A stretch of DNA of 64,000 bases from Polynucleobacter sp. AP-Ainpum-60-G11 (lineage in GTDB: Bacteria > Pseudomonadota > Gammaproteobacteria > Burkholderiales > Burkholderiaceae): positions 372,001 to 436,000 of the forward strand of contig NZ_CP061318.1 of NCBI RefSeq assembly GCF_018688375.1, given 5' to 3'. The position numbers and the translations under genes were made by a program. Each line of letters begins with the position of its first letter. The stretch's first letter is position 1. The notes beneath the pieces were generated by a model. It saw only the letters and a list, made by a program, of their open reading frames with translations, was not told where the DNA came from and did no database searches. Below are positions 1 to 64,000 of this stretch, piece by piece.

Positions 1-55
1 TGGCGATCAGGTGGCGAGCATGTATGCCGGGATGGATTTGAAGAAATTTTATTAA
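1..55 (+). CDS. msrP: C-terminal end of MsrP, methionine sulfoxide reductase catalytic subunit (partial)
   Basis: Frame 2 is open from the window edge and ends at TAA 53-55. The last residues read QVASMYAGMDLKKFY, which resembles the C-terminus of the periplasmic molybdoprotein MsrP (YedY). The next gene is its membrane partner MsrQ, which supports the call. Only about 17 residues are visible, so no catalytic features can be judged. Confidence 0.7.
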   Translation, partial: GDQVASMYAGMDLKKFY

Positions 56-78
56 CGCCAAGCGATAAGTAAAGTTTG

Positions 79-666
79 ATGAAGTTATTGATTTTTCTGC
101 TGGCACTCTTGCCTCTGGATCGTTTGATTTGGCTGGGCTTTACCGATGGCTTAGGTGCCAATCCTATTGAGTTCATTACACGCTCCACTGGAACGTGGGC
201 GCTCGTTTTCTTGTGTTTGACACTAGCGATGACACCATTGCGTTTACTAACTAATGTAAGTTCATGGATTCGGTATCGCAGAATGTTGGGATTATTTAGT
301 TTTTTCTATGCTTGTCTGCATTTTGGAATTTGGCTTTGGCTGGATCAAGATTTTGATCTGGCAGAAATGTTAAGAGATGTGCTCAAGCGACCATTTATCA
401 CCATGGGATTTATCAGTCTTGTTTTGCTGATTCCGCTAGCCTTGACCTCTACCCATTGGGCTCAAAGAAGGCTGGGTCGCCGTTGGTCGCAATTGCATCG
501 ACTGATTTATCTCATAGCTTGCACCGTGATCCTGCACTATTGGTGGCATAAGGAGGGTAAAAACGATCTTGATGCCGTAATAATCTATGCAATCGTTTTG
601 CTATTGCTGTTATGTTGTAGGATTCCCTATATTCGCAAGCTCTTGGGCAAGCGATCTACCGTCTAA
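79..666 (+). CDS. msrQ: MsrQ, heme-binding membrane subunit of the MsrPQ methionine sulfoxide reductase
   Basis: MsrQ passes electrons from the quinone pool or flavin reductase through heme to periplasmic MsrP, which repairs oxidised methionines in envelope proteins. The 195-residue product has the usual family length, about six hydrophobic membrane segments, and the His-containing motifs ACLHFGIW, QLHRLIYLI and ILHYWWHKEG where heme ligands lie. An in-frame TTG sits one codon upstream at 76, but ATG 79 is the more natural start. It begins 23 bases after the msrP stop, so the two genes form an operon. Confidence 0.9.
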   Translation: MKLLIFLLALLPLDRLIWLGFTDGLGANPIEFITRSTGTWALVFLCLTLAMTPLRLLTNVSSWIRYRRMLGLFSFFYACLHFGIWLWLDQDFDLAEMLRDVLKRPFITMGFISLVLLIPLALTSTHWAQRRLGRRWSQLHRLIYLIACTVILHYWWHKEGKNDLDAVIIYAIVLLLLLCCRIPYIRKLLGKRSTV

Positions 667-679
667 AGATACCCCTCCC

Positions 680-1255
680 ATGATCCTGTTTTCATCTTCT
701 CGTGCTGCATTCATTTCCACATTTTTCTTACTACTGGTTTGCTTTGGATCCCCTCAGGTCATAGCCCAGCAAGCAGACCAGAGTGTGAAGACCATAGCTA
801 CCTTAGATGTACCTCGCTATCTAGGTGCTTGGTACGAGATTGCAAAATTTCCGAATTGGTTTCAAAGAAAATGCGCTTCCAATACCAAGGCTGTATATAG
901 CGCTAAGTCAGATGGCAATCTGCGAGTCCAGAATAGCTGCAAAACCGCCAGTGGAGAAACTACAGAAGCAGAGGGCTTAGCTCGCCAAATTGGCGCTAAG
1001 GATTCCCCAAAATTAGAAGTGCGCTTTGCTCCTGAATGGCTTTCATTTATACCTTTGGTATGGGGCGATTACTGGGTGATTGATTTGGATCCGCAATATC
1101 AGGTGGCAGCTGTCAGTGATCCAAGAAGAGAGTATCTGTGGGTTTTATCGAGATCGCCGCAGATCGATCCCAAAGTCTACGCCGATTTATTGCAGCGCCT
1201 TAAGAAGCAGCAATTTGATATTCAAAAACTTGAACTGACTACTCAGAAGAATTAA
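680..1255 (+). CDS. blc: Lipocalin family protein (Blc-like)
   Basis: This is a periplasmic or outer-membrane lipocalin that binds hydrophobic ligands. The 191-residue product starts with a hydrophobic signal segment (about residues 10-29, ending near VIAQQ) followed by the lipocalin GxW motif GAWYEIA at 49-55. A Cys lies in the hydrophobic stretch (LLVCFG), but the residues before it do not make a convincing lipobox, so lipoprotein status is uncertain. The frame is open upstream to 587 inside msrQ; ATG 680, just past the msrQ stop, gives a proper signal peptide. Probably co-transcribed with msrPQ. Confidence 0.85.
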   Translation: MILFSSSRAAFISTFFLLLVCFGSPQVIAQQADQSVKTIATLDVPRYLGAWYEIAKFPNWFQRKCASNTKAVYSAKSDGNLRVQNSCKTASGETTEAEGLARQIGAKDSPKLEVRFAPEWLSFIPLVWGDYWVIDLDPQYQVAAVSDPRREYLWVLSRSPQIDPKVYADLLQRLKKQQFDIQKLELTTQKN

Positions 1256-1256
1256 G

Positions 1257-2195
1257 GTGTCTCAAAAGCGCATAGATAATTATTTACTCCCGCCCGGAAT
1301 AGAAATTTTCGAGCGTGGGTGGTTATCAGCAAATAATATTTTGCTCTTTGGCGAGGCTGATGTTTCCCTAGTCGATACTGGGTACTGCTCACACCAGCAG
1401 ATGACTGTCGACTTAGTTAGCAATGCGCTTAAACGGCATGGCTTAAGAACCCTGAATAAAGTAGTCAACACCCATTTGCATTCAGATCACTGCGGCGGTA
1501 ACGCGGCTTTGTCAGCCGTGTTTGATTGTGATATTTGGATACCAGAATCTGAGGCAATTGCAGTAAAAAACTGGGATGAGAATTTACTCAGCTTCCAGCA
1601 GTTGGGACAAGAGTGTCCGCGTTTTGCCCATCAAGCTCTGCTAGTGCCTGGGGAGGAGATTGTCTTAGGCTCCTATCGCTGGCAGATTCTTGCAGCACCG
1701 GGGCATGACAATCACTCAATAATGCTGTATCAAGATCAATATCAAATATTGATCTCTGCGGATGCGCTGTGGGAAGAGGGTTTTGGCGTAATCTTCCCTG
1801 AGCTCTGGGGTGAGGGTGGATTTGAAGAAGTGGCACAAACTCTAGAGCTAATCGAAAGTCTTCAGGTCTCCCTAGTGATTCCGGGGCACGGGAAACCTTT
1901 TACTGATGTAAAGAAGTCCATTGAGACCGCTAAATCTCGTCTAGATTACCTCTCAAGCGATGTCGATCGTAATGCTCGTCATGGAGCGAAGGTGCTCTTA
2001 AAGTACAAGCTATTGGAATGGCGCAACCAGGAAATGGTGAAAGTTAAGCAGTGGATTGAAGCTACCCCAGCCCTGGAAAGCGTTCGCCAGCAACTCAATC
2101 TGAGTGCGGAGGATTTTCAAACTTGGTTAGTGCAGGCTTTGGTGAAATCAAAGGCAGCAACTGTTGAAAAGAACTGCTTAGTCAATCTAGACTAA
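1257..2195 (+). CDS. Metallo-beta-lactamase-fold hydrolase
   Basis: A 312-residue MBL-fold protein with the zinc-binding motif HLHSDHCGG at about 73-81, further ligands in APGHDNHS, an SADALW aspartate motif and PGHGKPF. The C-terminal 90 residues form an extra helical region. No signal peptide is visible, so it is likely cytoplasmic. It starts with GTG one base after the lipocalin stop, indicating coupling. The family includes glyoxalase II-like and quinolone-signal-type thioesterases; the substrate cannot be named. Confidence 0.85.
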   Translation: MSQKRIDNYLLPPGIEIFERGWLSANNILLFGEADVSLVDTGYCSHQQMTVDLVSNALKRHGLRTLNKVVNTHLHSDHCGGNAALSAVFDCDIWIPESEAIAVKNWDENLLSFQQLGQECPRFAHQALLVPGEEIVLGSYRWQILAAPGHDNHSIMLYQDQYQILISADALWEEGFGVIFPELWGEGGFEEVAQTLELIESLQVSLVIPGHGKPFTDVKKSIETAKSRLDYLSSDVDRNARHGAKVLLKYKLLEWRNQEMVKVKQWIEATPALESVRQQLNLSAEDFQTWLVQALVKSKAATVEKNCLVNLD

Positions 2196-2203
2196 AACCT
2201 TCT

Positions 2204-3037
2204 TTAGAAATTGAACGACAGCTTGCCATAAAAAGACCAGTCGTAAACAGCGTAACTTTGTACTACTTGTTTGCTGGCACCTACTGCAAATAAGAAATTT
2301 TTATTGAGGCGATGGGTCAGCATGGCATCGAGCGGGACAAACCAACCGCCACCGCCACCAGTATTCAAGATGATTCCGTTTTCATCCCACAGTCGAATTT
2401 GAGTATCAGGAAAGACATTAAATCCCAGTGTTGGGAAGATATTGAGGTTGCGAGCTAGGGGTGGTTGATTGGGATTATTGGCTAATGAATTTCCCTTGCT
2501 ATCAAAGCCATACATATATCGTAGAAGTGGTGAAAAGTCGGAGAGACGCGAGCTGCCATCTTTGCTGGGCACATATACCGTGCCAATCTGAGGTCCAACT
2601 GCCCATTGCCCATTATTGCCAAATGGAAAAATGACTCGACCGCCCAATGTACCCTCCCAGTTTTTTAGAACATCAGGGTGATTGCCCCAAACTGTCAGCA
2701 TGGTATTGCCGGCGTTATAGGTCCCAGATGATTGCTCTGAAAGGGTGGGTCCATAAGTTGAAACGTAGGAGGTGTCGAGTCGCATAGTGCCTCGCCACCG
2801 GTCAAACTGGAGAGGTTGGTAATAACGCAGCTTCAAGGTATCACTTTGAGTTTGCTCTCCAAAAGCGTTGTGGTATCCCCAAAACTCGAGAACCCGCTGA
2901 CTTGAATACTGATCAGACGCTTTCTCTAGGTTTAAAAAACCTCCAGAGAACTTGCTTTCATCGGCCATGGCTCCACCCACCAATCCCAGAAGGATCAATG
3001 AAGTCAGGGGGCGAGTCAAAATACGCAACAATCTCAT
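2204..3037 (-). CDS. Probable outer-membrane beta-barrel protein of unknown function
   Basis: The 277-residue protein opens with a signal peptide (LILLGLVGGAMADE, cleavage near residue 25). The mature part is rich in aromatic and alternating polar-hydrophobic residues, has Gly-rich turns (NTGGGGGWF) and ends in YGKLSFNF with a terminal Phe, a common outer-membrane barrel sorting signal. It is convergent with the MBL gene and divergent from the SDR gene. I do not recognise a specific family; a small transporter or anchor barrel is possible. Confidence 0.6.
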   Translation of the reverse strand: MRLLRILTRPLTSLILLGLVGGAMADESKFSGGFLNLEKASDQYSSQRVLEFWGYHNAFGEQTQSDTLKLRYYQPLQFDRWRGTMRLDTSYVSTYGPTLSEQSSGTYNAGNTMLTVWGNHPDVLKNWEGTLGGRVIFPFGNNGQWAVGPQIGTVYVPSKDGSSRLSDFSPLLRYMYGFDSKGNSLANNPNQPPLARNLNIFPTLGFNVFPDTQIRLWDENGIILNTGGGGGWFVPLDAMLTHRLNKNFLFAVGASKQVVQSYAVYDWSFYGKLSFNF

Positions 3038-3089
3038 ATACGCAGTAATATAAATGACTCAGACAATGACAAACAATAAGTAGAGATAT

Positions 3090-3860
3090 ATGGAACATAC
3101 AGTTTTAGTGACCGGCGCTACAGCCGGCTTCGGCGAAGCAACTGCCAGACGATTTCTGGCAAATGGCCATCAAGTTATCGCTTTAGGAAGAAGGGTGGAG
3201 CGCCTAGAGGCCTTAAAGGCATCTCTCTCAGCAGAACAGCAGAAAAAATTGCTGACCTTGGCCGTCGATGTATGCGATAGCGCTAAAGTGGATGGTCTTG
3301 CTGCCACATTACCAGCAGACTTTGCCAAAGTAACGGTGCTGGTCAATAACGCTGGATTGGCTTTAGGTCTAGAACCAGCGCATCAAGCCTATCTCACCGA
3401 CTGGGATCAAATGATTGATACCAATATTAAGGGCTTGGTCCATATGACGCGCGCTTTCTTGCCGGGCATGGTGGAGCGTAAATGTGGACACGTGATTAAT
3501 TTAGGTTCTGTCGCGGCGAGCTACCCTTATCCTGGTGGCAATGTTTACGGAGGGACCAAGGCATTTGTGCAGCAATTTAGCTTAAATCTCAGGGCGGATT
3601 TAATTGGTACGCCAGTTCGCGTTACTTGCGTTGAGCCTGGCATGTGCTCAGGCACGGAATTTTCGAATGTGCGCTTTAAAGGGGATGATGCTAAAGCCGA
3701 TAAGGTCTATACCGGTGTGAAGGCCTTGAGTGCGGATGATGTTGCTGAGGCTATTTACTGGTCTGCTAACTTACCAAGCCATATGAATATTAATTTGGTG
3801 GAGTTAATGCCAGTGCAACAAGCCTTCAATCCTTTTAATGTTCACCGTGGTGAGTTTTAA
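3090..3860 (+). CDS. ydfG: Short-chain dehydrogenase, YdfG-like 3-hydroxy acid / malonic semialdehyde reductase
   Basis: A classical SDR of 256 residues. The nucleotide-binding motif TGATAGFGEATA lies at about 8-19, NNAGLA in the middle, and the active-site pair in NVYGGTKAF is Y153 and K157. The C-terminal NLVELMPVQQAFNPFNVHR matches the YdfG subgroup, which oxidises serine/3-hydroxy acids and reduces malonic semialdehyde with NADP(H). It has its own upstream region and starts at ATG 3090. Confidence 0.85.
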   Translation: MEHTVLVTGATAGFGEATARRFLANGHQVIALGRRVERLEALKASLSAEQQKKLLTLAVDVCDSAKVDGLAATLPADFAKVTVLVNNAGLALGLEPAHQAYLTDWDQMIDTNIKGLVHMTRAFLPGMVERKCGHVINLGSVAASYPYPGGNVYGGTKAFVQQFSLNLRADLIGTPVRVTCVEPGMCSGTEFSNVRFKGDDAKADKVYTGVKALSADDVAEAIYWSANLPSHMNINLVELMPVQQAFNPFNVHRGEF

Positions 3861-3866
3861 GAAAAG

Positions 3867-4406
3867 CTAGAGTGTAGGCTTCCATTTGTAAAATTGGGGA
3901 TAGACGCGCATTACTACCGGACCATCAAAATCCCAAGATTTGCAAGTTCCTAAATAGAGCGGCGGTTTATTCTCATCTGGATCAAATAGGGCGCCAGGGA
4001 TAGACTGAAAAGCGGCGGTTGCGATATTGCTGAGAAGCTCTCGCAAATGCGTGCATCCCTTAATTCCACCAAGATGTTCATTGATGGTTTTACGCCAACC
4101 TTTACCCAGGCGCGTCCCAATGAGTGCATCCATTGGGGGGATTACTTGAGGGCATTCTGGATGAGGGTGGCTATCCATTGCAACCTCAATTGCTTGAATC
4201 ACCAATTCAGTATTGACGGTAATCCGAACCCACATATCGTGAAAAGCTTGGCCGGGCTCCCAAGTTTTTCCACCGGTAGTAAAGGGATGAAATTTAAAGT
4301 CTCGTAGATGGGCTTCAATATCCCATAAGCCATCTTCTCGAGCGTAGCCCTGAAAAGTAATTTCGCGGGTATGGAGTGGGTTTCTGGGTGCTGGAGTAGA
4401 GAGCAT
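3867..4406 (-). CDS. DUF2889 family protein
   Basis: The 179-residue protein begins with RNPLHTREITFQGYAREDGLWDIEAHL, the characteristic start of the DUF2889 family, and has the conserved GCTHLRELL segment with Cys and His near residue 116. It has no signal peptide or membrane segment. The molecular function is not known. Convergent with the SDR gene and divergent from rsuA. Confidence 0.8.
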   Translation of the reverse strand: MLSTPAPRNPLHTREITFQGYAREDGLWDIEAHLRDFKFHPFTTGGKTWEPGQAFHDMWVRITVNTELVIQAIEVAMDSHPHPECPQVIPPMDALIGTRLGKGWRKTINEHLGGIKGCTHLRELLSNIATAAFQSIPGALFDPDENKPPLYLGTCKSWDFDGPVVMRVYPQFYKWKPTL

Positions 4407-4507
4407 AAGGGCAGTAAGTGATAAACGATAAAACGGTATTTACTCATCATAACGACTTCATTTGCCGGTCGCGCAGTCAGTCAGCTTTGTAGTATTCTCG
4501 GCAAGAT

Positions 4508-5242
4508 ATGGCCAAACCAATTTCTCTCGAAAAAATATTATTTAGCCAAGGATTTGGCACTAGGCGCTATTGCAGTGATTTAGTCTATGCCGACCTAGTG
4601 AAGGTAAATGGTGTTTTAGCAGAAGATCCTGAGGAGCGCATTGCGACTGAGGGATTGATGCTAAATGTAGAGGGTAAAGATTGGGAGTTTCATGAAAAGG
4701 CCTATATTGCCTTTAATAAGCCACCAAACTATGAGTGCTCTCATAAAACCACACATCACCCCAGTGTTTATAGCTTATTGCCTAAGCCGTTTGTAGAGCG
4801 TGGCTTGCAATGCGTTGGCCGCTTGGACTTCGATACCACTGGCCTCATTTTGATTTCAGACGATGGTCAATTTATTCACAAGATGACTACGCCAAAGAAA
4901 AACATTGGCAAAGTGTATGAGATCACTACCCCCGAACCTATCACCCAAAAACAGATCGACCATTTACTGAACGGGGTTGTGCTGGATGATGATCCAAAGC
5001 CTTGTTTTGCTACGGCATGCAAGCAGTTGAGCGAACATGTTTTAGCAATGACTATTGTTGAGGGGCGTTACCATCAAGTGAAGCGAATGATGGCGGCAGT
5101 TGGTAATCATGTTGCCAAGCTTCATCGCTCTGAAATCGGGCAATATGTGATGCCTGCGGATATAGCCGAGGGGGAATGGCGTTGGCTGTATCCAGAAGAT
5201 TTACAAATGCTATCTAAAAGTGTGGATACCCCCAGTGCCTAA
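4508..5242 (+). CDS. rsuA: RsuA/RluB-family pseudouridine synthase, probably 16S rRNA U516
   Basis: The 244-residue protein has an N-terminal S4-like RNA-binding region (KILFSQGFGTRRYC, residues 8-35) followed by the catalytic domain with GRLDFDTTGL, where the catalytic Asp is D107. The late motif EGRYHQVKRMMAAVGN is also family typical. The size and S4 layout fit RsuA better than RluB/RluF, but the precise target is inferred. It overlaps the start of phhB, suggesting a shared transcript. Confidence 0.85.
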   Translation: MAKPISLEKILFSQGFGTRRYCSDLVYADLVKVNGVLAEDPEERIATEGLMLNVEGKDWEFHEKAYIAFNKPPNYECSHKTTHHPSVYSLLPKPFVERGLQCVGRLDFDTTGLILISDDGQFIHKMTTPKKNIGKVYEITTPEPITQKQIDHLLNGVVLDDDPKPCFATACKQLSEHVLAMTIVEGRYHQVKRMMAAVGNHVAKLHRSEIGQYVMPADIAEGEWRWLYPEDLQMLSKSVDTPSA

Positions 5243-5537
5243 GCCAAAACTAGTTACAAGCGATTTTGATTTTGAAAAAATTCTGCCTGAATGGCAGGTC
5301 GACCACGGTACTCAAGAGTTAGGTCGGGTCTTTGTGTTTAAAGACTTTAAAAGTGCCTTTGAGTTTATGACGCTGTGTGCAAACTTCGCCGAGGAATTAG
5401 ACCATCATCCCGATTGGTCGAATTCATGGAATAAGGTGTCAGTGCGTTTGAGCACCCATTCAATGAAGTCTTTGACTGAGCTCGATATCACCATGGCATG
5501 CGCCATGGATCAATTCGCCCTTCAAGTTAAAGGCTAG
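5235..5537 (+). CDS. phhB: 4a-hydroxytetrahydrobiopterin dehydratase (pterin carbinolamine dehydratase)
   Basis: About 100 residues, the usual family size. The PCD signature is visible as ELDHHPDWSNSWNKVSVRLS followed by a His and a later Asp (ELD). The enzyme dehydrates 4a-hydroxytetrahydrobiopterin to recycle the pterin cofactor of phenylalanine hydroxylase. The frame has GTG codons at 5220 and 5235, both overlapping the rsuA end; 5235 gives a start at PKPKLV closer to family length. The exact start is uncertain. Confidence 0.85.
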   Translation: MPKPKLVTSDFDFEKILPEWQVDHGTQELGRVFVFKDFKSAFEFMTLCANFAEELDHHPDWSNSWNKVSVRLSTHSMKSLTELDITMACAMDQFALQVKG

Positions 5538-5542
5538 TTCGT

Positions 5543-5761
5543 TTACTGAACTTCCTCATCCTCTTCATCTTCTGAGGTAATACTCATCAGAATAGTTGCC
5601 AATAAACCATAAACAACTTCAGTGGCGATCATGCCATCTTCATCAAGCTCATCAATCAGATCATTCAGGCAATCTTCTGTTGGCTCATTTAAGAGAGTCA
5701 TGGCGCATTCGCACCCATAGTCAAAATCTTCGTCGTTTTGGGTTTGAGTGTCGTTCGTCAT
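5543..5761 (-). CDS. Small acidic hypothetical protein
   Basis: A 72-residue, very acidic protein with Asp/Glu clusters at both ends, a CECAM pair of cysteines at about 17-19 and a short hydrophobic helix (VVYGLLATILMSI) at 49-61. A reasonable Shine-Dalgarno sequence (AGGAT, plus-strand 5762-5767) precedes the ATG. I do not recognise the family. Confidence 0.6.
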   Translation of the reverse strand: MTNDTQTQNDEDFDYGCECAMTLLNEPTEDCLNDLIDELDEDGMIATEVVYGLLATILMSITSEDEEDEEVQ

Positions 5762-5819
5762 AGGAATCCTTTAGGTGATGCTGCAGAATAGCAAATAAAG
5801 GCTCACTAGCCCAGCCCTA

Positions 5820-6362
5820 TTATTTCAGGAGCGCAAGAACTTCTTTGAAGACTGGATTTTGAGCGCTCTTTAACCATTCAAATCCCAGCATTTCTGCGGT
5901 AATTGGTCTAGCACCGGCTGCATGCAGTCGATCAAGGGCAATTTGCTTATCAAGCGTACGGCGCGAGCCAACCCCATCCACCACCACTGATACATCAAAG
6001 CCTTCATCGATCAGTTTGAGTGCTGTTTGCATGAGGCAAACATGGGTTTCGCAGCCCATCAGAATGCATTGTCTGCGGCCATCTGAGATGGCTGCTATGA
6101 GGCCATCAGCGCAGGCATTGAAATGCTCCTTGCTAATAGTTTTGCTGCAAAACGATTTGATGGATTCAATATTGCTCCCTAGACTTTTTGGGCTTTGCTC
6201 GGTTCCAATAATCGGAATCTCGAGCAGTTGAGCAATCTTGGCAATCCGGATGCACTGATTGAGAATGGCCTCACCTTGATCAATTGCGGGCATCAGACGC
6301 CCCTGTAAGTCAATGAGGATGAGGGTGGATGACTCCGAATGAATGTGATTGGATGTATGCAT
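5820..6362 (-). CDS. Isochorismatase-family cysteine hydrolase
   Basis: The 180-residue protein has the family triad: D18 in LILIDLQG, K78 in ISKEHFNAC and C109 in GCETHVCLMQ. This subgroup (YcaC-like amidohydrolases of unknown substrate) is cytoplasmic. It starts 11 bases after the GNAT gene on the same strand, so the two are probably co-transcribed. Confidence 0.85.
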   Translation of the reverse strand: MHTSNHIHSESSTLILIDLQGRLMPAIDQGEAILNQCIRIAKIAQLLEIPIIGTEQSPKSLGSNIESIKSFCSKTISKEHFNACADGLIAAISDGRRQCILMGCETHVCLMQTALKLIDEGFDVSVVVDGVGSRRTLDKQIALDRLHAAGARPITAEMLGFEWLKSAQNPVFKEVLALLK

Positions 6363-6373
6363 AGCTATAGTGT

Positions 6374-6904
6374 TCAGAGTTTTAGTTTGACAATTTTAAA
6401 GTCGGGATCTTCATCTGGGTTGCTAATCTGAAATCCTAACTCTGAAACTAAGTGCAACATTTTTAGGTTTTTACTTAAGACATAGCCAAGCATTTCTTCT
6501 AATCCGTTTTCTTTTGCACATGCAATCAGGTCAAGCATTAAATGCGTACCGATGCCATGTGTAGTGTGGTCATCACTGACGCTGAGAGAGAACTCACACG
6601 TATTTTGATTGGGTGGAGTCACGTACCGTGAGATACCTACAATCTCCTCGATACCTGTTTGATTTGGCATGACTGCCACGAGAGCCATTTCCTTTTTGTA
6701 GTCCAAGTGCAAAATATCATCCAAAAATGCATCAGGAAGTTTGGAGATTGCATGGGCAAATCTCATATATCGGCTATCAGGCGAGAGATGATTAAATAAG
6801 CCAATGATTCCGTCACGATCATCTAGCTGGATAGGGCGTATGAGGTAGCATTCGCCGCTATCAAGGCCGTCAGTCTGATTGGAAAAAGAAATAGGTGTCT
6901 TCAT
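6374..6904 (-). CDS. GNAT-family N-acetyltransferase
   Basis: The 176-residue protein fits a single GNAT domain. It begins with YLIRPIQLDDRDGIIGLF and carries the acetyl-CoA loop as THGIGTHLM near residue 122. The sequence resembles the C-terminal acetyltransferase domain of Pat/PatZ protein acetylases (SPDSRYMRF). The acceptor is unknown. It is the first gene of a pair with the isochorismatase-like gene. Confidence 0.85.
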   Translation of the reverse strand: MKTPISFSNQTDGLDSGECYLIRPIQLDDRDGIIGLFNHLSPDSRYMRFAHAISKLPDAFLDDILHLDYKKEMALVAVMPNQTGIEEIVGISRYVTPPNQNTCEFSLSVSDDHTTHGIGTHLMLDLIACAKENGLEEMLGYVLSKNLKMLHLVSELGFQISNPDEDPDFKIVKLKL

Positions 6905-7015
6905 GAATGAGAGGTAGGTAAGACATGAGGCTTTAGGATACCTTTATATATACGAATCCACACCCATTTAGCCCTAAAATAGCTATTCCACCCTATCGTC
7001 ATCGGTCATTTCCTC

Positions 7016-7789
7016 ATGATTTCCTTGGTTCAGGCTTTTAATGATCACTCCTCTGCCTTTTTTATCTTGGCTGCGATTAGCGTCATTATTGTGGGCATTT
7101 CTAAAAGTGGATTTGGTGCAGGCCTAGGAGTACTGTCCTTGCCGCTGATGGCTAGTCAGTCCAGCATCAATGAGGCTCTAGCAATCTTATTGCCACTCTT
7201 AATTGCAATTGATTTGGTTGGTTTGCGACGATTTCTCAAGAATGCCGATTGGCGAATACTGAAGTTGGTTTTATTACCCGCTGCATTTGGAATGCTTTTG
7301 GGCTATCTCTTTTTTTCGGCCATTACCCCGAAGATCCTTTCACTCTCAATTGGCATCTTTACATTGCTCTTTTTGATCCAAAGTGTAGTGATGTCGCGCA
7401 TTGATCTAAAAGGAGCTAAGCCATTTCCCTGGTTAGGCAGATTGATGGGGGGCGTATCCGGCTTCACTTCTTTTGTGGCGCACATAGGCGGGCCTCCCAT
7501 CACAATCTATATGCTCAGAGAGAAAGTCTCCCCCATGGTGTACACCTCAACCTTGGGTATCTTTTTCACTGTGATTAATTTCGGGAAGCTAGTTCCTTAC
7601 GCTTATCTTGATTTACTGAACTTCAATCAATTAGCCACTTCAATACTGTTTTTGCCCTTAGTGCCAGTAGGCGTCTACCTAGGATTTTATTTGGCTAAAA
7701 AGATTTCGGCTAAGTGGTACTACATCACCGTCCAGTTTTTCTTATTGCTTGCTAGTATTAAATTAATTGCCGATGGCTTGCTCGCCTAG
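7016..7789 (+). CDS. TauE/SafE-family membrane permease
   Basis: A 257-residue polytopic membrane protein with seven to eight hydrophobic segments. The N-terminal SKSGFGAGLGVLSLPL and the second half GVSGFTSFVAHIGGPPITIYML are the two repeated motifs of the TauE/SafE/YfcA family. These proteins export sulfite, sulfoacetate or other organosulfur anions; the substrate here cannot be told. Confidence 0.9.
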   Translation: MISLVQAFNDHSSAFFILAAISVIIVGISKSGFGAGLGVLSLPLMASQSSINEALAILLPLLIAIDLVGLRRFLKNADWRILKLVLLPAAFGMLLGYLFFSAITPKILSLSIGIFTLLFLIQSVVMSRIDLKGAKPFPWLGRLMGGVSGFTSFVAHIGGPPITIYMLREKVSPMVYTSTLGIFFTVINFGKLVPYAYLDLLNFNQLATSILFLPLVPVGVYLGFYLAKKISAKWYYITVQFFLLLASIKLIADGLLA

Positions 7790-7805
7790 GTATAAAAAAG
7801 AAAGC

Positions 7806-8126
7806 ATGATGACTATATCCATTCGGTGTACAGCAATCACGATATGTATCTTTGCTTATAGTTACGCCATTTCACCAACTGTGATCGCACAAACATTTTC
7901 ACCTTATACACCTGCGCAAATTCAGGAGTTTAATAATCAAGCTATTGCGCCAATCGAGACTCCTTCAGGCCCAGTTTATGTAGAGCGGCCACCTGTTAGT
8001 CAGCAGCCCAAAGTGCCATTTGATTCTCGCTATATCAAAAATCCAGATGGTGAAGAGCAGGCCGAAGCACAAGGCGCTGAATCAGCCGCACCATTTGAGC
8101 CAATCCCCGCAACCTTCACCTTCTGA
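7806..8126 (+). CDS. Hypothetical secreted protein, Pro/Glu-rich
   Basis: A 106-residue product from ATG 7806 (a second ATG follows at 7809), starting just after the tauE gene. It has an N-terminal hydrophobic segment ending in VIAQT, consistent with a signal peptide, then a low-complexity region rich in Pro, Gln, Ala and Glu. No domain is recognised. The next gene is a periplasmic parvulin, so the two may share a transcript. Confidence 0.55.
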   Translation: MMTISIRCTAITICIFAYSYAISPTVIAQTFSPYTPAQIQEFNNQAIAPIETPSGPVYVERPPVSQQPKVPFDSRYIKNPDGEEQAEAQGAESAAPFEPIPATFTF

Positions 8127-8175
8127 CACTAGCTAGCTGGTAACATTGCTTCAATATTTTAGAAAAGAGTTATTT

Positions 8176-8994
8176 ATGAAATTCCATTCCATTCGTTTTA
8201 TTGCAAGTGCTCTGATAGCCTTCGGCTTTGTAAGCGCTGCATATTCCCAAAATTCTTTGCCAGTCAATGCTGCCGCCTCTGTTAATGGATTCATCATTTC
8301 CAATGACGCTGTTGAGCAAGGTATCCAAGCGGCCTTATCTCAGGGTCAAAAAGATTCACCAGAGCTACGTAAAGCAGTGCTTGGAAAAATGATTGAAATC
8401 TCACTCTTATCGCAACAGGCTGATAAAGATGGGCTTGCTAATTCTGATAGAGCCAATAGTCAGCTAGCCCTCATTCGTCAAAATTATTTAGCAGACTTAG
8501 AGTTGTCGACTTATATGTCGCAAAATCCTGTGAGCGATGCTGATGTGCAAGCGGAGTACAACCGCGAGATTGCTTCTTTGGGCCCGCAAGGCATGATTGT
8601 GGAATACAAGGTCAGTGATATCGCTGTTGCTACTGAAGCTGACGCCCAGGCCGCCCTAGCTAGGATTAAAAAAGGCGAGTCTTTTGATAAGGTGGCTAGG
8701 AGTGTTTCTCTGGCGCCAAATAAAGTGCAGGGTGGGGCTGTAGGCTGGGTGCAAGCAGGTCAGACATTGCCACAAATTGCTAGTGCTCTGACTACTCTTG
8801 CCAAGGGTCAAGTTTCACCAGCACCAATTCAGATGCCGCAAGGTTGGTATTTGATTAAGTTAGAAGATAAAAAATCTAGCAAGCCGCCTACTTTTGAGCA
8901 GGCTAAAGCAGCCATTCGTAATGGATTGATGCAGAAAAAACAGTTTGAATTCTTATCCCAATTGCGTCAGGGCGCGAATATCGTCGTACGCTAA
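8176..8994 (+). CDS. Periplasmic parvulin-type peptidyl-prolyl isomerase
   Basis: The product from ATG 8176 is 272 residues. It has a signal peptide (LIAFGFVSAAYSQ), a SurA-N-like helical region (VNGFIISNDAVEQGIQAAL) and a PpiC-type rotamase domain with IKKGESFDKVARSVS, GGAVGWVQ and PQGWYLIKLEDKK. It likely helps folding of exported and outer-membrane proteins. The frame is open to 8146, but a purine-rich ribosome site (AAAGAG near 8164) fits ATG 8176. A terminator-like hairpin follows. Confidence 0.88.
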   Translation: MKFHSIRFIASALIAFGFVSAAYSQNSLPVNAAASVNGFIISNDAVEQGIQAALSQGQKDSPELRKAVLGKMIEISLLSQQADKDGLANSDRANSQLALIRQNYLADLELSTYMSQNPVSDADVQAEYNREIASLGPQGMIVEYKVSDIAVATEADAQAALARIKKGESFDKVARSVSLAPNKVQGGAVGWVQAGQTLPQIASALTTLAKGQVSPAPIQMPQGWYLIKLEDKKSSKPPTFEQAKAAIRNGLMQKKQFEFLSQLRQGANIVVR

Positions 8995-9011
8995 TTAATC
9001 TAGTGGGGTTA

Positions 9012-9037
9012 AAAAGGGTGCCTGTGGGTGCCCTTTT
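9012..9037 (+). terminator. Rho-independent terminator after the parvulin gene
   Basis: AAAAGGGTGCC and GGTGCCCTTTT flank a 4-base loop (TGTG) and form an 11-bp stem with two G-U pairs, ending in a T-run. It lies 18 bases after the parvulin stop. Confidence 0.7.
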
Positions 9038-9131
9038 CTATTTCTGCCAGCCTCTAGTGGTATTTCTCTATCTCCATACCAGCCATTCGGGAGTAGATTG
9101 AAAAAATCACAAATAAACAAGGGGAGTGCAA

Positions 9132-9695
9132 ATGAGCAAGAATCCATTTGATTTAGGTGCAATTGCAAATCAGACCAAAGGTATGAAGGCAGCTCAGGCG
9201 GCTGGCCAAGCGGCACTCACAAGCGCCCAGGAGATTGCTCAATTAAATCAGCGTGCTGCACAAGAGCTTTCTGCTCGATTGCAAGCTAAGGTTGCAGAGC
9301 TCATGAAAACCCAGGATCCCAAGGCAGCATTTGATTATGTCCACGCTGAGGTTTTGCAAGATGCTGCAAAAGAAGTGGCTGATTATCAAGCCCAACTTTT
9401 TCAAGCTTTAGCTAGCGGAAATAAAGAATTGGCCAAAATTGCCGAGACAATGATTAAAGACTCTCAGCATGACTTAATCCATTTCGTGAATGAAGCTACT
9501 CAAAATGCTCCAGCAGGAACCGAGCCCTATACCTCTGTATTCAAAGCCTCATTCAATAATGCACTTCAGAATTTTGAATTGATTCGTGCGGCAATGGCAG
9601 ACTCATTTGCTGGCTTTGAGAAAAATGTTGAAAATATGAGTAAGTTTTCATCAGTGCAAAAAAGCAGTTCTTCATCCAAGTCAAAAAAGAAATAG
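9132..9695 (+). CDS. phaP: Phasin family protein (PHA granule-associated)
   Basis: The 187-residue protein is a helical, Ala/Gln-rich phasin: it starts NPFDLGAIANQTKGMKAAQAA, has long amphipathic helices and a basic Ser/Lys-rich tail. Phasins coat polyhydroxyalkanoate granules, so the cell probably stores PHB. A strong GGGGAG ribosome site at 9121-9126 fixes ATG 9132 as the start rather than the GTG at 9126. Confidence 0.85.
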   Translation: MSKNPFDLGAIANQTKGMKAAQAAGQAALTSAQEIAQLNQRAAQELSARLQAKVAELMKTQDPKAAFDYVHAEVLQDAAKEVADYQAQLFQALASGNKELAKIAETMIKDSQHDLIHFVNEATQNAPAGTEPYTSVFKASFNNALQNFELIRAAMADSFAGFEKNVENMSKFSSVQKSSSSSKSKKK

Positions 9696-9701
9696 CGTTT
9701 T

Positions 9702-10670
9702 TTATATTACTAATTTGGCGATCATGGAATACAGGGGAATGCCTAAAATAATATTGAATGGGAAGGTGATTCCCAGCGACATTCCCATATAGAGCCCGGG
9801 ATTTACTTCGGGCAAGGCGTGTCGTAAAACAGCAGGTACGGCAATGTAAGAGGCGCTAGAGGCAAGAACCATTAGAAGTATGGTGTTCCCCAGTGGCAGC
9901 CCCACAAGCTTGCAGAGTCCCAATGCGATGAGGGCATGTGAAAAGGGTGAGCCAATCGCATAAAGCAAGGTGATAGTTGGTTTTCCACGCAGGTCTTTAA
10001 TATTTCTGGCTGCCATTAAACCCATGTCCAGGAGGAAAAATGCGAGCATTCCCTTGAAGAGATCAATTGAAAATGGCGCCATGAGCTTCTGACCTGCATC
10101 CCCGCTGATTAGGCCCACGACCATCGACCCCAGCAAGAGAAGTTGTGCACCATCGGTAAATGACTCATGCAGTATCTTTGAGATGCCTGTTTGTTGATAC
10201 CCATTTTTAGTCTGGTTTATTTGTGTAGCCCTCGCTTTGTTTGCTAAAACGATTGCAAAAATAACCGCCGGGGACTCCATGAGAGCCATCGCCGCAGCCA
10301 TGTGGCCGCCATAACTGATATTGAATTGATCTAAGTATTGGGTGGCTGTAATAAATGTGACCGCACTGACTGAACCATAGGTAGCGGCAACGGCTGCTGC
10401 ATCAAATGCATTCAATTTAGTTCTCAGAATTTGATAGCCAATGATGGGAATAAGAATGGCCAGAAATATAGCAAGACCGAGAGAGAGTGCAATCTCTACA
10501 GTAAAGCCTGACTTATGTAGGGCAAATCCTCCTTTGAGGCCTAATGCCATTAATAAGTAGAGCGATAGAAATCGAGCGATTGGTTGCGGGATTTCTAGAT
10601 TCGATTTCACGGCACCAGCAAATGCACCAAATATAAAAAAGAGAATTGCTGGGTCTAAAAAATTTGCCAT
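9702..10670 (-). CDS. sbtA: SbtA-like sodium-dependent bicarbonate transport family permease
   Basis: A 322-residue membrane protein with about ten hydrophobic segments, beginning DPAILFFIFGAFAGAVKSNL, the signature of the SbtA/DUF897 family. It contains the duplicated half pattern typical of SbtA (GSVSAVTFITATQYL in one half, SSASYIAVPAVLRHALPE in the other). Family members import bicarbonate with Na+. Whether this one feeds anaplerotic carboxylation is inference. It lies 3 bases downstream of a LysR regulator on the same strand, so the regulator is co-transcribed. Confidence 0.85.
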   Translation of the reverse strand: MANFLDPAILFFIFGAFAGAVKSNLEIPQPIARFLSLYLLMALGLKGGFALHKSGFTVEIALSLGLAIFLAILIPIIGYQILRTKLNAFDAAAVAATYGSVSAVTFITATQYLDQFNISYGGHMAAAMALMESPAVIFAIVLANKARATQINQTKNGYQQTGISKILHESFTDGAQLLLLGSMVVGLISGDAGQKLMAPFSIDLFKGMLAFFLLDMGLMAARNIKDLRGKPTITLLYAIGSPFSHALIALGLCKLVGLPLGNTILLMVLASSASYIAVPAVLRHALPEVNPGLYMGMSLGITFPFNIILGIPLYSMIAKLVI

Positions 10671-10673
10671 AGC

Positions 10674-11546
10674 CTAACGCCTAATAATTGCCTCTACTAG
10701 TGGGTGCTGAATTTTCTTTTCCGAGCGAATGGCATAAAAATATTCATAGATATCTTCGCACTTACCAATCATTTCGATGTGATAGGTTTCTTGCAAATCT
10801 TTTCTAATACTTTCGCCGGCAGGAAACACTCCAAGGCCACTCGCTGCAAAGGTTTTTAGTAGGGCGCTATCCTCAAACTCTCCAGCAATATTGGGGTTTA
10901 TGCCATTTTCGGCAAACCATTGATCTATCAAATGCCGAACCTTCGAGTGGGAGGTTGGCAGCAAAATGGGTAAATCATTCAGACAGGCTGGAAATGCTTT
11001 CTTAGATTGCTTAAGTAGCTTCTTAGGGCCAAACCAGGCTATCGATGACTTTATTAATTCTTCGCTGTAAACATGTAGATTTTTGTTTATTGGTGCAGGC
11101 CTATCAGCAAGAACAATATCTAATCTATGCAAGGCTAGATCTGCTAAAAGATCTTCAAATTCACCTTCATGCGCAATGAGCTGCACATCATTTTTTTCCA
11201 GAATAGGTTCTAGTAGCTGTCTAGTTACCAGCTTTGGCAGACCATCTGATACTCCAACTGTAATTTTAATTTTAGGAGAGCTTGCAGCCTCTCTGACTGC
11301 TTCGGGCAATCGCTCCCCTAAGAGAAAGATTTGATCGGCAATTTCAAGGGCGGCATATCCAGACTCGGTTAACGCAATCCCGCGACCGGCCGGCTTAAAT
11401 AGGAGATATCCAAGCGATTTTTCTAATTCATGCACTTGGGCGCTAATTGTCTGGATTGCGATATTGAGGCGTTCAGCGGCCTTAGACATGCTGCCTTCTT
11501 TAGCAACTACCCAAAAGTAGTAAAGGTGGCGATAGTTATAGAGCAT
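10674..11546 (-). CDS. LysR-type regulator of the NhaR subgroup
   Basis: The 290-residue protein starts LYNYRHLYYFWVVAKEGSMS, matching the NhaR-type LysR proteins, with the winged helix-turn-helix at about 3-62 and a substrate-binding domain behind. NhaR regulators respond to Na+ in enterobacteria. The direct link to the downstream Na+-dependent bicarbonate permease fits a local, cation- or carbon-related control, which is inferred. Confidence 0.85.
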   Translation of the reverse strand: MLYNYRHLYYFWVVAKEGSMSKAAERLNIAIQTISAQVHELEKSLGYLLFKPAGRGIALTESGYAALEIADQIFLLGERLPEAVREAASSPKIKITVGVSDGLPKLVTRQLLEPILEKNDVQLIAHEGEFEDLLADLALHRLDIVLADRPAPINKNLHVYSEELIKSSIAWFGPKKLLKQSKKAFPACLNDLPILLPTSHSKVRHLIDQWFAENGINPNIAGEFEDSALLKTFAASGLGVFPAGESIRKDLQETYHIEMIGKCEDIYEYFYAIRSEKKIQHPLVEAIIRR

Positions 11547-11623
11547 TTTAATTGTCAGTTTTTTACGAAATTATTATCAATATATATCTGCTTTTAGTTA
11601 AGTGCAAATCGGCCTACATTAAC

Positions 11624-11650
11624 CCCATGGAAATCCATGGAATCCATGGG
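11624..11650. promoter_or_regulatory. Triple CCATGG array / inverted repeat between lysR and terC
   Basis: Three CCATGG palindromes start at 11625, 11635 and 11644, about one helical turn apart. The outer copies extend to a perfect 8-bp inverted repeat, CCCATGGA (11624-11631) and TCCATGGG (11643-11650). The array lies 16 bases before terC and 78 bases from the divergent lysR start. It could be an operator for either gene or a leader hairpin. Confidence 0.45.
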
Positions 11651-11665
11651 TAATTATTTGAGGAG

Positions 11666-12937
11666 ATGAAATTGGAACTATTTAGCCCGGAATTCTTTTC
11701 GGCTTTGCTCGCAATTATCGTGATTGATTTAGTGCTTGCGGGGGATAACGCGATTGTGATTGCGATGGCTGCTAGAAACTTGCCAGCGCATCTACAGAAA
11801 AAAGCAATCGTTTGGGGTGCTGTAGGCGCTATTGCTGTCAGAAGCGCTATGACTTTAGTGGTCGTCTATTTATTGAAGATCCCTGGCCTGATGTTGATAG
11901 GTGGCTTGCTATTGGTTTGGATTGCTTATCGCCTACTGAATCCTGAACAAGAAAAGGATGAGCACGGCCAAGCCTCCACTACCTTTTGGGGCGCAATGAA
12001 AACTATTGTGATTGCAGATGCCATCATGGGTCTCGATAATGTTCTCGCAGTAGCGGGCGCATCACACGGCAGTTATGTGCTTGTAGTCCTAGGATTATTA
12101 ATTAGCATTCCAGTAGTCATTTGGGGGTCTACACAAATACTCAAGCTCGTTGAGCGCTACCCTTCTGTGACTTACTTGGGTGCTGGTGTGCTCGCATGGA
12201 CTGCCGCAAAGATGATGATTTCTGAGCCTCTATCTCAAGAGTGGCTTGCTTCCCAGGGCCCTGCTTTGGAATACGTGATTCAAGTAGCTGTTGTGTCGGG
12301 TGTATTAGCTAGTGGTTTTATTAGAAGTAGGCGTGCGCTTGAAGGTGTGATTGCTCCTTCGGTTGTAGTTCCGGAGTCGGCAAAAGTGGTTTTACAAGAG
12401 CAGTCCCCTAATTTTGGAGAAAACATAATGAATAAAATATTAATTCCTGTGGATGGTTCAAAAAACTCAGACATGGCAGTAAAGCATGCTGTGAAAACTT
12501 ATGGGCAAGATGCCGGTGCACATTTTTATCTGTGCAATGTGCAGCCTACTTTATATCGTCACATTGGTAAATTTTTGAGCAAACAAACTATTAATGAGTG
12601 GCATGCTGAGCGTGCAGCTGAAGCTGTAGCCTCAGCATCTGCTTATCTTGAAAAGCATGGCTTGAACTTTACTTTTACCTATGTCTGTGGAGACAAGGGC
12701 AGCGCTATTCGTGATGAAGCGATGCGGCTTGAGTGCAATCGTATTGTGATTGGTACTTCAAAGAAAAACTCGCTAAGCCGTTTATTTGAAAACTCAACTA
12801 CGGCTAGGTTGCTAGAAATTAGCGATATTCCTGTAGAGGTGGTGACTGGCAGCACATTACCTGTACTGGAGCGTTGGGGTATTCCAGCCCTGGGTGCTGG
12901 CGCAGCAACCGCGCTGATGGCTGTAGTGATTGATTAG
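11666..12937 (+). CDS. TerC-family membrane protein fused to a universal stress protein domain
   Basis: The 423-residue protein has two parts. Residues 1-230 are a TerC/YjbE-type integral membrane domain with LAGDNAIVIAMAARNLP and ADAIMGLDNVLAVAGASHG, the duplicated acidic motifs linked to metal (often manganese) export. Residues 255-405 are a UspA domain (MNKILIPVDGSKNSD), followed by a short hydrophobic tail. ATG 11666 directly abuts the AGGAG ribosome site (11661-11665), while TTG 11672 lies 6 bases from it and would give the family-like start MELFSPEFF; the true start may be 11672. An internal GGAGA plus in-frame ATG 12428 could also yield the UspA part alone. Confidence 0.88.
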   Translation: MKLELFSPEFFSALLAIIVIDLVLAGDNAIVIAMAARNLPAHLQKKAIVWGAVGAIAVRSAMTLVVVYLLKIPGLMLIGGLLLVWIAYRLLNPEQEKDEHGQASTTFWGAMKTIVIADAIMGLDNVLAVAGASHGSYVLVVLGLLISIPVVIWGSTQILKLVERYPSVTYLGAGVLAWTAAKMMISEPLSQEWLASQGPALEYVIQVAVVSGVLASGFIRSRRALEGVIAPSVVVPESAKVVLQEQSPNFGENIMNKILIPVDGSKNSDMAVKHAVKTYGQDAGAHFYLCNVQPTLYRHIGKFLSKQTINEWHAERAAEAVASASAYLEKHGLNFTFTYVCGDKGSAIRDEAMRLECNRIVIGTSKKNSLSRLFENSTTARLLEISDIPVEVVTGSTLPVLERWGIPALGAGAATALMAVVID

Positions 12938-12960
12938 TTTTAATCCTGCTGTTCTCTTTT

Positions 12961-12987
12961 ATGCCCTCTTCCCGAGGGCATTTTTTT
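12961..12987 (+). terminator. Rho-independent terminator after terC-usp
   Basis: ATGCCCTC (12961-12968) and GAGGGCAT (12974-12981) form a perfect 8-bp stem around a 5-base loop, followed by a run of T. Confidence 0.85.
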
Positions 12988-13093
12988 ATCTATATATATT
13001 CAGTTAAATACTGAATTAAATTCAATTTAATTCCTCTTTATTAGGATAGAAATGCTATGTATTCTGATCCTGTATTTAACAAAGGAGATGTCA

Positions 13094-13426
13094 ATGAATG
13101 TGATCTTAGATTCTAGAGAAGAAATAGAACCGGAGTTGAAGGCTTTTACTGAGAACAGGGTGAAGTTCTCCTTAAAGCGACTTTTCTGGATGGTGCGCAA
13201 AATTAAGATTCAATACACTGCAGTTGCATCGTCGAAGACGACTTGTAATCAACATTGCAAGATTTGCTTGGAGACATTTGATCATCATCAAATCGAAGTG
13301 AGCATGGCGGCAAGAGACAAGCGGATGGCTTTGGAAATGTGTCTTAAGAAAATCTATAAACTTGTTCAAAAGACATTCCATAAAAGTCAGCAATATGGAC
13401 GATTTTCAAAACACGTCTATGTATGA
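13094..13426 (+). CDS. HPF/RaiA-like ribosome-associated protein
   Basis: About 110 residues from ATG 13094. The sequence (NVILDSREEIEPELKAFTENRV, then a basic middle and QIEVSMAARDKRMALEMCLKKI) fits the sigma-54-modulation/HPF fold, which binds the 30S subunit and hibernates ribosomes under stress. It carries a CNQHCKIC cysteine cluster that ordinary HPF lacks. The ribosome site AAAGGAG at 13081-13087 fits ATG 13094 better than the closer ATG 13088. Cys cluster function is unknown. Confidence 0.65.
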   Translation: MNVILDSREEIEPELKAFTENRVKFSLKRLFWMVRKIKIQYTAVASSKTTCNQHCKICLETFDHHQIEVSMAARDKRMALEMCLKKIYKLVQKTFHKSQQYGRFSKHVYV

Positions 13427-13483
13427 GCAATTGGGGCCCCATACAATCGATTTGTCATAAGTATGATCTAATTAGTCCTACAC

Positions 13484-13585
13484 ATGTGGGGAGTAGCCTG
13501 CTCAGTCAGCTGAGTCCTATATATCGTCAATTCGGCCCTTGGGCTCGGTATATAGGTGAATCAATATCAAGGCAAGACCATTTTA
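13484..13585 (+). ncRNA. yybP-ykoY-type (Mn2+) riboswitch aptamer
   Basis: The conserved yybP-ykoY blocks appear in order: GGGGAGTAGCC at 13489-13499, CGTCAA at 13525-13530 and GGCAAGACC at 13571-13579. Between them are a small hairpin CTCAG/CTGAG (13501-13514) and an 8-bp stem CCTATATA/TATATAGG (13516-13523 and 13549-13556) that encloses the CGTCAA loop and a GCCC/GGGC hairpin, as in the known aptamer. This class senses Mn2+ and controls metal exporters. It heads the RND efflux operon. Motif match is from memory of the consensus, not a covariance search. Confidence 0.85.
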
Positions 13586-13680
13586 ATTTTTATAAATGGT
13601 TATCTTTTGAATTTGCAGCCCCAAGCCTTGATTTCCCCACTCAAAACCGTGCCTTTATCCCTTATTTGGGGAATTTCACG

Positions 13681-13706
13681 TATCTCCCCTTTAATAGGGC
13701 GAGATA
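13681..13706 (+). promoter_or_regulatory. Putative expression-platform hairpin of the riboswitch
   Basis: TATCTC-CCCT and AGGG-C-GAGATA pair as a 10-bp stem with one bulged C around the loop TTAAT. It has no T-run behind it. The stem contains AGGGCGAG, the best ribosome-binding-like sequence in the leader, which suggests control of translation. ATG 13711 behind it opens only a six-codon ORF ending at 13731, ten bases before the efflux gene start. Confidence 0.5.
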
Positions 13707-13741
13707 ATGAATGATCTTATTTGTTCTCTAAAATTGTCGTA

Positions 13742-15007
13742 ATGAAACGCTTAGCCCCAGCATTGATCTTTGTAGTCTGCGTCCTCTTTGCGGGCGGCGT
13801 CAGTGCACAAGCTCAAAAGCCACTTACACTCAATGAACTCATTGGGCTAGCATTGGAGTCAAGCCCTCAAGTGCTGGCAGCGCGCGATCAATCTAAGGCA
13901 ATTAAGGGGCAACTTTCTTCCGCTCGGGCAATTCCAAATCCTGAGTTTGAGTTGAATACTGGTCAACAAAGATCTGCATCAGGCCCATTAACCACAGGCA
14001 ATGTGTCGTCGTGGTCAGTGACACAACCATTGGATATGCCCTATACCCGCTATCCCAGAGTAAATGCTGCTGAGGCTAACTTGCGGGCTGCAGATGCGAC
14101 CCGAGTTGCTTTTGAAATTGAAATGATCTCCAGAGTTCAGCAACGTTTTTATGAGTTGATGCGCCGTGAAGCGGAGCTAAAGGCAGCTGAAGAAGACTTG
14201 GGTTTAACCAAGCAAATTCGTGATCGCATGCAAATTCGTTATGACGTAGGGGAGACTGCTCGCTTTGAATTGATTCGAGCACAAGCAGAATTTCTGAATG
14301 CGCAAATTAATGCAGAATCTAGCAAACTCAGAGTTGATCAGGCTAAGGGTCAGCTTAGGCAGGTTGTTGGTCATAACTTACCGAATAGCTTTGAGGTAGT
14401 ACCGCAGCCGATTAAGATCGAGACCTTGCCAGCCCTACCAATCTTGCTAAGTGAGCTGCATGCCCAGAGTCCTGAGCTACAGCGAGCAAAGGCGGAAGTC
14501 GAAGCAACTGAATCTAAGCTTAGTTTCGAACAGAACTCGCGCTTGCCTAGGCTGTCTATTAAAGCCCAGCAATATAACGATCCTAACTTTACTGACCGTC
14601 TATATGGCCTGGTAGTGAGCATCCCTATCTGGGACTTTAAGGGTGGGCAAATTGCGGAAGCAGAGGCCAATGCATCTAAAGCTAAGAATCAATTCAACGC
14701 TCAAAGCCAAAGCCTTGAGCAACAGCTAGAGACGGCATATAAGCTCTATCAAATGACAAGTTATCAAGTAAAAATTCTTGATCAAGATGTGGTTCAGCTG
14801 GCATCTAGTGCACGTCGGATTGCTGAAGTTTCTTATCGTTACGGTGAGCGTGGCATGCTGGAGTATTTGGATGCACAAAGAACATTTAGGGTGGCTCGGA
14901 ATGATTTGATTAAGGCTCGTTTTGATTTGGCTTCAGTCGTTACGGAGATTCAGCGTTTAAGAGCAACTCCGGAGTGGATTCAAAAAATTGAGAGTGGAAA
15001 GCAATGA
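13742..15007 (+). CDS. TolC/CzcC-family outer-membrane efflux protein
   Basis: The product is about 421 residues from ATG 13742, with a signal peptide (LIFVVCVLFAGGVSAQAQ) and two TolC-type repeats (LNELIGLALESSPQVLAARDQ; QLSSARAIPNPEFELNTG; later VAQLASS-type coiled coils and GERGMLEYLDAQRTF). It forms the outer-membrane channel of the tripartite RND pump encoded downstream. No good ribosome site precedes this ATG; a short upstream ORF may couple translation. The gene overlaps the adaptor gene by ATGA. Confidence 0.9.
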   Translation: MKRLAPALIFVVCVLFAGGVSAQAQKPLTLNELIGLALESSPQVLAARDQSKAIKGQLSSARAIPNPEFELNTGQQRSASGPLTTGNVSSWSVTQPLDMPYTRYPRVNAAEANLRAADATRVAFEIEMISRVQQRFYELMRREAELKAAEEDLGLTKQIRDRMQIRYDVGETARFELIRAQAEFLNAQINAESSKLRVDQAKGQLRQVVGHNLPNSFEVVPQPIKIETLPALPILLSELHAQSPELQRAKAEVEATESKLSFEQNSRLPRLSIKAQQYNDPNFTDRLYGLVVSIPIWDFKGGQIAEAEANASKAKNQFNAQSQSLEQQLETAYKLYQMTSYQVKILDQDVVQLASSARRIAEVSYRYGERGMLEYLDAQRTFRVARNDLIKARFDLASVVTEIQRLRATPEWIQKIESGKQ

Positions 15008-16350
15008 GACAAGAATTCATAGCAAAAATTGACAAATTGAAGGAGCTTTACGCTCGTTATAGATTGGTGGCAAAGGTTCATGTTCAAAAATGGATTGCCA
15101 TCGTCATTAAGACTCAGAACGACTGGTATGCGCTGACCCATGAGTGGTTTAGTACGCATTTACCTCGCGTTGCTCAGCAATACGATAAGAGTCCTCAGTG
15201 GACCCAGAAAGGGCTTTTTTACTTTCCTTGGTTTTGTTTATTTTTGATCATCCTAAATTACTTCAATGTTTTTGATCGTAGTCCAACCATTAAGTCGGTC
15301 CAAGACCCCAATATAGTTATTGTTAATGCCGATTTGCGCAAAATGATTACAGATGGCAATCTTTATTCGGGCTCATTTGTGGAGGAGTTGCGAGCATCTG
15401 GTCGCATTGATTTCAACGAGCTCTTTTTATCCCGCATTGGTGCTAATGTCACGGGGCGGGTGTCTGAAATCCTGGGCGTTCCTGGTCAGATCGTAAAGCA
15501 GGGGGATATCCTCGCTAAAATTACTTCAACTGAATTAACCCAATCCCAACTCGCTTACCTAAAGGCCAAAAGCGCTAGTCAGTTAGCTGATCAAGCTGCT
15601 AATCGGGCCAGAATTTTATTTAAAGAGGATGTGATTGCTTTGGCTGAGTTGCAAAGACGTGAGTCTGAAGCTAGTAGCGCAAAGGCAGAGTTTCGTGCTG
15701 CTAATGATCAGCTGAGAGTTCAAGGTATGGATCAGCCTAGTATTGATAGACTGGCTAAATCTGGCGTGATTGAATCCACCAATAATGTCATCGCCACTAT
15801 TCCCGGTGAAATCGTTGAGCGCAAGATTAATAAGGGTCAAGTTGTTCAGCCTGCAGAAGCACTCTTTACAGTGGCTGACTTGAGTACTTTATGGGCCGTA
15901 TCTGAAATACCTGAGAGTAATGCCTACTTGATTCACAAGGGGCAAAAAATTACCTTGATTATTCCAGCCCTCAGGAATGCTGAGGTTGAAGGTGTAGTTG
16001 CTCACGTGGACTCGATTGTGAATCCACAAACACGTACGGTAGTTGTCAGAATGGAAGTGCCTAATAAAGATAGCCTGATCAAGCCCGGCATGTTGGCAAC
16101 TATGATGATCGAAAGTCAACCTACCGAGAGGCTATTGGTGCCAGTAAGCGCTGTGATTCGCCAAGATAATCATGATCATGTTTTTATTCGTGAGGATGAA
16201 GATACTTATCGCATGATCACTGTTAAATTAGGGCCAGAAGGGAAAGGATATCGCCCTGTAATTTCTGGGCTTAAAGAGGGTCAGGAAATTGCTGTTAATG
16301 GCGCCTTTCATTTGAATGCCGAACGTAAGCGACAGTTGAGCGGTGGATAG
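15004..16350 (+). CDS. RND efflux periplasmic adaptor (CzcB/CusB-like)
   Basis: The 448-residue membrane-fusion protein has lipoyl-type (VTGRVSEILGVPGQIVKQGD) and beta-barrel regions, and hairpin helices between them. It has an unusual N-terminal extension of about 90 residues that is basic and ends in one membrane segment (FYFPWFCLFLIILNYF, about 73-88) rather than a cleaved signal peptide. It bridges the inner-membrane pump and the TolC-like channel. It overlaps the upstream gene by 4 bases. Confidence 0.9.
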   Translation: MRQEFIAKIDKLKELYARYRLVAKVHVQKWIAIVIKTQNDWYALTHEWFSTHLPRVAQQYDKSPQWTQKGLFYFPWFCLFLIILNYFNVFDRSPTIKSVQDPNIVIVNADLRKMITDGNLYSGSFVEELRASGRIDFNELFLSRIGANVTGRVSEILGVPGQIVKQGDILAKITSTELTQSQLAYLKAKSASQLADQAANRARILFKEDVIALAELQRRESEASSAKAEFRAANDQLRVQGMDQPSIDRLAKSGVIESTNNVIATIPGEIVERKINKGQVVQPAEALFTVADLSTLWAVSEIPESNAYLIHKGQKITLIIPALRNAEVEGVVAHVDSIVNPQTRTVVVRMEVPNKDSLIKPGMLATMMIESQPTERLLVPVSAVIRQDNHDHVFIREDEDTYRMITVKLGPEGKGYRPVISGLKEGQEIAVNGAFHLNAERKRQLSGG

Positions 16351-16355
16351 ATCTC

Positions 16356-19300
16356 ATGATTGAGAAAATTGTTCGACTTTCACTTCAACAACGTCTTCTA
16401 GTTGCCATTATTGCGCTCGTCCTTTTTGTAGCTGGACTATTGGCAACCAAGCGTTTATCGGTCGACGCTTTTCCGGATGTCACCAACGTACAGGTGCAAA
16501 TTGCCTCTGAGGCACCAGGACGCTCACCTGAAGAGGTGGAGCGCTTTGTCACAGTGCCAATTGAGTTGGGAATGACGGGTCTTCCAGGGTTAACTGAAAT
16601 GCGTTCCCTGAACCGTAATGGCTTATCTGTGATTACCTTGGTTTTTACTGAAAAAACAGATTTGTATTTCGCTCGTCAATTGGTTACCGAGCGTTTGATT
16701 GAGGTGGCCTCCAAAATGCCGGAGGGTATTACTCCAGTAATGGCGCCACCATCTACAGGGCTGGGAGAGATCTACCAATACACTCTAGACCATCCCTCCG
16801 ATGGGGATAGGCAGTTATCGGTAGAAGAACTCGAAGAGCGCCGCACGATTCAAGATTGGGTTGTTCGTCCAATGTTGCGGTCTATCGCAGGTGTTGCGGA
16901 AATCAATACGCAGGGCGGTTTTGCCCGTGAATATCAAGTGCTTGTTAATCCAGAGCGATTGCGCCATTACCAAGTCAGTTTGCGCGAAGTGTATGAGGCT
17001 CTTGCTAGAAATAATGCTAATTCTGGTGGTGGGCAGTTGCCTAGCTATGCAGAGCGTTTCTTGATTCGGGGGGTGGGATTAGTTACCAAGCCTGAAGATA
17101 TCGGAAAAATTATTCTCAAAGAGGTTAAGGGGATCCCGGTTTACGTTAAGAATGTCGCGGAAGTGACTATCGGTAGCGAGGTTAGGCAGGGCGCCGCCAT
17201 TAAAAATGGCTATACCGAAAGTGTTGCCGGCATCATTCAGATGATTCGCGGTGGTAATGCCCGAGAGGTAGTCAATCGCATTAAACAAAAGGTTGCTGAA
17301 ATTAATGAGGGTAAGTTATTGCCTGATGGCCTGCAGATTGTCCCTTTTTATGATCGTACGGACCTGGTAAATGCTGCGATGTTCAACGTAGCAAAAGTGT
17401 TGATTGAGGGTGTGATCTTGGTGGTGATCCTGCTCTTCCTGTTCCTGGGTGACGTGCGCTCCTCTCTCATTGTGGTGGCAACCTTAATCCTCACGCCCCT
17501 ACTGACATTCTTGGTGATGAACCGTTATGGCATCTCTGCTAACCTCATGTCGCTTGGAGGTTTGGCGATTGCAATCGGCATCATGGTCGATGGCTCGGTA
17601 GTGGTAGTAGAAAATACCTTTGCCAAGCTAGGCGAAAGGCTGAAGACTGGTGAGTCAAAGATTCGTATTATTTTGGAGGCAGCTACCGAAGTTGGTACGC
17701 CGGTACTCTTTGGTGTTGGCATCATTATTTTAGTTTTCATGCCCCTCCTATCTCTGGAGGGCATGGAAGGAAAGATGTTTGCACCAATGGCTATTACGAT
17801 TGCCATTGCACTCACTATTTCACTAATTCTTTCTTTCACCCTATCCCCAGTTCTTTGCTCTTATATCTTGAAGGGTGGGAGCGAAGATGACACAAAAATC
17901 GTAGCACGTTTACGCGCGCCATATGACCGTTGGTTACATTGGTGTCTTACCAATCCTAAGTTGGTTGTCAAAAGATCTTTAATGGGCTTAGCTGCAAGCA
18001 TTGTTGGATTTGCTCTGCTGGGAAAAGCATTTATTCCGGTAATGCAAGAGGGCTCCATTACGCCCGTGATTGTTCGTGCTCCCAATATTTCCCTGGATGA
18101 ATCTATCAAGCTGGAGTTTGAAGCGATTAAACGCATCATGACTATTCCGGATGTGAAGATGGCGGTATCTCGTCTCGGTAAGGGTGAGTCTCCTGCAGAT
18201 CCAGGTCAGCCTAATGAATCTGATCCTATCGTGACATTAAAGCCTTTGGGCGATCGCAAGTTTAGCCAGGAAGAGATTGCACAACAGATTCGCGACAAGT
18301 TGAAGACCTTGCCAGGTATTGAGCTTTCTATTTCTCAGCCAATCGCAGCGCGTGTGGATGAAATGGTTTCTGGTGTGCGCTCTCAAGTGGCAATTAAAAT
18401 TTTTGGAGATGATATGGCAACACTCCAAAAGTTGGGCGCTCAGATCAGTCAAATTCTGACCAAGATGAAAGGTAGCAACGACTTGCGAATTGAGCAAGCT
18501 ACCGGGCAGAACTATCTCAATATCAACATTAATCGCGATGCAATCGCTCGGTATGGAATTAATGTTTCTGATGTGAATGATGTGATTGAAACAGCAATAG
18601 GTGGTAAGCAGGCAAGTACAGTGTATGAAGGGGAGAGACGCTTTCCTTTGGTTCTGCGCTATCCGGCCCCATATCGGGATAAAGTTGATGCAATTGAAAA
18701 TATCATCTTGCATTCACCTGATGGTGCTCAAGTCTTGATGCGTGACTTAGCTGATATTTCTTTGGTTGATGGCCCAGCACAGATTTCTCGGGAGTCTGGT
18801 AAACGACGTTTAGTCGTTGGCGTCAATGTAGATGGTCGTGATCTTGGTGGATTCGTAAAAGAGGCACAAAGTCTTATCGCCAAGCAGGTGGAGTTACCGC
18901 AAGGCTACACCCTGGAGTGGGGTGGGCAATTTGAAAACATGGAACGCGCTATGGCTCGTTTGATGATCATCATCCCGATAACGATTTTGGCGATCTATTT
19001 CTTGCTCTTCATGCTCTTTAAGTCGATGCGCTTGGCGGGTTTGATTATTTTGGTATTGCCATTTGCTTCGATTGGTGGTGTATTTGGACTCTTTATTGCT
19101 GGAGAGTACCTCTCGGTTCCAGCTGCAGTAGGCTTTATTAACCTCTGGGGTATTGCTGTACTCAATGGCGTGGTGCTGATTTCATTTATTAAGCAGCTGC
19201 GCGAGAATGGCTACTCTATGGAAGATGCCTTGTTGCATGGATGCGGTCATCGCTTCAGGCCGGTCATGATGACCGCTTCGGTCGCCATGTTAGCTTTGGT

Positions 19301-19451
19301 GCCGATGCTATTTTCAGGCGGCCCGGGCTCTGAAGTGACTCGCCCTCTGGCAGCTGTGGTGATTTCAGGATTAATTACCTCAACCGCTTTAACATTACTA
19401 GTACTCCCTGTCTTATATAGATGGTTTGAAGATAAAGAGGTGGAAGCATGA
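16356..19451 (+). CDS. Heavy-metal efflux RND transporter (CzcA/CusA family)
   Basis: The 1031-residue inner-membrane pump has the expected size, with 12 membrane helices and two large periplasmic loops. The TM4 motif reads AIAIGIMVDGSVVVVEN (404-420); the divalent-cation CzcA type usually has DFG there, so this belongs to another HME subclass whose substrate is less clear. The Mn2+-type riboswitch in the leader suggests manganese as the effector and perhaps the substrate. The stop overlaps the PII-like gene by ATGA. Confidence 0.92.
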   Translation: MIEKIVRLSLQQRLLVAIIALVLFVAGLLATKRLSVDAFPDVTNVQVQIASEAPGRSPEEVERFVTVPIELGMTGLPGLTEMRSLNRNGLSVITLVFTEKTDLYFARQLVTERLIEVASKMPEGITPVMAPPSTGLGEIYQYTLDHPSDGDRQLSVEELEERRTIQDWVVRPMLRSIAGVAEINTQGGFAREYQVLVNPERLRHYQVSLREVYEALARNNANSGGGQLPSYAERFLIRGVGLVTKPEDIGKIILKEVKGIPVYVKNVAEVTIGSEVRQGAAIKNGYTESVAGIIQMIRGGNAREVVNRIKQKVAEINEGKLLPDGLQIVPFYDRTDLVNAAMFNVAKVLIEGVILVVILLFLFLGDVRSSLIVVATLILTPLLTFLVMNRYGISANLMSLGGLAIAIGIMVDGSVVVVENTFAKLGERLKTGESKIRIILEAATEVGTPVLFGVGIIILVFMPLLSLEGMEGKMFAPMAITIAIALTISLILSFTLSPVLCSYILKGGSEDDTKIVARLRAPYDRWLHWCLTNPKLVVKRSLMGLAASIVGFALLGKAFIPVMQEGSITPVIVRAPNISLDESIKLEFEAIKRIMTIPDVKMAVSRLGKGESPADPGQPNESDPIVTLKPLGDRKFSQEEIAQQIRDKLKTLPGIELSISQPIAARVDEMVSGVRSQVAIKIFGDDMATLQKLGAQISQILTKMKGSNDLRIEQATGQNYLNININRDAIARYGINVSDVNDVIETAIGGKQASTVYEGERRFPLVLRYPAPYRDKVDAIENIILHSPDGAQVLMRDLADISLVDGPAQISRESGKRRLVVGVNVDGRDLGGFVKEAQSLIAKQVELPQGYTLEWGGQFENMERAMARLMIIIPITILAIYFLLFMLFKSMRLAGLIILVLPFASIGGVFGLFIAGEYLSVPAAVGFINLWGIAVLNGVVLISFIKQLRENGYSMEDALLHGCGHRFRPVMMTASVAMLALVPMLFSGGPGSEVTRPLAAVVISGLITSTALTLLVLPVLYRWFEDKEVEA

Positions 19452-19771
19452 TGGAAGTGAAGGCGGTTATTCGCCCAAATAAGTTAGCCGCTCTCAGAAC
19501 GGCCTTACTGGAGACTCCAGGTTTCCCAGGCATGACCGTGACTAAGGTTGAGGGGTGTAGCGCCCCTAATCGAACTGCGAAGTTCAACATCAAAGATGAG
19601 TTAACTGACTATTCAGCCAAAGTGAAGATTGAGATTGTATGCAATGATGAAGTTGCACAAGTCTTTATGGATCGCATCGTGACTATTTGCCAAACAGGTC
19701 AAGTAGGGGATGGCGTGGTTTGGTGTACCGAAGTACCTAAAGCCTTTTTTATCTCTAAGACTTCAGCCTAG
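19448..19771 (+). CDS. PII-like signalling protein of the metal-efflux-associated group
   Basis: The 107-residue protein has a PII fold pattern: KAVIRPNKLAALRTAL, GMTVTKVEGC and the B-loop TGQVGDGVVWC. The T-loop is shortened and lacks the uridylylated Tyr region of GlnB/GlnK. Genes of this PII new group are known to sit beside CusA/CzcA-type pumps. It probably senses a metal or nucleotide and modulates the pump. It overlaps the pump gene by ATGA and closes the operon. Confidence 0.85.
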   Translation: MMEVKAVIRPNKLAALRTALLETPGFPGMTVTKVEGCSAPNRTAKFNIKDELTDYSAKVKIEIVCNDEVAQVFMDRIVTICQTGQVGDGVVWCTEVPKAFFISKTSA

Positions 19772-19845
19772 GCGTATTTATATATTCTTCGGTATGATGA
19801 TTCGATCGTTTCGTCATATTGTTGCCAACATTCCTGGAGACTATC

Positions 19846-20244
19846 TTGAAAAATATTATCGATCGTATTGATCACATTGTTTTGACTGTGACAGATATCG
19901 AACTCACCACACAGTGGTATGAAAAAGCCTTGGGTTTTGAGAGGGAGTTTTTTACTGGGCCAGAAGGTCAGCCACGTTACTCATTACGCTTTGGGCAATT
20001 AAAAATCAATCTGCAAGATAAAGACACAGAGACACCGACCAAAGCCAGAGTGCCTACGATTGGTTCAGGCGACTTCTGTCTGATTTCAGCCATTCCTTTG
20101 GATGACTTTATTGCACATCTTCAAAAAAACAATGTCGCCATTGATGTTGGTCCTGTACCAAGGCGTGGCGCTCTCGGACCAATTCGCTCGGTCTACTTGC
20201 GTGACCCAGACAATAATCTGGTAGAGGTTGCCGAATACGTCTAA
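19846..20244 (+). CDS. VOC superfamily (glyoxalase/bleomycin-resistance-like) protein
   Basis: About 132 residues from TTG 19846, which follows a GGAGA ribosome site (19836-19840). It is a single VOC domain pair: IDRIDHIVLTVTDIELTTQWYEKALGF and GPIRSVYLRDPDNNLVEVAEYV, with metal-ligand His18-like and Glu positions. The substrate is unknown. The open frame runs to 19819 but without a ribosome site. Confidence 0.8.
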   Translation: MKNIIDRIDHIVLTVTDIELTTQWYEKALGFEREFFTGPEGQPRYSLRFGQLKINLQDKDTETPTKARVPTIGSGDFCLISAIPLDDFIAHLQKNNVAIDVGPVPRRGALGPIRSVYLRDPDNNLVEVAEYV

Positions 20245-20258
20245 TGAAAGTCTAGATC

Positions 20259-20960
20259 TTATATGCCTAGCTGGCGTGCAAGATCTATAAAGTCTTTAGC
20301 GTGGTAGTTAGTAAATTGCTCCACATGGAGATCGTCTCGTTGATGATTTTTCCCAAACTCCAATGGACGCTCAATAAAAGCAGTTTGTAATCCACAGGCA
20401 TGAGCGGCCACCAGATCGTCCTTATGAGCTGCAACTAGCATCACATCTTCAGGCAAAACATTAAAAGTATCTGCTACCCCGAGATAGGTTTCGGGATCTG
20501 GCTTGTAGTGACGAAACACTTCAGCCGAAAGAATTAAATCCCAAGGCAAGCCAGCATTTTTTGCCATGTTGGCCAATAAACCCAGATTGCCATTGGATAG
20601 CGTCACGATCGTGAACTGACTTTTCAACTTGTGCAAACCTTCGACCGTTTCTGACCAAGGGGTAAGGCGGTGCCAAATTAGATTCAGATCCTGCACTTGA
20701 GTTTCAGTTAGTGAGGTGATCTTGAAGGTCTTGAGAACATTATCCAAAATCATGCGATGAAGATCGTCAATTTTGGTCCACGGAAGTTCACCAGAGCGCA
20801 CTCTAGCCATAGCTGGTTTGTAGCCCTGTCGCCAGGCTGTAGCAAAAGCATCCGGATCAACCTGTAGCCCCAGTCGAGTGACCTCAGCAGCAATCGAGCC
20901 ATGCCAGTCAACTACTGTGCCAAATACATCAAATGCAAGAACCTTGGGAGCTTTATTCAT
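20259..20960 (-). CDS. HAD-superfamily hydrolase, (S)-2-haloacid dehalogenase type II
   Basis: The 233-residue protein has the nucleophile motif FDVFGTVVDW with D11, SNGN in motif II, and YKPDPETY in motif III, all typical of type II haloacid dehalogenases. It may instead act on small phosphorylated metabolites, as many HADs do. It is divergent from the large oxidoreductase gene. Confidence 0.85.
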   Translation of the reverse strand: MNKAPKVLAFDVFGTVVDWHGSIAAEVTRLGLQVDPDAFATAWRQGYKPAMARVRSGELPWTKIDDLHRMILDNVLKTFKITSLTETQVQDLNLIWHRLTPWSETVEGLHKLKSQFTIVTLSNGNLGLLANMAKNAGLPWDLILSAEVFRHYKPDPETYLGVADTFNVLPEDVMLVAAHKDDLVAAHACGLQTAFIERPLEFGKNHQRDDLHVEQFTNYHAKDFIDLARQLGI

Positions 20961-21082
20961 GGGATTGATTCTTGCCTGCTAGAGGGGTTTTGTCAAACAT
21001 TGGGGTCATACGAGAATTCCTGGGAGTTGATAAAATATCCAATGCCCGAAAAGGGGTCATTGCATCTAATAAGGAATGAATC

Positions 21083-23992
21083 ATGGGCGGTATTTCTCAG
21101 TGGGAGCAGCTTAATGTTGAGCTTACAGCGGCTCTTGGAAGCTCTGTTCATTTTGATACTGCCCACCAAGCGGTATATGCCTCGGAGGCATCCAACTATC
21201 GACAAATTCCAATCGGGGTTGTTACCCCCAGAAATACAGAAGAGTTTGTAAAGGGCATCGAAATTTGCCATCGCAATAATGCGCCGGTGCTCATGCGCGG
21301 TGCTGGTACTTCCATGAATGGCCAAACAGTCAATAACGCTGTGGTGTTTGATATCTCCAAGTACTGCAACCATATTCTTGACTTGGATCCAAAGGCTGGC
21401 AATGCCGTTGTTGAGCCAGGTGTGATTTGTGATTCATTACGTGATGCCGCTGAACTCCATGGACTCACTTTTGCACCAGACCCCTCCACGCATAGCCGTT
21501 GCACCCTAGGCGGCATGGTTGCCAATAATTCCTGTGGTGCCCATTCAGTGATGGCAGGCAAGACGCTAGAGAACACTGAAGCGCTCGAGATTATGACGTA
21601 TGACGGTGAGCGCTTTTGGGTTGGCCCAACCTCTGATCAAGAGCTGCAAGAGATTATTGCTGCCGGCGGGCGTAAGGGTCAGATCTATCAAGATTTACTG
21701 ACTTTGCGTGATCGCTATGCGGATTTAATTCGTGCGCGCTTTCCCAATATTAAGCGCCGCGTTTCTGGCTATAACTTAGATCAACTCTTGCCTGAGAATG
21801 GGTTTAACGTCGCACGTGCCTTGGTGGGTACTGAAGGTACTTGTGCGCTCACTCTAGCTGCTAAGGTGCGCTTGGTAAAGAGCCCTGCAAAACGGGTGGT
21901 TTTGGTTTTAGGCTTTGATGATATTTATCTAGCAGGCGATGCTGTACCGGAATACCAATCCTTTAATCCGATTGCGATCGAAGGCTTGGATTACAAAATT
22001 ATCCGTGGTTTACAAGAGCGTAATTTAGCTAAAGCAGAAATTGATTTGCTCCCCCCTGGAAATGCCTGGGTAGTTGTGGAATTTGGTGATGACACTATCG
22101 AAGGCGCTATAGCTCAGGCTGAAAAAGCGGAGCAGTATTTCAAGACAAGAACCAAAGGCCCCAAACCCTCGACATGGCTTGAACCTGATCCTCTGGTGCA
22201 AAAACGTATTTGGTCGATTCGTGAAAATGGTGCATCAGCCACCCACTTATCGATTGACCCAAACTCTCCTGACCCAGTGGTAGGCTGGGAAGATGCTGCG
22301 GTTGATCCAGCGCGTTTAGGTGAGTACCTGCGCGCTTTCCAAGCGCTAGTGGACTCTTACGAATATGAGACTTCACTCTACGGCCACTTTGGAGATGGAT
22401 GTATTCATGCGCGCATCACCTTTAACTTGCGATCTGCAGAAGGTGTTGCCAAATTTAGATCCTTCATTCGGGATGCGGCGACCTTAGTAGTGGAGTTTGG
22501 TGGCTCACTCACTGGTGAGCATGGTGATGGTCAGGCCAGAGCAGAATTTCTCCCCATCATGTTCGGTGAAGAGTTGATGGGCGCAATGCATGAGTTCAAG
22601 CGGATCTGGGATCCGCAAAACAAGCTCAATCCCGGTAAGGTCGTCCACCCTTATCGCGTAGATGAAAACCTACGCATGGGTCCAGAGTACAAAGTAGTTA
22701 ATATCAAAACGCGATTAAATTTCTTAAGCCAAGAAGGCAATGGATTTCAGAGGGCAGTTGAGCGCTGTGTTGGTATGGGTAAGTGCCGTAGTGAAAAAAT
22801 TGGCACCATGTGTCCAAGCTATCGTGCCACTAAAGAAGAGCGCTTTTCTACTCGTGGCCGCTCACGACTCTTCTGGGAAATGCTCCAAGGCGAAGTAATT
22901 AAGGATGGTTGGGAAAGTAAAGAGCTTAAAGAAGCTTTGGATACTTGCCTCTCATGCAAAGGTTGCAAGAGCGATTGTCCTGCGCACGTTGATATGGCTT
23001 CGTACAAAGCGGAGTTCTTATCCCACTATCACGAAACCAATAGCAGGCCTCGTCAGGCTCTGACCATGGGTCGTATTGGGGATTGGGCGCCATGGGCTAG
23101 TAAGTGCTCCTGGCTGATCAATGGAGTCATGCAAACACCTGTGCTTTCTAATGTCGCCAAATGGCTTGGTGGCGTGGCACAAGAACGCAGTCTGCCTAAG
23201 TTTGCGAACCAGTCCTTCAGAAAGCAATTCAACCCATCAAAGCATACAAATGTTGGTCAGAAGAAAGTCATTCTTTGGGTGGATACTTTCTGCGAGCACT
23301 TTCATCCCGAGGTGGCTAATGCAGCAGTTGAAGTCCTGGCGCATGCGGGCTTTGAAGCAACACTGCCGAAGACACCCCTATGCTGCGGACGACCTTTGTA
23401 CGACTTTGGTTATTTAGACCTAGCAAAACAAAAGCTCGAAAAGATTTTGGATGCGATCGGTAGTGAGATCCAATCAAATCCAACTGCACCGATTGCCGTT
23501 GTGGGTCTTGAGCCTGGTTGTATGTCAGTGTTTAAGGATGAGCTATTAAAGTTCTTCCCGAATGATCCAAGAGCGAAGCTCTTGGCATCGAGCACCTATT
23601 TGCTTGGGGATTTTCTGCACGAACAGGGCTACACACCACCACCCTTAGATTGCAACATCTTGGTTCACTCACATTGCCATCAGAAGTCTTTATTTGGTAC
23701 CAAGGGCGATGTAGCTCTATTAGCCGCCTTGGGTGCTAAGGCTAATTACATCGATAGTGGTTGCTGCGGTATGGCAGGTTCATTTGGATTTAATCCAGAG
23801 CATGTGGAGATATCCAAAGCCGTTGGCGAGCTAGTATTGCTGCCCGCTATTCGAGCTGCCGATCAGGAAACTATTATTCTGACCAATGGCTTTAGTTGTC
23901 GAGAGCAAATTGAGCAAGAGACAGGACGCAAGGTTAAGCATTTAGCTGAATTGCTACAAATGGCACATCAAGCCCAAGTCGAAAACGTCTAA
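21083..23992 (+). CDS. ydiJ: FAD-binding and Fe-S oxidoreductase, YdiJ-like (D-2-hydroxy acid dehydrogenase)
   Basis: A 969-residue fusion. The N-terminal half has the GlcD-type FAD (PCMH) domain with VLMRGAGTSMNGQ and GGMVANNSCGAHS, then the FAD-oxidase C-terminal part with GHFGDGCIHARI and GEHGDGQARAEF. The C-terminal half has ferredoxin cysteines from C562 (CVGMGKC) and at 622-632 (CLSCKGCKSDC), then two CCG domains (CCGRPLYDFG and CCGMAGSFG). YdiJ relatives oxidise D-2-hydroxyglutarate or D-lactate and pass electrons to quinones. A terminator follows. Confidence 0.9.
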   Translation: MGGISQWEQLNVELTAALGSSVHFDTAHQAVYASEASNYRQIPIGVVTPRNTEEFVKGIEICHRNNAPVLMRGAGTSMNGQTVNNAVVFDISKYCNHILDLDPKAGNAVVEPGVICDSLRDAAELHGLTFAPDPSTHSRCTLGGMVANNSCGAHSVMAGKTLENTEALEIMTYDGERFWVGPTSDQELQEIIAAGGRKGQIYQDLLTLRDRYADLIRARFPNIKRRVSGYNLDQLLPENGFNVARALVGTEGTCALTLAAKVRLVKSPAKRVVLVLGFDDIYLAGDAVPEYQSFNPIAIEGLDYKIIRGLQERNLAKAEIDLLPPGNAWVVVEFGDDTIEGAIAQAEKAEQYFKTRTKGPKPSTWLEPDPLVQKRIWSIRENGASATHLSIDPNSPDPVVGWEDAAVDPARLGEYLRAFQALVDSYEYETSLYGHFGDGCIHARITFNLRSAEGVAKFRSFIRDAATLVVEFGGSLTGEHGDGQARAEFLPIMFGEELMGAMHEFKRIWDPQNKLNPGKVVHPYRVDENLRMGPEYKVVNIKTRLNFLSQEGNGFQRAVERCVGMGKCRSEKIGTMCPSYRATKEERFSTRGRSRLFWEMLQGEVIKDGWESKELKEALDTCLSCKGCKSDCPAHVDMASYKAEFLSHYHETNSRPRQALTMGRIGDWAPWASKCSWLINGVMQTPVLSNVAKWLGGVAQERSLPKFANQSFRKQFNPSKHTNVGQKKVILWVDTFCEHFHPEVANAAVEVLAHAGFEATLPKTPLCCGRPLYDFGYLDLAKQKLEKILDAIGSEIQSNPTAPIAVVGLEPGCMSVFKDELLKFFPNDPRAKLLASSTYLLGDFLHEQGYTPPPLDCNILVHSHCHQKSLFGTKGDVALLAALGAKANYIDSGCCGMAGSFGFNPEHVEISKAVGELVLLPAIRAADQETIILTNGFSCREQIEQETGRKVKHLAELLQMAHQAQVENV

Positions 23993-24021
23993 GACAGAAT
24001 CCCCGTCAGTAGGAAGAGAAA

Positions 24022-24045
24022 AGCCCCGAGAGATCGGGGCTTTTT
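24022..24045 (+). terminator. Rho-independent terminator after ydiJ
   Basis: AGCCCCGA (24022-24029) and TCGGGGCT (24034-24041) form a perfect 8-bp stem with a GAGA loop, followed by T residues. It also separates ydiJ from the convergent ahpF. Confidence 0.85.
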
Positions 24046-24070
24046 ACATCTAGGTACTGCTTTAAAGATC

Positions 24071-25615
24071 TTATGATCGAATCAAATAGTCAAAAGCGGA
24101 GAGTGATGCTTTAGCACCTTCACCCATAGCAATGATGATTTGCTTGTAAGGTACAGTAGTACAGTCACCAGCAGCAAATACACCCGGCATTGAGGTTTCG
24201 CCTTTGGCATCAATGATGATTTCACCGCGAGGGGATAAGTCAATTACACCTTTGAGCCAATCAGTATTAGGTAGCAATCCAATTTGAACAAAGATACCCT
24301 CAAGCGCTATGTCATGCATCTGCTGATTCGCACGATCTTCATATCTCAAAGTAGTTACTTTGCCATTGGCACCCAATACTTCTTTGCTTAAGGCATTGGT
24401 AATGATGGTGACGTTTGGCATGCTGTTTAATTTCTTTTGGAGTACTGCATCGGCACGCAACTTGGTATCGAATTCAACCAAGGTGACATGACTCACAATA
24501 CCCGCTAAATCAATTGCAGCCTCAACCCCAGAGTTGCCCCCACCAATCACTGCAACGCGCTTACCTTTGTAGAGAGGGCCATCGCAATGCGGGCAGTAAG
24601 CCACACCTTTACCACGGTATTCTTGCTCGCCCGGTACATTCATTTCGCGCCAGCGCGCACCCGTACTCAGGATGACTGTCTTACTTTTCAGCACGGCGCC
24701 ATTTTCTAGAGTGATAGCAATCTCATCGCCCATCTTACTGAGGCTCTGAGCAGTTTGCAGATTCATTACATCAACTTCATATTCTTTTACATGCTGCTCA
24801 AGTGCCATGACTAATTTAGGTCCTTCAGTCTCCTTAACGGAGATGAAGTTTTCAATACCCACAGTATCGGCAACCTGACCGCCAAACTTCTGAGCCACCA
24901 CTCCGGTTCTAATGCCTTTACGAGCAGAGTAGATCGCAGCTGAAGCGCCTGCTGGACCGCCGCCAATGATTAAGGAATCATACGCAGCTTTAGCGTTCAA
25001 TTTTTCCGCATCTCGAGCAGAGGAGTTGGTGTCGAGTTTTGCAGCAATTTCTTCAACGCTCATACGGCCTTGACCAAACACTTCACCATTCAGAATCACG
25101 GTAGGTACAGCCATGATCTGATACTGATCGACCAAGCCCTGAAAGAGAGCGCCATCAATCATTTCATGTTCAATATTGGGATTGAGCGCAGCCATGAGGT
25201 TTAAAGCCTGCACGACATCTGGGCAGTTATGGCATGACAAAGAGATAAATGTCTGAAAGCGTTTCTTGCCTTCCAAGCCTTTAATACTCTCGATCACATC
25301 TTGCTCCACTTTCGGTGGATAGCCGCTGGATTGCAAGATCGCCAGGATGAAAGAAGTCATCTCATGACCCATTGGTAGACCTGAGAATGCAATGCGCGCC
25401 ACTTCATCTACCTTAGCGACAGTAAAACTAGGAATATTTTTGCTGCTGCCAGAAGTCTTTACTGTGATCTTGCTGGACTGCTCGGCAACCTCATTCAACA
25501 ACTCCAACATTTGAGCGGATGGAGTGCTGTCATCGAGAGTAGCCTCTAAAACAATCGGGCTCTCAATTTTTTCAAAATAGGCCTTGAGTTGAGCCTTGAT
25601 GTTTGCGTCTAACAT
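24071..25615 (-). CDS. ahpF: Alkyl hydroperoxide reductase subunit F
   Basis: The 514-residue protein has the AhpF layout: an N-terminal double-thioredoxin domain with CHNC (C128, C131), an FAD-binding [10 protein letters not shown] at 218-227, the redox centre CPHC (C341, C344) and an NAD(P)H-binding [10 protein letters not shown]. It reduces AhpC with NADH. It lies downstream of ahpC on the same strand, separated by 120 bases holding strong hairpins. Confidence 0.95.
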
Positions 25616-25643
25616 GATGTGTTCCTAAGTATGAAGTCTTGAT

Positions 25644-25708
25644 GAGTCTATTGGGCAAGGTTTCTGTTTCTCATCCTGCCCAATAGACTCTCCGAAGAGA
25701 GTCTATTG
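25644..25708 (-). promoter_or_regulatory. Mutually exclusive hairpins between ahpC and ahpF
   Basis: On the ahp transcript (minus strand) a perfect 12-bp hairpin CAATAGACTCTC/GAGAGTCTATTG (plus 25681-25708) closes on a TTCG loop, an especially stable C(UUCG)G tetraloop. The arm nearer ahpF, together with adjacent bases (25677-25690), can instead pair perfectly over 14 bp with 25644-25657. The two structures compete for 25681-25690. No long T-run follows. Probably a processing/stabilising or attenuation element that lowers ahpF relative to ahpC. Confidence 0.6.
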
Positions 25709-25735
25709 ATTCCTAATTACTGCTGAATTGACTGC

Positions 25736-26299
25736 TTAGATCTTGCCTACGAGATCTAAAGATGGTGTCAATGTAGCTGCGCCTTCTTTCCACTTAGCTG
25801 GGCATACTTCACCTGGGTGAGCTGCTGTGTACTGAGCGGCTTTGAGCTTGCGTAAAGTCTCAGAGATATCGCGAGCGATTTCATTTGAGTGGATTTCAGC
25901 TGTCTTGATAACGCCTTCTGGATTGATGATGAATGTGCCGCGCAATGCGAGACCTTCTTCTTCAATGTGTACGCCAAAACCACGTGTCAATGTATGTGTT
26001 GGATCGCCAACCAATGGGAATTTCGCCTTACCTACTGCAGGTGAAGTCTCATGCCATACTTTGTGTGAGAAATGTGTGTCGGTAGTGATGATGTATACCT
26101 CTGCACCCATCTTTTGGAATTCTGCATAGTTATCAGCCGCATCTTCAATTTCTGTTGGGCAGTTGAATGTGAATGCTGCTGGCATAAAAATCAATACTGA
26201 CCATTTGCCTTTGAGTGTCTCATCGGAAATAGTGACAAACTTACCGTTATGGAAGGCTTGGGTCTTGAATGGTGGAACTGGTGTGTTAATAAGTGACAT
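25736..26299 (-). CDS. ahpC: Alkyl hydroperoxide reductase subunit C (peroxiredoxin)
   Basis: The 187-residue typical 2-Cys peroxiredoxin has the peroxidatic Cys47 in FTFNCPTE and the resolving Cys in GEVCPAKW near residue 168. It reduces H2O2, peroxynitrite and organic peroxides and is recycled by AhpF. It is the first gene of the ahpCF operon. A purine-rich AGGAGA ribosome site precedes the ATG. Confidence 0.95.
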   Translation of the reverse strand: MSLINTPVPPFKTQAFHNGKFVTISDETLKGKWSVLIFMPAAFTFNCPTEIEDAADNYAEFQKMGAEVYIITTDTHFSHKVWHETSPAVGKAKFPLVGDPTHTLTRGFGVHIEEEGLALRGTFIINPEGVIKTAEIHSNEIARDISETLRKLKAAQYTAAHPGEVCPAKWKEGAATLTPSLDLVGKI

Positions 26300-26543
26300 G
26301 GTTTCTCCTGTTAAAAATGAAATAGTTGATTCACAACAAGAGCCATTCTAGAGACTAATTGTTTATTTGAATAATGAATAATTTAGATATATGTCATCGA
26401 TTTATTAGATTAATAGCTTGCCTTGTTTAATTGTCTTGAAGGTAGCAGCATCTACTTTTTCAATATTTGCTTCTAGGCTCTTGGCGCCAGCCTGAAAAGG
26501 TTCATAATGTTATCTAAGCCCTATATAGATTGCGAGTAATCAA
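26300..26543. other. Intergenic region upstream of ahpC
   Basis: AT-rich stretch holding the ahpC ribosome site (about 26304-26309) and presumably its promoter, reading leftwards. I looked for a four-part OxyR site (ATAG spaced by 7) and did not find a convincing one. A second part (26400-26510) reads like the non-coding remains of a reading frame and shows no clear signal. Confidence 0.4.
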
Positions 26544-26801
26544 TTGGACAAATTAAACCTGCAAGCCTCTTATTTAAGCAGCTCTACCTACAGAGGGGAC
26601 GCTACTCTGCATGATCGCAAAATAGCCCCTAGTACAGCCTCTACTCGAGCCCACCCGGTCCCATCTGCACTGAAGGTTGAACAATCTGGGCCGGCAGCTA
26701 CTATTGAAATCAGTGGCAATACCCCAGATCCCCTAAAGCTGATCCCGATGAGTGCTGACCGCCAAATCGGTGCATATATTCGTAATACCAAGTTGTTGTA
26801 A
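26544..26801 (+). CDS. Doubtful small hypothetical protein
   Basis: An 85-residue frame with a TTG start and no good ribosome site. It reads Ser/Thr/Pro-rich then TIEISGNTPDPLKLIPMS. An overlapping minus-strand frame of the same length (26588-26845) cannot be excluded. It lies at the edge of the bactofilin/motility region. No family is recognised, and it may not be expressed. Confidence 0.3.
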   Translation: MDKLNLQASYLSSSTYRGDATLHDRKIAPSTASTRAHPVPSALKVEQSGPAATIEISGNTPDPLKLIPMSADRQIGAYIRNTKLL

Positions 26802-26868
26802 GTAGCCCAAACGTGATGGTGGCTATTCCGGGGCCTGGCTTTCACCGCAATTAGAGGGTGTGGCTCTA

Positions 26869-26902
26869 GCTAAATAAGTTTGCATTCACTAACTTATTTA
26901 GC
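26869..26902. repeat. Perfect 12-bp inverted repeat before the first bactofilin
   Basis: GCTAAATAAGTT (26869-26880) and AACTTATTTAGC (26891-26902) are exact reverse complements with a 10-base spacer. There is no T-run. It may be an operator or an mRNA hairpin; it lies 118 bases before the bactofilin start. The rest of 26802-27020 shows no gene. Confidence 0.55.
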
Positions 26903-27020
26903 CCTCATTGCAAATCAGGCGTCCTTCAGAGGACATCCCTAAATAAAGCTAGAATAGATCCCCGCCCAAACAGATGAGGGGGATAAGGCACCAAGGTGCT
27001 GGATGCCCAAAGGAAACCCA

Positions 27021-27476
27021 ATGAGTTTGTTCAAAAAAAATTCCCAGTCCATTAAGTTCTTGCAGCCAACGATGGAGTCCTTTGAGACCATCATTGGACC
27101 AGCTACGGAGGTTCATGGCAGGCTAGTTGCTAATGAGAGTCTACGTATTGACGGTCGGGTGATCGGCAATATAGAGGCGCGCCAAGGAAAGAGTGTCAGC
27201 ATTGCCTTGGGTCGTACGGGCGCAGTGCAGGGCGATATTTTTGCATTTAGGGTTCTCGTTGCAGGCAAGGTAGAGGGCAATATTTATGCAACTGAGCGCG
27301 TTGAGTTACACGAGGGTGCGGAAGTTCGGGGCGATATTACTTATGGCCAGCTTGGAATTGAGCATGGCGCAAAATTAAACGGTTTGATGATCTCAAGAAA
27401 CGGTGAGGAGCCTGAAGGCGCCACTGATTCGGCAGCAATTTTTCAAGCGAATTGGAGCAAAATCAAGAGTCAGTAA
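27021..27476 (+). CDS. Bactofilin family cytoskeletal protein (copy 1)
   Basis: About 151 residues from ATG 27021, preceded by AAAGGAAA; an upstream in-frame ATG at 27003 is less likely. The core is the bactofilin beta-helix with the repeated pattern GRLVANESLRIDGRVIGNIEA, GAVQGDIFAFRVLVAGKVEGNI, GAEVRGDITYGQLGIEHGAKLNG. Bactofilins polymerise without nucleotide and scaffold envelope or appendage proteins. Three paralogues lie within 4 kb. Confidence 0.88.
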   Translation: MSLFKKNSQSIKFLQPTMESFETIIGPATEVHGRLVANESLRIDGRVIGNIEARQGKSVSIALGRTGAVQGDIFAFRVLVAGKVEGNIYATERVELHEGAEVRGDITYGQLGIEHGAKLNGLMISRNGEEPEGATDSAAIFQANWSKIKSQ

Positions 27477-27529
27477 TTTTTAAACACGTATGATTTATAC
27501 CCATAACGCATCAACAAGGATGGTAGATC

Positions 27530-28408
27530 ATGGGATTATTTGACTTAATTAAAGGCGGGTCTTTGCAGATGAGTCAACTGCAATTTGACCAGTGCGTTTT
27601 CGATCATTATCGCGAACGATTTAACTACGATAGTTTTCAAAGTTTCTGGCATGCAACCGTTCCCAATGCTGATGGCAGTGTTGGGCGCTTAGTCGATCGT
27701 CTATATGCATGTGAGGATGGATTTCCAAAAGACAGTCTTTTGCATGCACAGTTAGCAGAAGCCTCTTTAATCATTGAAAAACATTGGTTCAATACCTACG
27801 GTATAAGTCCAGAGTCTTTAAGTATTTTTTCAAATATCTGCAACCAGGCACAAAAAGCGCTTGATGAGCAGTTGAGCTCTGAAGCCGCTCAGCCCGTTGA
27901 AGTTGATCCTGAGCTCAGGGTTGATGGGTGTCAAAAATCCCTGAAAACGTATGAGCAAAATCTAGCTCAAATGGGATTGCCAAAGTTTGATGATCTGATC
28001 AAGATTCATTATTTTATGGCGGATATGAATGAAGCCTTGTCAGCCCCGTTCAAATACAGCGGTAGCGTTTTGAAAGTATTAGAGCAAGATTCCTACATGC
28101 AGGATGATGTGAGCTGGGGGCGTTGGACTCTCTTTCGAGATACCACTGGCTATACCGATGTTTGGATTGTGCGCATAGAGTCTGGAAAAGCTGAAGTGGT
28201 AAAGATGATTTCTAAGGTAGATGCAGATACCTATAGCTTAGATGAGTCTCCCAGAGGTATTCAATTTGATTCAGAAATTTTTAAGGCGATAGATAAGACA
28301 CGCATTACAGCGTTTGATAATTCTGAATTTAATGATCCACCACCTCCATATTTCCAAATGCTATCGATGATGGATGTCATTGGCGATAAACCGAATAGCA
28401 ATGTCTAG
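27530..28408 (+). CDS. Hypothetical protein, cytoplasmic, unrecognised
   Basis: A 292-residue soluble protein (GLFDLIKGGSLQMSQLQFD at the start; a Tyr/Asp-rich C-terminal half with VSWGRWTLFRDTTGYTDVW). No signal peptide, membrane helix or known motif is visible. It begins 53 bases after bactofilin 1 and ends before a bidirectional terminator, so it likely shares a transcript with the bactofilin. Function cannot be stated. Confidence 0.7.
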   Translation: MGLFDLIKGGSLQMSQLQFDQCVFDHYRERFNYDSFQSFWHATVPNADGSVGRLVDRLYACEDGFPKDSLLHAQLAEASLIIEKHWFNTYGISPESLSIFSNICNQAQKALDEQLSSEAAQPVEVDPELRVDGCQKSLKTYEQNLAQMGLPKFDDLIKIHYFMADMNEALSAPFKYSGSVLKVLEQDSYMQDDVSWGRWTLFRDTTGYTDVWIVRIESGKAEVVKMISKVDADTYSLDESPRGIQFDSEIFKAIDKTRITAFDNSEFNDPPPPYFQMLSMMDVIGDKPNSNV

Positions 28409-28411
28409 ATA

Positions 28412-28443
28412 AAAAAATACCCCAATAAAGGGATATTTTTTTT
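28412..28443. terminator. Bidirectional terminator between converging genes
   Basis: AAAAAATA-CCCC and GGG-TATTTTTT flank the loop AATAAA, with one mismatch, giving A- and T-runs on either side. It sits between the + hypothetical gene and the - bactofilin gene and can serve both. Confidence 0.7.
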
Positions 28444-28456
28444 AAGCAGTTAAAAC

Positions 28457-28858
28457 TTACTCATCATTAGAGTTTGAGCTTGAGTAGTCTTGTGTAGTGG
28501 AGCTTGAGTAGCTTGAAGATGATGGAGTGGCATCAATCACTCTTAATTCACCACTCAGTTTTGCACCTTTTTCAACACTCATTTCGGCGTACTGGGTGAG
28601 GCCAGTAATTTTTGCGCTAGAGCGAACATTCAGGTGGTTGGTTACATGAAGGCCTTGAGTAACTTCGCCGCGAATCTCAACCACTTCAGCGTTAATGCGG
28701 CCATTCACAATTCCAGAAGTATCAACTAGCACTTCTTTGGTGTTGAGTTCGCCTTCCACTAGACCAGCAACAACTGCCATTTCTGGTACTTCAAAAGTGC
28801 CCTTGACAATAACGCCCTCGCCAACGAAAAGGGAGCCTTTTGGATTGTTATCGGTCAT
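28457..28858 (-). CDS. Bactofilin family cytoskeletal protein (copy 2)
   Basis: A 133-residue bactofilin with a short N-terminus and beta-helix repeats (GSLFVGEGVIVKGTFEVPEM, GLVEGELNTKEVLVDTSGIV, NGRINAEVVEIRGEVTQ) and a Ser-rich disordered tail. It runs opposite to the other two bactofilins. It probably forms homo- or heteropolymers with them, which is inferred. Confidence 0.88.
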   Translation of the reverse strand: MTDNNPKGSLFVGEGVIVKGTFEVPEMAVVAGLVEGELNTKEVLVDTSGIVNGRINAEVVEIRGEVTQGLHVTNHLNVRSSAKITGLTQYAEMSVEKGAKLSGELRVIDATPSSSSYSSSTTQDYSSSNSNDE

Positions 28859-28940
28859 AGTAAGTTTCCTGAGGTAATAAATATGGGTTGATCATATAGC
28901 AATTAAGGAGTGTTATGGGCGGCCGTGCTACTGGCTTGCC

Positions 28941-29264
28941 CTACATTGGGGCTGGTTTTTTCCCGGTAGTAGGGGTGGAGAGCTCTGAAAACTGCTCTTT
29001 TAACTCTTTAAGTGAGTTAATTTTGCTTTCAATATGGGGAATTTGCTTCTGCAGGGCCTGAAGGTTCTCGCGATAGTGAGCCTCAACCTCATCCATCTCC
29101 TTGCGCGTGATAACGCCGCCCATTTCCTTGGTCATTTCTGGGCTAAATCGAATAGCCACCCTAAATCCTAGGAAATGGATGCCAATGCCGAAGAGAATAA
29201 ATGCGCTAAAGGATAAAAAAGCAATTTTGATGACCGTTCTACCAGTTATCTTGATTTGCTTCAT
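28941..29264 (-). CDS. Small membrane-anchored coiled-coil hypothetical
   Basis: From the internal ATG at 29264 (MKQIKITGRTV) the product is about 107 residues: one membrane helix (IAFLSFSAFILFGIGIHFLGF) then a charged helical region (MDEVEAHYRENLQALQKQI) ending in a Pro/Lys tail. The longer frame to 29300 lacks a ribosome site. It is upstream of bactofilin 2 on the same strand and may anchor it to the membrane; that is inference. Confidence 0.6.
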   Translation of the reverse strand: MKQIKITGRTVIKIAFLSFSAFILFGIGIHFLGFRVAIRFSPEMTKEMGGVITRKEMDEVEAHYRENLQALQKQIPHIESKINSLKELKEQFSELSTPTTGKKPAPM

Positions 29265-29518
29265 GGTCGAAGTCGACCCAGAGATCCAAATGAGCTGCAT
29301 TTTGTACTAATAATCCTCTATTTATCGGGTTTATCCCTTAATTGGGGGTGATTTTATCATTTTGGCATCATTTTGAAGCATTTTTTCTAAGAGAATCACT
29401 GCCTATACATCAACTAGTTTGCTAGTATTGCAATATAAATATAACAATATGGAGACAAGATTAGCCAATCTTTACTCCTGCTTGTATTTTTGCGGTGAAG
29501 TAAATTGAGGAAAATGGC

Positions 29519-30577
29519 ATGTCGCCAGTTAAAAACAACCCCCTTCCAGAGGTCATTGGATCTTCGCTAAAAGCGGCCAGGGAAAATAGAAAGCTTGAGC
29601 GCTTAGAGCTGGCGAATTTATGCTGCCTATCAGCCAAAATGATTTTGGAGCTAGAAGAGGGCGGAATGAGCTCTTTTTACAGCTTCCCCTTGAAAGTCAA
29701 TGCAGCTAAACGGGTGGGTAATTTTCTCAATCTTGCAGAAACCGATTATTTACTGTTTCCGCGACCAGTTGCCATCGCTGTTGAGAGTCCCGAGGGCGGC
29801 TCCCCTGACATCAAGGCTGCCGAGAATGCTGAAGAAGCCACTTCTCAACCCGATTCATTGGACGCTGTTGCGGATGTTGCTCCTGTAGAGTCAGGCCCCT
29901 CAACTACAAAAGATGAAGTTCGTGCGGGATCACTCGATCCTGCTATTACTGAGCGCTTGGAGTGGCAGGAGTTATTAACTGAAAAAGTGGGCGGGGATGT
30001 CTCTGGACCAGATGCTGGAAGACGTTTTAATCTTCCTATCAAACCAGTACTTTTTCTCTCATTAGGACTGGCTGTTGCTGGACTATTGTTTGGCCTAAAT
30101 ACAAAATATGATTTGGTTTATCAGGTTGCCAGCTTAATGGAATCTAAGCCAATTACTCCGGTTACTCCGCTTGAGGATGCGCCTAAAGATGCGGTTGAAG
30201 AACTCAAAGTTGAAGCCCAGGCCGAGGCAGTCCCCAGTCAAGAAAGTAAGCCTGCTGAGGTAAAGGTAGCAGTAGACCAGTGCCCCTATAAGCCGAATGC
30301 ACAAATATTAAGCTTCCAATCGCCCAATCCTTCAAAGGCCGGGGATGTTGTGAATCTCAAAACCTTAGTTAAGCAGACGATTTGCTTTGTTGATAGCGCT
30401 GGTAAGCAATTGGTGATGGCAATGGAGGCAAATACCGCCCTTGCCTTTAAAGGTGTTGCGCCATTCACCGTTTTAGCTCAAGATTTGGATGATGTTGAAA
30501 TGTATTTTCAGGGGTGGAGGGTTCGCTTACCTGCCGCCGGGACTAAGCAAGTGAAGTTACTCGAGGTGAATCAATAG
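29519..30577 (+). CDS. RodZ-like protein: HTH, membrane helix and DUF4115-like C-terminal domain
   Basis: The 352-residue protein has an N-terminal helix-turn-helix like RodZ (IGSSLKAARENRKLERLEL, about 14-75), an acidic, Pro-rich linker, one membrane helix near 178-197 (PIKPVLFLSLGLAVAGLLFG) and a beta-rich periplasmic domain with GVAPFTVLAQDLDDVEMYFQG, resembling RodZ DUF4115. RodZ links MreB to the elongasome. The location between bactofilin genes suggests a cytoskeletal linker here. A second RodZ elsewhere in the genome is likely. Confidence 0.75.
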   Translation: MSPVKNNPLPEVIGSSLKAARENRKLERLELANLCCLSAKMILELEEGGMSSFYSFPLKVNAAKRVGNFLNLAETDYLLFPRPVAIAVESPEGGSPDIKAAENAEEATSQPDSLDAVADVAPVESGPSTTKDEVRAGSLDPAITERLEWQELLTEKVGGDVSGPDAGRRFNLPIKPVLFLSLGLAVAGLLFGLNTKYDLVYQVASLMESKPITPVTPLEDAPKDAVEELKVEAQAEAVPSQESKPAEVKVAVDQCPYKPNAQILSFQSPNPSKAGDVVNLKTLVKQTICFVDSAGKQLVMAMEANTALAFKGVAPFTVLAQDLDDVEMYFQGWRVRLPAAGTKQVKLLEVNQ

Positions 30578-30614
30578 CTCGCTATCCTGTGCGCTAATTT
30601 TTTGAGGTATTGAA

Positions 30615-31088
30615 ATGTTCGAATTTTCAAAAAAAGGCCCGATGGCCGATACGCAATTGACTTATGCCAGCATGATTGGCAGTGGGTCTAGTGTTAAGGG
30701 TGATTTCACTCATCGCGGAAATATGCTCCTCTCCGGGCATCTGGTGGGAGATATTCATCAAGATGAGCAATCTCAAGGATCCCAAGACGGATACACCGCG
30801 GTCGTTGGTAAATCCGGGTTTCTAGAGGGCAACATTCATAGCGCCCACGCGATCATTATTGGCCGTATTGAGGGGTCAGTATATGCAAAAGGCCGCGTTG
30901 AAATTTACCCAGGTGCAATCGTCAATGGCGATGTGACCTACTCACAAATTAACGTTCATCCAGACGCTAAAGTGAATGGCAATTTAAAGTGCTTATTGTC
31001 AGACGCGACAGATCATTTACTAGACGAGCAGGACAGTGATGATTCTCTTAATAATGTGTTGCCAATGACAAAGGCGGATGGCTACTAA
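30615..31088 (+). CDS. Bactofilin family cytoskeletal protein (copy 3)
   Basis: A 157-residue bactofilin with the repeated pattern GSSVKGDFTHRGNMLLSGHL, GFLEGNIHSAHAIIIGRI, GRVEIYPGAIVNGDVTYS and an acidic C-terminal tail. It starts 38 bases after the RodZ-like gene, in the same direction, and is followed by a membrane protein gene, so it belongs to a small operon. Confidence 0.88.
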   Translation: MFEFSKKGPMADTQLTYASMIGSGSSVKGDFTHRGNMLLSGHLVGDIHQDEQSQGSQDGYTAVVGKSGFLEGNIHSAHAIIIGRIEGSVYAKGRVEIYPGAIVNGDVTYSQINVHPDAKVNGNLKCLLSDATDHLLDEQDSDDSLNNVLPMTKADGY

Positions 31089-31103
31089 GTAGTCGCTATC
31101 CCA

Positions 31104-31541
31104 ATGACAGATTACATCCCGCCGAGTGAGATTCATCACCTCAAAGAGGCTCAAGAAGACTCATCCTTTAGAAGCAAAGCCCCTTGGTATGGATTGCTAG
31201 CTTTTATTGTGCTCGTAGTTGTCAGCGCCATAGTCCACACCTACTACTTCAAGGATCTGCCAAAGTGCCGTGATGAGAATATTCAAATCTTGCTGAACAA
31301 TAATTTGCGAAATAATGAGCAACTTTTAAATAACTCGCAAACCTTAGCTTTTGGGCAATTTCAAGAAAAATCTCACAGTGCAGTTCAGAGGGATTGCAGT
31401 GCAGAGCTTATAACTAATGCGGGGACTTATCTAATTCAGTATCGGGTAATTAATAATGCTGGAGAGCAAAACTTCTTCCAGCGTTTATTTTCTTCAGTTG
31501 ATTACTCGATAGCGCTGGAGTCTGTTAATCCAACAAAGTAG
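31104..31541 (+). CDS. Hypothetical single-pass membrane protein
   Basis: A 145-residue protein with an acidic N-terminus, one membrane helix (WYGLLAFIVLVVVSAIVHTYYF, about 28-49) and a periplasmic helical part with two Cys (LPKCRDENIQ and RDCSAEL). It starts 16 bases after bactofilin 3 and is probably co-transcribed. A hairpin CTCTGAC/GTCAGAG (31567-31592) follows. No family recognised. Confidence 0.65.
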   Translation: MTDYIPPSEIHHLKEAQEDSSFRSKAPWYGLLAFIVLVVVSAIVHTYYFKDLPKCRDENIQILLNNNLRNNEQLLNNSQTLAFGQFQEKSHSAVQRDCSAELITNAGTYLIQYRVINNAGEQNFFQRLFSSVDYSIALESVNPTK

Positions 31542-31586
31542 TAATTTCTAGTTCTTCAGCTTTGCGCTCTGACTGGTAATCGGTTG

Positions 31587-31859
31587 TCAGAGAAAAAATT
31601 TACCAATGATGTAAAGCATTAGTCCGGATATCAGTAGATATCCAAAGCCTTTTGCGAGCGCTCTTTCTACGCCCTTTTGAACGATCCGATTCTGGATTCC
31701 TTCGTCGGCCACAATATTCTTGATATTCCAAAGATCTTTTCGAATGACGTTGAGGCTTTCATCGGATTTGCGATCTCTTTGTTGAAGATTGGCGCTAATT
31801 TCGGCTAAGTGAGCATTGATTGTTTGCAGCTCTTTAATTGCGTCATCCAAATTGCCCAT
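31587..31859 (-). CDS. Hypothetical small coiled-coil membrane protein
   Basis: A 90-residue protein: a helical coiled-coil region (DDAIKELQTINAHLAEISAN) followed by a C-terminal membrane helix (FGYLLISGLMLYIIGKFFL). Such tail-anchored proteins occur in many families. The frame overlaps a candidate hairpin at 31567-31592 next to its stop. Confidence is moderate because of the length. Confidence 0.55.
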   Translation of the reverse strand: MGNLDDAIKELQTINAHLAEISANLQQRDRKSDESLNVIRKDLWNIKNIVADEGIQNRIVQKGVERALAKGFGYLLISGLMLYIIGKFFL

Positions 31860-32008
31860 AAATACCCCAGAATAATGTTTAAGCCAATAAGCATAGATTA
31901 TTGCAAATCTTGACTGGGGTCGACCAATTGGTGGAAATCTCTCGGATTTGCTTTATAGTGATGCTAGGTCGAGATCGACGCTTAAATCGAACTCATTGCC
32001 ACCTCAAT

Positions 32009-32584
32009 ATGACACGCAGCATGGATATCAAACCGCAAATGATCTTAAATCAAGTTGGGCTATTAGCAAAAAAAATTGCCAAAGTTTTGATTTATGCATT
32101 TATTGCTTTAGTGCTGCTTTATGTCGCCTTCAAAGCTTGGGAATACAAGACTGAGTCAGATCAGCAGCAGGCTGTTAAACAATCGCAAACTCAGCAAAGC
32201 GAGAAGTTTGCTAATGGCAGTCTATATGTGGCTACCTATTCTCCTTTGCTTGTTGGTAGCTCATCGCTAACTTTTGTTCAGCGCCCCAACAATGAACCTT
32301 TATTCAAGTATTTGTTAGGTGCTAGTTATGCAAATTTCATTACTGCCTTGGAAGATAGCGCCTCCTTGGTTTATGTGGGACCACAAATCTTGGGTACTGG
32401 ATGCCAAAAGTTAGGATGCGCTGCGTTGCAAGCAGCGTTGCTCATTGATCCAACCAAGGGTCGTATTTATGCTGCCTTGATGGAAGGCGGAAAAGTGAGT
32501 TACTTTGGTTTAGCTGAGGGTCAGGCGGTACCGCCTGCATTAGAGAAGTGGGCTAGCGCTCAGGTCGTGGAGGGTGCAAAGTGA
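32009..32584 (+). CDS. Hypothetical membrane-anchored protein
   Basis: About 191 residues from ATG 32009 (or 32021). It has one membrane helix (VLIYAFIALVLLYVAFKAW) and a periplasmic C-terminal domain with two close cysteines (GTGCQKLGCAALQAA) and the ending PPALEKWASAQVVEGAK. The frame is open upstream to 31901 but without a plausible start. It overlaps the next gene by 4 bases (GTGA). No family recognised. Confidence 0.6.
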   Translation: MTRSMDIKPQMILNQVGLLAKKIAKVLIYAFIALVLLYVAFKAWEYKTESDQQQAVKQSQTQQSEKFANGSLYVATYSPLLVGSSSLTFVQRPNNEPLFKYLLGASYANFITALEDSASLVYVGPQILGTGCQKLGCAALQAALLIDPTKGRIYAALMEGGKVSYFGLAEGQAVPPALEKWASAQVVEGAK

Positions 32585-33069
32585 GTCAATTTTTCTGCCG
32601 TGTGAAGCCACTCATTCATCTTACGCTTGCATGTACGTTAATTTCTTTTGTAGGCGGAGCATATGCAAAAGCGCCTGCAGATACTGGCCATGCGAAAACT
32701 TCAGAGTCTAAGGGTGTGAGTAAATCAGCCAACGATAAAGATATCGTCCTGGGAAAGAATTCTGAGAACACCCTGTACTTATTAGCAGGTTGGGGCAAAG
32801 CAGAGGGGCCCTATATTTGGTACACAGTCTCTGCGCACTTCAATAAAGATCAATTGGCCCCTGATGGCAAGTCTTTCAATTTATTTAGTGCTAGCGGCGC
32901 ATTGGATTGCAAAGAAAACACTTCTTTTTATTACCGTACTTCTTACATGTACTTTGACGCTAAGACGGGTGCGCTCAATGAGGTTTATTTTGAAAAAAAT
33001 AAATCTAATCCTTTGGTGATTGATTCGGGGAGCATTGAAGGCGATGTTAAAAACATTGTCTGTAAATAA
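32581..33069 (+). CDS. Hypothetical secreted protein
   Basis: A 162-residue product with a signal peptide (LTLACTLISFVGGAYAKAP, cleavage near residue 29), a GTG start overlapping the previous stop, and a beta-rich mature part with two Cys (CKENTSFYYRT and VKNIVCK). The overlap with the membrane-anchored gene indicates coupling. It might act as its periplasmic partner. Confidence 0.65.
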   Translation: MSQFFCRVKPLIHLTLACTLISFVGGAYAKAPADTGHAKTSESKGVSKSANDKDIVLGKNSENTLYLLAGWGKAEGPYIWYTVSAHFNKDQLAPDGKSFNLFSASGALDCKENTSFYYRTSYMYFDAKTGALNEVYFEKNKSNPLVIDSGSIEGDVKNIVCK

Positions 33070-33103
33070 TTTCCCCCTTTAGATATCTAAGGACCAAGAA
33101 AAC

Positions 33104-33823
33104 TTGGCTCACCTCAATTTGGATTCAAAAATAGATCTGATCGCTCGCGATCCAGAATTCGCTGCTGAGCAGTTGAAGATTACTCTGGCGCACTTACAGC
33201 AAATTTTGCAAGCAACGAATCGACAGGCGGTCAGTGCCCACCTAGCTCGGGACTCCAGCTTATCGACTGTTCAACGCCGACTACTGGCCGGGCTGCTAGG
33301 TGAGGGCGGTGAGCTTGTTTCTGGTAATCGTGATGAGTTAACGGGTTTGCTCACTCGCTCAAGTCTATTAGATGGGTTCTCTCAAGAGTCTTATCATTCA
33401 GCTGGTAAGTCAGGATCATTGGCCATCTGCTTTATTGATCTAGATGGTTTTAAAGTAATCAATGATCAACATGGGCATGCAATCGGAGACCAAGTATTAG
33501 TAGCAATCAGTCAGCGTATTCAGGCTGCGATCCGACCTACCGATATGGCTGTGCGCTGGGGTGGTGATGAATTTATCGTGGTGTTCGAGGGGGTGAGCAC
33601 ACCAGATGTGGTGATGCAACTGGCAACTCGACTGCTGGGGATTATTGGCGAGCCACTGCAATTAGATCTGAATAATCCGATGCGCTTATTTTTAGGTGCC
33701 AGTATCGGCGTTGCGATTAGGGTCGATGAACAAATATCAATGACCGATTTAGTCAATCAGGCTGATCAGGCAATGTATCAAGCGAAAAAATCAGGGCAAA
33801 ACAGCATTCAGATTTTTGCTTGA
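33104..33823 (+). CDS. GGDEF-domain diguanylate cyclase
   Basis: A 239-residue protein with a short N-terminal helical region and a complete GGDEF domain: the active-site GGDEF is 153-157 and an inhibitory I-site RPTD is at 144-147, five residues upstream, as in product-inhibited cyclases. It should make c-di-GMP in the cytoplasm; no sensor or membrane part is visible. It starts with TTG 33104, nine bases after an AAGGA. Two c-di-GMP-binding YcgR-type proteins lie nearby. Confidence 0.88.
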   Translation: MAHLNLDSKIDLIARDPEFAAEQLKITLAHLQQILQATNRQAVSAHLARDSSLSTVQRRLLAGLLGEGGELVSGNRDELTGLLTRSSLLDGFSQESYHSAGKSGSLAICFIDLDGFKVINDQHGHAIGDQVLVAISQRIQAAIRPTDMAVRWGGDEFIVVFEGVSTPDVVMQLATRLLGIIGEPLQLDLNNPMRLFLGASIGVAIRVDEQISMTDLVNQADQAMYQAKKSGQNSIQIFA

Positions 33824-33826
33824 GCA

Positions 33827-35218
33827 TTAGGCTTTGCGTAGATGCACTGCCGGTATGCGCATGGCTTCACGGTATTTCGCTACCGTTCTTCTGGCGATAA
33901 CGTAGCCCTGATCACTCAGCAGTTTGGCAATATTCGTATCCGAGATGGGCTTTGTAGATGACTCGTTTTCTACAATTTGCTTGATCAAGGCTTGGACTGC
34001 TGTTGAAGAAATCGCACCACCTTTTTCTGAGCTGAGTTGACTGCTGAAAAAGTATTTGAATTCATAAATTCCCAGCGGACATGAAAGGTATTTTTGGGTC
34101 GTCACGCGAGAGATTGTGGACTCATGCATGTTGAGGCTTTCAGCAATTTCTCGCAGCACTAGTGGTCTCATTCCAACTGCGCCCATGGAAAAGAATTTTT
34201 GCTGGCGCGCAACGATCTCTTGAGCAACCTTAAGAATTGTTTCCTCGCGTTGCGCAATGTTTTTTACCATCCAGCTAGCCTCGAGCATCTTTTGCTTTAA
34301 AGCACCATCAGCTTTCTTCTGGCCATTTTCTTTTAGGATTCTGGCGTATTCACTATTGAGTGAAATGCGAGGTTTCGCATTGGGATTGGATTCCACGATC
34401 CATTGCCCATTTTTTGCTTTGACGGCGACATCAGGCAAAACCCATTGGTCGTGTTCACGCTCAAATTGGGCGCCGGGATTGTGTTGCAGGCTACGAATAC
34501 ACTCCACCGCTTTGAGGACTTCTGCCTGGGATTTGCCGCAAGCCTGTTTTATTTTGAGCCAGTCTTTAGATCCGACTTTATTTAAATGGGTATTGACGAT
34601 GAGCTTGGCAAGCTGCCAGTCATCTGCATTGCCCTTTTGCTCCTCCAGAATGCGATCAATCTGCAAGGAAAGACATTCCGCAAGATTGCGTGCACCAACC
34701 CCTGGGGGGTCTAGTAGTTTGAGTCGATTCAGTCCAGCTTCTAAAAGTTCAGCAGAGTTTAGGTCTTGATCTTGGAGTTGAGATCCAATTTCAGCATTAA
34801 TGGACTCGAGATCGTCTATCAAATACCCCCTTTCATCAAGACATCCAGCTAGGTAGGCAAGGATTGACTGTTCTTGAGGGGGGATATTGAGTAAATGAAT
34901 CTGCTCTTCTAAATGCTCCAGCAGGGTTTGCTGATGGGCGACTCTTTCATAGCGTTCTACCCAGTCCTCATCATCTTGGCTTGACTGACTGGTATTTGAC
35001 CAATTGTTCTGTGGGGCCTCAATACGCTCGTTTGATTGGCTGAGATTGGACTCAATTTCAGGATTAGGCTCAAATTCCAAGAGTGGATTGTCTTCTGCCG
35101 CCTTGGCTAATTCTTGCTCTAGCTCATTATTAGACAGTTGCAGTAGCTTGATGGCTTGCTGTAGCTGCGGGGTGAGGCTAACCTGAGTGCTCAGGCGGTT
35201 ATTCAGTGAGATGGCCAT
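33827..35218 (-). CDS. rpoN: RNA polymerase sigma-54 factor RpoN
   Basis: The 463-residue protein has the Gln-rich region I (STQVSLTPQLQQAIKLLQLS), an acidic region II, the core-binding domain and the RpoN box ARRTVAKYRE at 442-451. It is not flanked by lptB or hpf, its usual neighbours; instead it converges with the GGDEF gene in the motility region. This suggests a second, flagellum-associated rpoN. Whether another copy exists is outside this window. Confidence 0.93.
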   Translation of the reverse strand: MAISLNNRLSTQVSLTPQLQQAIKLLQLSNNELEQELAKAAEDNPLLEFEPNPEIESNLSQSNERIEAPQNNWSNTSQSSQDDEDWVERYERVAHQQTLLEHLEEQIHLLNIPPQEQSILAYLAGCLDERGYLIDDLESINAEIGSQLQDQDLNSAELLEAGLNRLKLLDPPGVGARNLAECLSLQIDRILEEQKGNADDWQLAKLIVNTHLNKVGSKDWLKIKQACGKSQAEVLKAVECIRSLQHNPGAQFEREHDQWVLPDVAVKAKNGQWIVESNPNAKPRISLNSEYARILKENGQKKADGALKQKMLEASWMVKNIAQREETILKVAQEIVARQQKFFSMGAVGMRPLVLREIAESLNMHESTISRVTTQKYLSCPLGIYEFKYFFSSQLSSEKGGAISSTAVQALIKQIVENESSTKPISDTNIAKLLSDQGYVIARRTVAKYREAMRIPAVHLRKA

Positions 35219-35481
35219 ATTGCTGCCTACGGGCGTCCAGCAGGCGAGGTAATGCGGAGGGGCCCTTGGGATTGGATAGTGCTAATCCTCAATTGCAGTA
35301 AAGACAGTTCCGAGTGCATAACGCCATTCTAACCATAAATTTTGTATAAATATCTATATAAATTAAAGGCTTAAGCGTTATATCTTGGTAGACTCCATAT
35401 TGCGGGATGAAAATTACCTAATCGAAGCAGTCCATATAGCCGTATTAAAATGACTAGCAGATAAAAGAGACATTTCACATT

Positions 35482-35670
35482 ATGGAAAATCCAGTCATTA
35501 CCGAGCATCGCATTCGTGGCGAGCGTTTCTATACGATAGAAAAGAGTAGCAAAATTGCGTTTTATACGACCAATATTGCTGCTGCACGCTATTGGGTAAA
35601 GCATGTGATTGATGGAGAATCTATCCCCTTGCCTGCTCAAGAGGGTGGTGTGGAGTCCTCTCAGTCCTAA
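35482..35670 (+). CDS. Small hypothetical protein
   Basis: A 62-residue, soluble protein starting ATG 35482 (MENPVITEHRIRGERFY...), preceded by an AT-rich upstream region. It has a basic N-terminal half and a Gly/Ser-rich tail. An overlapping minus-strand frame (35371-35640) looks less protein-like. Family unknown. Confidence 0.5.
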   Translation: MENPVITEHRIRGERFYTIEKSSKIAFYTTNIAAARYWVKHVIDGESIPLPAQEGGVESSQS

Positions 35671-35804
35671 TTAGGGTTTTCGTATTGACTGGCCTTTAGA
35701 CAGAGTTGGTTTTGCCCAATAACTGATCACTGCAACTTGTTCTAAGTTGGGGTACTTTTACCCCTTAGATATCCGTATAATTGCCAATTTAGATGGTTTT
35801 CACC

Positions 35805-36227
35805 ATGGGCAAGCCTTTTTCGATCAATCTCGCTGTATTAGTTCTCTCCAGTTTTTTTGGGGTGAACTTGGCGTTTGCGCAGGCAAACGAGGATTTGGTC
35901 ATGGTGCTCGATGGTAAGCAATACTCTATTGGGTACTACAAGAGCTCGATTAAGTCATTGCCGCCGGATTGGAAAAAAGTCTGGATCATTACCAATCGAA
36001 AGCCTAGTGATGAGCATGCTCAGTCGCGTGTAGCGTCTGTGCGTCGCAATATTCTTTTTAACTGCGTGCGCAATACTTACTCTACCTTGGCAACCGTGAA
36101 TTATGCCGATCCAATGGCCACAGGAAAACCGATGCTGCAAACCGATACAGGCTTTGAGTTAAATGATGAGCCAGTACCCGAGGGAAGTCCTTTAGCAATT
36201 GTGCAGAGTCAAGTTTGCGCGCCTTAA
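35805..36227 (+). CDS. Hypothetical secreted protein
   Basis: About 140 residues with a signal peptide (INLAVLVLSSFFGVNLAFAQ). The mature part has Cys pairs (ILFNCVRNTYST and VQSQVCAP), a pattern seen in surface-adhesin E-like small periplasmic proteins. A TATAAT lies at 35776-35781, so the earlier ATG at 35793 would be almost leaderless; ATG 35805 is preferred. It starts 9 bases upstream of the YcgR gene. Confidence 0.65.
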   Translation: MGKPFSINLAVLVLSSFFGVNLAFAQANEDLVMVLDGKQYSIGYYKSSIKSLPPDWKKVWIITNRKPSDEHAQSRVASVRRNILFNCVRNTYSTLATVNYADPMATGKPMLQTDTGFELNDEPVPEGSPLAIVQSQVCAP

Positions 36228-36236
36228 TTCAATCTC

Positions 36237-36995
36237 ATGAAATTTAATATATTCCCTCCTGAAGCACTGAAAAGCATTGAACCTAAGTTTCATGTTGAGC
36301 CACGTGCTATTGCAAAAACAATTGAACGCGAATTACATAAAAAGCCGCTAGCCGGTCTATACACACTTGATGGATCAGCCAGGGAATTGCCGGTATCGCT
36401 GTTAGATATTGCGCAAGGCTTATTGGTGATGCAGCCTCTAGTCAAGCCTGAAGGCGGTCTGACTAGTGTAGTCGGCGGTCAAAGATTGGTTGTCTTGTGT
36501 GGTGACACTGGCAAGATGCAATTTTTAGCGAACAATCTCAAGTTAACTGAAGATGGCAATCTCACATGCCCTTTGCCGGCCGATTTAATTTTGATTCAGC
36601 GCAGGAAAGAGTTTCGTACGCTTGGACCTGGCGATGAGGATTTGAATTTTGTGCTCTGTTTGGGCGCAGGCCAAGAACTGTTAACTAAAGTCATTGATAT
36701 CTCTGATCATGGGGTATTGCTTGATCTTCGCTTGGGTGCAACTGAAGTTGAGGTTGGAAGATATTGGCACTCTGGCTATTTTGAGCGCCTCAAATCACGC
36801 TCTACTACGATTGATCTTGTGATCAAAAACGTTCGTCCTGGAGCCGCAATGGATCGTGTTCGTGCGGGCTGTGAGCTTTATGAGCCTACTAAATTGGCTT
36901 TGAAGGAATTTGAAAGTACGCGCAGTGCCATTGAGAATGCTCGGGTCCAAGGCCGCCTCAATCGCTGGTATCTGGGGGCATCGTGGCATGAATAA
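36237..36995 (+). CDS. YcgR-type flagellar brake protein with PilZ domain (copy 1)
   Basis: A 252-residue protein: a YcgR-N domain (residues 1-115) and a PilZ domain with the c-di-GMP ligands R122/R123 and R127 in RRKEFR and DISDHG at 154-159. Such proteins bind c-di-GMP and slow the motor through stator or FliG contact. It shares about its whole length with the second copy at 44635. It heads the cluster that holds the degenerate chemosensory genes. Confidence 0.88.
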   Translation: MKFNIFPPEALKSIEPKFHVEPRAIAKTIERELHKKPLAGLYTLDGSARELPVSLLDIAQGLLVMQPLVKPEGGLTSVVGGQRLVVLCGDTGKMQFLANNLKLTEDGNLTCPLPADLILIQRRKEFRTLGPGDEDLNFVLCLGAGQELLTKVIDISDHGVLLDLRLGATEVEVGRYWHSGYFERLKSRSTTIDLVIKNVRPGAAMDRVRAGCELYEPTKLALKEFESTRSAIENARVQGRLNRWYLGASWHE

Positions 36996-37036
36996 TTTCG
37001 CTCTAAGAGATCACCTAATATCCGAATGAATTGACT

Positions 37037-37852
37037 ATGAGCCTATTTGCCAACTTCACCACCGGAAAACTCATCATGATCATCAGCGCGCTGATGTTCA
37101 TTGTGTTGCTGTATTTCTTTATCAAAGATTTTTACGGCAAAGTCGTTGAGGATGTGAAGACGAATGGAATTGGTCCTGAACCCATTGAACCAGTCATTGT
37201 GGCCAGCCTTCAAAAAACGCATCAGCTTGAAGAGGTCATTAATCAAAAAATTGCCAACATGAAGTTGGACCTCATGGCTGAACGTTTGCGTATTACTTCA
37301 ACCGCAGAAGTCTTAAAAAATCTCGCAGTTGAGCGCCATCTTCCAGAGACCTTGTATCAAATTTATTTTGAGACTCGTGCATTTCCTAAAAAGAGTCTTG
37401 AGGCGCAGCAAACAGATTTAGAGTGGCATGCCCAGGCCGGCATTACGGATCTGAAGGTTGATCCCTTGCCCTTAGATGATGGCACGGTCATTCATTTCAC
37501 CTTGCATAACTACCCTTACACGCTGACCGCTATTAACCATCGATTTGCCAGAACTTATTACGTGGAGTTGACCTTACGTGATGTAGATGATGTCAGATTG
37601 TTTGTGGTGCGCGTGAAGGCAAATGAAACAACAGGGCGCGATATTTTGGAGACTGCCATCATCGAGATGAAGTCAGGTGATTGGATTGATGATATTGCGA
37701 GTTGCCGATTATTGATGGATAAGCGTAAGACTGAGGTTCAGTTGATGGCCGAGCATCGCGAAGTGGAAATGCTTAAACAACGTTTTGTTTTAAATCATTC
37801 CGGCAGTAAATTCAGCGCAAGTAAAGCTGACTCTGGTCGTAAGAAAGGCTAG
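37037..37852 (+). CDS. Hypothetical membrane-anchored protein
   Basis: About 271 residues from ATG 37037: an N-terminal membrane helix (LIMIISALMFIVLLYFF, about 12-28) followed by a helical and then beta-rich soluble domain (DPLPLDDGTVIHFTLHNY, YVELTLRDVDDVRLFVV) and a basic tail. An upstream in-frame TTG at 37031 also exists. It sits between ycgR and the PDZ gene in a tight row of genes. No family recognised. Confidence 0.7.
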   Translation: MSLFANFTTGKLIMIISALMFIVLLYFFIKDFYGKVVEDVKTNGIGPEPIEPVIVASLQKTHQLEEVINQKIANMKLDLMAERLRITSTAEVLKNLAVERHLPETLYQIYFETRAFPKKSLEAQQTDLEWHAQAGITDLKVDPLPLDDGTVIHFTLHNYPYTLTAINHRFARTYYVELTLRDVDDVRLFVVRVKANETTGRDILETAIIEMKSGDWIDDIASCRLLMDKRKTEVQLMAEHREVEMLKQRFVLNHSGSKFSASKADSGRKKG

Positions 37853-37860
37853 AGACTATC

Positions 37861-38886
37861 TTGTTTTCATTTCGACTCCAGCGCTCGCAGCGCAATCTTT
37901 ATTTTTGGTTCTTAGCTTTCTCGGGATTTTTAGTCGCCGTCTCGCTCATGACGCTGCTAGGTGCTGCAAGTGAATTATCAAGCGCCTCTATCGAGTTAAA
38001 AAACCTGAAGGTCGTTAGTCCAAACCTTGAGGATTTTGTTAATACACAAAATATTGACTTTCGATTGAATGCCAACAATACCCAGCGCAGATTGAAGGCT
38101 GCTGATATCCCAAAGCTCGTGGATGATGCGATCGTGCCGGTAGGTTTAGACGAGGCTGTTACCAGGGCATTCCAATTCTTTGCCGAGTTTGAAAATAAGC
38201 GTTTCAAGCCGATTTTGACAGTCACTCCGCCAGTGATTGAATCTGTTGAGCCTGGTTCTCCCGCCGAATCGGCTGGCATCAAAGCCGGGGACCTTGTCTT
38301 GAATGTGAACTCAGCCAAAATTGAATCAGTCATGGGTTTTTATCTTGCCTTAAATGAGAAACCATCCGCCGAGGTAGCGCTCAAGCTTTTAAGGCACAAG
38401 AAAGACAATGTATCGGTGGTATTGCGTCTGATTGGTAAGGGCCCAATCAATGATAGTAATTGCGGGCTCAAGTTTTCAACTCCACCAGATGCAGTGTATT
38501 TAACTGAGCAAGAAACCAAGCGCCAAGCTGAGCAATATCGCCGCGATATGCTTACTAGTATTCCGGTAGATTGGCGTCCTGAGGCCGCAAACAATCTCAT
38601 GCAAACTGCGAAGCGCCTCAATCTCATTGCAAAAAGCGTGATTGATCCCTCTGGTGCTAATCCTGCCAAAATTCAGTCTAAGGATGTATTGGCTTGGCAG
38701 CATAAAAAGTTTCTAGAAAATGTGGATACGTATTTTTCTCTTAGAAGAAAAATTGAGAGTAGAAGTAGCTCCCATTTAATGGGCATGGGCGATGCAGTTG
38801 TTGGCTTTGTATCTAGCCTGTTTATTTTTGCGATCGCATTGGGATTGTTTTGGTATCAGCGTCGAGTAACTGGTAAAAAATCATGA
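37861..38886 (+). CDS. PDZ-domain protein with two membrane helices
   Basis: The 341-residue protein has an N-terminal membrane helix (FWFLAFSGFLVAVSLMTLLG), a periplasmic segment, a PDZ domain at about 122-185 (SVEPGSPAESAGIKAGDLVLNVNS is typical), a helical stretch and a C-terminal membrane helix (VVGFVSSLFIFAIALGLFW). No protease domain is present. PDZ proteins of this type bind peptides or partners. It starts with TTG and overlaps the next gene by ATGA, so it is coupled to the CheW-like gene. Confidence 0.8.
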   Translation: MFSFRLQRSQRNLYFWFLAFSGFLVAVSLMTLLGAASELSSASIELKNLKVVSPNLEDFVNTQNIDFRLNANNTQRRLKAADIPKLVDDAIVPVGLDEAVTRAFQFFAEFENKRFKPILTVTPPVIESVEPGSPAESAGIKAGDLVLNVNSAKIESVMGFYLALNEKPSAEVALKLLRHKKDNVSVVLRLIGKGPINDSNCGLKFSTPPDAVYLTEQETKRQAEQYRRDMLTSIPVDWRPEAANNLMQTAKRLNLIAKSVIDPSGANPAKIQSKDVLAWQHKKFLENVDTYFSLRRKIESRSSSHLMGMGDAVVGFVSSLFIFAIALGLFWYQRRVTGKKS

Positions 38887-39290
38887 GCAATCTTGAGAAT
38901 CCAGAATATTGGCTTGGTATGCGCATCAATGGCGAAAGATATGTGCTGCCAGCAAGCTCAGTGCAGTCCGTTTTTTTATATCCTGAAGCTGAGCAATCCC
39001 TAAAGGATTTAAGAATTAGCGGTGTGGTAGTTCATGAGGGTGCGCCGGTTTATCTGCGTAATCACTTTCAGGTATTACGATTTAATCGTCGATCAGAAAA
39101 TATTGCCGATTGGCAGCAAGTTCTCAAGCCAGGGGCTGCACCCTGGATCGTCGTATTAAAGGATGGTCTTAATAAGGGTATTGGTTTTAGGGTGAACAAT
39201 ATTTCCGGCCCTTTTCATGCATCCGTTTTAAGTGATTCATTATTTGTGCATCACAATGGGATCGATCACCTTTTGGTGGAGGCTTCATAG
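38883..39290 (+). CDS. CheW-like protein (divergent)
   Basis: A 135-residue protein fits a single CheW domain: WLGMRINGERYVLPASSVQSVF at the start matches the first CheW strands, then GVVVHEGAPVYLRNHFQVL and APWIVVLKDGLNKGIGFRV match the later part (in CheW, INLRG and the VDEVLG segment). Several consensus residues are absent. CheW links receptors to CheA. It overlaps the PDZ gene and precedes the receptor-like gene. Confidence 0.65.
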   Translation: MSNLENPEYWLGMRINGERYVLPASSVQSVFLYPEAEQSLKDLRISGVVVHEGAPVYLRNHFQVLRFNRRSENIADWQQVLKPGAAPWIVVLKDGLNKGIGFRVNNISGPFHASVLSDSLFVHHNGIDHLLVEAS

Positions 39291-39330
39291 AGCCGGGTGA
39301 CTGGCCTTATTCATTAGCTAGAAAAAATAT

Positions 39331-41277
39331 ATGAGCAAAAAATATAAAAACCATATCTTTCAGCGAGCGACGATCCCTTGGCGTTGGCTAGCAATTGCTT
39401 CGTTTGTGATTGCGCTAGTAAGTAGCGTTGGTGCATTTATTACAGCGCGTAGCTGGGTTTCTGATGGAAAGTATTTGCAATCAATTGATATTGAGCAGAT
39501 TGAGGTACTCCGCCTCATCCCGGCATTAAAAGTGCTGCAATCCCAAACGAGTGGCGCTTTTGGTCTAGAGCCTAGTTTTTTTAATAATCTTAAAAAATCA
39601 GATGGTCTCTTTAAATCCATTACAGATGATGTCAAGGTGCCTGTAGATGCCCCAGCAACTGATTCTGGATCTGCCAAAACTTCTAATACGAATTCGGCAA
39701 ATCAAGCACCGAGTACGGACTCTAGCAAGCTAGCTACGCTCTCCGATAACGCTGCCTTGGCCTTTTTCCAAAAGTTAGATGCCAAAATTATGAAGGTGGT
39801 CTTTGGTAAGCCTGATAAATACGCTCATTTGACTGAAGAAAAGCTTGACGAGGTTGAAGCTCAACCAGCTGAAGCAAAGTCATCTAAAGTTGCCAGCGTT
39901 CAAGATGTCCTGATAGGGGCAAAGAAGACAGAGCTAGCAATCGGCACAGTCATAGCGCAAGAAAAAAGTTTGGCTGGATTTGGGATTCTTGCAAAGTCAG
40001 CAGAAGTCTTATTGTCGCCAAAAGGTGTACTGGAATTAGATAAGATTGCCAGTGATTCGCCAGTGAAAAAGTATGCGGAAAGTCTGAATGCTTTTCTGAA
40101 GGCGAATGATGCTTGGCAGAAAAATATCACGGATGCAGCTAGCACCTCTGAGCTGCAAAAAGCTTTAGGTACAGTGATTGATCAAAAGGTATTACTTGAA
40201 ATTGAGTTGGGTAAAAAGGCCTCTGGAAAATCACCCTCTAAATTAGGTGAAGTGATGACCAAGGTTCATCAAACTCCTTGGCATACGAAGCTGCCTCAAG
40301 AAAGCGCCTTAGCCATTAAGCTTTATTCAAGCGGCATGACGACGATTCGTGATTTTGCTTCTAATCATGAAGCGTTGAAGGTAGTGGCTCAGCAAAATTC
40401 TCAAGACTTGGGATTCTTTGACTTTAAAACTGCCGGTGGATTTTTGGGTCTGACTATTGCCTCCATTGTTGGCATATTTGGTATTGCTGTTGGTGGCTTC
40501 GTCTTCTTCCGCAACACCAGCTTAAACGCCCTGGATTTGCAGCGCACTACCAAAGTGGCTTCTGCTGCTGATCAGCTCTTAAGTTCAATCGACTTAGGCT
40601 TTGCTAATGCCCCAAGTATGAAGGTGATGGATACGCCTAAGAGTGAGCCTCAGCCTGTTGCTGCTCAGCGCGCACCGCAGCCGGCTGCAGATCCAGCTTC
40701 GCCAGAATTGAAAACAGTTGTGAATGTGATTTCTGAGTTAAGTGGTGATTTGAAGCAAAAAATTAGCGAGATAGAGCGTCGCTTCAAGTTGCTCAGTCAG
40801 TTAAGTAACAAGCTACGACATTCTGTTAACACCTTGCAAGATAAAGCGGCGCAAATACGCCCCGCCAATTCTGGTGAGGATGAGCAAGCCTATTCTGGCT
40901 CCAATGAGAGAGCTAGCAGAGTGGGGCCTTTAGATCAGTTGCAAGATGCATTCTTTGCTTTGAAACAGCAGGGCGTCAGATTGTATTTGGCCATCTTGGA
41001 TAACCACTCTAGTAAACAGCTCGCCGTAGAAACTGAGCAACTCAATCTCTTGGTTGATCGTGTTGAGGCAACCGTTTCAAAAATGAGAGGATCCCTTGCT
41101 GTAGCCCTAGAGCAAGCGGCTGCTACTGAGCAATTTGCACCAGAAATTTCTTTAGAGGCAATCGAGCTCTTGGGTATGGATGCTAAGCAAGTGATACGTG
41201 ATCTCGATAGCTGGGAAGAAGAGTTCGATGGCTTAGGTCAAGAGTTCTCAGATCTCAAGCGTCAAGCGAAAACTTAA
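39331..41277 (+). CDS. Receptor-like protein, PilJ/MCP topology with degenerate signalling region
   Basis: The 648-residue protein has an N-terminal membrane helix (about 17-37), a large Ala/Ser/Lys-rich periplasmic region (about 40-370), a second helix (GFLGLTIASIVGIFGIAVGGF, about 371-393) and a cytoplasmic part of about 250 residues with long helices (QKISEIERRFKLLSQLSNKL, QLNLLVDRVEATVSKM). This is the layout of PilJ and of methyl-accepting receptors, but the conserved hairpin-tip motif (EAARAGE-type) is not recognisable. It may bind the CheW-like protein. Confidence 0.6.
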   Translation: MSKKYKNHIFQRATIPWRWLAIASFVIALVSSVGAFITARSWVSDGKYLQSIDIEQIEVLRLIPALKVLQSQTSGAFGLEPSFFNNLKKSDGLFKSITDDVKVPVDAPATDSGSAKTSNTNSANQAPSTDSSKLATLSDNAALAFFQKLDAKIMKVVFGKPDKYAHLTEEKLDEVEAQPAEAKSSKVASVQDVLIGAKKTELAIGTVIAQEKSLAGFGILAKSAEVLLSPKGVLELDKIASDSPVKKYAESLNAFLKANDAWQKNITDAASTSELQKALGTVIDQKVLLEIELGKKASGKSPSKLGEVMTKVHQTPWHTKLPQESALAIKLYSSGMTTIRDFASNHEALKVVAQQNSQDLGFFDFKTAGGFLGLTIASIVGIFGIAVGGFVFFRNTSLNALDLQRTTKVASAADQLLSSIDLGFANAPSMKVMDTPKSEPQPVAAQRAPQPAADPASPELKTVVNVISELSGDLKQKISEIERRFKLLSQLSNKLRHSVNTLQDKAAQIRPANSGEDEQAYSGSNERASRVGPLDQLQDAFFALKQQGVRLYLAILDNHSSKQLAVETEQLNLLVDRVEATVSKMRGSLAVALEQAAATEQFAPEISLEAIELLGMDAKQVIRDLDSWEEEFDGLGQEFSDLKRQAKT

Positions 41278-41308
41278 TACGGTTAACTAAAGATAAAGCG
41301 CACATCCC

Positions 41309-42898
41309 ATGTCTGAAGAAAAACCGCTATTTTTAATTGACGTTGATCGGGCGATTGAGGGCTTGGTCTCCTCAGTGCCGGCCAATGGCGGTGCTGGTTC
41401 AGCTAGGCTGGAGTCTTCTGTGATGTATTGCGTTGATTTAGCCAATGCTCTTGATGGTGCTGGTCTAGATGCTTTAAGTGCATTTGCAAGTGAGTTATCT
41501 GAGAGTTTTACAGCTAGTAGCGCTCAAGCATTTTTATTGATTCCAGATTTAGTCGCTCTGGTCAATGCAGAAGCCTCACATATTCACTCCTCTGGTGGTT
41601 CTAGTCCCTTGGTTAGTGTTGAGCAACTCAATCAGGCCAAGAGTGCATTCGAGCAGAAATTGGCGCAACTCAAGGCGGGTGTCCCAGTCTCCAAGGAGCC
41701 TATCTCTGCACTAGTGTCTGTCGTACAAACTGCGGAGTTGGTGGGTGAACCGAAAGAGGTATCGATAGCCCAACCGATGGCTCAGCCAGTGGCGCCCATC
41801 CTCGAAGATGAGTATGTGGATGAATTTCCAAATCAAGAATTTGCATCTGACATCAAAGAAGGTTTGCGCGCCTCTGAAAAAATTCCTGAGCCTCAAGTTC
41901 AGACTCAGAGCCCGCAAGCTCAGGTCCAGTCTGATGCACCTAGTGATCGTGAGATGGAATTAAATCGCACGCTAGATCGCACGATTAGTGAATTGAAGAA
42001 TCTCTTTGCCCCTAGGCAAGAGTCTCCGCCAGTCGTTGTCCCAGAGCCAAGGCCTAAAGCGTTTGCGATTCCCGAAGGCTTATCTCAGCCAATCGATCGC
42101 GCCAGTGCTTTTGAGTACTCCAGTAATTCACGCTCTTTAGACAAGCACTATGTTTTGGATCGATCAACAAATTTAAATCGATTACAAAAAGCCCGTAGCT
42201 TAGCTGGCAAAGGCAATGGTTGGAGTGGAGTTGAGCTCGACTTTGTATTAAGCAAGGAGCAAGATGAATTGATTCGCGTAGGACAACAATCCTTGCGACA
42301 TATTTTTGACAACTTAACTGATGAGTTGTTGATCGATGAAGTTTATGCAGACTCCGATGTTGCTCAGCAGTTATTAACTATCCTGAGTATTTTGCCGCCA
42401 TGCCCGAGCATTTTTGCGGTTCAGCAAGAGCTCATGATTTTTATCGATTTGGATCACATTTCTTTATCTCAAGAACACTTGTTGGCAGTTGGCAGCATGA
42501 TGGCTGAAATCGGTGGTTCTTTGGAAGTGCATCACGAGGGCGTTCGCCTGTCCTGCCCATCTAGTCTTTTGAGAATGCCAATGGCTTATTTCTCCCGTCA
42601 TGGAGAGTATTTCGCTGTATCTGCGATCCAATATTTAGGTGAAGAGCAGTTGGAGAAGGTTGCCAGCTCAAAAGTGGACTCTTTAGGTGAAATCATCCAT
42701 CCCGCCAGGAAAATTGCTATCCGGGCAGGTTTAGAGACCTACTGGATCTATGTCCACGAGTTTTTGGGTGTTGAGAATATGAACATTCACCAAAATATAC
42801 CTGCGGCATTAGACAGGCCGCATTGGTTGGCTGGTGTGGCTTTAGATGGCGCCAATACTGTCTATTCTTGGGTTGCCTTGGATCGGTACGTCAGATAA
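41309..42898 (+). CDS. CheA/ChpA-like scaffold lacking visible kinase motifs
   Basis: The 529-residue protein resembles CheA in its last part: GSMMAEIGGSLEVHHEGVRL at 395-414 aligns with the G2 end of the kinase domain (LGGxIELESExGxG), and the C-terminal 90 residues align with the CheW-like P5 domain, including YWIYVHEFLGVENMNIHQNI and GVALDGANTVYSWVALDRYV. No His-containing HPt motif, N-box or GxG ATP loop is visible. The middle is Pro/Gln-rich. It likely acts as a scaffold. The stop TAA overlaps the flgA ATG by one base. Confidence 0.55.
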   Translation: MSEEKPLFLIDVDRAIEGLVSSVPANGGAGSARLESSVMYCVDLANALDGAGLDALSAFASELSESFTASSAQAFLLIPDLVALVNAEASHIHSSGGSSPLVSVEQLNQAKSAFEQKLAQLKAGVPVSKEPISALVSVVQTAELVGEPKEVSIAQPMAQPVAPILEDEYVDEFPNQEFASDIKEGLRASEKIPEPQVQTQSPQAQVQSDAPSDREMELNRTLDRTISELKNLFAPRQESPPVVVPEPRPKAFAIPEGLSQPIDRASAFEYSSNSRSLDKHYVLDRSTNLNRLQKARSLAGKGNGWSGVELDFVLSKEQDELIRVGQQSLRHIFDNLTDELLIDEVYADSDVAQQLLTILSILPPCPSIFAVQQELMIFIDLDHISLSQEHLLAVGSMMAEIGGSLEVHHEGVRLSCPSSLLRMPMAYFSRHGEYFAVSAIQYLGEEQLEKVASSKVDSLGEIIHPARKIAIRAGLETYWIYVHEFLGVENMNIHQNIPAALDRPHWLAGVALDGANTVYSWVALDRYVR

Positions 42899-43587
42899 TG
42901 CGCTTGTTTGGCTTTGGTCTACTTGCTTTCTTCATTCAGTGCCTTGCGGCACTCTCCGTTCAGGCGGCCTTACCTCCAGATATCGACGCATCCATCAAAC
43001 GCTTTATCCAGAAAAGCCCTAGCGTGAATGGCCTGCGTGTTGAGGTAGAGCTGATGGAGCCAAATCAGGTGATTCCAGCCTGTTTAGGCGGTTCTGTTGA
43101 GATATTGACCCCTCCCGGAGTTCGACTCTGGGGCAGAAGTACCTTGCAATTGCGCTGTGCCAAGGCCTCTTGGATGGTCAATGTGCCTGTCAATATCCAT
43201 GCTTATGGGGATTATGTAGTGGCTAGTCGCTACCTTGGTTTTGGCCAGAAGATTGAAAATGGCGATATTCGGGTGATTGAGGGGGATTTAACCACCTTGC
43301 CTGATGATGTCTTGAGAACCCCTCGGGCTGCCTACGAAAAGGTATTGGGTCGATCGCTGCAAATGGGGGCACCAATAGGGCTAAACGATTTAAAGGAATC
43401 ATCCGTAATAAAGGTAGGAGATCCTGTTTTGATCCAATTAGTGGGTAAGGGATTTCAGGTATCGGGAGAAGGAACCGCCCAAACTGCCGGAATGATAGGC
43501 GATATGGTGCGTGTGCGCCTGATGGATGGTCAGGTCTTACAAGGCAAGGTTTTAAGGCCGGGTGTGATCGGGGTTACTGTAGAGTGA
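42898..43587 (+). CDS. flgA: FlgA, flagellar P-ring assembly chaperone
   Basis: The product is about 229 residues from ATG 42898, whose first base is the last base of the preceding stop (TAATG), which fixes the start and couples the genes. It has a signal peptide (LLAFFIQCLAALSVQAALP) and the FlgA SAF-type C-terminal region (ASRYLGFGQKIENGDIRVIE, VGDPVLIQLVGKGFQVSGEG). FlgA helps FlgI form the periplasmic P-ring. Upstream in the same operon are the chemosensory-like genes. Confidence 0.93.
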   Translation: MRLFGFGLLAFFIQCLAALSVQAALPPDIDASIKRFIQKSPSVNGLRVEVELMEPNQVIPACLGGSVEILTPPGVRLWGRSTLQLRCAKASWMVNVPVNIHAYGDYVVASRYLGFGQKIENGDIRVIEGDLTTLPDDVLRTPRAAYEKVLGRSLQMGAPIGLNDLKESSVIKVGDPVLIQLVGKGFQVSGEGTAQTAGMIGDMVRVRLMDGQVLQGKVLRPGVIGVTVE

Positions 43588-43677
43588 GCAACTGCTTACT
43601 TTATGTGGTAATTTGTAGTACGTAGGCATTAATTCAGCTGTAAAATTGTTGCAAAGTGCAGTTCATAGGAGAATGAG

Positions 43678-44013
43678 ATGAAGATTAATGAGAATGCATC
43701 ACTGATTCCACCAAATTCAGGAGTGGGTAAAGCCACACCAGGCTCAAACTCGGCTGCTGTAAATAACACTGCTGCTAAAGCCAATGCGGATGTAGTTTCT
43801 GGCCCAGCTGTTAATTTAGATATCAGCCTGACTGCAAAGTTGGCTGAAGTTCAAAATGATTCCAAAGCAAGTAAAGCAAGCGACGAAGCATTAATTGAGA
43901 AGTTGCGCGCTAAGGTTGCTGCTGGTGAATTTGAGATTGATTACAAAAAAATCTCTCAAGCTATGCTTAAAGATGTCGTAGCTGCAATCGGTCAAAAACC
44001 GAATCGCGCCTAA
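43678..44013 (+). CDS. flgM: FlgM, anti-sigma-28 factor
   Basis: A 111-residue protein. The disordered Ser/Ala/Asn-rich first half and the C-terminal KVAAGEFEIDYKKISQAM motif match FlgM, which binds FliA until the hook is complete and is then exported. It has an AGGAG ribosome site just before ATG and lies 90 bases after flgA, with no terminator between. Confidence 0.93.
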   Translation: MKINENASLIPPNSGVGKATPGSNSAAVNNTAAKANADVVSGPAVNLDISLTAKLAEVQNDSKASKASDEALIEKLRAKVAAGEFEIDYKKISQAMLKDVVAAIGQKPNRA

Positions 44014-44057
44014 ACTGACTTCTAGCTAGATTTCGTAACACCCCTCAATAAAAAACT

Positions 44058-44471
44058 ATGTCTGTTTCAGCTCCATCAATGTCATTTGATGGGCTGCATT
44101 CTTTTCTTCAGAAAATTGATACAGCTGTAAGAGATCTGCGCACCGCCTTAGAGGCGAACGATATGGATCGACTGCCCAATGCTCTTGAGCTCACTAATGC
44201 GGCCTTAGAGTCAATTAATGGCTATCCCGGTGGAGCGGAAAAACTTCGAGGGGATATCAATGAGTTCCCCGAGGATCAAAAAGAGCGTTTATTAAGTTTG
44301 CTCAATGAAACCTCTACCAATCATCAAATTAATGGTGATTTAATACGTCTGGCAATGCAGCGTAGCGCCGCTATGCAGTCGTTTATTGCTCAGCAAGCCC
44401 CAGGCGCCACCTATGGCAGTGATGGCGGTGTTCCTGGATCTGTGGGTGGAGTTTTATCCCGCAAGGTTTAG
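44058..44471 (+). CDS. flgN: FlgN-like flagellar export chaperone
   Basis: A 137-residue helical protein next to flgM, in the flgM-flgN order common in proteobacteria. It has long helices (AVRDLRTALEANDMDRLPNALEL and EDQKERLLSLLNETSTNHQ) and a Gly/Ser-rich C-terminal tail. FlgN chaperones FlgK and FlgL to the export gate. Sequence identity with FlgN is weak, so the call leans on position. Confidence 0.75.
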   Translation: MSVSAPSMSFDGLHSFLQKIDTAVRDLRTALEANDMDRLPNALELTNAALESINGYPGGAEKLRGDINEFPEDQKERLLSLLNETSTNHQINGDLIRLAMQRSAAMQSFIAQQAPGATYGSDGGVPGSVGGVLSRKV

Positions 44472-44500
44472 GCTTTTCTGTTCCCATTTAGCCCCTCTGG

Positions 44501-44533
44501 GGTGAATATCAAGACTGCGGATATTTGTATAAT
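44501..44533 (+). promoter_or_regulatory. Possible sigma-70 promoter before ycgR copy 2
   Basis: TATAAT lies at 44528-44533 in the 163-base gap between flgN and the second ycgR gene. The -35 region (around 44504) is poor. A small CCCC-TCT-GGGG hairpin sits just upstream. Confidence 0.35.
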
Positions 44534-44634
44534 TAAGGCTTATAGAAGCTTCAAGTTTGTGCCAGTTTTCTCATCAACATTTTTAAATTTGAGAATGCAT
44601 TCATGGTGGGAACGGGCAATTACAAATTCCAGCG

Positions 44635-45390
44635 ATGCCATTCAACATTTACCAGCCTGATCCCGGCCAGATTGATCCTAAATACAATTTAGACAGTCGA
44701 TTTCTATATAAGAATTTGGAGAAATTTTTCTCACCAGGCCCAGTCTGTGCAATCTTTAATACCAAGTCATCGCAATTGCTGCCTGTCAGTGTGGATGGTT
44801 TAGAAGTCAAGGCGGGTTTCAAATTTAAGGTAGAGGAAGCGCCAAAAAATGGAGTGCATTCCTTCCTAGCGGACCCATGCATTTTTGTTGCGGGGCTAGA
44901 TGTGGGCAAGTTACAATTTTCAATGCAGGGCTTGCGATCCTTAGATAACGGCTTGCTAGCATGTGATATTCCTAAGGAGGTAGCCCTCATCCAGCGTCGA
45001 GAAGACTTCAGGGTGCCGGCACCGCCTGATAGGGCATTTAAGGCCTTAATTTACTTTAGTGTTGGCAAGGAAATGATCGCCGATATTGTGGATATTTCCG
45101 ATAAGGGTATTCAGTTTGATATTCGTCTTGGCGCAACCGAGCTAGAGGTTGGCAAAATCTGGACTGGCTGCACCTTAGAGAGATTGCAAGCTCGGACTGC
45201 TAAGTTCGATCTCATCATTCGGAGCATTAGACCAAGCCTTCTAGAGGAATCCCGGGTTCGGGTGGGTTGCGAGCTCCATGAGCCAACCAGGCTAAATGAA
45301 AATGAATTTGTGAGCACCAGGACGGCCATTCAGAGCTCTAGAGTGAATAGACGCATTAATTACTGGTATCAGGAAGCCTCCTGGTGCTAA
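44635..45390 (+). CDS. YcgR-type flagellar brake protein with PilZ domain (copy 2)
   Basis: The 251-residue paralogue of the 36237 gene: RREDFR at 121-126 and DISDKG at 153-158 supply the c-di-GMP-binding arginines, Asp and Gly. Both copies end in the same way (CELxEPTxL, then STR and AIxxxRVxxRxNxWY), which shows recent common ancestry. The order flgM-flgN-ycgR resembles the flgM-flgN-flgZ set of Pseudomonas. It probably controls motor function by c-di-GMP. Confidence 0.88.
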   Translation: MPFNIYQPDPGQIDPKYNLDSRFLYKNLEKFFSPGPVCAIFNTKSSQLLPVSVDGLEVKAGFKFKVEEAPKNGVHSFLADPCIFVAGLDVGKLQFSMQGLRSLDNGLLACDIPKEVALIQRREDFRVPAPPDRAFKALIYFSVGKEMIADIVDISDKGIQFDIRLGATELEVGKIWTGCTLERLQARTAKFDLIIRSIRPSLLEESRVRVGCELHEPTRLNENEFVSTRTAIQSSRVNRRINYWYQEASWC

Positions 45391-45474
45391 CTTTATGCCC
45401 TAATGTAGGGCAATAAAAATTCATCGATAATGAGCCATTCAATAAAATTAATGCCTTACTAGGAGTTAGAGATT

Positions 45475-46152
45475 ATGGGTTACGGTGCAATTGAACTAGG
45501 TCAATTAAATATGCAGAAAGGCAAGTTTGATGTTGCCTTTGATATTTTGTATGACTGCGCAGTAAATGACCAAAATGATGATGCAGTCTTCCTGATGACC
45601 AAAATGGTATTTGATGGAAATCTCTCCCCAGAACATATTGAAAAATTCTATGAACTACAAAATGGCCATACCAGTTTAGGCAATGGCTACGCGCTATTTA
45701 ATGTGGGATTGATGCATGAACGTGGTCTTGGAAAAGTTGTTCAGAATTACAAGGTAGCGGTTGAGTACTATCAAAAAGCGATCAAAGAGGAAGTGAAGGA
45801 TGCCTACTGTAATTTAGGCAATATTCTGGCGCTAGGCTTGGGTATGGATCAAGGAGTGCCGCGAGATGTCAATAATGGAATCAAGTTTTTAGCCATGGGC
45901 GCTCAAGAGGGTAGTCGGCAGTGTGCTTATACCTTGGGCTCACTCTATGGCAAAGGTGAATTTGTTCCGCAGGATCTTAAAAAAGCGTTTTATTACCTCT
46001 CGCTGGCAGCGCTGCAAGGCCATGATCAGGCAAAGCGGGTGCTTCATATTTTTGTCCATAGTCATAAAGAAGACTACGATGCAGAGATGTCTGCTGCAGA
46101 GGAAACATTTGGCAAGATTCAAAATTTGCGCATGCTTTATAAGTGCCTATAA
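45475..46152 (+). CDS. Sel1-repeat protein (copy 1)
   Basis: A 225-residue soluble protein with Sel1-type TPR repeats (LFNVGLMHERGLGKVVQNYK, EEVKDAYCNLGNILALGLGM, QCAYTLGSLYGKGEFVPQDL). Such repeats mediate protein contacts. It has no signal peptide. It follows ycgR copy 2 by 84 bases and is followed by a strong terminator. A paralogue of similar length comes next. Confidence 0.85.
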   Translation: MGYGAIELGQLNMQKGKFDVAFDILYDCAVNDQNDDAVFLMTKMVFDGNLSPEHIEKFYELQNGHTSLGNGYALFNVGLMHERGLGKVVQNYKVAVEYYQKAIKEEVKDAYCNLGNILALGLGMDQGVPRDVNNGIKFLAMGAQEGSRQCAYTLGSLYGKGEFVPQDLKKAFYYLSLAALQGHDQAKRVLHIFVHSHKEDYDAEMSAAEETFGKIQNLRMLYKCL

Positions 46153-46174
46153 GAACTATTTAAGGCAAAAAATC

Positions 46175-46208
46175 AAACCTCAAAAGCGTAGTGCTTTTGA
46201 GGTTTTTT
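46175..46208 (+). terminator. Rho-independent terminator between the two Sel1 genes
   Basis: AAACCTCAAAAGC (46175-46187) and GCTTTTGAGGTTT (46193-46205) are perfect complements over 13 bp with a 5-base loop (GTAGT), followed by T residues. It ends the first Sel1 gene. Confidence 0.88.
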
Positions 46209-46278
46209 CTTTTTTACATCATGCGAAATCAAGCCGCGTACTCTAAAATAGTAATTCACTTCAATCGATTGGCACTTC

Positions 46279-46962
46279 ATGCAGTTTGATAATTCTCGTT
46301 TAGATATCGCCACCTTAAATCTCAGAAAAGGTAGGTACGATGCTGCGTTTGAGATTTTCTTTGACCTAGCGACAATCGATTTAGATCAAGAGGCGCAGTT
46401 TGCCTTAACCAAGATGTGTTTTGATGGCCATCTTGATCCAGAGCAGATTAATAAACTCTTTACTTGGGTAAATTCCAATAGCAGCTTGGGTAACGGCTAT
46501 GCCCACTTTAATGTGGGCCTCATGCACGAGCGCGGCATGGGGGAAATCAAGCAGGACTACAAGACTGCCATTGAATACTATGAGAAGGCAATTAAAGAGG
46601 ACGTATATGACGCCTATTGCAATCTTGGAAATATATACGCACTTGGACTAGGTGTGGAGCAGGGTGTGCCCAGGGATATTTTTAAGGGCGCGGCTTATTT
46701 AGCTAAAGGGGCTGAAGAGGGTAGTCGCCAAGCTGCATATACATTGGGGTGTTTATATGAGCAAGGGGAATACATCCCTCAGGATCATAAAAAGGCTTGC
46801 TATTACTTAGTACTCGCAACCCTTCAAAAGCATGACCAAGCCCATCGAGTATTAATCATGTTTCAGCATGCTAACAGAGGAAATTACGATAAAGAATTTG
46901 ATGCTGCAGAAGCGCAGTATGGAAAAATTCAAAACATGCGCAGACTGTACAGGTGTCTGTAA
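46279..46962 (+). CDS. Sel1-repeat protein (copy 2)
   Basis: A 227-residue paralogue of the preceding gene with the same repeat order (NVGLMHERGMGEIKQDYKTA, DAYCNLGNIYALGLGVEQGV, AAYTLGCLYEQGEYIPQDHK) and the same end (KIQNMRRLYRCL). The two are a tandem duplicate that has diverged. Convergent with fliA. Confidence 0.85.
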   Translation: MQFDNSRLDIATLNLRKGRYDAAFEIFFDLATIDLDQEAQFALTKMCFDGHLDPEQINKLFTWVNSNSSLGNGYAHFNVGLMHERGMGEIKQDYKTAIEYYEKAIKEDVYDAYCNLGNIYALGLGVEQGVPRDIFKGAAYLAKGAEEGSRQAAYTLGCLYEQGEYIPQDHKKACYYLVLATLQKHDQAHRVLIMFQHANRGNYDKEFDAAEAQYGKIQNMRRLYRCL

Positions 46963-46991
46963 CTGAAGCGATCCTTGTGCGGTAGTAGTGC

Positions 46992-47681
46992 TTAGACTTT
47001 CAGTTTGGCTCTAATTCGAATCATCCCTTGGGTGTGGATTTGGCTAATACGGCCAGGGGTGATATTCATGACTTGGGCAATTTCTCGATAAGACAGGTCT
47101 TCCTGGTAATGCAGCGCAAATACCAGTTTTTCATTTTCAGGCAATCCCTCAAGAATAGTCGCGATCCGATCTGCAAGCTGACTCATGGCAACTGCCCGCA
47201 TTGGATCTGAATCATCGGCATCAGATGGCAGTAGGTCATCCGATAAATCATCGAGAGGCATCAGGTGAACCATATTAGCCATGATGGCATGGTAGGCCTC
47301 GATAGTGATCTCTGCGCTACTGGCAATTTCTTTTTCAGACGGATGACGGCCTAAGTTTTGCTCGAGTTTGCGAGTGACCTTTTCAAGTCCTACGAGTTCA
47401 TCGCGCTGATTGCGCGGCAAGATATCATTTTTGCGGCAGGAGTCGTAGATAGCCCCACGAATACGCGTTCTTGCGTAAGCCTCAAATGCGAGGTTAGGTT
47501 GTGGTTCATACCGGGTGATGGCATCTAGTAGACCGGTAAGACCTTCTTGAATAAGGTCATCCACTTCCACATTGGGCGGCAGTCGTGAGCAGATCTGATG
47601 AGCAATCCGCTTAACCAGCGGCAAGTTCTCCTCAATTACCTGATTGATATCAATTGACTGGGAATATGTGGATGGCTTCAA
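46992..47681 (-). CDS. fliA: FliA, flagellar sigma factor sigma-28
   Basis: The 229-residue protein has region 2 (LVKRIAHQICSRLPPNVEVD, DLIQEGLTGLLDAITRYEP), region 3 and a region 4 helix-turn-helix (LSYREIAQVMNITPGRISQI). FliA transcribes late flagellar genes, restrained by FlgM encoded nearby. The start is a TTG at 47681-47679 with a weak ribosome site. It follows the FlhG-like gene by 39 bases on the same strand. Confidence 0.92.
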   Translation of the reverse strand: MKPSTYSQSIDINQVIEENLPLVKRIAHQICSRLPPNVEVDDLIQEGLTGLLDAITRYEPQPNLAFEAYARTRIRGAIYDSCRKNDILPRNQRDELVGLEKVTRKLEQNLGRHPSEKEIASSAEITIEAYHAIMANMVHLMPLDDLSDDLLPSDADDSDPMRAVAMSQLADRIATILEGLPENEKLVFALHYQEDLSYREIAQVMNITPGRISQIHTQGMIRIRAKLKV

Positions 47682-47720
47682 TCACAACTCATTTATTGGG
47701 AATGCTTAATTTTATGCGAC

Positions 47721-48536
47721 TTAACTGGTGATTTTGGCAGAAATCGCTTTAAAAAATCCCATAGGCAATACAAACTCATGTGTTTCCCCTTTGCTTACGG
47801 GGTTCCAGCTTAAATCATCTTGATCTAATTCAACGCGTTCAGCAGTTAGAGCTTTGATCCAGCCAATGAAATCTAAAGGCTGCTCCAGGGCAGATAGGGA
47901 CGCATTGTGAAGTTTTTCAAAAGCAGCGGCACCAGCAGTCTCATCTTCTCCACCCACGATGAGGATGGAGAGCGGCTCATCTATCTGTAAGGTGGCCATT
48001 TGGCGAACCATGAGTAAGGCCTTTTTGAGAGAAGCCTGATCGTGTGCGGTAACTAGAATGCGCTTAATGTTGCTGCCGTAATAAGCCACGATGTTCGCTT
48101 CTGGATCAATGGTGGGGAAAATAATGTAATCAATATCAATCTCATGATTGACTAGGCGTTGATCCAGCTGAGGGTATTTAGCAAAACGGCGGCTCACCTC
48201 AGAGCGCAATTTGACGCTGGTTGCATACCAAAAATTCTCTTCGATTGCTTTGAGACTTCTTGCTAGATCAACTGACTTTGAAAATACTTGGCCCAAGTCA
48301 TATCGCACTGGGTATAAAAACCCTGACATTGTTTTGCGATCCGACAAAGGGATTTCATCTATTAGGAGAACGCGGTGCCCCAATTGTTTAATGCTGTGGG
48401 CGGTACCGTGACCTAAATGAATGGTTGAATCCGCATCTAGAGTGCTGGCGATGCAAATAACCCGTGATAACTCGGCGCCAAAAATATTTCGTAAACCCGC
48501 GGCTTGATCGACGCCGCTTGAAGTGGTCGTGCTCAT
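47721..48536 (-). CDS. FlhG-like protein without a functional Walker A motif
   Basis: The 271-residue protein keeps the N-terminal DQAAGLR motif (residues 10-16) used by FlhG to stimulate the FlhF GTPase, and the MinD-like strand HRVLLIDE. The Walker A region, which in FlhG/MinD is GKGGVGKT, here reads IASTLDADSTIH (29-40), with no lysine. It is probably inactive as an ATPase and may regulate flagellar number or position through FlhF only. It overlaps flhF by 4 bases. Confidence 0.75.
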   Translation of the reverse strand: MSTTTSSGVDQAAGLRNIFGAELSRVICIASTLDADSTIHLGHGTAHSIKQLGHRVLLIDEIPLSDRKTMSGFLYPVRYDLGQVFSKSVDLARSLKAIEENFWYATSVKLRSEVSRRFAKYPQLDQRLVNHEIDIDYIIFPTIDPEANIVAYYGSNIKRILVTAHDQASLKKALLMVRQMATLQIDEPLSILIVGGEDETAGAAAFEKLHNASLSALEQPLDFIGWIKALTAERVELDQDDLSWNPVSKGETHEFVLPMGFFKAISAKITS

Positions 48537-50149
48537 TGATTGACTTTACGAATCCAGTCACCAAGGTGGTCTGAAAGAAGAGCAGGTACTTGTTCGTCGG
48601 TAATCGAGAACGTTTCTGAGAAAGCGCGCATCGCCATCGCACGGTGACTCAAGTAGTTGATATCAGGCTGACTGAGATCTTCAGGAACACGTTGACCGTT
48701 CGAGACAAACATAACAGACAGATCATTACGAATCACACTGTCAATGACGGGCGCAAGATGAGCAGCTTCATCAATTTTAGTAATGATGACTGAATCCAGC
48801 TTCTCGCCATTGGCATTTTGCATGGCTTGATTATGTAGGCTAATGACCTCTTCCTGGGTGCGTAGATCCGTAGTGGAGCTCATCACTAGAATGCGTTTCG
48901 CCTTATTTGAGCCATGCTCTAATAATTGTGATTGCTCAACCATCAGGGTATCGCGTTGGCTCACTCCGGCGGTATCTAAGAGGACAATCTTGCGATTAGA
49001 AAAATCTTTAATCTTTGCGGCTAAATCTTCACTATCTCTAACAGCGGTTACTGAAAGCCCTAGAATTTTGGCAAATGTTTTGAGTTGCTCTTGAGCGCCG
49101 ATACGATAGGTATCTGTGGTGAGTAGGGCAACTTGGTTGCGGCCATAGCGCAGAACACAGCGCGCAGCAATTTTGGCGACCGTTGTTGTTTTACCGACGC
49201 CAGTTGGGCCAATAAATGCAAAAACGCCACCCCGGTCAAAAATATCAAAAGCATGAGAAGTCTTGATCATGCACTTGACTTGCTCGCGAGCATTTTTGAT
49301 TAACGCAGGCAAACTTAAATCTTCAGGTAAGTTGCGTGCAATCTCCGCGCAAAGCTTGGGAGAGAAACCACTGTTGAGGAGATGTTTGACGATCTCCGTA
49401 ACGTGGGTATTTTCTTGCTGAATACTTCCCCAAAAATTACCAGCTACATGCGATTGCAGTAAGAACTTGACTTCGCTAATTTCAGATAAGAGCTTTTCTA
49501 CTTTAGGCGAGCTGCCAGATTCAAATATGTTGGTGACCGCTGGAGAAGGAGATGCAGCAGGCGCAGCTTGCTTTTGTAATGATGTCTCTGAAATACGATG
49601 CGCTTGAGCGGCATTAAGAGCTGATACTCTGGCAGCATTGAGCGCAGCAACATCTTGAGCTGCTTTAGCATTAGCAGCAGCAGAGGCGTTAAAGATCGCG
49701 TCATTATTAGACGGGTTGATCACACTACTATCACTGCGATGAATACGCTCAACATCATTAAATGAGGTTGGTAAAAATGCTTCGGCACCAGGAGCTCTTA
49801 CAGAGCGACCAGCTCTTGCTGGATTGCGTCTTAAGCTGCCTGCGGGAATTTCGCCATACGGTTTTGGTGCAGGAGCTTGGGCACGACGGGCAATGGCATT
49901 CTCAAACTTGTCTGACAGACCAGATTGAGCCATGGATCTTTCTGAGAAAGGACTAGCTTCGTTACTAAACGAATCGAGAGATTCAGAGCGGGTAGATAAG
50001 TTAGCTAAATCTTGCGAAGTGATGGCAATAATTTCTACGCCTTGATCAGTGTCTTTAGTTGAGAGCACCATAGCGTCAGAACCCAATTCTGTACGAATCA
50101 GCTTTAACGCGTCAGCGGTATTGGCTGCAATAAATTTTTGGGGGCCCAT
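48533..50149 (-). CDS. flhF: FlhF, SRP-type GTPase for flagellar placement
   Basis: The 538-residue protein has the FlhF start (KFIAANTADALKLIRTELG), a long low-complexity Ala/Ser-rich B-domain, and the NG GTPase domain with GPTGVGKTTTVAKIAA near residue 315, LLTTDTYRIGAQEQL and IITKIDE. FlhF recruits early basal-body proteins to the pole. It is the second gene of flhA-flhF-flhG-like-fliA on the minus strand. Confidence 0.92.
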   Translation of the reverse strand: MGPQKFIAANTADALKLIRTELGSDAMVLSTKDTDQGVEIIAITSQDLANLSTRSESLDSFSNEASPFSERSMAQSGLSDKFENAIARRAQAPAPKPYGEIPAGSLRRNPARAGRSVRAPGAEAFLPTSFNDVERIHRSDSSVINPSNNDAIFNASAAANAKAAQDVAALNAARVSALNAAQAHRISETSLQKQAAPAASPSPAVTNIFESGSSPKVEKLLSEISEVKFLLQSHVAGNFWGSIQQENTHVTEIVKHLLNSGFSPKLCAEIARNLPEDLSLPALIKNAREQVKCMIKTSHAFDIFDRGGVFAFIGPTGVGKTTTVAKIAARCVLRYGRNQVALLTTDTYRIGAQEQLKTFAKILGLSVTAVRDSEDLAAKIKDFSNRKIVLLDTAGVSQRDTLMVEQSQLLEHGSNKAKRILVMSSTTDLRTQEEVISLHNQAMQNANGEKLDSVIITKIDEAAHLAPVIDSVIRNDLSVMFVSNGQRVPEDLSQPDINYLSHRAMAMRAFSETFSITDEQVPALLSDHLGDWIRKVNQ

Positions 50150-50185
50150 GCTTAAACTCCGGAGTAGATCTCTTTAATAGTGATT

Positions 50186-52276
50186 TTAGGGGTTTTTGCC
50201 CGTTTGGGAACAAAGAACCTTGAAGAAGGCTAGATTGGAGGTTGGTGGCAGCTCACTTAAGGCCAATACCACCGCCTGAGGGCAGACCCTACGAGCAATT
50301 CTGGAGATGGTGGTTCTGGTCCGTGTACCACTGACAATGACTGGGGGCAGGTTTTGGTTCTCCATCTCCTGAACGCCCTTGATAACTTCTTCCCCGAACA
50401 TGCGTGCCAAGGAAGGCTCAATTAGGCCATCTGGAGCAATTGCGCCGGCGCCAATGGACTGCTCAATGAGGCGCTCAAATTCTGGCTGAATTCCTAAAAC
50501 TTGATAGTTGTTGCCATCACCTAAAGCATCTTGAACGATCGTGCGGCGCAGTGCATAACGAATATGCGGCAAGATCTCTAAAGGATCATTGAGCTTGCCT
50601 GCATATTCACTAGAGATTTCTAAAATCGTGCGCAGATCTTTGATGGGAACATTTTCTTCAAGAAGCAATTGCAAGATGCGCTGTAGCTGTGCCACGGTCA
50701 CAATCTTCGGAATAACATCCTCAACTAATTTTGGATAGCTCATCTTGAAGTGATCAAGTAAGTCTTGAGTTTCTTGACGACCTAATAGCTCGGCAGCGTG
50801 CTGATGAATCAGGTGATCTAAATGCGTAGTAATTACAACTGCAGGCTCAACTACGGTATAGCCTTTCGCGATGGCTTCATCACGCATAGTGCGCTCAATC
50901 CAAACTGCTGGCATACCAAAGGTTGGATCTTTGACTTCAATACCGGGAATCTTATCGGTACCACTTTGTTGAATTGCCAACAAACGATCTGGCAAGCATT
51001 GCCCTCGTCCAATCTCAGCACCGTAAAGCAAGATACGATAGGTCTCCGCACTGAGTTGTAAGTTATCTCGAATATGCACAGAAGGAATTAAGAATCCGAC
51101 TTGAGTAACGAACTTGCGACGAATCGCTTTAATGCGTTTAATGAGATCGCTCTCATCACCTTTGTCCACCAATGGAATGAGACGATACGCCAACTCAAGG
51201 CAAAGTGGCTCCACAATCGGTACGTCTTTCCACTCCAGCTCTTCGTTAACCACTGGCTGAGCAGCTGCAACCTTGGCCGCTGCTGCCTCTTTCTTAATGC
51301 GCTGATGTGTCAGGTAAGCAAGACCACCAAAAAGAGCTGCAAAGCCCAAGAAGATGACGTGCGGCATGCCAGGCAAGACCCCTAAGATGCCAAGCACACC
51401 AGCTACAACTCCCAATGCATTGCTGTTCGCTTCAAACTGTTTAGAGACCTGCCCGGAAAAATCATCCTCGGTTGCAACACGGGTTACCAAAATACCTGCT
51501 GCAGTAGAAATTACCAAAGCTGGAATCTGTGCAACCAAGCCATCACCAATTGTCAGTGATGCAAATGTGGCTAGAGCTTTGCCAAAGTCCATGCCATGTT
51601 GGAGAACGCCGATCATCAAACCGCCAATGAGGTTGATGACCAAAATCATGATGCCGGCCATAGCATCGCCGCGCACGAACTTGGACGCACCGTCCATGGA
51701 ACCAAAGAAGTCTGCTTCTTGCGCTACATCTGCGCGTCGTGATTTTGCTTCGTCCTGCTGAATGAGGCCTGCATTGAGATCGGCGTCAATCGCCATCTGT
51801 TTACCAGGCATGGAGTCCAAAGCAAAGCGAGCAGAAACTTCCGCTACGCGGCCAGAACCCTTGGTGATTACCACGAAGTTGATGATCGTGATCACAATAA
51901 AGATCACGATACCCACTGCAAAGTTACCGCCAATCAGGAAAACACCAAAGGCCTCAATCACCTTACCGGCAGCATCCGTTCCTTTGTAACCATCCATCAA
52001 CACAATACGAGTGGACGCGACGTTAAGAGATAAACGCAGCAGGGTGGTTAAAAGTAGAACTGTTGGAAAGGCAACAAAATCTTTAAAACTCTTGATATTG
52101 ATCGCTGTAAATAGAACGATGATGGACAGCGCAATATTGAAGGTAAAGAGCACATCGAGAATGATGGCTGGCAAAGGCACCAGCATCATGATCAGTACTA
52201 AAAGTACCAAAATCGGGATGGCGCCTTGTGCCGATGGGCTCGGCAACTTTGAGGTGTCAAAACCCAAGATTTTCAT
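50186..52276 (-). CDS. flhA: FlhA, flagellar type III export gate protein
   Basis: The 696-residue protein has an N-terminal set of eight membrane helices, the family signature around SGRVAEVSARFALDSMPGKQ and the cytoplasmic C-terminal domain (ending in LAFFKVLCSQTGKNP). FlhA forms the ring of the export gate. FlhB, its usual neighbour, is not in this window. It is the first gene of the minus-strand flagellar row. Confidence 0.95.
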   Translation of the reverse strand: MKILGFDTSKLPSPSAQGAIPILVLLVLIMMLVPLPAIILDVLFTFNIALSIIVLFTAINIKSFKDFVAFPTVLLLTTLLRLSLNVASTRIVLMDGYKGTDAAGKVIEAFGVFLIGGNFAVGIVIFIVITIINFVVITKGSGRVAEVSARFALDSMPGKQMAIDADLNAGLIQQDEAKSRRADVAQEADFFGSMDGASKFVRGDAMAGIMILVINLIGGLMIGVLQHGMDFGKALATFASLTIGDGLVAQIPALVISTAAGILVTRVATEDDFSGQVSKQFEANSNALGVVAGVLGILGVLPGMPHVIFLGFAALFGGLAYLTHQRIKKEAAAAKVAAAQPVVNEELEWKDVPIVEPLCLELAYRLIPLVDKGDESDLIKRIKAIRRKFVTQVGFLIPSVHIRDNLQLSAETYRILLYGAEIGRGQCLPDRLLAIQQSGTDKIPGIEVKDPTFGMPAVWIERTMRDEAIAKGYTVVEPAVVITTHLDHLIHQHAAELLGRQETQDLLDHFKMSYPKLVEDVIPKIVTVAQLQRILQLLLEENVPIKDLRTILEISSEYAGKLNDPLEILPHIRYALRRTIVQDALGDGNNYQVLGIQPEFERLIEQSIGAGAIAPDGLIEPSLARMFGEEVIKGVQEMENQNLPPVIVSGTRTRTTISRIARRVCPQAVVLALSELPPTSNLAFFKVLCSQTGKNP

Positions 52277-52621
52277 GCGATAGGTCTATTGCCTGATAAA
52301 AGATTAAAAATTGCCAAAAAACTACGCTAAATCAGTAGGCGCTAACCTATATATAGTGTTTAGCACCCCAATAGACCCTAAATATACTGTATTTCAAGGG
52401 AAAAAACACGAAAAATGGCAAAAATTGCCGCATTTTTAGACAAAAATTGCCACTAACTAACAATGTGGGATTGAGGGCCTAATTTAGCGGTTTTTACGCC
52501 TCCATCCGCCTCAATCAAACCCCATTTTTGGCTTGAAATCTAAAGTAATTCAGGTTTTTATCCGTTTAGCCCGAAGAGAAACCTTTTTTGTGAAGGTTTT
52601 GTCCAAATTAAAGGCTTTTCA
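52277..52621. promoter_or_regulatory. Regulatory region between flhA and fliD
   Basis: This gene-free 345-base, AT-rich gap must hold the flhA and fliD promoters. AAAAATTGCC occurs three times (52306-52315, 52420-52429, 52442-52451), and the middle one is part of a GGCAA-AAA-TTGCC palindrome (52417-52429). GGCGCTAA (52338-52345) and TTAGCACC (52360-52367) form an 8-bp inverted repeat with one mismatch around CTATATATAG. AAACCTT/AAGGTTT (52580-52599) can form a hairpin near the fliD start. An FlhDC site is a guess. Confidence 0.45.
52541..52568 (+). promoter_or_regulatory. Possible sigma-28 promoter of fliD
   Basis: TAAAGTAA at 52541-52548 and TCCGTTTA at 52561-52568, 12 bases apart, resemble the TAAAGTTT-N11-GCCGATAA consensus in part. 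FliA is encoded on the other side of flhA. The -10 match is incomplete. Confidence 0.35.
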
Positions 52622-55600
52622 GTGGCGATATCTTCAACCAGTTCAGCAACGAATGCATCGATCGATGTAGCGAGCATTGTCTCGCAGTTGATGACATCTG
52701 AAAATAAGCCGCTAGACAAAATTGACGCCAAAATCGCCAGTCAAAAAGTGGTGATTAGTGATCTGGGAATCATTAAGAGCAAGGTTGCGGCGCTAGAGGA
52801 TGCCTTGACGGTATTTGAGGATGTAAATACCTATGGAAATATGTCTGCAAGTTCAGACAATACCGCGATCGTTACAGCCACCGCTGGTACAGGTGCAACA
52901 GCTGGGACTTATGCAGTAACTGTTACGCAGGTGGCTCAAAAAAGTACATATAACATTACTGGCTTGGCTAGCGCTACTGATGCAGTCAATTTCACCACCA
53001 GTTCTGGTTTTCAGATCACTGTAGGCACAACTGTGTACAGCAGTAATGGCAGTAAGACTGTTGCTGGCGTGACTACTGCAAATGCGATTGCGGTATTGGC
53101 GGCCAATCCAACGGCAACAACACTAAAAGATTGGATCAATAGCGTTAGTGGCTCGACCAATGTCACTGCATCTCTATCTCAAATGACTGCTGGCCATTGG
53201 AGTCTTGTGCTCAATGGTACCCAGGAGGGTCTGAGTAATGATTTTTCTATTTCTGGCTTGCAGACTGGGGCAAGTCTTAGGGGGTTTACTGCATCCACAG
53301 ATTTGGTTCTGCTAGATCAAGCCAATGGTTTTCAGTTAATCGCCGATGGCGTGACATACAAAACTAGTGGGGCTGGTAGTAATGTCACAGCGATAGCTGG
53401 TAGCGGAATGGCTGGTGCCGTCACCTTAGGTGATTTGGTCACATGGATTAATGCACGCTCTACTGCGAATACGCTTGGCCTTACAGCAGCAATCGTCACG
53501 GACGCAACTGGCGCAAGTTTAGAAATTACACAATCAGGTAACGGTGCAAAGACCTTGAGTATTGCTGGCGTTACTGCAAGCTCAACTTATCCAGCCGTAG
53601 TTTCCAGAACTCAAGGCATTAGCGATGAGACTGCAACGTTTACATTCCCTGCCATGAAGGCTGGCGATTCTGTGACGATTGCTGGTTTGACTATGACTGC
53701 CAAGATGGATTTAACAGCTGCTCAGTCTGCCGCCTCATTTAATGCTCTGCAATCAGGGGCGACGGCGCCATTGCAGACCAGCATATTAAATGGCAAGACT
53801 TCAGACCCAATAAGCGGCGGATCTACAGTAAGTTTGAGTAATGTGTCATTGCCTACAGACTCAGGCGTATACCGTTTAACTAGCATAGGCGCGGTACTGA
53901 CGATGACAAAATATGTCAGCGGAAGCGCTGTTGCGTCTTCTTCAATTGAGCTGGTGACATCAGGCTCTAGTGATGCAACTGCAACGCCTCCAAAAGTACT
54001 CTTTGCTGGTGCACTCAATGGTGTGACGACATTAAGCTTTGGTTCTCTTGGCTCATTTAACGTCAATACCTCATTGGCTGCAACCAATGTTGAAACCGCA
54101 TCAGAAATTGCGGCAAAGATTGTGAATGCCAGTGCTGCAGATCCAGTGGCTATTGCCAACGCTTGGATCTCCGTGCCAGGTGCAGATTGGGCGGATACCG
54201 CAAGAACCAACTTAAGTTTGGGCGCGGGTGATTTAATGAAAGCGGTCATTACCACTACGGGCAGTACTAAGCTACGCATAGGTGCCGCCACAACGGCCGC
54301 GCTTACTGAAGTCTATGGCTATGCTAATAAAGCCGCTATGGATGACGGCTTGGTGACGGAGCTTGCCTTTATTGGAACGGCAGCTCAGCTCAATGCCGCA
54401 TTAGCAACATTGGAGGCAAACAGTCCGGATGGTTTGGGGAAGGTCTCCATCAATATCGTGCCATCAGACATTATTTCTAGATCAGATTCTGTTACCGGTG
54501 ATGCCTCTTACTACAAGGTAGTTTCTGGATCGATTGGGATTGCAGCTGCTAGAGCGGCAGCGTCAGCTAGTACGTTTATGGGTTTGACAGGATTTTTAAC
54601 AAACATTACCAGTCAAGAAGAGAATGACTTTATCCGCGGAAAAGTCAACACCACCTCATGGATTGGTGCAAATGATTCTGCCAATGAGGGCAAATGGGTT
54701 TGGGGTGATGGACCGGAAGCGGGTATTGAATTTTATACAGCTACAAATCCAACCGATAAGCGTGCAACAACGACAGTTACTGCAGGTACTGTTAGCTCAA
54801 AAGAAGTGCGAACTTGGAATTTAGAAAGTACCAACTCGAGTGCAATGAATATTGCTGCTGGGGCAACCATTAGCTTCCTATTAGTAAACCCAGCTGATAG
54901 CAACACAGATACAGTTACGTACACCAATTTATCTGGAGCAGCACAAAGCATCGCAACTGTATTAACAAATCTGAAAACATATTTTGATTCGGGAGCTGCT
55001 ATCGATGTAACCGATGCGGCTTATTCAATTGATGGCACCAAGACTTCAGGAGCGGCTGGTACTTTAGGGCTCTTTTCAGATTTTGACTTTACCTATAGCG
55101 TTGCCGGTAATTCCCAAAGTGCAAGCTTGAGCTTTACTGGAAAAGTAAATGGCGAAGTTACCGATGGAGCCTTATCTAATTTACAAATCCGTGGGATAAA
55201 TCTGTATAGCAATTGGGCAAATGGTGAGCCTAACAACTCTGGTAACGAGGATTATGCAAACTTTTCGCAGCCTCAGGGTTTTCAATGGAATGACTTAAAT
55301 GCCAATCCTATTGGCGCTTACGTTGTTGAGTACAACACCAGTGCCGGCTCGGCGGTACTGGGTAATCTCAAGCGAGAAATTAGTTTGCCAATACCTGGCG
55401 TGATTGAGGTGGGTAATCCTGCTTCAGTTGCGGTGGGCAATGCACTTGGATACGCAAACTTTTCTGGCGCTCTTACTGGGTTTAGTTCGGTGGTAAATGG
55501 TAGTCAGGTAATACTGACATCCAGTACAGCGGGATCTGACGTTGCCAATATCAGCTCTTCCTTTGTGAATCGTGCTGCATCTAGTAGTAGCGTTCTCGCA

Positions 55601-57082
55601 ATCGACTCTTCAACAGCGGGTACTGCAGGCACTAAAGAAATTTGGACATTTAATTTCAGTGCATTGAAAGCGGGTGATGCTGTAACCCTTACCGAAGCTA
55701 GTGCTGGTGGATCTATTACCTATACAGCAAACGTAGATTTAACTGCAGAAAAAGTAGCCCAAGCATTTGCAAGCATTGCAGCCGGCGCGACTAAAAGCTC
55801 AAATCTTAGCGGTACGTTTAGCGGAACAAATATTGCTAGCTATGCATCAGGCTTGGCGAATGGTAGCAAGGTGACATTTACCGCCTCCGTTAATGGAGAC
55901 GCAGCCAATCTATCAGGCGCAATTGTTGGTCGCACTGTTTCAACTACAGCATTTGGCGCTCCCGCTATCTCTAATGGAGGCGCCGCCGCTCAAGAAAGTG
56001 TGCAATTTAAATTTGCACCAGCTGGCATTAAGTCAGGCGATTCCATCACTATCGGTGGGCTTACTTTTACAGCAGGAAGGGCGCTGACTACTGCTGAGTT
56101 ATCCGGTGCATTTGCGAGCCTTGCTAACAATGCAACAACGGGCGCGGGGTCTAGCTATGGTAGTTATTCCGGATCACTTTCAGGTTATTCCTCCGGGGCA
56201 GTTATTGGTGGTGATCAGGTTTTATTTACCTCTACTGCAGCGTCTGGAACAAACGTAACCGATCTAACAGCAAGCTCAGTTATCAGAACAATTTCTGGCA
56301 CAGGCCTCACCGTTAATCAATATACAACTGCACGCAATGCTCAACTGAGTATCGGTGGCATTGCTTATGAGCGTTCAAGTAACTCTATTAGTGATATTTA
56401 TTCAGGGGTTACTTTTAATTTAATGGGCACTGCTGGCACGACCAACGTGAAGGTAATTTTAGGTGCTGATAACACTGAAAAAAGTATTACAGATTTAAAA
56501 GATGCGTACAACGATCTCATTAAGAGCTACAGTGCAATGACGGCTAATAGTACTAACTCTAGTACCCCCGGTACATTTGCTAGCAACCCAACAATGCTTT
56601 CTTTTATTGAAGCTATTAAGAATCGTTTTGCTACTGGACTCACTTACAACATCGGGACAAATAATGATGATGGCGATCCATACACATTGAGTCTTGCTAG
56701 TCTTGGCTTAGATTATCAACTTGATGGAACTCTAAAATACAACGCAGTTTCTTATCTGATGTCCCAGTCAGCAGGTCTTCGTGAAAAATTCCTTAAAGGT
56801 GTCAAAATTGGCTATACCAGTGCCACGGATAACCTCATGAGCTTTGTTAAAGCTCAATCAAGCACTATTGGGGCGCTTGCTCAGGAAATTCAGGTTGAAT
56901 CTGACAATATCGATAGCCTGACTAAAGAGAAGGAAGATATTCAGAATCGCCTCAGTAAAGTTCAAGAAAATTACATTGCCCGCTACTCTGGCCTCAATAC
57001 TTTGCTATTTCAACTCAATTCCACCAGTACCAGCCTTGGAAGCGCCTTGGATAGTCTGACCAATATGAATTCGAATAATTAA
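52622..57082 (+). CDS. fliD: FliD, flagellar filament cap, giant form with inserted C-type-lectin-like domain
   Basis: The N-terminus (SIDVASIVSQLMTSENKPLDKIDAKI, residues about 14-40) and the C-terminal coiled coil (LAQEIQVESDNIDSLTKEKE near 1420) are typical FliD. The total of 1486 residues is two to three times normal. Between them lies an Ala/Ser/Thr-rich insert. Residues about 628-904 match a C-type-lectin-like domain: WIGANDSANEGKWVWGDGPEAG (680-701), NWANGEPNNSGNEDYA (864-879), WNDLN (889-893) and YVVEY (900-904); about 155 residues are inserted inside it. It also has repeats with A/xKAGDxVTI and SGxxSG modules. GTG start follows AAAGG. Confidence 0.88.
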   Translation: MAISSTSSATNASIDVASIVSQLMTSENKPLDKIDAKIASQKVVISDLGIIKSKVAALEDALTVFEDVNTYGNMSASSDNTAIVTATAGTGATAGTYAVTVTQVAQKSTYNITGLASATDAVNFTTSSGFQITVGTTVYSSNGSKTVAGVTTANAIAVLAANPTATTLKDWINSVSGSTNVTASLSQMTAGHWSLVLNGTQEGLSNDFSISGLQTGASLRGFTASTDLVLLDQANGFQLIADGVTYKTSGAGSNVTAIAGSGMAGAVTLGDLVTWINARSTANTLGLTAAIVTDATGASLEITQSGNGAKTLSIAGVTASSTYPAVVSRTQGISDETATFTFPAMKAGDSVTIAGLTMTAKMDLTAAQSAASFNALQSGATAPLQTSILNGKTSDPISGGSTVSLSNVSLPTDSGVYRLTSIGAVLTMTKYVSGSAVASSSIELVTSGSSDATATPPKVLFAGALNGVTTLSFGSLGSFNVNTSLAATNVETASEIAAKIVNASAADPVAIANAWISVPGADWADTARTNLSLGAGDLMKAVITTTGSTKLRIGAATTAALTEVYGYANKAAMDDGLVTELAFIGTAAQLNAALATLEANSPDGLGKVSINIVPSDIISRSDSVTGDASYYKVVSGSIGIAAARAAASASTFMGLTGFLTNITSQEENDFIRGKVNTTSWIGANDSANEGKWVWGDGPEAGIEFYTATNPTDKRATTTVTAGTVSSKEVRTWNLESTNSSAMNIAAGATISFLLVNPADSNTDTVTYTNLSGAAQSIATVLTNLKTYFDSGAAIDVTDAAYSIDGTKTSGAAGTLGLFSDFDFTYSVAGNSQSASLSFTGKVNGEVTDGALSNLQIRGINLYSNWANGEPNNSGNEDYANFSQPQGFQWNDLNANPIGAYVVEYNTSAGSAVLGNLKREISLPIPGVIEVGNPASVAVGNALGYANFSGALTGFSSVVNGSQVILTSSTAGSDVANISSSFVNRAASSSSVLAIDSSTAGTAGTKEIWTFNFSALKAGDAVTLTEASAGGSITYTANVDLTAEKVAQAFASIAAGATKSSNLSGTFSGTNIASYASGLANGSKVTFTASVNGDAANLSGAIVGRTVSTTAFGAPAISNGGAAAQESVQFKFAPAGIKSGDSITIGGLTFTAGRALTTAELSGAFASLANNATTGAGSSYGSYSGSLSGYSSGAVIGGDQVLFTSTAASGTNVTDLTASSVIRTISGTGLTVNQYTTARNAQLSIGGIAYERSSNSISDIYSGVTFNLMGTAGTTNVKVILGADNTEKSITDLKDAYNDLIKSYSAMTANSTNSSTPGTFASNPTMLSFIEAIKNRFATGLTYNIGTNNDDGDPYTLSLASLGLDYQLDGTLKYNAVSYLMSQSAGLREKFLKGVKIGYTSATDNLMSFVKAQSSTIGALAQEIQVESDNIDSLTKEKEDIQNRLSKVQENYIARYSGLNTLLFQLNSTSTSLGSALDSLTNMNSNN

Positions 57083-57229
57083 CCCTCACTAAGATCATTG
57101 GCTGGCCTAGCTCCCAACTTCTAAATCTATCGACTTCAGACTAAATCGGATGATCTTAGTAATTGGAGCTATATAAGCCATTGATTTTTATAGAAATTTT
57201 AAATATATAAAAATTTTTAACAAAAAAGC

Positions 57230-57257
57230 TAAACACTTTCTGTCTTATTGCCGTAGG
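57230..57257 (+). promoter_or_regulatory. Possible sigma-28 promoter after fliD
   Basis: TAAA at 57230-57233 and GCCG at 57250-57253 are 16 bases apart, close to the TAAA-N15-GCCG core of sigma-28 promoters. It would drive the following hypothetical gene and flaG. The rest of the 274-base gap (57083-57356) shows no gene. Confidence 0.4.
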
Positions 57258-57356
57258 TAACGATAAGGATGACCTTTTTTGGGGCTTAGCAGTAAACCTC
57301 AAATTTTTTGGTCTCGTATCGCTGCTTTATGTGCTTATTGGATAAGAGAGAGTTTT

Positions 57357-57914
57357 ATGACTATTTCAGCTATTGCAAATTCAGGCCCTCAGCCACCTTC
57401 ATTGGCTAGCCTGTTGCAAATTAATCGGATTAATCCGATTACTGGCAAAGACCCTGATGAGTCTAATAGTGTCTCAGGCTCAGCCGTGCCTAAGGCTAGC
57501 TCAAAACCCTCGGTTATTCCAAAGCTTGTACAAGATGTTTTGAAAACTCTGAGTCAAATGGGCGCAAATCCTCTGGGTAATAAGGCTGAGAATTCGGGTG
57601 CTCAAGCACAAGAAACTAAAAAAACTGCTGTGGACTTTTTGACCTCAGTAATTTCTGCCGTTAAAAATCAGGCAAATAGCTCCGCAAAGGTGGCTAATCC
57701 GCTCGAGCAGTTAAATGCCGGGATTTCTCAAATGATTGGCGAAGTGGGTAATGGCTCATCTATAGATGTTGCTGTTATGCAAAGCGCTGATAAGTTGCTA
57801 AAGTCTGCCGGCGTGCCAAGTAATTCAAATACCTTGGGCGGCTTACTCGAGGGTTTGCAAAGATCATTGCTAGATGATTCTGGTGTTGGAAGTTTGATAA
57901 ACGTTACTGCATAA
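57357..57914 (+). CDS. Hypothetical protein between fliD and flaG
   Basis: About 185 residues from ATG 57357 (the open frame reaches 57279). It is Ser/Asn/Ala/Gln-rich, unstructured at the start (SGPQPPSLASLLQINRINPI), and helical later (QDVLKTLSQMGANPLG, LEGLQRSLLDDSGVGSL). No Cys is present, a bias seen in exported flagellar proteins. It could be an exported or accessory flagellar protein; the family is unknown. Confidence 0.6.
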   Translation: MTISAIANSGPQPPSLASLLQINRINPITGKDPDESNSVSGSAVPKASSKPSVIPKLVQDVLKTLSQMGANPLGNKAENSGAQAQETKKTAVDFLTSVISAVKNQANSSAKVANPLEQLNAGISQMIGEVGNGSSIDVAVMQSADKLLKSAGVPSNSNTLGGLLEGLQRSLLDDSGVGSLINVTA

Positions 57915-57936
57915 TTTAATAAGAAATAGACTTGAA

Positions 57937-58347
57937 ATGAGTAATATGATCAACAGTGCAAATGGAGCAGGAGCGCAATACGCAAATAGCGTATTGCCAG
58001 CCCCAACTCCGCCTGTTGCTTCAAGTGCTCCTAAGGTGAATATCCCAAGTGATGCTGAGGTTGTATCAAAAGTTATTAACACGCAAATTAGGCCATCTGG
58101 CGTTACAGAGATGGCTCAATCAACCCGGGCTGTAATTGAAAAAGCCGCCCAAGAGCTGGAGAGTTTTGTTCACTCCATGGGAAGAAGCATCAATATCTCC
58201 GTTGACGGAAATACTGGCTATCACGTTGTAACGGTAACCAATCCAGACACCGGAGAGGTGATCCGTCAAATGCCTTCTCCTGAGCTGCTCAAGATTGCTC
58301 AGAGCTTACCTAAGTTTGATGGTTTATTTTTAAATCGTAAGGCTTAG
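57937..58347 (+). CDS. flaG: FlaG family protein
   Basis: A 136-residue protein with a disordered start and the conserved FlaG core NISVDGNTGYHVVTVTNPDTGEVIRQMPSPELL. FlaG proteins influence filament length. It follows the hypothetical gene by 22 bases, likely on the same transcript. It is the last flagellar gene here. Confidence 0.88.
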   Translation: MSNMINSANGAGAQYANSVLPAPTPPVASSAPKVNIPSDAEVVSKVINTQIRPSGVTEMAQSTRAVIEKAAQELESFVHSMGRSINISVDGNTGYHVVTVTNPDTGEVIRQMPSPELLKIAQSLPKFDGLFLNRKA

Positions 58348-58382
58348 TTTTGGTCTTAAGCAGTGATCAATTTACCCAATAA

Positions 58383-59072
58383 CTAAGCTATCGCCAACCT
58401 TACGCACTGCTGGAGCGCCCGATGCCTTAGCATTCTTCTAGGCATCTTTTTCCAGGTCTCGTTTTCACCTTTTACTTCAGTTAAGTACTCCCTAACGGTG
58501 GTCGGCACTTCGCGATCTTTTCGATAGATCGAGCATTCAAGCCACTCTGGTAAACCATCTATTAAGGTATCTGCTTGAGTAAAGTGCAAGCCATTAAATT
58601 GGGGATGTTGATTGAGTAACTTAGCGCATCCTTCAATCGTAATCAATACTTGCCATTGCCCATCTTCATATTGAGTACAGCCAATTTCTTCAGATAGGGG
58701 ATCTAAGTGTAGGTTTTGCATCATCCGCAGTAATGTCAAAATCACCTTAGCTGGCACTTCGATTTGCAGGTCTACCCAAGCTTGAAGTTCTGCTTCATCA
58801 ATGCCCAGTCCACTAGCTGCTCTAGCGAGTTCTTTTGCAATCAGCTGATTAAAGAGTTCTATTGATTGAGCGATATTCGTTTGACCATTCGATTGACTAA
58901 TGGATCCTGCACCAAAAGTTACCACCTTTGGAGTGTTGGTTGAGCCGGTCGCCTCTATCACCCCCTCAATAGGATCTTCTGCAATATGTTCTATACCCTG
59001 CTTTTGCAAGATGCTCTTTAAAGCTTGGGAGCGCTTATTGGGTTTATTGGATCTCTCCAAAATACTTTTCAT
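58383..59072 (-). CDS. recT: RecT-family single-strand annealing recombinase
   Basis: From ATG 59072, which has an AAGGAG ribosome site 6 bases upstream, the product is about 229 residues. RecT-type core motifs are visible: LLRMMQNLHLDPLSEEIGC, QVLITIEGCAKLLNQHPQF and GENETWKKMPRRMLRHRALQ. RecT proteins coat single-stranded DNA and anneal it, with a partner exonuclease. It follows that exonuclease gene by 19 bases. A frame extension to 59099 exists without a good site. Confidence 0.9.
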   Translation of the reverse strand: MKSILERSNKPNKRSQALKSILQKQGIEHIAEDPIEGVIEATGSTNTPKVVTFGAGSISQSNGQTNIAQSIELFNQLIAKELARAASGLGIDEAELQAWVDLQIEVPAKVILTLLRMMQNLHLDPLSEEIGCTQYEDGQWQVLITIEGCAKLLNQHPQFNGLHFTQADTLIDGLPEWLECSIYRKDREVPTTVREYLTEVKGENETWKKMPRRMLRHRALQQCVRLAIA

Positions 59073-59091
59073 AATGGGTCTCCTTAATTGG

Positions 59092-60024
59092 CTAAGCAAT
59101 CTGTTTAATAACTAAACGCCTGCTGTTCTGTACCGGCATCTTGTAGTTATTCGCAATCTCGGGATGCTCTAGCTCTAACCGTTTGCTATCTAATCTAAAT
59201 GAGGGCTTAGGGGCTTTCCAGGTTGCCAGCACCTTTCCTTGATAGGTAAGAGATTCAGCTTCTCCCATTTGATTCATGATGTTTTGCTTAATAGTGGAGA
59301 TCTCTTCTTCGCGCACATCGATCTCGCTGTTGAGCATTTGTAGTCGCTTCGTTAATTCAAGAGTCTGCGCTATAGCCTCTATCGACTTAGTAGGATCTCC
59401 TTTGCTAAAGAGGGCCTGGCAATCTGCTTCGCTTTGCGCTGGCGGTGGTAGATCTTTTAAAACATAGTCATTCCAAAAGAGATTAGCCTTTTGCAATATG
59501 GTGTTCTCTAACTCGAGGTCTCTCGCAATCTCATAGATCCTAAAGTCGCTATTGCCAAAGAGCACGGCCAGATCAACCTTGTTGATGTTGGTTATGGCCA
59601 TATACCAAATGCACTGGCATAGATAAGCCAAGGGCACTTCATCTGAGCCGACTTCTCCCCAGTCACCAGAGCTAACGGGATTAGCTGTTTTACATTCCAA
59701 AATCCGAGTAGGGGATTTGGAGCCTTCTTCCAATACAAAGCGATCCATATGTGCGCTCATAAAGGAGTGCTGCCGGTGGATGTAGATCGACTCATCGTGG
59801 ATGAGTTCAAAGCCAGTAGCTCGGGCATATTCGCTAGCAACAAACTCTTCTGCAAAGGACCCAAAGCGCAGGGGTAGGGAGTCTAGCTTCTTGTTTTCTT
59901 TGCCGGTCTTTTCCATCCAGACCTCTAATGGAGATCTATAGCGTGACAGACCCAAAATAGCTCCAATGTCACTGCCACCTATGTATTTACTGCGATCTAC
60001 GCTAAAATCTTGATTAATAAGCAT
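59092..60024 (-). CDS. YqaJ/RecE-like viral recombinase exonuclease
   Basis: The 310-residue protein starts YIGGSDIGAILGLSRYRSPL and contains the PD-(D/E)xK nuclease residues in SAHMDRFV and ILECKTAN with a following Gln (YLCQCIWYMA), as in the YqaJ family. It resects double-stranded ends for RecT. ATG 60024 has a GGAGA ribosome site. The RecE/RecT-like pair is phage-type recombination equipment. Confidence 0.9.
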   Translation of the reverse strand: MLINQDFSVDRSKYIGGSDIGAILGLSRYRSPLEVWMEKTGKENKKLDSLPLRFGSFAEEFVASEYARATGFELIHDESIYIHRQHSFMSAHMDRFVLEEGSKSPTRILECKTANPVSSGDWGEVGSDEVPLAYLCQCIWYMAITNINKVDLAVLFGNSDFRIYEIARDLELENTILQKANLFWNDYVLKDLPPPAQSEADCQALFSKGDPTKSIEAIAQTLELTKRLQMLNSEIDVREEEISTIKQNIMNQMGEAESLTYQGKVLATWKAPKPSFRLDSKRLELEHPEIANNYKMPVQNSRRLVIKQIA

Positions 60025-60036
60025 TTTTTATCTCCA

Positions 60037-60073
60037 ATTAAATATATAAGATTACGTTACTGATATATTTAAT
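60037..60073. promoter_or_regulatory. Inverted repeat operator candidate between the exonuclease and HTH gene
   Basis: ATTAAATATAT (60037-60047) and ATATATTTAAT (60063-60073) are perfect 11-bp inverted repeats with a 15-base spacer. They sit in the 65-base divergent gap between the exonuclease gene and the helix-turn-helix gene, a natural place for the repressor to bind. Confidence 0.6.
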
Positions 60074-60089
60074 ATCATTATAGGATAAA

Positions 60090-60329
60090 TTGAGATTGAT
60101 TACAAGTGGTCAAATTAAGGCGGCTCGCGCATTATTGGGCTTGACTGTTGCTGAGCTGGCTAAAACAGCTGGTATTGGCTTCACCACTATGGTTCGCTTG
60201 GAATCCTCTGATGGCATTCCTGCGGGGAATGTAAAAACTCTCACCTCGGTAAAGACGGCTATTGAAAAAGCTGGGGTTGAATTCATTGGCACGCCCGACA
60301 GTGGGGCAGGGGTCAGGTGGAAAACATAG
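60090..60329 (+). CDS. Small XRE-type helix-turn-helix regulator
   Basis: A 79-residue protein: ITSGQIKAARALLGLTVAEL is the HTH start, then AKTAGIGFTTMVRLESSDGI, and a C-terminal AIEKAGVEFIG common to such regulators. It is divergent from the recombinase genes and likely represses them through the inverted repeat between. TTG start with AGGATAAA upstream. Confidence 0.85.
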   Translation: MRLITSGQIKAARALLGLTVAELAKTAGIGFTTMVRLESSDGIPAGNVKTLTSVKTAIEKAGVEFIGTPDSGAGVRWKT

Positions 60330-60394
60330 TTTTTGCGAAACGAACTCGATTTCTATTAATGAATTTAATGAGTTAATTTTTTAAGGGGGGTGAC

Positions 60395-61423
60395 ATGACG
60401 CAAGGCAAACGATCTGGCGGACCTAAAACCATAGAAGGTAAGTCTCGCTCCTCTAAAAATGCCACATCTCATGGCCTTACTTCCATGGTGCCCAGTAATT
60501 CAAACGAAAAGGCTTTGGTTGATTCCTATTCAAAGGAGCTTATTGAGTATTACAAGCCAGAGTCACCTTTGGAGCGATTGCAAATCCAGCGAATTGCAAC
60601 CTGCAGAGCTAAATTAGCCTATTTATATGACCTTGAGCAGGTCAAACTTTCTTTGGCTGCAAAAGAACTTGAATCCCAGCCGGAAAAAATTCTAGAAAAG
60701 ATTCCTGGCGCCACCGGTATGGCAATGGGAATGGCGAAAGAGTTCATCACGAGTGGAGAGATTCATTTGCCGCTCCGCCTCGACCTGCCATTGCTAGAAG
60801 CCATTTGCAAGGAAATCAATCAAATGCATGGTGCCATAGAGAATAAGCACCAATTTGCAAGGGCCTTGCCGCGCCTCACTAAATACCTCAATAGCTACCC
60901 AGTAGTCGGCTTAAATAACAGTAGCGACTGGATGGAAAAGTTAGCAGCAATCGGCAAAGATATCAAGATGACAGATGAAATGGGTGAAAGGCATCTAGGT
61001 AGATTAGACGAGATTCTAAGAGGTTATCTGCGAAGTAAAGAATGCGAGTCGCTCCTAGAAAAAGAGGCAGGCAAGCCGGCAATGGATGAATTGGAAAGGT
61101 ACCAAGAGGAGCGACGCATTGCACGCGGGCAGAAGCCCAAAATAGTCGAGTCGCCAGCAAGGGTTGATCCAGATGCCATTGCAGATATAGATGTTATTAA
61201 AGAGTATCTAGGGGAATTTCTCAACCTTCATCAAAGCTATCAAGAAGCCACAGAGCTTGTAGATCAATATCAGGAGGTCAAAGCTTTAATGCTCCGGGCA
61301 ATTAGCCTCCCGGTGGTGGAATCCGATCTATTAATGCGCTATCAAACTACATTGGAGCGAAGATTGTCCTCAGCTATTGGGGAATTATTGGCTTTGCAGC
61401 GAAATTTAAAATTTAAAGAATGA
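60395..61423 (+). CDS. Phage/plasmid-type hypothetical protein
   Basis: A 342-residue protein beginning GKRSGGPKTIEGKSRSSKNA, a motif often seen in hypothetical proteins of mobile elements (the xGxxTxEGKxRSSxNAxxHGLTS form). The rest is helical and charged, with no membrane part. An AAGGGGGG ribosome site precedes ATG 60395. It is on the same strand as the HTH gene, in the phage-like island. Function is unknown. Confidence 0.75.
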   Translation: MTQGKRSGGPKTIEGKSRSSKNATSHGLTSMVPSNSNEKALVDSYSKELIEYYKPESPLERLQIQRIATCRAKLAYLYDLEQVKLSLAAKELESQPEKILEKIPGATGMAMGMAKEFITSGEIHLPLRLDLPLLEAICKEINQMHGAIENKHQFARALPRLTKYLNSYPVVGLNNSSDWMEKLAAIGKDIKMTDEMGERHLGRLDEILRGYLRSKECESLLEKEAGKPAMDELERYQEERRIARGQKPKIVESPARVDPDAIADIDVIKEYLGEFLNLHQSYQEATELVDQYQEVKALMLRAISLPVVESDLLMRYQTTLERRLSSAIGELLALQRNLKFKE

Positions 61424-61476
61424 TTCTGGACGGCAGGCAAGATTAGAATTGAATAGGTAGTTAACTTGGAAAATAT

Positions 61477-62385
61477 ATGAAGCCAGAGAAAAAAGATAAA
61501 GAGTTAGAGGTTGTCTTATTTTATATAAATGATAAGCAAAAAAAACTGGAGAATATCCTTCGCATCTTTAAGGTCGTTAACGAAAATGTTTCGCCCAAGG
61601 AAATGCTTGAAATGTGCGTATGGTCAATAAAAAAAGTAATGCCATCAGCAAAAATTACGCTTTTTACTGACGAGAGCACGAACATTCATGACTCAATAGA
61701 AAATATTTCTGTAGTTAGATTTTCGGATATCCAGCATGACAGGCTAATGTTTGATTTGCAAAGAGTAAGAAAAGAATATATTGCCAGTCATATTGCGAGC
61801 GGGATCAGTAAAAATTATATTTTTACTGATATCGATGTCCTTTTTAATAAAAGCATGGAGCATGTCTTTCTTCAGGATTTCGACATTGCTAGCCCGGCTA
61901 CATTCCACCAGCAAAGATACAGTCCAAGAGGTGTGCCTTATAACAGTCTAATGTCAATAATAAATGGGGGGCTATGGTTTATAAAAGCTGATCAAAGGGT
62001 AATTAGTTTTTATGAAAACTGGCTTGAGACAATGCTTGATTTAGAAAGGACGGACGAGTTACTAGAGTATGGAGATTTGGCAGGCATGGTGAAGAAAGAT
62101 TTTCTCAAATGGTGGGGGGAGCCGCATTCTTTGATGGTTATGTTTGCTAATGATTTTGCGGCAGGGGAGCGAATACTAATAAACTACAAAGGTACTTCAT
62201 TCAGAATTTTGGATGAAGATTTATATAACTATGCCCCTGATATCGTAAAGACGGAGTCGGGTGGTGAAGTTATCAATATAACGGATGGCGACTTGGCGAC
62301 TAAATATTTATTTCACCTTCGCGGAGGTAGAAAATTATTCATGAGGAGTCTTGCGGCACTTCTTGGGTACTCTAAAGTATGTTGA
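61477..62385 (+). CDS. Glycosyltransferase-like protein, GT-A fold
   Basis: The 302-residue protein has GT-A features: VLFYINDK at the start, YIFTDIDVLFN at about 114-124 (a DxD-like TDID with D118 and D120), INGGLWFIKADQRVI and HSLMVMFANDF. It likely transfers a sugar for surface glycan or O-antigen. The gene is AT-rich. It overlaps the aminotransferase gene by 7 bases, indicating an operon. Confidence 0.75.
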   Translation: MKPEKKDKELEVVLFYINDKQKKLENILRIFKVVNENVSPKEMLEMCVWSIKKVMPSAKITLFTDESTNIHDSIENISVVRFSDIQHDRLMFDLQRVRKEYIASHIASGISKNYIFTDIDVLFNKSMEHVFLQDFDIASPATFHQQRYSPRGVPYNSLMSIINGGLWFIKADQRVISFYENWLETMLDLERTDELLEYGDLAGMVKKDFLKWWGEPHSLMVMFANDFAAGERILINYKGTSFRILDEDLYNYAPDIVKTESGGEVINITDGDLATKYLFHLRGGRKLFMRSLAALLGYSKVC

Positions 62386-63524
62386 TACCTTTTACAAAAA
62401 CAACAGTTATTGGTTCAGAGATAGGCTATGTATCTGAGGTAATTACATCGCTAAGCGGTTTAGCTGAAAACGGAAAGTTTTCAAAATTATGCACATCGCT
62501 ACTAAAGCAGATGGTTGGATCAGACCACGTACTATTAACGGGCAGCTGTACCCAGGCGCTAGAAATCGTAGCGCTTCTTCTAAAGTTAAGTCCAGGGGAT
62601 GAGGTGATTATGCCCTCATACACTTTTGTTAGTGCTGTAAATGCTTTTGTGATCCACGGCGCAACTCCGGTATTCATTGACGTAAACCCTTCGACCATGA
62701 ATATTGATGAGCGTCAACTAGAATCAGCAATTACAAGTCGCACTAAAGCCATTATGGTGATGCACTATGGTGGGGTTGGTTGTAATATGGATGCAATAAC
62801 TTCAATTGCAAAACGTTTCAATTTACCGCTCGTTGAAGATGCCGCTCAGGCACTTTCAGCAAGTTATAACAATAAGCCGCTCGGGTCTTTTGGTGATTTT
62901 TCTGTATTTAGCTTCCATAATACAAAGAATTATTCCTGTGGCGAGGGCGGCGCTCTTGTAATCAATAATCAAAATCATGTCACAAGAGCAGAAATTATCA
63001 AGGATAAAGGAACTAATCGGTCACAGTTTTTGGCCGGTATGGCTGAAAAATATGAATGGGTTGATATAGGTGCATCATATGTACTTAGTGAGCTAAATGC
63101 TGCATATTTATATGCTCATTTGGAGTCCATCAAAGCAATCAATGCCGATAGAAGCCGAGCTTGGTCTAAATATAAGTCTGACTTAACTGGCCTTGAAAAA
63201 TTGGGCTTAATTGAAATGCAAAAAATACCTGAAAATTGCCTGCATAACTCACATTTGTTTTTTATTAAGTTAAGGGACTCGCTTGAAAGATCGAGGTTAA
63301 TTACATATCTTAAGGAAAGGGGGGTTACTGCCTCATTTCATTATTCGCCACTGCACACTACGGCACCTGGAAAGCTTTATGGAAGATATTTTGGATCTGA
63401 TGTCTACTCAACCAAAGAAAGTAACCGTTTGCTAAGATTGCCAATCTTCTATGGAATAAATCAGGAAGAAGTTAAATATGTTGTTGATTTAATGTACAAC
63501 TTTTTTTCTGTTGAGCGCAATTAA
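62379..63524 (+). CDS. wecE: WecE/RffA-like DegT-family sugar aminotransferase
   Basis: The 381-residue PLP enzyme begins IPFTKTTVIGSEIGYVSEVI and has GDEVIMPSYTFVSAVNAF, HYGGVGCNMDAI, VEDAAQALSA and SFHNTKNYSCGEGGAL with the PLP lysine K183. WecE makes dTDP-4-amino-4,6-dideoxygalactose for common antigen or O-antigen. The start ATG 62379 overlaps the upstream stop region. Confidence 0.85.
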   Translation: MLIPFTKTTVIGSEIGYVSEVITSLSGLAENGKFSKLCTSLLKQMVGSDHVLLTGSCTQALEIVALLLKLSPGDEVIMPSYTFVSAVNAFVIHGATPVFIDVNPSTMNIDERQLESAITSRTKAIMVMHYGGVGCNMDAITSIAKRFNLPLVEDAAQALSASYNNKPLGSFGDFSVFSFHNTKNYSCGEGGALVINNQNHVTRAEIIKDKGTNRSQFLAGMAEKYEWVDIGASYVLSELNAAYLYAHLESIKAINADRSRAWSKYKSDLTGLEKLGLIEMQKIPENCLHNSHLFFIKLRDSLERSRLITYLKERGVTASFHYSPLHTTAPGKLYGRYFGSDVYSTKESNRLLRLPIFYGINQEEVKYVVDLMYNFFSVERN

Positions 63525-63578
63525 GGACTCAGAACCGAAGTAATTTTTTCAGAATATTGATGGGTTATTTTTATGAGA

Positions 63579-64000
63579 CTAAGTCGATTCACCCAATACA
63601 AATCTCAAATCTTTTTGAATTTCTTTCAATACTGCACCCCAGTCGCCCATTTTGTTTTGTCTGTATAGCTTTAAAGATGGATACCAGGGGCTATCAGTCC
63701 TACCTGAAAGCCAACGCCAGTCTGCAATAAAGGGCAACAATACTAAAGTCGGTTTTCCAAGTGCGCCCGCTAGATGAACGGTTGTATTATCTATCGAGAT
63801 AACAAGATCGCAGGCTTCAATCAATGCTCCCAAACCCAACATATCATCATAGATATTGATAGAGGATTCGATAATGTTAATTCCCAAAGAATCTCTAATA
63901 TCAATTATTTCATTTGATGTATCTCCATATTGGAGATTGATAAACTGAATATTATCTAGCGTGATCCCTCGGATCAAGTCTACTAATTCAATCGATCGAC
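63579..64000 (-). CDS. Glycosyltransferase/heptosyltransferase-like protein, C-terminal part (partial at window end)
   Basis: The frame is open to the right edge of the window (SIELVDLIRGITLDNIQF continues upstream of the first start codon at 63977). The visible 140 residues show a GT-B C-terminal pattern: ACDLVISIDNTTVHLAGALG, LVLLPFIADWRWLSGRTDSP and WYPSLKLYRQ. This layout occurs in TPR-plus-glycosyltransferase proteins. The N-terminal part lies outside the window. Confidence 0.75.
   Translation of the reverse strand, partial: RSIELVDLIRGITLDNIQFINLQYGDTSNEIIDIRDSLGINIIESSINIYDDMLGLGALIEACDLVISIDNTTVHLAGALGKPTLVLLPFIADWRWLSGRTDSPWYPSLKLYRQNKMGDWGAVLKEIQKDLRFVLGEST

Follow-up and report, generated by a model that had tools for sequence, protein, structure and literature searches.

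Five genes on the + strand of the window, i.e. the whole 64,000-nt stretch of Polynucleobacter DNA that was analysed, lie in front of flgA at positions 37031-42898. They encode a membrane protein, a PDZ protein, a CheW-like, a receptor-like and a CheA-like protein. The gene set probably specifies a complex of chemosensory origin, which no longer relies on phosphorylation and serves as a fixed accessory of one flagellum type without a CheY docking site. A previous sequence-only reading had placed a degenerate chemosensory complex here, and the coordinates, strand and adjacency that it gave for four of the open reading frames are right. The source genome is a single contig of 1.9 Mb and is rated 100% complete. 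The genes of the set and their neighbours are the following:

36237..36995, + strand, upstream PilZ-like neighbour (Pfam PilZ 15.9 bits, cut-off 22.5)
37031..37852, + strand, single-TM membrane-anchored protein, gene 1 of the five-gene set (TM predicted at residues 13-31)
37861..38886, + strand, membrane PDZ protein with the PDZ domain between two terminal TMs (Pfam PDZ_6 5.7e-9; TMs 15-33 and 312-330)
38883..39290, + strand, CheW-like protein (Pfam CheW 1.7e-4, below the cut-off)
39331..41277, + strand, receptor-like protein, two predicted TMs with a helical part between them and long C-terminal helices (low-confidence model)
41309..42898, + strand, CheA-like protein with the CheA domain order, without catalytic motifs (Foldseek; motif counts)
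42898..43587, + strand, flgA (sequence; Pfam ChapFlgA 7.1e-23)
44635..45390, + strand, second PilZ-like protein, downstream of flgA-flgM-flgN (Pfam PilZ 20.1 bits, below the cut-off)

The start of the CheW-like gene overlaps the end of the PDZ gene by 4 bases, and the ATG of flgA has one base in common with the stop codon of the CheA-like gene. Between flgA and the second PilZ-like gene lie two genes that we take, from their position, to be flgM and flgN. The cluster also holds homologues of flhA, flhF, flhG and fliA. Scans with sigma-54 and sigma-28 consensus sequences gave no more matches than expected by chance. The PDZ domain proposed for the protein at 37861 was borne out by the Pfam match.

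The CheA-like protein has no match up to an E value of 1 in Pfam and NCBIfam, and its relationship to CheA was recognised from the predicted structure. The AlphaFold model tracks CheA domain by domain for P1, P4 and P5, and by position for P3. The top eight Foldseek matches are CheA entries (E 4.2e-10 to 7.8e-8); their whole-chain TM-scores are low (0.17-0.32), and the structural match of P4 is also common to other histidine kinases. A profile comparison, as a further line of evidence for the fold, gave an E value of 8.9e-6. The direct match of a single-pass profile to a small set of true CheAs was weak, with 0.0019 for one piece and 3.1-5 for three others; lower E values (1.7e-15 and weaker) were obtained from an iterated model and set aside. 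Sequence-only family profiles of the three chemosensory-like proteins yielded nothing useful against solved structures. The domains are:

41315..41680, + strand, P1/HPt-like helical bundle, residues 3-124 (no His in residues 1-90)
42161..42280, + strand, P3-like helical hairpin, residues 285-324, assigned by position
42281..42568, + strand, P4-like domain, residues 325-420 (ATP lid and all boxes absent)
42569..42895, + strand, P5-like domain of the CheW fold, residues 421-529

The P3-like part consists of two model helices (residues 285-300 and 307-324), the first with pLDDT values of about 59-68. The protein thus shares the folds of P1, P4 and P5 and their order with the CheA of flagellar chemotaxis. 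In contrast to that protein (P1-P2-P3-P4-P5), it has no visible P2, phospho-His or N, G1, F and G2 boxes, and P4 is halved, i.e. about 95 residues compared with about 172-190 in CheA. The CheA-like identity claimed in the sequence-only reading therefore stands, with the fold order P1-P3-P4-P5 as in CheA; a CheA/CheW-like fold was found, and the ATPase fold is present without its motifs.

The loss of catalytic motifs is typical of the whole family. None of 39 distinct family sequences, fragments included, contains the pattern for the P1 His (H[ST][LIV]K[GN]) or that for any of the N, G1, F and G2 boxes. For comparison, the same five patterns were found in 7, 6, 6, 5 and 6 of seven true CheAs, respectively. 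These counts, together with inspection of the sequence, confirm the previously noted absence of the HPt His, the N-box and the ATP lid. Judged from its sequence, the CheA-like protein cannot work as kinases normally do.

The CheW-like protein matches Pfam CheW with an E value of 1.7e-4 and 21.7 bits, compared with a cut-off of 23.5. At E<=1, the CheW model recognises nine of the 12 family members that were aligned, in agreement with the original CheW-like call, and the relative in genome G098 reaches 23.5 bits with its neighbours in frame included. The CheW-like profile gave a non-significant probability of 1.8% against true CheAs. The gene is the sole CheW match in the source genome.

For the receptor-like protein, two TMs are predicted, best at residues 20-38 and 374-392, as had been noticed from the sequence. 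Neither MCPs nor PilJ showed significant similarity to the protein. Comparison with the MCP profile by hhalign gave a probability of 0.7%, and PilJ is absent among the best 25 of the 44 Pfam families matched by the protein. The structural model is poor (pLDDT 48.6); a fold search with it gave no match at E<=0.001, and the PilJ and Tsr sensor domains matched it at noise level (PilJ structure 7zjr at E 1.4). The best matches of the receptor profile among solved structures (E 0.0033) were rejected as coiled-coil chance matches. We call the protein receptor-like only from its operon position and topology.

The gene set is conserved in some freshwater Polynucleobacter and beyond the genus. The CheA-like gene is present in 30 of 121 sampled Polynucleobacter genomes (in G046 by a fragment only). 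The membrane-protein gene lies 5′ of the PDZ gene in loci L014-L016, L021, L023, L024 and L048-L051, also in L053-L055, L057, L059 and L061-L063, and in all four loci of another family (see below). In four genomes (G018, G036, G049 and G085; loci L017-L020), neither the membrane nor the PDZ gene was found, and none of the upstream reading frames of at least 200 residues is alike; only the CheW-, receptor- and CheA-like genes are seen there. We conclude that these three, next to flgA, form the core, and that the membrane and PDZ genes are usual partners. The PDZ protein, listed with the other genes in the sequence-only reading, is thus outside the core.

At the family level, the CheA-like gene was found in eight of 299 genomes and in one of 25 genera, i.e. 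only in the own genus. At the order level, seven of 399 genomes carry it, three from the own genus and four from another family (G409, G498, G572 and G602). The latter have the identical five-gene order, followed by a FlgA homologue. Their CheA-like proteins are 24-29% identical to that of the window, and the receptor slot is filled by a protein of like size and topology with marginal similarity. The occurrence of the CheA-like gene in 30 of 121 genus genomes and in four genomes of another family excludes chance as the source of the gene set. FlhA, FlhF, FliA and FliM of the other family are 57-71% identical to those of the window (three genomes compared, FliM in two), whereas the proteins of the second flagellum type found in Polynucleobacter are only 33-50% identical. 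These sequence identities suggest either a transfer of the module between families or an old module that both share.

The distribution within the genus follows one flagellum type. FlhA is found above the cut-off in 41 of the 121 genomes, and two more have sub-threshold matches. The scores fall into groups of 816-837 bits (27 genomes) and 870-901 bits (12 genomes), and two are partial. The CheA-like gene is present in all 27 genomes with low-scoring FlhA and in none of the 14 other FlhA-bearing genomes. Three carriers are without an FlhA match (G046, G052 and G054), two of which, G052 and G054, are 78-80% complete.

FliM was found in 41 genomes of the genus and is readable in 40 (the G100 sequence is a fragment). 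In 27 genomes, including that of the window, FliM lacks the N-terminal CheY-binding motif and has a conserved C-terminal tail with FLKSPLE-ARLGPSMMR-E-GELY or a variant of it, the most divergent being in G018 and G036. Of these genomes, 26 have the CheA-like gene; the exception is G025 (93% complete, no FlhA found). Conversely, 12 of the 13 genomes with motif-bearing FliM are without the CheA-like gene, and the remaining one, G046, contains part of the set as a fragment. As this FliM and the complex are common to one flagellar lineage, their co-occurrence represents one evolutionary event, and the counts are not independent. Both exceptions, G046 and G025, are draft genomes, and three carriers have no readable FliM (G051, G085 and G100).

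For comparison, the best 24 of 268 FliM-matching genomes of the order outside this type were inspected, and all 24 FliMs contain the CheY-binding motif. Eight more distant FliMs of the order begin with a variant LLSEEELAAL-like sequence, which lies outside the motif pattern used. No CheA-like gene was found in the nine genomes with distant FliMs, i.e. these eight and G689, in which FliM is truncated. Of the four carriers from the other family, three have a motif-less, tailed FliM; for the fourth, G498, only short FliM matches were found, none of them to the Pfam model. Three carriers in the genus (G061, G068 and G087) also have MCP and CheR matches, and two of them (G068 and G087) a canonical CheA. 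Thus, the complex does not just take the place of other chemosensory systems.

We infer that the receptor-, CheW- and CheA-like proteins would join as a membrane complex via retained CheW/P5 contacts. Direct protein contact or conformational signalling may be the means by which the complex affects the flagellum. It might do so at the C-ring, with the FliM tail as the candidate site, or as a scaffold for polar placement or assembly. The loss of the catalytic motifs and the missing CheY site in FliM together suggest that the motor may be served by other means. A more specific version is tentative and, taken as a whole, rather doubtful. It assumes a phosphorylation-free array, in which a conformational signal would pass from a membrane sensor via a CheW-like ring protein and a pseudokinase CheA directly to the C-ring; the CheY docking peptide of the C-ring would have been traded for the FliM tail, and the module would have spread between families.

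A pure placement or assembly scaffold is a realistic possibility, somewhat short of an even chance. Such a complex would mark the pole or hold the flagellar base together with FlhF and FlhG, without a role in rotation control. The one-base overlap with flgA and the clustering with the flhA, flhF, flhG and fliA homologues fit this explanation. For the FlhG-like protein, neither a Pfam match at E<=0.01 nor a P-loop was seen, so placement may need another factor, and the kinase-less FimL of Pseudomonas is polarly localised according to PMC3019171. However, a scaffold alone leaves the missing CheY site and the tail of FliM unexplained.

It is unlikely that the complex works in c-di-GMP-linked motor control, i.e. 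that it couples an envelope signal to adjacent PilZ-like proteins acting on the motor. The window contains PilZ-like genes at 36237 and 44635 and a gene for a GGDEF protein at 33104, and the upstream PilZ-like gene adjoins the set in several loci of the genus. The motifs RxxxR and D/NxSxxG are visible in both PilZ-like proteins. However, both PilZ matches are below the Pfam cut-off, and the four loci of the other family as well as L015-L020 gave no PilZ match. The repurposed Che/Chp-type scaffold proposed in the sequence-only reading is partly supported, in that the complex is chemosensory-derived, contains a kinase-dead CheA and is tied to the flagellum; the CheA-like protein is too diverged for assignment to the flagellar or the pilus class, and the c-di-GMP tie derives from neighbouring genes only.

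An active phosphorelay, with P1 phosphorylated by some other kinase or with activity retained in the reduced P4, is highly improbable. In favour, 21 of the 34 family members with a readable N-terminus (L059 is shown without it) have a His near the expected P1 site, and the R. sphaeroides CheA3, which has no kinase domain, acts with a partner CheA (PMC10782961). However, the other 13, including the window protein, have a Tyr there, the window protein has no His in its first 90 residues, and none of the 39 family sequences contains an HxxKG-type motif. In our reading, the spacing to the following Gly would place the near-site His two residues off the phospho-His site. No second CheW-domain protein was found in the source genome, and searches at E<=0.001 gave no match to MCPsignal or CheR. 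Its nine REC domains are all in frames of at least 214 residues, so that there is no stand-alone CheY, and none of these frames is CheB-sized. The absence of CheR and CheY, previously noted for the neighbourhood, extends to the whole genome for CheR and stand-alone CheY, and was judged for CheB by the size of the REC-bearing frames alone. The motor, in addition, lacks the CheY motif of FliM.

Selection was estimated from dN/dS values for the regions of the CheA-like gene in comparison with loci L003 and L047, respectively. The values are 0.081 and 0.091 for P1, 0.117 and 0.093 for the linker, 0 and 0.062 for P3 (40 codons), 0.011 and 0.005 for P4, and 0.026 and 0.045 for P5. In the comparisons with L004 and L006, dS is saturated in P4 and P5; P4 again shows the lowest dN there. 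Among the five regions, dN is lowest for P4 in three of the four comparisons, and only the short P3 is lower in the fourth. Where dS is unsaturated, the values are 0.054 for the CheW-like and 0.080 for the receptor-like gene; dS is saturated for the PDZ and membrane proteins. Purifying selection on the P4-like domain is very strong, which indicates repurposing rather than decay. For this reason, and since the set is kept with one flagellar lineage in two families, the word "degenerate" of the sequence-only reading is misleading. A decaying remnant of a chemotaxis operon, to which the loss of adaptation genes and catalytic motifs, a split copy in L057 and the membrane and PDZ genes lost from or never present in four genomes might point, has next to no probability, as it is already contradicted by the selection test (dN/dS of 0-0.13 in the CheA-like regions and the CheW- and receptor-like values above) and by retention of the set in 27 of 27 genomes of the flagellar lineage and in another family.

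The preferred reading, a phosphorylation-free accessory of one flagellum type, has partial parallels in known systems. The gene order of the Pil-Chp system (PilI-PilJ-ChpA) is CheW, receptor, CheA, and the set in the window has the same order. In contrast to Pil-Chp, it shows no PilJ similarity beyond noise, no REC domain was found, and flagellar genes adjoin. FimL of Pseudomonas aeruginosa is a kinase-less relative of ChpA with a Gln in place of the phospho-His, and it shares with the CheA-like protein HPt-like domains without the His and a tie to a motility organelle (PMC3019171). However, FimL resembles only the N-terminus of ChpA and works beside the catalytic ChpA, whereas the CheA-like protein keeps P4- and P5-like parts and, unlike FimL, is encoded in a genome in which no other CheW-domain protein was found. 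The likeness to the CheA3/CheA4 pair of Rhodobacter sphaeroides is that one CheA of the pair has no kinase domain; the difference is that P1 of CheA3 is still phosphorylated and that CheA3 has a partner kinase. A survey describes an ATPase domain in every CheA, without substantial variation in size (PMC10782961). Neither case matches a kinase-dead CheA with a halved P4 in a genome without another chemosensory gene found. No paper among the literature matches listed deals with a CheA-like/CheW-like/receptor-like flagellar set. The CheA-like family and the motif-less FliM together offer a natural example in which flagella would be controlled or placed independently of CheY, and they make it possible to ask which functions of chemosensory systems persist in the absence of phosphate.

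A second wide protein search with the family profile added two further entries among those listed. In the protein search, the three relatives whose source names an organism are from Polynucleobacter, and one relative of the other-family type is from a Burkholderiaceae MAG.

Among the 34 CheA-like members with a readable N-terminus, residue 40 of the protein encoded in the window (41309..42898, +) and its equivalents, which lie in the P1-like helix, are His in 21 and Tyr in the remaining 13. The CheA-like proteins at two loci, both from draft genomes, are much longer because of a long linker:

L014:7691-10315, long CheA-like protein, 874 residues, draft genome
L015:7038-9449, long CheA-like protein, 803 residues, draft genome

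The receptor-like proteins of the same loci comprise 817 (L014) and 792 (L015) residues and, as judged by eye, their sensor region seems to be duplicated. In Polynucleobacter hallstattensis (L057:10001-11465), the CheA-like gene is seen as two open reading frames of 206 and 247 residues, which may reflect either a genuine split or a fault of the assembly.

Four loci (L017, L018, L019, and L020) contain a set that is reduced to three genes; the membrane protein and PDZ genes were searched for in all four and neither was found, and the CheW-like gene is adjoined by an opposite-strand gene resembling rpoN.

Two genomes are exceptions to the rule that the CheA-like gene goes with a FliM missing the N-terminal CheY-binding motif. 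G046 has a motif-bearing FliM together with a fragment of the gene set, and G025 has a motif-less FliM and lacks the set; both could possibly stem from mixed or incomplete bins.

A further gene of the window encodes an FlhG-like protein:

window 47721-48536, minus strand, FlhG-like protein, DQAxxLR start retained

No P-loop was visible in this protein by inspection, and it had zero Pfam matches at E<=0.01. A clear P-loop is likewise absent, by eye, from the type-B FlhG-like protein (L113:3634-4485).

G007 and G080, flagellates of the other flagellum type of the genus, have retained an MCP, with CheW and CheR matches being absent. The MCP signalling region is only partial in both proteins (0.0013, under the cut-off). 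The G007 MCP (L109:7774-9720) carries a TarH sensor domain, and its gene lies between stator genes on one side and flhB on the other.
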